A DNA stretch of 11,419 nt from Verrucomicrobiota bacterium (GTDB lineage: Bacteria > Verrucomicrobiota > Verrucomicrobiia > Opitutales > UBA2995). Below the pieces are notes generated by a model. The model had not been told where the DNA came from, ran no database searches, and worked only from the letters and a program-made list of their open reading frames with translations. The translations under genes were made by a program, and so were the position numbers. This document shows positions 1 to 11,419 of this stretch, one piece after another. The stretch is taken from contig JAPUIL010000530.1 of NCBI GenBank assembly GCA_027297085.1, positions 1-11,419 on the forward strand. The letters are read 5' to 3'. Each line of letters begins with the position of its first letter. Positions within the stretch are counted from its first letter, which is position 1.

Positions 1-1059
1 CATCGGGCACTCCTTGCTTCTGGTAAAATCGATTCCCGTATTGTGCATACAGGCCAGCACTATGACGAAAAGATGAGCGACATCTTTTTCAAGCAATTGG
101 GATTGCCAGAGCCGCACGTCTACATGGGAATCGGCAGCGGAAGCCACTCCGAACAGACCGGAAAAGTGATGATCGGTTTTGAAAAGGTTTTAGAAGAAGA
201 AAGCCCTGATCTCGTGATTGTAGTTGGCGACGTTAACTCGACTTTGGCTTGCAGTATCACCGCCGTTAAATGCGGCATTCTGGTGGCGCACGTGGAGGCG
301 GGACTTCGCAGTTTCGACCGGGGCATGCCGGAAGAAATCAACCGGATGGTTACAGACCGCATATCAGATTATCTTTTTGTCACAGAACAAAGTGGTATCG
401 ATAACTTGGAGAAGGAGGGCGTACCGTCCGAGCAGATCTTCATGGTTGGAAATGTAATGATCGACTCCCTGATCCAATTTCGCGAAAAAGCCTCCGAGTC
501 CACAATATTGGAGAGTTTGGGAATAGCCGGCAGACCATTCGCACTGATGACTCTTCACCGGCCATCGAACGTGGATCAAAAAGATACACTGATAGAACTT
601 CTCAGAATCGTGGAAAACACCGCGAATCAAATCCACTTGGTTTTTCCAATGCACCCTCGCACGCGAAAACAGCTTGAAACGTTTGGTCTGCTAGCGCAAC
701 TGACGAGCATCGACAACGTAACGCTCACAGAGCCTCTCGGCTATTTGGAATTTTTACGACTCATGGATTCAGCGAAGGCTGTGATAACAGATTCAGGAGG
801 AATTCAGGAAGAGACTACTTACCTGCAAGTGCCATGCCTGACTTTGCGCGATAACACAGAACGCCCGATAACCGTTACTTCCGGCACCAACGAGCTGCTT
901 CCAGTCGATCATAGGATCGTTAGCCAGAGACTTAGCGGTATACTTGAAGACAAGGAAGTGGAATCGAGCATTCCCCCACTCTGGGATGGAAAAGCATCTG
1001 AGCGCATCACTAAATGCATTCTAGAAATCCTGAACAACCGAACACGACAAACCAGGTGA
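1..1059 (+). CDS. wecB: UDP-N-acetylglucosamine 2-epimerase (non-hydrolysing), 5'-partial
   Basis: This enzyme would interconvert UDP-GlcNAc and UDP-ManNAc in the cytoplasm, feeding ManNAc-type sugars into surface polysaccharide. The frame is open from base 1, and the first codons (HRALLASG...) precede the internal GTG at 43, so the true start is upstream. Probably 25-30 residues are missing, including the GTRPE-type N-terminal motif. Visible family signatures are TGQHYDE, GDVNSTLA, HVEAGLRSFD followed by MPEEINR, VGNVMIDSL, TLHRPSNVD, DSGGIQEE, and the UDP-binding RDNTERPITV followed by GTNEL. These match the WecB/MnaA family (COG0381) rather than hydrolysing NeuC/SiaA types. The stop is TGA at 1057-1059. 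It is the first visible gene of a packed glycan cluster, and the next gene starts within or just after its end. The family call is secure. The symbol is by family, and the final sugar (ManNAc, ManNAcA or another) is unknown. Confidence 0.93.
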   Translation, partial: HRALLASGKIDSRIVHTGQHYDEKMSDIFFKQLGLPEPHVYMGIGSGSHSEQTGKVMIGFEKVLEEESPDLVIVVGDVNSTLACSITAVKCGILVAHVEAGLRSFDRGMPEEINRMVTDRISDYLFVTEQSGIDNLEKEGVPSEQIFMVGNVMIDSLIQFREKASESTILESLGIAGRPFALMTLHRPSNVDQKDTLIELLRIVENTANQIHLVFPMHPRTRKQLETFGLLAQLTSIDNVTLTEPLGYLEFLRLMDSAKAVITDSGGIQEETTYLQVPCLTLRDNTERPITVTSGTNELLPVDHRIVSQRLSGILEDKEVESSIPPLWDGKASERITKCILEILNNRTRQTR

Positions 1060-1070
1060 CACACAACAGG

Positions 1071-2819
1071 ATGGAAAAGTCAAAGGACTCCATAGACAAG
1101 ATTCGGTCCAAGTGGTGGACCGTTCTCGGAGTAATCCTACTGCTGGGGTTTATGGTATTTCAGGCAATTAGCAGCTTGCGTCAAAAGTCGGTCACGACCG
1201 ATGAGATCATGTACATAGCAGCCGGATACTACCATCTCGAGACTGGCGACTTTCGTTTAAACATGACGAACACCCCGCTCATGAAGATGCTGACTGCTCT
1301 TCCGGTAAAGCTCACAGGAGCAGAACTTCCACCAATGGAAGGTAATCCGGGTAAATGGAATTTGATTGAGCAATGGAAATATTCACGTGAGTTTCATTAC
1401 GGGAATTCTGTCAGTGCCGACCGGATACTATTTATGGCGAGGATGACCGTGGTGTTCCTGGCGGTGGTCTTGGGGATCTATGTTTTCCGATGGAGCCGAG
1501 AGCTGTTTGGGCTCAGAGGCGCATTCCTCTCACTATTTCTTTTTAGTTTCAGCCCTAACATACTAGCCCATGCACGACTTGCGAGTCAGGACTTTGGGCT
1601 CGCTGCCTTCATGCTGTTTTCAACGTATTATTTTTGGCAATACATGAAGAGCCCCAGATTGGGGACATTGATTCTATGTGGAATCCTGGCCGGTTGTGCG
1701 TTTATGATAAAAACCACAGCTATGTTTCTGGCCCCGATATTTGGAGCATTCATTCTGATTTGTATAGTGCTAAACAATGGTTTGGGAATTGACTCGAGAT
1801 TCCCGTATGTGAATGGAGGCGAAAAAAGCCTGGAACGCCGCGACCAAGTCATAACCGCCATTTTCTCGTTGGGCATCATTGGCCTGCTCACGTTATTGGT
1901 GATAAATCTTGGTTACGGGTTTCAAGGTTCATTTCGACCCCTTCCCCTACCAGAGCCATTCATCACGATGTTAAAGACTCAGAAGGGCACCGTTTCTAAT
2001 CTGGGAGGCATATACTTTGCCGGGAAGCTTCACCCTGATGGATTATGGTATCTGACTCTGGTATCTTTCCTTATCAAGGTTCCGATTCCTTTTTTGATTT
2101 TGCTTGGCGTGGCGCTCGCTGGGCTTGCTGTCAGATGCAGGCAGTTGAGGTGTGAATGGCTTTTGATTGTATTTGTGGGGGTGCTCATCTTTACATTTTC
2201 ATTTCTAATTAAAAGCGGAACCGGTCTCCGCTATTCACTGGGAGTATTTCCTTTCCTCCATGTTCTTGCGGGGAGTTTTTGGAAGATTCCGTGGCAGCGA
2301 AGGTATGTAAACACCGGATTGCTGTTCGTACTGGGTCTGTGGTATCTGGTAGGCAGCTTAGGAATACATCCCCATTACCTGGCCTACTTCAATGAGAGTG
2401 TCGGTGGAGCGAAGAACGGTTACAAATATCTTACGGATGCGAATCTGGATTGGGGGCAAGATTTGAAAGGACTTTCTAACTACATGCATGAAAAAGGCCT
2501 GGAACAAATCAACCTTGGCTACTTTGGAAGTGCTGACGCGGATTACTATGGAATCAACTATAAGTATTTACCTTCCGTTGGATTGAGGCCGATTGAAGAA
2601 GATGAGCTTTGGTGGTATGAGATGAAAAAACCTCAGCCTCGCATCGAGCCGGCACCGGGAACTTATGCAATCAGCTCATCCTTGATCGCGCGACCGGTTT
2701 GGATGAATAAAATTTTCCCCGACACTTATGAGGCGTTTCGGGATCGGGAACCGGATGCCCAGATCGGCCATTCAATTTTGATATTTAATATTACGGAAAC
2801 GGAAGTTTTGAAACAGTGA
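1071..2819 (+). CDS. PMT/ArnT-like GT-C membrane glycosyltransferase
   Basis: This polytopic protein of 582 residues probably transfers a sugar from a polyprenyl-phosphate donor to an acceptor on the periplasmic face. A first membrane helix (about residues 17-34) is followed by the extracytoplasmic loop with TTDE (Asp44-Glu45), then GYYHLETGDFRLNM and NTPLMKMLTALP. The acidic pair after helix 1 is the hallmark of PMT/ArnT-type GT-C enzymes. More than eight hydrophobic segments follow (for example about 122-138, 150-165, 175-190, 200-235). A soluble C-terminal stretch contains HPHYLAYFNE, ANLDWGQDL and YFGSADADYYGI, a pattern shared by bacterial phospholipid carrier-dependent glycosyltransferases. 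The start is uncertain. ATG 1071 is used here. GTG 1056 would overlap the wecB stop as GTGA, and ATG 1014 would overlap by 46 bases. None has a clear ribosome site. Family confidence is good; donor and acceptor are unknown. Confidence 0.85.
   Translation: MEKSKDSIDKIRSKWWTVLGVILLLGFMVFQAISSLRQKSVTTDEIMYIAAGYYHLETGDFRLNMTNTPLMKMLTALPVKLTGAELPPMEGNPGKWNLIEQWKYSREFHYGNSVSADRILFMARMTVVFLAVVLGIYVFRWSRELFGLRGAFLSLFLFSFSPNILAHARLASQDFGLAAFMLFSTYYFWQYMKSPRLGTLILCGILAGCAFMIKTTAMFLAPIFGAFILICIVLNNGLGIDSRFPYVNGGEKSLERRDQVITAIFSLGIIGLLTLLVINLGYGFQGSFRPLPLPEPFITMLKTQKGTVSNLGGIYFAGKLHPDGLWYLTLVSFLIKVPIPFLILLGVALAGLAVRCRQLRCEWLLIVFVGVLIFTFSFLIKSGTGLRYSLGVFPFLHVLAGSFWKIPWQRRYVNTGLLFVLGLWYLVGSLGIHPHYLAYFNESVGGAKNGYKYLTDANLDWGQDLKGLSNYMHEKGLEQINLGYFGSADADYYGINYKYLPSVGLRPIEEDELWWYEMKKPQPRIEPAPGTYAISSSLIARPVWMNKIFPDTYEAFRDREPDAQIGHSILIFNITETEVLKQ
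2801..2805 (+). promoter_or_regulatory. Ribosome binding site deciding a GTG start
   Basis: GGAAG lies 10 bases before GTG 2816, inside the end of the glycosyltransferase gene. It supports the GTG start that overlaps the upstream TGA by four bases. The alternative ATG at 2858 has only a weak purine stretch before it. Confidence 0.5.
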
Positions 2820-5524
2820 GTCGATCCACTGAAATTGAGTCAGAAACTGGACCGCAAATGAATCTGGGGAAGGTAGATTTTTCTAACGAAAAACCCAGTT
2901 TTACCGTACATGTGGATTTGGACGGTGCGCGCCAGATCTTTGAAGTCCATGGAATTCAATATGACTACAAAGATGATCCACTATTTGAAAGCGGCCTGAA
3001 GAACACACTGGATCTTTTTGATGAGTATCGGATCAAAGCAGTCTTGTTTACCATCGCGGATGATCTGAAAGATGGACGAAAACGTGAATTGTTAGAAGAA
3101 GCGGTCTTACGCGGCCATGAAATTGCATCCCACAGTGTAACCCACAGACGGTTGACGCAGCTTAGTCTTGAGGAGAAGCGGGGCGAGATCGCCGAAAGCA
3201 AACGTCTGCTCGAATCCAGTCTCAATGTTTCGGTGAGGGGATTTCGTGCACCCCATTTTGCAATCGATCGAGAGTGCCTGGAGCTTTTAGACGAGTACGG
3301 ATACGAGTATGATTCTTCAGTATTTCCGACAGCCCGATATGCCAAGCTGCTGGAAGTGCCGATTGTGCCGTCGGCACCGCATATTCCTTTCTATGGGGCA
3401 AAGTTGCTTGAGCTTCCCCTGCCCTCATTTCGACCGCGTCCGTTTCCTTTCCATCCCTGCTACAGTTTGATCCTGGGTCAGACTTATTTCAGGGGTGGAT
3501 TGAAGAAATTCCGCCAATCGAATTTACCCCTGATGTTTTTGTTCCATTTAACGGACGTGGCGAATCCTCTCCCCGGTGACCGCTTGAAGAACTGGCGTTT
3601 GAAATTAATGACACTTTCCCATTTACGGGCAGATAAGAAGTTGGAAAAGTGCCGGAAGATGTTGGACAGTGTAACTGACCAATACAGCTATACCATTAAC
3701 AAGGACTTAGTCGAAAACGTGAAAGAAGATCTGAGAAAAAATAAAACGCTTACCTTAGCAATTAGCACTACCCATGAAACGGGCGCGGCTATCCTGGAAG
3801 GAGCAACGGTAAAGGCAGCGGTGAGCGAGGAACGGATGGATCGGGTCAAGTTCTCTACTCAATATCCGCCCGTGAGAAGCATCGAGGCAGCGATAAAGAC
3901 CGCAGGAGTGGACCCGCGAAAAATCGACCGGATTGTTGTGGCTGGATTGCCCTCGAGAAAGCTTTTCCCGAAATTGGCGCGGGGACAATGGAGAGACTTC
4001 ACGGAATTTCATGGGCTCAGCGACTATTTTCCGCACTTCAACAAGATTCTTTACCGGGCCTACTATTTCTATCGCAGCCTTGGCTACCGAGCTGTCCAAA
4101 AATATTTTCAAAAGAATTACGGCACGAAGCCTGAATTACATTTTGTAGAGCACCATCTTTGCCATGCGTCCAGTGTTTATCGGACTGCGCCTTTTGAGGA
4201 CGCCCTGATTGTAACTGCGGATGGAGTAGGTGACGAGTTGTCGCTCACCGTTTCTGAAGGACGCAACGGTAGGATCAAGCGGCTGAATGAAATTCCCTAT
4301 CCGCATTCGTTTGGACAATTTTACACTGCCTGTACGCAGATACTCGGTTTTAGAGGAGGCAGGCACGAGGGGAAAATCACGGGGCTGAGCGGATTCGGGA
4401 AACTGGACCCGGAATTGTATCGCAAAGTAAAAGAAACCATTCGAAAGAGCGGGCCGGATTTCACACTCGATAAACGCTATTACTCGGAAGGATTTGTTCG
4501 GGGGTTCTCACTTAAAAAATTGAGAAAGGGAGAAAACCTGTTCGAGGCACTACAATACCGTAACTACAAAAGTCCACTCAAGCGGCTCATCGATGGCTAT
4601 ACTCGAGAAGATGTGGCGGCTGTTTTTCAAACGATCCTTGAAGAAGAGATGATTGAGGCGGTTCGTCCTTTTGCCGAATCGACCGGACTAAAGAACCTGG
4701 CGCTCGCAGGGGGAATCTTTGCAAATGTTAAGTTGAACGACGTTCTCTTCCGTGCCCTTGGCATGAAGCAGGTATACATCTTCCCGCACATGGGAGACGG
4801 AGGCCTTTCGGTGGGCGCGGCTCTCGAGTTGCTGCAGGCGCGACCCAAGTCATTCGATTCAGTATACTGGGGACCATCCTTTACTGAAGAGGAGATGGAG
4901 TCGGCTCTAAAAGAGGTCACATCGGAGGGGCTGAGATATCGACGCGAACACAATATTGAAAAGACCGTAGCCTTTCACCTGGCGGAGAACAAAGTCATTG
5001 CACGTTTCAACGGGGCGATGGAATTTGGTCCTCGGGCATTGTGCAATCGATCTATTCTATACCAGGCATCGGATCCCAGCGCGAATAAATGGCTTAACGA
5101 TCGATTGAATCGGACTGAATTCATGCCTTTCGCTCCAGTGGCCCTGGAGGATAAGGCGAGTTTATTCTTTGAATCCATGGAAGGGACCGAGCACGCCTGC
5201 AAGTTCATGACTACGATTTTAAAGTGCACAGACTTTGCCAAGACTCGGTGTCCGGCTGTTGTGCACGTTGACGGGACGGCACGACCTCAATTGATTTCAG
5301 AAAGTATAAACCCGAGCGCTACGGCCATCTTGCGTCATTATGACAAACTCACTGGCGTTCCTCTTCTTGTGAATACCAGCTTTAATATGCATGAGGAACC
5401 CATTGTCTGCTCGCCCGAAGATGCAGTCCGGGCCTATCTTGATTCCAAGCTCGATTTCCTGGCGATGGGGCCATTCCTGGCTTGGTTGAAAGAGGAGGAT
5501 CCACCATCAGGAAAGCCATCTTGA
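2816..5524 (+). CDS. Fused NodB-like deacetylase / NodU-like O-carbamoyltransferase
   Basis: This is a single open frame of 902 residues. Residues about 28-270 form a polysaccharide deacetylase domain with all expected motifs: DLD (Asp34, Asp36), HSVTH (His106, His110), RAPH (144-147), YDSS (165-168) and a late His244 in FLFHLTD. A charged linker (about 255-308) leads to a full O-carbamoyltransferase (about 310-895). That part has a Kae1-like region with His320-Glu321, EER (338-340), HHLCHA (446-451), ADGVGD (Asp469), GG (632-633) and GDGG (Asp661), followed by the C-terminal region with EFGPRAL (736-742) and NTSFN (853-857). NodU/TobZ enzymes use carbamoyl phosphate and ATP. NodB enzymes remove N-acetyl groups from amino sugars. 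No signal peptide or membrane helix is seen, so it probably acts in the cytoplasm on a nucleotide- or lipid-linked sugar. The GTG start overlaps the previous stop, indicating coupling. The domain calls are firm; the shared substrate is inference. Confidence 0.93.
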   Translation: MSRSTEIESETGPQMNLGKVDFSNEKPSFTVHVDLDGARQIFEVHGIQYDYKDDPLFESGLKNTLDLFDEYRIKAVLFTIADDLKDGRKRELLEEAVLRGHEIASHSVTHRRLTQLSLEEKRGEIAESKRLLESSLNVSVRGFRAPHFAIDRECLELLDEYGYEYDSSVFPTARYAKLLEVPIVPSAPHIPFYGAKLLELPLPSFRPRPFPFHPCYSLILGQTYFRGGLKKFRQSNLPLMFLFHLTDVANPLPGDRLKNWRLKLMTLSHLRADKKLEKCRKMLDSVTDQYSYTINKDLVENVKEDLRKNKTLTLAISTTHETGAAILEGATVKAAVSEERMDRVKFSTQYPPVRSIEAAIKTAGVDPRKIDRIVVAGLPSRKLFPKLARGQWRDFTEFHGLSDYFPHFNKILYRAYYFYRSLGYRAVQKYFQKNYGTKPELHFVEHHLCHASSVYRTAPFEDALIVTADGVGDELSLTVSEGRNGRIKRLNEIPYPHSFGQFYTACTQILGFRGGRHEGKITGLSGFGKLDPELYRKVKETIRKSGPDFTLDKRYYSEGFVRGFSLKKLRKGENLFEALQYRNYKSPLKRLIDGYTREDVAAVFQTILEEEMIEAVRPFAESTGLKNLALAGGIFANVKLNDVLFRALGMKQVYIFPHMGDGGLSVGAALELLQARPKSFDSVYWGPSFTEEEMESALKEVTSEGLRYRREHNIEKTVAFHLAENKVIARFNGAMEFGPRALCNRSILYQASDPSANKWLNDRLNRTEFMPFAPVALEDKASLFFESMEGTEHACKFMTTILKCTDFAKTRCPAVVHVDGTARPQLISESINPSATAILRHYDKLTGVPLLVNTSFNMHEEPIVCSPEDAVRAYLDSKLDFLAMGPFLAWLKEEDPPSGKPS

Positions 5525-5549
5525 TCTCGATACTAAACAAGTTTTGCCA

Positions 5550-6557
5550 ATGAAACTTAAGTTATGGATTGGGATTATTGTCAGTGTGTTGCTGATGGGA
5601 TGGGTGCTATCCCGAGTCAACGTAGGCTTGCTCCTTGAATCGCTTGGGCAAATCAAAATCTTCCCTGTACTAATAGCGATCATTTGCCTTCTTTCCACGC
5701 AAATGATTAAAGCTTGGCGGTGGAAGTATTTGATGAATTCCATCAAACCGATGCCGACGGTAAATCTTCTTTCGCCCATGGTAATTGGAACCATGACGGA
5801 TATGATTCTTCCTGCTCGTGGAGGAGATGTGGTCCGAGCGTTCCTGATTGGTAACAAAGAAAAAGTAAGTAAGATGGCAACACTCGCCACGGTAGTGATT
5901 GAACGGATACTTGATTTGGCGACGATACTCATCATGTGCCTGGTAGTCCTCGTATGGATTCCTTTTTCCATTCCTCCCGAAGGCCAGGCGGTTTTCGCAA
6001 AGTTTCGTGAGATCATTCTCATCGTGGGTATTCTGTGCGTTTTGGCTGTTGCGGTGGTCGTATTCGTGACTTGGCGGGGAGAAAGATTGCAGAAACCTCT
6101 AGAACGATTCTTGGGCTTTCTACCTGAAAGGTTAAGGAGCCGTACGATGGATGTAGTCCGCAATTTTTCTTCCGGATTGGGCTCCCTTAAAAGCGGGCGA
6201 GACTTTTTGATGGTTTCTTTGATTTCGATGTTTCTTTGGTCAGTCTATGCATTGAGCAATTTCTTTATCCTGGACGCGTTTTCGATGTATTTGCCCTTCT
6301 ACTCGTCATTTATCCTGCTGTTCTTTCAGGTGCTAGGAGTCACACTTCCTTCCTCACCGGGATTTATCGGCACCTACCATGCCGCTGTTATCGCAGCATT
6401 TGCTTTGTTGGGGGTCTCGCACGAAGCGGCTGTCAGCGTTGCCTTAGTCATGCACGGAGCGTTCTTCATTCCCTATATTCTTGCAGGAATGGTTTTCCTT
6501 TGGATGGAAAACTTATCGATTCAGTCACTAAACACCTTGGTCTCATCAAAATCTTAG
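5550..6557 (+). CDS. LPG_synthase_TM / flippase-like polytopic membrane protein
   Basis: This 335-residue inner-membrane protein matches the lysylphosphatidylglycerol synthase TM-region family (UPF0104, related to YbhN and AglD). Signatures are AWRWKYLM (55-62), ILPARGGDVVRAFLIG (86-101), VVIERILDLATIL (115-127) and PSSPGFIGTYHAAV (267-280), with six to eight hydrophobic segments, the first at about 5-20. Such proteins occur in polysaccharide and glycolipid loci and are often described as flippase-like. The catalytic aminoacyl-transfer domain of MprF is absent, so it is not a lysyl-PG synthase. ATG 5550 is chosen because the membrane segment begins at once; TTG 5544 is two codons upstream. 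It begins 25 bases after the deacetylase-carbamoyltransferase stop with no clear ribosome site. From context it may move a lipid-linked sugar or assist the PMT-like transferase, which is inference. Confidence 0.85.
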   Translation: MKLKLWIGIIVSVLLMGWVLSRVNVGLLLESLGQIKIFPVLIAIICLLSTQMIKAWRWKYLMNSIKPMPTVNLLSPMVIGTMTDMILPARGGDVVRAFLIGNKEKVSKMATLATVVIERILDLATILIMCLVVLVWIPFSIPPEGQAVFAKFREIILIVGILCVLAVAVVVFVTWRGERLQKPLERFLGFLPERLRSRTMDVVRNFSSGLGSLKSGRDFLMVSLISMFLWSVYALSNFFILDAFSMYLPFYSSFILLFFQVLGVTLPSSPGFIGTYHAAVIAAFALLGVSHEAAVSVALVMHGAFFIPYILAGMVFLWMENLSIQSLNTLVSSKS

Positions 6558-6703
6558 CCCAAAGAAGGTCTGGAATTATTACTGGGATGGGTGTCGATAG
6601 ATTTGCGGATGACTAATTTTGAATTCAATTGCCTACAGTTATAGGGGTGGCATTCTCTGAATTAGCTTTAAGATCAACTAGATGATACCCTATTTGATTT
6701 AAA

Positions 6704-7036
6704 ATGATGAAACGACCTAAGGATGTTCAGATAATTGGACAGGAAATCGCTATACTCTGGCAGGATGGCGAGGAGGACTATTTCCCTATGGCATTCTTGC
6801 GGGAATTCTCACCGAGTGCCGAAAATATCGGCGAGATGGACATTCTGGGCAATGTCCACGGTGGCACAGGACCGATGAAACATCCGGGCGTAACGGTAAC
6901 TGGTTGGGAGTATATGGGCAATTACGCCCTGCGATTCGATTTCAGCGATGGCCACGGCACCGGTCTCTTCAGCTTTGATTACATTGTTGGCCTGAGGAAA
7001 CACCTGAAGGAGTGGTCATCCACAAATAAAGACTAG
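6704..7036 (+). CDS. DUF971 (GBBH-like N-terminal domain) protein
   Basis: This is a small soluble protein of 110 residues that consists of a DUF971 domain. That domain is also found at the N-terminus of gamma-butyrobetaine hydroxylase and fused to some Mrp/ApbC proteins. Typical elements are an ILWQDGEEDYF strand pair, FLREFSP, VTVTGWEYMGNYALRFDF and DGHGTGLFSFDYI. Where many relatives have a CPCA motif that can help bind metal, this protein has SPSA (Ser-Pro-Ser-Ala) and no cysteine at all. The molecular function of the stand-alone domain is not known. The start could be ATG 6704 or 6707. The preceding 146-base AT-rich gap has no ribosome site. It has only a poor promoter candidate (TTGAAT 6619-6624, TATAGG 6640-6645, 15-base spacer) and an imperfect inverted repeat (AATTCA 6622-6627 / TGAATT 6658-6663). 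The gene converges on lpxA, with 24 bases between the two stops. Confidence 0.8.
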   Translation: MMKRPKDVQIIGQEIAILWQDGEEDYFPMAFLREFSPSAENIGEMDILGNVHGGTGPMKHPGVTVTGWEYMGNYALRFDFSDGHGTGLFSFDYIVGLRKHLKEWSSTNKD

Positions 7037-7060
7037 AACCCGGAAAGAGTGCGGACCGTT

Positions 7061-7831
7061 CTAATAAACGCCGCGGTCGCTACTTTCCATGAAGTCGAGG
7101 AATAATTTGGCTTTCGGGTGGTTCGCGTAATCAGAGCTCAGCGCGGTTTCCATGGCCTGTTTCCGATTCAGACCTTCCCGATAGAAAGTCTTATAAAGGT
7201 ACTTTACTACCGTCATGTCTTCCTTGCTAAAATCCTGGCGCTCTAATCCGACCTTGTTAAAAAACTTAACCTCCGGATCGCGTCCGTCTATGAGCATGTA
7301 AGGAGGCACGTCTTTCACGGTCTTGGACATGCCGCCGACAAAACAATAGTCGCCAAACCGGCAATATTGATGCCCGGCGGCTCCCCAGGAAATGATGACG
7401 TGATTCCCGACCACGCAATGGCCAGCCAACGCGTTTTGACCGCTCATTATGAGATGGTCGCCAATCACGCAGTCATGCGCCACATGGGCATAAGCAAGAA
7501 AGACGTTGTGACTGCCGATTTCAGTAAAACCTCCGTCTTTGGTTCCGGAATGGATGGAGGTAAACTCGCGGAAGATGTTATTGTTTTTAACGCGAAGACC
7601 AGGTTTTCCACCGTCGAATTTCAGGTCCTGAGTTTTGGTGCCCACGCAGGCGTATGGAAAGACCTCATTCTCTTCTCCCAAAAAGGAATACCCTTCCACC
7701 GTGGCATGGTGATGGACCACAGTATTCTTGCCAACAGTGACCTCTGACCCGACAAATGCATAGGCGCCAATATCGGCACTCTCGTCAATAGCGGCACCGG
7801 GATCTACTATGGCCGTAGGATGAATACTCAT
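7061..7831 (-). CDS. lpxA: Acyl-ACP--UDP-N-acetylglucosamine O-acyltransferase LpxA
   Basis: LpxA catalyses the first step of lipid A synthesis, moving an R-3-hydroxyacyl group from ACP to the 3-OH of UDP-GlcNAc in the cytoplasm. The 256-residue length is normal. Hexapeptide left-handed beta-helix repeats begin at HPTAIVDPGAAI. Active-site positions known from E. coli are kept: His116 and His119 (the catalytic base, AHVAHDC), His138 (AGH), and His154-Gln155 (GHQ). The C-terminal helical part (VGLERQDFSKEDMTVVKYLYKTFYREG) is typical. The glycine that favours C14 acyl chains in E. coli (Gly173, in VGG) is present at Gly167, so a long hydroxyacyl chain is plausible. The coil before GHQ reads SWGAA where E. 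coli has GGMTAV. The gene starts 12 bases after lpxC-fabZ on the same strand, surely one operon. No strong ribosome site is seen; a GAGGA lies about 20 bases upstream inside lpxC-fabZ. Confidence 0.96.
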   Translation of the reverse strand: MSIHPTAIVDPGAAIDESADIGAYAFVGSEVTVGKNTVVHHHATVEGYSFLGEENEVFPYACVGTKTQDLKFDGGKPGLRVKNNNIFREFTSIHSGTKDGGFTEIGSHNVFLAYAHVAHDCVIGDHLIMSGQNALAGHCVVGNHVIISWGAAGHQYCRFGDYCFVGGMSKTVKDVPPYMLIDGRDPEVKFFNKVGLERQDFSKEDMTVVKYLYKTFYREGLNRKQAMETALSSDYANHPKAKLFLDFMESSDRGVY

Positions 7832-7843
7832 CGATAGTGCGTT

Positions 7844-9184
7844 TTATGAATCCTCATCGTCAACCAGGGCAAACATCAACTCTGAGGAAGATACGACCAC
7901 GCCATTGACTTTACAAACAGCTGAAGCGGTTCCGATCTTGTTGCCCCGAATTTTGAGAATCTTGGCTTCAATAACCAGTTGATCTCCCGGGATGACAATT
8001 TTGCGAAGCTTTACTTTGTCGGCATTGATAAAGAGCGGCACCTTGTTCTCTCCCCCACAGCGACGGAGCATAAGAATACCTGCCGTTTGGGCCATGGCTT
8101 CAATCTGCAATACGGCCGGCATGATGGGATTGCCCGGATAATGACCTGTAAAATGTGGTTCGTTGATCGTCACATTCTTCACAGCTGTCAACTCGGTATT
8201 GTCCTCCTTGATATCCAGGACACGATCCACCATCAGGAATGGATACCGATGCGGCAGGAGGTTGAGCAGTTCCTGAATATTGAGCTCGCTGGCATCGCCA
8301 ACCAATTCTTGTAGAGCCGCCTTTTTGGCCGGTTTCTTTTTAAGGACCTTGGTTTCGGCCACCATCTTTTCGTGGATGGAGCGAGTGAGCCTTGCGTTGA
8401 GCGCGTGGCCGGGAATAAGAGCCACGATATGAGCCTTGATCGGTTTCCCCAGTAGATAAATATCACCAATGATATCGAGAATCTTGTGGCGGACCATTTC
8501 ATCCCGAAAACGGAGAGGCTCCTTCGACAAGATCTTGTCGCCCTTGATTACCACTGCGCAATCGAGGCTACCTCCTTTGATCTTCCCCATTTTTAGAAGC
8601 GGTTCAATCTCCTCATAAATGGTAAAAGTCCGGGCAGAAGCAATCTGCGTGGCATACACATCGGGATCGATATCGACCGATAGGTGTTGAGTGTGCACCG
8701 CTTTCAGATCGGTGGATGTGCAGGTAATCTTAAATCCATCGTGCGGCAGAGCCACCAGGGAGCGATTCCCATTGGTCACCGAGACGGGTTCTTTCAAAAC
8801 GTAATACTCGCGCTCCTTATCTTGTTCGACTGGCTCGGCCTCCAGAATCATATTCAGGTAGGGTTTGGCGGAGCCATCAAATACGGGCAATTCGTTGCCA
8901 TCTACATCGACCAGCACATTGTCCACGCCCATACCGTTGAGCACACTCAAAAGGTGCTCGGTCATTCCCACTTTGGTATAACCGTCGGAAATGGTAGTGC
9001 TTCGGACGACCTCCGAAACGTTTTCAATGGACGCTTTAATTTCTGGTTTGCCGTAGAGGTCGACCCGCCGAATGACCACGCCGTGATCTACTGGAGCAGG
9101 CTTGATAGTCAGGGTCACCTCTTCGCCGGTGTGAACGGCTTTTCCTTTGGCGGTCACTTCTCGCAGAATAGACCTTTGCTTCAT
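7844..9184 (-). CDS. lpxC-fabZ: Bifunctional LpxC deacetylase / FabZ dehydratase fusion
   Basis: This 446-residue fusion carries two enzymes of linked pathways. Residues 1 to about 275 are LpxC, the Zn-dependent UDP-3-O-acyl-GlcNAc deacetylase that commits lipid A synthesis. Glu76-His77 ([10 protein letters not shown]), His233 and Asp237 ([10 protein letters not shown]) are the catalytic and metal residues, and His260 (GHALN) is also kept. A lysine-rich linker (about 276-292, [12 protein letters not shown]) joins it to FabZ (about 300-446), the 3-hydroxyacyl-ACP dehydratase, with [12 protein letters not shown], the active-site His348 (FTGHYPGNP) and Glu362 (QIEAMAQ). The fusion is established in Bacteroidota and some PVC bacteria. 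It may tune the use of hydroxyacyl-ACP between lipid A and phospholipids. One variation is MPAVL where most FabZ proteins have PGVL. The start at 9184 is backed by AAGGA nine bases before it. lpxA follows in the same operon. Confidence 0.97.
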
Positions 9185-9193
9185 GTGGGGGTA

Positions 9194-9198
9194 TCCTT
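9194..9198 (-). promoter_or_regulatory. Ribosome binding site of lpxC-fabZ
   Basis: AAGGA on the minus strand, nine bases before the ATG at 9184-9182, is one of the few clear Shine-Dalgarno sites in the window and fixes this start. Confidence 0.7.
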
Positions 9199-9246
9199 AT
9201 AATTAAACCAAAAAAGGGAAGCACCAATTTTGATGTGGCTGGGCGG

Positions 9247-9275
9247 TTGACAACCGGTCCATCCGAATTTACGAA
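9247..9275 (+). promoter_or_regulatory. Candidate sigma70-type promoter for efp
   Basis: A perfect TTGACA (-35) at 9247-9252 is followed after exactly 17 bases by TACGAA at 9270-9275. The second box is a weak -10 (three of six consensus positions). It lies 22 bases before the efp ATG at 9298, so the leader would be very short. This fits the absence of a ribosome site there. AACCGG occurs at both 9252-9257 and 9275-9280, flanking the spacer. No equally good promoter was found toward lpxC-fabZ; a TAATTATAAG stretch on the minus strand near 9200 is possible. Confidence 0.45.
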
Positions 9276-9297
9276 ACCGGCTTTAATTCAATAACCT

Positions 9298-9855
9298 ATG
9301 GCATCACCAACGGATATTCGCAAGGGGCGCGTCATGGACTACCAGGGCAGCCCACACCTCGTTCTCGACATGATTCACCGCACCCAGGGCCGTGGCTCGG
9401 GATGGGTGCAGGCTAGCCTGAGAAACCTGAAAACAGGGAGTAGCACCACAGTTAAATTCCGTTCCAGTGAGAAGGTGGAATTCCTGCATACCGAGGTGAA
9501 CAAGCTCGAATTCAGTTACGACGATCCTACCGGTTACTACTTCATGGACCTGGAGACCTATGACACCATCGAGATCCCAGTGGAAATGGCGGAACCGATT
9601 AAGGAATTTCTGGTTGCGGGAAATATGTATGATCTGCTCTACGTGGATGGGAAGCCGATCGACGTGAATCTGCCCAGTTCCGTAGAGATGGAAATCACCG
9701 AAGCCCCGGAAGGTCTGCGTGGTGACACCGCCAGCGCAGCCACCAAAGCCGCTACAACCGAATCCGGTCTGGTCATTCAGGTTCCCCTTTTCGTAAAGCT
9801 GGGAGACCGGGTAAAAATCAACACCGCCGATAAGTCCTACGCAGGGCGCGTGTAG
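9298..9855 (+). CDS. efp: Translation elongation factor P
   Basis: EF-P binds ribosomes stalled at polyproline stretches and promotes peptide bond formation. The 185-residue length is normal, with all three domains: the N-terminal KOW-like domain (about 1-65), an OB domain (about 66-128, FMDLETYDTIEIP), and the C-terminal OB domain carrying the family signature GLVIQVPLFVKLGDRVKINT and YAGRV. The loop that reaches the peptidyl-transferase centre reads TQGRGSGWVQ. Arg32 occupies the place of E. coli Lys34 (PGKG), and the usual Pro is Gln. Lysine at this site is beta-lysylated in E. coli, while arginine is rhamnosylated by EarP in some proteobacteria. No modification gene lies in the window. 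ATG 9298 is the natural start by alignment, though no ribosome site precedes it. The gene diverges from lpxC-fabZ. A full-length open frame on the opposite strand is a coding shadow. Confidence 0.96.
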   Translation: MASPTDIRKGRVMDYQGSPHLVLDMIHRTQGRGSGWVQASLRNLKTGSSTTVKFRSSEKVEFLHTEVNKLEFSYDDPTGYYFMDLETYDTIEIPVEMAEPIKEFLVAGNMYDLLYVDGKPIDVNLPSSVEMEITEAPEGLRGDTASAATKAATTESGLVIQVPLFVKLGDRVKINTADKSYAGRV

Positions 9856-9870
9856 GTTCATCCAGATATT

Positions 9871-9898
9871 GGATACGGGTTTTATAAAACAAGAATCC
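9871..9898. repeat. Symmetric dyad downstream of efp
   Basis: A perfect 12-base palindrome, GTTTTATAAAAC (9879-9890), is flanked on each side, after four unpaired bases, by GGAT (9871-9874) and ATCC (9895-9898). All arms share one centre. It lies in the 121-base gap between efp and the convergent dikinase-like gene. It could be a protein-binding site, part of a transcript end, or chance in AT-rich DNA. Confidence 0.4.
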
Positions 9899-9931
9899 GG
9901 GACCTGAGGCGAGAAACATTCGTTTCCTTAC

Positions 9932-9954
9932 GCAGTCTGATGCGATAAGACTGC
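9932..9954 (+). terminator. Possible transcription terminator after efp
   Basis: GCAGTCT (9932-9938) and AGACTGC (9948-9954) form a seven-pair stem with a nine-base loop, followed by ATTTCCTTT, a modest T-rich tail in the efp direction. GGCGA (9908-9912) could also pair with TCGCC downstream (about 9963-9967), extending the structure. In the other direction no T-run follows, so it serves efp better than the convergent gene. The tail is broken by cytosines, hence low confidence. Confidence 0.4.
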
Positions 9955-9976
9955 ATTTCCTTTCGCCTATTCTAAA

Positions 9977-11419
9977 TCAGAACAACCAGGGTCGCGCTTG
10001 TTTGATCGCAAGATCTCCATCGACGGTGATCTTATACTCAATTTCCATAGCAAACCGCTCTTCCGGATCGGGATTGTAGAGAATTTTGAACTCATCGTGG
10101 ATCGTTTTAAGCATCGGCCTTATTTGCGTCAGATATTGCTGTGTCATTAGTAATTGACCAGCTTCTACCTGATTTGAAAAGCGGACCACCGTAAAGATAT
10201 TGGAGTTATTTGCATCGAGCAGTATCTCCTCGGGAATCGATTGGGCATCGGGATTGGTAACAAGGTCCTCTCCGATCTGTGTATTGAAATAGTAATTACC
10301 CTCAGTCTGGTAAATCGGATCGTCGCTGACCGCTACACCGTTGGCTTGTTCGTCACTGAAATTCGGATGCAACAGCACACCCATGGCTGCGGCAAACTGG
10401 TCGATGCGGTAAAAGTCCCGCTCTTCATAAGCGCGAAAGTTCCAGAGACTGGCGAATACCTGCTTGATGGACTTCGAGAGATGGCCCTCGTAGGGATGAT
10501 GAGTAAAGGAATCGTAGAGCCCCGCCCCACTGAATCCGGGAAGGTCTTCATTGTTGGTACTGGAACGGCACCGGATGGATGTGCCCTCAGGAAATGATAG
10601 TTGCAGCGCCGACAGTGCATCAATCATCCAATCTGGCATCGCGCCGTCTTCAACCACCTCCCGGAAATCATCCAGCATCGCAATCCGGGTATCTACATCA
10701 GCCACAAAATCCGGATTTACCAACATATCGGCCACCACCGTATAGAAGTCGTTAAACTTCATAAACTCGTCGTAGAAATAGAAGGGTAGGCCAAAACCGT
10801 CTGGGATAACTCCCTCAGCGAAACCGAAGGTTCTAAGGGTGGCCAAGTTGGCCGCTTTCACCCCGAACGCGTCCGAATCATTGAATCCAATTCCTGAAAG
10901 CGGCCGAAACTCAGTTATCGACAGGTTCCGATCCGGAATCTGGGGTTCCGTTGGTCGAAGGTCCGCAAAATGCTCCTCTACTTCCGCCAAGGTGGCCTCT
11001 CGGATGTCATACCCATCTACCCGGACATTAAAATAAACATAATTTCCTATGAGATCGGCGATAACTTCATCTTCCAAAGCAGCTGGGATGTAGGCATTGG
11101 GAACACCGTCCTGAATTGCCCTGAGGTTCACATGGGAAAGTGGAGTCTGCGCAACCGTGGTAATCACCCCCGCGACGCGCGGCAATTCATTAGGCAGCGA
11201 GTCATAGATAACAATATCCCTCGTGGTCGGACGGTCATTCAAATTCATGTGCCGTAACAAACCGAATCCTTCCGCGATATTGAGTGGGAGGTAATTGACG
11301 CCAGCGAACAGATCCCCTTCCAACAAGATTGGAATTCGTGACGCATCATAGAGTTCCTTTTCTTGCCAGTATAATGGAAGAGCCGCGTTGGGCATTGGGT
11401 AGTAGGCAAAATTATTCTC
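9977..11419 (-). CDS. PPDK/glucan-water-dikinase-like protein, N-terminus outside window
   Basis: The frame stays open to the window edge. Codons before the Met at 11395 read ENNFAYYP, so the true start is beyond 11419. Numbering here is from that Met (472 residues seen). Residues about 60-135 form a phosphohistidine swivel domain with [19 protein letters not shown], where His88 is the expected phosphate carrier. Residues about 165-472 form a PPDK_N/PEP-synthase ATP-binding domain: [11 protein letters not shown] (Lys180), [11 protein letters not shown] (275-285), [10 protein letters not shown] (287-296), [16 protein letters not shown] (315-330), and a final IKQARPWLF. No PEP/pyruvate TIM barrel follows. 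The swivel-then-ATP order and the [15 protein letters not shown] stretch resemble plant glucan, water dikinase (swivel, then C-terminal nucleotide-binding domain), not PEP synthase. The protein is acidic. It probably phosphorylates an acceptor through phosphohistidine; the acceptor is unknown and likely recognised by the missing N-terminal part. Confidence 0.8.

What the first reader, a model, noticed from the sequence alone, without database searches (positions are those of the whole stretch)
2816..5524. One polypeptide joins a NodB-like deacetylase to a complete NodU/TobZ-like carbamoyltransferase
In rhizobial Nod factor synthesis, NodB de-N-acetylates the terminal GlcNAc and NodU O-carbamoylates it, as separate proteins. 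Here both activities sit in one 902-residue frame, and the motifs of each domain are intact (deacetylase D34/D36, H106/H110, R144, H244; carbamoyltransferase HHLCHA, D469, D661, EFGPRAL, NTSFN). The sequence shows the fusion directly. That both domains act on one amino sugar, giving a deacetylated and carbamoylated residue, is inference. I do not know a described enzyme of this architecture.
Basis: partly seen in the sequence, partly recalled or inferred. Interest (0 to 1): 0.78.

Follow-up and report, generated by a model that had tools for sequence, protein, structure and literature searches.

The report
Deacetylase fused to sugar carbamoyltransferase
A bacterial gene encodes one protein that joins two sugar-modifying enzymes; the same joined protein occurs in several distant bacterial groups, usually beside the same sugar-building genes, so it is probably a real two-step enzyme, and we found no report of it being named or tested.

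Summary
In detail: window 2816-5524 (+) is one intact 902-residue frame with a CE4 deacetylase (PF01522) followed by a class III O-carbamoyltransferase (PF02543 + PF16861). It is no frame error: 46 other proteins carry PF01522 + PF02543; full fusions lie in named Pseudomonadota, Myxococcota, Planctomycetota and Nitrospirota genomes. In carbamoyltransferase trees 31 of 31 fusion rows form one clade (SH-aLRT 100; 98/96). It is sporadic: of 387 genomes of its phylum only the window's own showed it. Fusion loci share a module: ArnC/PgfS-like GT2, fusion, UPF0104 flippase-like protein, a protein with a uronate lyase/epimerase fold, and an AsnB-like amidotransferase. Best reading: a cytosolic bifunctional enzyme that de-N-acetylates and O-carbamoylates an amino (uronic) sugar, probably on a lipid carrier. 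Activities and the shared substrate are inferred. 'NodB/NodU-like' is loose: both Nod family cut-offs are missed by far. Papers listed by our searches gave no description in title or abstract start. New variant of known kinds.

The parts
2816..5524 (+). Fusion protein, 902 aa: CE4 deacetylase + class III O-carbamoyltransferase; no hydrophobic stretch fit for a signal peptide or membrane segment
   Evidence: (19-residue Kyte-Doolittle maximum 1.07)
2897..3745 (+). Deacetylase domain (about residues 28-310); D34, D36, H106, H110, R144, H244
3746..5497 (+). Carbamoyltransferase domain (about residues 311-894); H320, H446, H450, D469, D661, S855
1..1059 (+). Non-hydrolysing UDP-HexNAc 2-epimerase (WecB/WbpI family), 5' end cut by the contig end
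   Evidence: TIGR00236 320.6 bits, cut-off 210.15; 4neq 296, 8sxy 286, 1f6d 151 bits
1014..2819 (+). Membrane glycosyltransferase (PMT_2/PMT, GT-C type), start may lie later; overlaps the fusion by 4 bp
5544..6557 (+). UPF0104/LPG_synthase_TM flippase-like membrane protein, 19 bp after the fusion
   Evidence: (TIGR00374 87.3, cut-off 43.2)

Best explanation
The gene encodes a cytosolic bifunctional enzyme made by one ancient gene fusion. Its N-terminal CE4 domain removes an N-acyl (most likely N-acetyl) group from an amino sugar; its C-terminal class III domain makes carbamoyl-adenylate from carbamoyl phosphate and ATP and moves the carbamoyl group to a hydroxyl, most likely of the same sugar. 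It belongs to a conserved module: a WecB/WbpI-family epimerase supplies a manno-configured UDP sugar (probably uronate), a GT2 puts it on a polyprenyl-phosphate or other lipid carrier, the fusion trims and carbamoylates it, a lyase/epimerase-fold protein and an AsnB-like (perhaps WbpS-like) amidotransferase act on its uronate part, a UPF0104 protein flips it, and a membrane glycosyltransferase transfers it outside. Shown: the fusion, its conservation, single origin, intact sites and gene neighbours. Inferred: both activities, the lipid carrier, the order of steps and the final acceptor.
Against: No substrate or activity is shown. AsnB-like genes occur in 34 other loci and GT2 relatives in 8 other loci. 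The AsnB-like proteins pass the general asparagine synthase model (491-527 bits, cut-off 267.1) and miss TIGR03108 (511-518, cut-off 816.9). The lyase-fold family is wider than the fusion (16 of 387 genomes in the phylum at E 1e-20; fusion 1 of 387). In the window's genome GT2 and the lyase-fold gene lie on another contig, and no AsnB close to those of the fusion loci was found. All six fusion genomes searched have a VimE-like hit, so the Wbp-type sugar may already have its deacetylase. The GT2s of L034, L035, L036, L038 and L067 show one or no C-terminal helix by my crude scan. The membrane protein of L034, L035, L038 and L067 that I place as transferase has no Pfam match (L067 tested). The epimerase's best solved match, 4neq, is named a UDP-GlcNAc 2-epimerase.
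Confidence: 0.48

Rival explanations
1. The fusion acts on a nucleotide sugar, not a lipid-linked one: like VimE in the Wbp/Vim pathway it de-N-acetylates a UDP-2,3-diacetamido-hexuronic acid, which is then O-carbamoylated, amidated by the AsnB-like protein and aminoacylated by FemAB/VimA-like proteins.
For: Proteins joining a VimE-like and a FemAB-like part lie in L034, L038 and L067, with a Gfo/Idh oxidoreductase in all three and a hexapeptide acetyltransferase in two (I label these WbpB- and WbpD-like from recall). VimE-like hit in 6 of 6 fusion genomes searched against 6 of 194 in the window's phylum, own genome included. The epimerase is nearly as close to UDP-2,3-diacetamido-glucuronate 2-epimerases (286 bits) as to its best match (296). 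Own genome: hexapeptide-type acetyltransferase (56% to L038's) - DegT aminotransferase - VimE-like (433 bits, cut-off 440) on contig C765.
Against: These genomes already have a VimE-like protein, and GT2, flippase-like and membrane glycosyltransferase partners fit a lipid-linked sugar better. All six VimE-like hits are under the cut-off, the weakest at 65 bits. The VimE/FemAB protein is in 3 of 10 fusion loci as fetched.
Confidence: 0.22
2. The two domains act on different sugars of one glycan; the fusion only ties their amounts together.
For: In a related unfused clade a deacetylase-like gene and the carbamoyltransferase are separate genes that overlap or adjoin, which needs only common expression. 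Deacetylase domains of this kind are also joined to PF02350, PF03808 and PF00535 domains (P0049-P0053), so they fuse promiscuously.
Against: One origin and retention in four named phyla plus the window's genome suggest more than co-expression, but do not prove channelling.
Confidence: 0.2
3. One half is not a sugar enzyme of the expected kind: the CE4 half removes a formyl or other acyl group (ArnD-like) or binds only, or the CT half uses another donor or acceptor.
Against: The CE4 motif residues and the two-His/two-Asp site of class III enzymes are kept.
Confidence: 0.08
4. Assembly or frame error joining two genes.
For: None found; the window's genome is a 75.9%-complete, 849-contig assembly.
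Against: 46 other proteins with both domains, and continuous alignment across the junction in the 40 aligned.
Confidence: 0.01
5. A Nod-factor-type system: chitooligosaccharide deacetylase plus NodU carbamoyltransferase.
For: Same order of reactions as NodB then NodU (general knowledge).
Against: NodB 34.8 of 240 bits and NodU 144.4 of 1000; no NodC-type name among the family matches of the window's genes and of the L067 genes tested.
Confidence: 0.01

Closest known systems
Class III O-carbamoyltransferases TobZ, GdmN, NovN, VtdB (solved structures)
   Different: 25-29% identity; extra N-terminal deacetylase; RTEFMPFAP motif in place of the K-x-RE-x-RPFAP type, so the TobZ K443 position is variable
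XrtA/PEP-CTERM polysaccharide deacetylase (TIGR03006)
   Same: Best NCBIfam match of the deacetylase half (92.9 bits)
   Different: Far below the cut-off 276.2; outside the XrtA deacetylase rows in the tree (weak tree); a true member scores 416 (L054)
NodB + NodU (rhizobial Nod factor)
   Same: Same two reaction types on an amino sugar, as separate proteins (general knowledge)
   Different: Both family cut-offs missed by far; other neighbours
cl14 - carbamoyltransferase gene pair of a related unfused clade
   Same: Deacetylase-like gene directly before the carbamoyltransferase, 34 of 37 loci (36 with two mis-started ORFs)
   Different: Two genes; cl14 has no Pfam match (L054 and L090 tested) and no NCBIfam match (L090 tested), and only 3 of the 34 reach the fusion's deacetylase profile, at 24-25 bits; the catalytic-His position is Lys in 18 of 21 rows
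Wbp/Vim pathway of T9SS linking sugars
   Same: VimE-, FemAB/VimA-, AsnB/WbpS- and WbpI-like proteins occur with some fusions
   Different: 'carbamoyl' occurs 0 times in the main text of PMC7468200
gpgSDF of P. aeruginosa (GlcN-phosphatidylglycerol)
   Same: Glycosyltransferase + cytoplasmic deacetylase + UPF0104 flippase-like trio
   Different: GT4 and COG3233 deacetylase, not GT2 and CE4; 'carbamoyl' 0 times in the paper

Membership tests
Carbohydrate esterase 4 / NodB homology domain | Pfam PF01522 above gathering score | tested here: met
   68.2 against 23.1 bits
Carbohydrate esterase 4 / NodB homology domain | Catalytic Asp pair, metal-binding H-x3-H, Arg and C-terminal His motifs | tested here: met
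   D36, H106, H110, R144, H244 invariant in 40 of 40, D34 in at least 90%; motif roles recalled
NodB chitooligosaccharide deacetylase | TIGR04243 above cut-off | tested here: not met
   34.8 against 240
XrtA polysaccharide deacetylase | TIGR03006 above cut-off | tested here: not met
   92.9 against 276.2
Class III (Kae1-like + C-terminal) O-carbamoyltransferase | PF02543 and PF16861 above gathering score; fold | tested here: met
Class III (Kae1-like + C-terminal) O-carbamoyltransferase | Two His and two Asp of the metal site; general-base His | tested here: met
   H446, H450, D469, D661 and H320 in 31 of 31 fusions; 'two histidines and two aspartates ... [quoted passage not shown] residue matching is mine
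Class III (Kae1-like + C-terminal) O-carbamoyltransferase | Lys at the TobZ K443 position | tested here: not met
   Position 765 is Asn in the window, Lys in 3 of 31 fusions; unfused RTEFMPFAP kin vary there too, so this is a subfamily trait and I do not treat it as defining (numbering offset of 6 inferred)
Class III (Kae1-like + C-terminal) O-carbamoyltransferase | O-carbamoyl transfer from carbamoyl phosphate with ATP | not testable with these tools
   needs assay
NodU | NF041651 above cut-off | tested here: not met
   144.4 against 1000
Wbp/Vim linking-sugar pathway | VimE (NF053580) above cut-off in the window's genome | tested here: inconclusive
   433.2 against 440, just missed; acetyltransferase and DegT aminotransferase beside it on contig C765, not on the window's contig
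Wbp/Vim linking-sugar pathway | Fusion itself being a pathway step | not testable with these tools
   only co-occurrence is shown
Polyprenyl-phosphate sugar (Arn-like) pathway | GT2 of the ArnC/DPM1 type with C-terminal membrane helices beside the deacetylase | tested here: inconclusive
   ArnC model 62-79 bits against cut-off 529; two helices in L031 and the own-genome GT2, one in L034, none found in L035, L036, L038 and L067

The most novel reading that the evidence does not exclude
The fusion is the signature enzyme of an undescribed envelope-sugar pathway, spread by horizontal transfer, that makes a lipid-linked amino-uronamide carrying a free (or re-acylated) amine and an O-carbamoyl group, with a cytosolic lyase-fold protein acting as its uronate C5-epimerase; the finished sugar would be a surface glycolipid head group or the anchor to which exported proteins are joined, as in the Wbp/Vim system.
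Probability: 0.25. Interest if true: 0.72.

Novelty: new variant of a known kind. Interest (0 to 1): 0.52.

Why it matters
It gives a single polypeptide in which de-N-acylation and O-carbamoylation of a sugar can be tested together, and a defined gene group (GT2, fusion, flippase-like, lyase/epimerase fold, amidotransferase) in a named strain, Ferruginivarius sediminum WD2A32, in which the product can be sought by mass spectrometry. Carbamoylated sugars are known mainly from Nod factors, antibiotics and some LPS cores (recalled), so a new carbamoylated envelope sugar in environmental phyla would widen that list. It also offers a likely role to a large family of unnamed lyase-fold proteins (961 hits among 7997 scored, 120 listed).

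Tried and rejected
Rejected: frame error (46 homologues); Nod-factor membership (cut-offs missed); exosortase linkage as evidence: the own genome has two exosortases and 4 of 5 other fusion genomes searched have one, but 144 of 194 genomes of the window's phylum do too, so it says nothing here. An apparent second fusion (cl14 + carbamoyltransferase in L087 and L107) was an artefact of mis-placed ORF starts. I first called the cl14-linked clade the sister of the fusions; the two trees disagree (quick tree: fusions, KSB1-type and cl14-linked clades at one open fork, 90; careful tree: fusions outside the other RTEFMPFAP rows sampled, 98/93), so I now say only 'related', and moved 0.02 from the best reading to the 'different sugars' rival for that and for the weak case that cl14 is a deacetylase. 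My greedy gene caller missed the flippase, lyase-fold and AsnB genes of L031, the GT2 of L032 and the flippase of L036 under false or overlapping ORFs; the HMM and BLAST recount replaces it. The deacetylase tree is weak: 22 fusion rows need two label changes because of the long-branch row L148; I draw nothing on its sister group. The Pfam copy gave no match for three lyase-fold proteins tested; PF25840 comes from the precomputed column, its name from no call. No tRNA or Rfam match at gathering score in the window. I did not search the literature for the five-gene module or the lyase-fold family by name. An earlier count said 0 of 101 other loci for the lyase-fold protein; right is 0 of 71 plus 0 of 29 short loci. 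Alignment A1 used 40 of the 48 best rows: left out were five short rows (P0003, P0030, P0036, P0037, P0044) and, by no strict rule, P0016, P0024 and P0042. The tree used 26 of those 40 rows and 5 fusion loci, and left out 16 Marinobacter-type loci and the cut or duplicate loci L020, L022, L023, L032, L033, L036, L037, L066, L098.

Full report
Observation. Window 2816-5524 (+) is a single 902-codon frame. Pfam finds Polysacc_deac_1 at residues 55-165, Carbam_trans_N at 315-670 and Carbam_trans_C at 721-888, each well above its gathering score. The window is contig C480 of a 75.9%-complete, 849-contig assembly.

It is a real family. A search with residues 1-310, limited to proteins 0.55-1.75 times the full length, gave 53 hits; 47 including the window's own carry PF01522 + PF02543, and 44 of those PF16861 as well. 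The other 39 rows of the alignment are 45-69% identical to it. Among the 80 loci, seven hold a full fusion: Ferruginivarius sediminum (a named strain), three 'Deltaproteobacteria' MAGs, a Planctomycetota MAG and two Nitrospira MAGs; two more (L033 Planctomycetota, L037 Rhodothermia) match the fusions at 70-77% but are cut inside the gene, so their deacetylase half is not seen. A Rhodothermales protein with both domains is (P0044). In 88 relatives of the window's genome no other hit covered both halves. In 387 genomes of its phylum, with a threshold of 1e-100 and at most two candidates scored per genome, 10 genomes matched and only its own matched over both halves. So the gene is sporadic and probably moves between phyla (inference).

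One origin. In a tree of 104 carbamoyltransferase domains all 31 fusion rows are one side of a branch (SH-aLRT 100); a careful tree of 66 rows gives 98/96. Which unfused group is nearest is not settled: the quick tree joins fusions, a KSB1-type clade and a third clade at one open fork (90), the careful tree puts the fusions outside the other RTEFMPFAP rows sampled (98/93). In that third clade 34 of 37 carbamoyltransferase genes, or 36 after two mis-started ORFs are allowed for, directly follow a gene 'cl14', 26 of the 34 with a 4-bp overlap; about half of these loci are close Marinobacter relatives; 0 of 7 KSB1-type and 0 of 27 other loci do, a few of the latter with little upstream sequence. 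cl14 reads like a deacetylase by motif (DTEE, HLHPW, RYG, FHS; my reading), but has no Pfam match in the two proteins tested, no NCBIfam match in the one tested, and only 3 of the 34 reach the fusion's deacetylase profile, at 24-25 bits. 24 of these 37 loci also hold a gene scoring over 50 bits with that profile elsewhere in the locus, in L054 a true XrtA deacetylase (416 bits). So a coupling of deacetylase and carbamoyltransferase outside the fusion is likely but not firm.

Where it works. No 19-residue stretch is hydrophobic enough for a membrane segment or signal peptide (maximum 1.07), so it should be cytosolic and act on a biosynthetic intermediate (inference).

The module. Around the nine fusion loci: a protein of about 570 residues (PF25840 in a precomputed column) is in 8 of 9 and in 0 of the 71 other loci; an AsnB-like protein in 8 of 9, a GT2 in 7 of 9 (the other two loci begin inside the fusion), a UPF0104/LPG_synthase_TM protein in 7 of 9 plus the window, and a WecB/WbpI-family epimerase in 4 of 9 plus the window. 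The last two are in 0 of the 71 others; AsnB-like genes are in 34 of them and GT2 relatives in 8, so these are not specific. In L031 the order is GT2, fusion, flippase-like, lyase fold, AsnB. In the window the epimerase, a PMT_2-type membrane glycosyltransferase, the fusion and the flippase-like gene run in one direction, the last three 4 bp overlapping or 19 bp apart; a relative of that glycosyltransferase is in L031, on the other strand, while L034, L035, L038 and L067 have another multi-helix membrane protein without Pfam match (L067 tested). The own genome carries a GT2 (61% to L031's) beside the lyase-fold gene (66% to L037's) on contig C65, cut by its end. Independently, 18 of 47 rows (P0002-P0048; one, P0037, lacks the carbamoyltransferase domain) share the exact contig length of one of the 120 lyase-fold rows listed; shifted lengths give 0.175 on average, 2 at most.

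Sugar type. The window's epimerase scores 296 bits with 4neq (named UDP-GlcNAc 2-epimerase), 286 with a UDP-2,3-diacetamido-glucuronate 2-epimerase and 151 with 1f6d (E. coli WecB, recalled); it does not decide between GlcNAc and the uronate. Three AsnB-like proteins score 511-518 bits with TIGR03108 (cut-off 816.9), the family to which WbpS belongs according to PMC7468200 (passages), but pass the general asparagine synthase model (491-527, cut-off 267.1). Three fusion loci carry a VimE-like + FemAB protein. A VimE-like hit is in 6 of 6 fusion genomes searched (all below the cut-off; 65-95 bits in five, 433 of 440 in the own genome) against 6 of 194 in the window's phylum, own genome included; the same model also hits 2 of 14 control genomes weakly. 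In the own genome it lies beside an acetyltransferase-like gene (56% to L038's hexapeptide acetyltransferase) and a DegT aminotransferase, which I label WbpD- and WbpE-like from recall. So the sugar is perhaps a 2,3-diamino-hexuronic acid or a relative; since VimE-like proteins are already there, the fusion's deacetylase may remove another acyl group or act on another sugar.

Mechanism. The GT2s resemble ArnC/PgfS-type enzymes, far below those cut-offs, some with two C-terminal helices; GT-C enzymes generally use polyprenyl-phosphate sugars (general knowledge); and gpgSDF shows a glycosyltransferase and cytoplasmic deacetylase working on lipid-linked GlcNAc, with a UPF0104 protein predicted as flippase (PMC12713373, passages). 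I therefore favour a lipid-linked sugar as substrate, with a UDP sugar as main rival.

Literature. Searches listed no paper whose title or abstract start describes this architecture; two returned none at all. I read passages of PMC7468200, PMC9633730 and PMC12713373 and opened no other paper. The library holds open-licence PMC papers only.

Host. Unnamed. Exosortases in 144 of 194 genomes of the phylum and an LpxC-FabZ relative named Lentimonas (62% identity) suggest Verrucomicrobiota; this is a guess.

Verdict. New variant of known kinds, with a conserved, untested gene group around it. On checking I lowered the best reading from 0.50 to 0.48, because the cl14 gene pair is weaker support than I had first written.

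Noticed in passing
L048, L054, L057, L090 and others (cl14-linked clade): Carbamoyltransferases of a related unfused clade have Lys in place of the catalytic His (18 of 21 rows) and directly follow a gene without Pfam or NCBIfam match in the members tested; their activity is an open question.
   Followed up: partly
G000:C765 (L120: 5895-10438): An acetyltransferase-like gene, a DegT aminotransferase and a VimE-like deacetylase (433 bits, cut-off 440) stand together; among 194 genomes of the phylum the next best VimE score is 100 bits.
   Followed up: partly
L067 1093-3624, L034 2017-4659 (and L038 1115-3646 by similarity): VimE-like deacetylase part joined to a FemAB/VimA-like part, i.e. two successive steps of the Wbp/Vim pathway in one protein.
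   Followed up: partly
P0049, P0050: Deacetylase domains with PF11959 joined to a WecB-type epimerase (PF02350) and to a PF03808 domain (WecG/TagA type, name recalled).
   Followed up: partly
G000:C65 (L119: 2058-3848): A B12-binding radical SAM gene, cut at the contig end, lies next to the GT2 and lyase-fold genes.
   Followed up: no
G402:C47 (L148: 8404-12752): A same-order relative has the lyase-fold gene near a formyltransferase-like gene followed, with overlap, by a stand-alone deacetylase weakly like the fusion's (70 bits); no carbamoyltransferase profile hit in the 19 kb read.
   Followed up: partly
window 7844-9184 (-): LpxC-FabZ bifunctional gene next to lpxA (7061-7831): lipid A genes on the same contig as the fusion.
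   Followed up: partly
window 9977-11419 (-): Protein with a PPDK_N (ATP-binding) domain at its C-terminal end and an unassigned N-terminal part, cut by the contig end.
   Followed up: no
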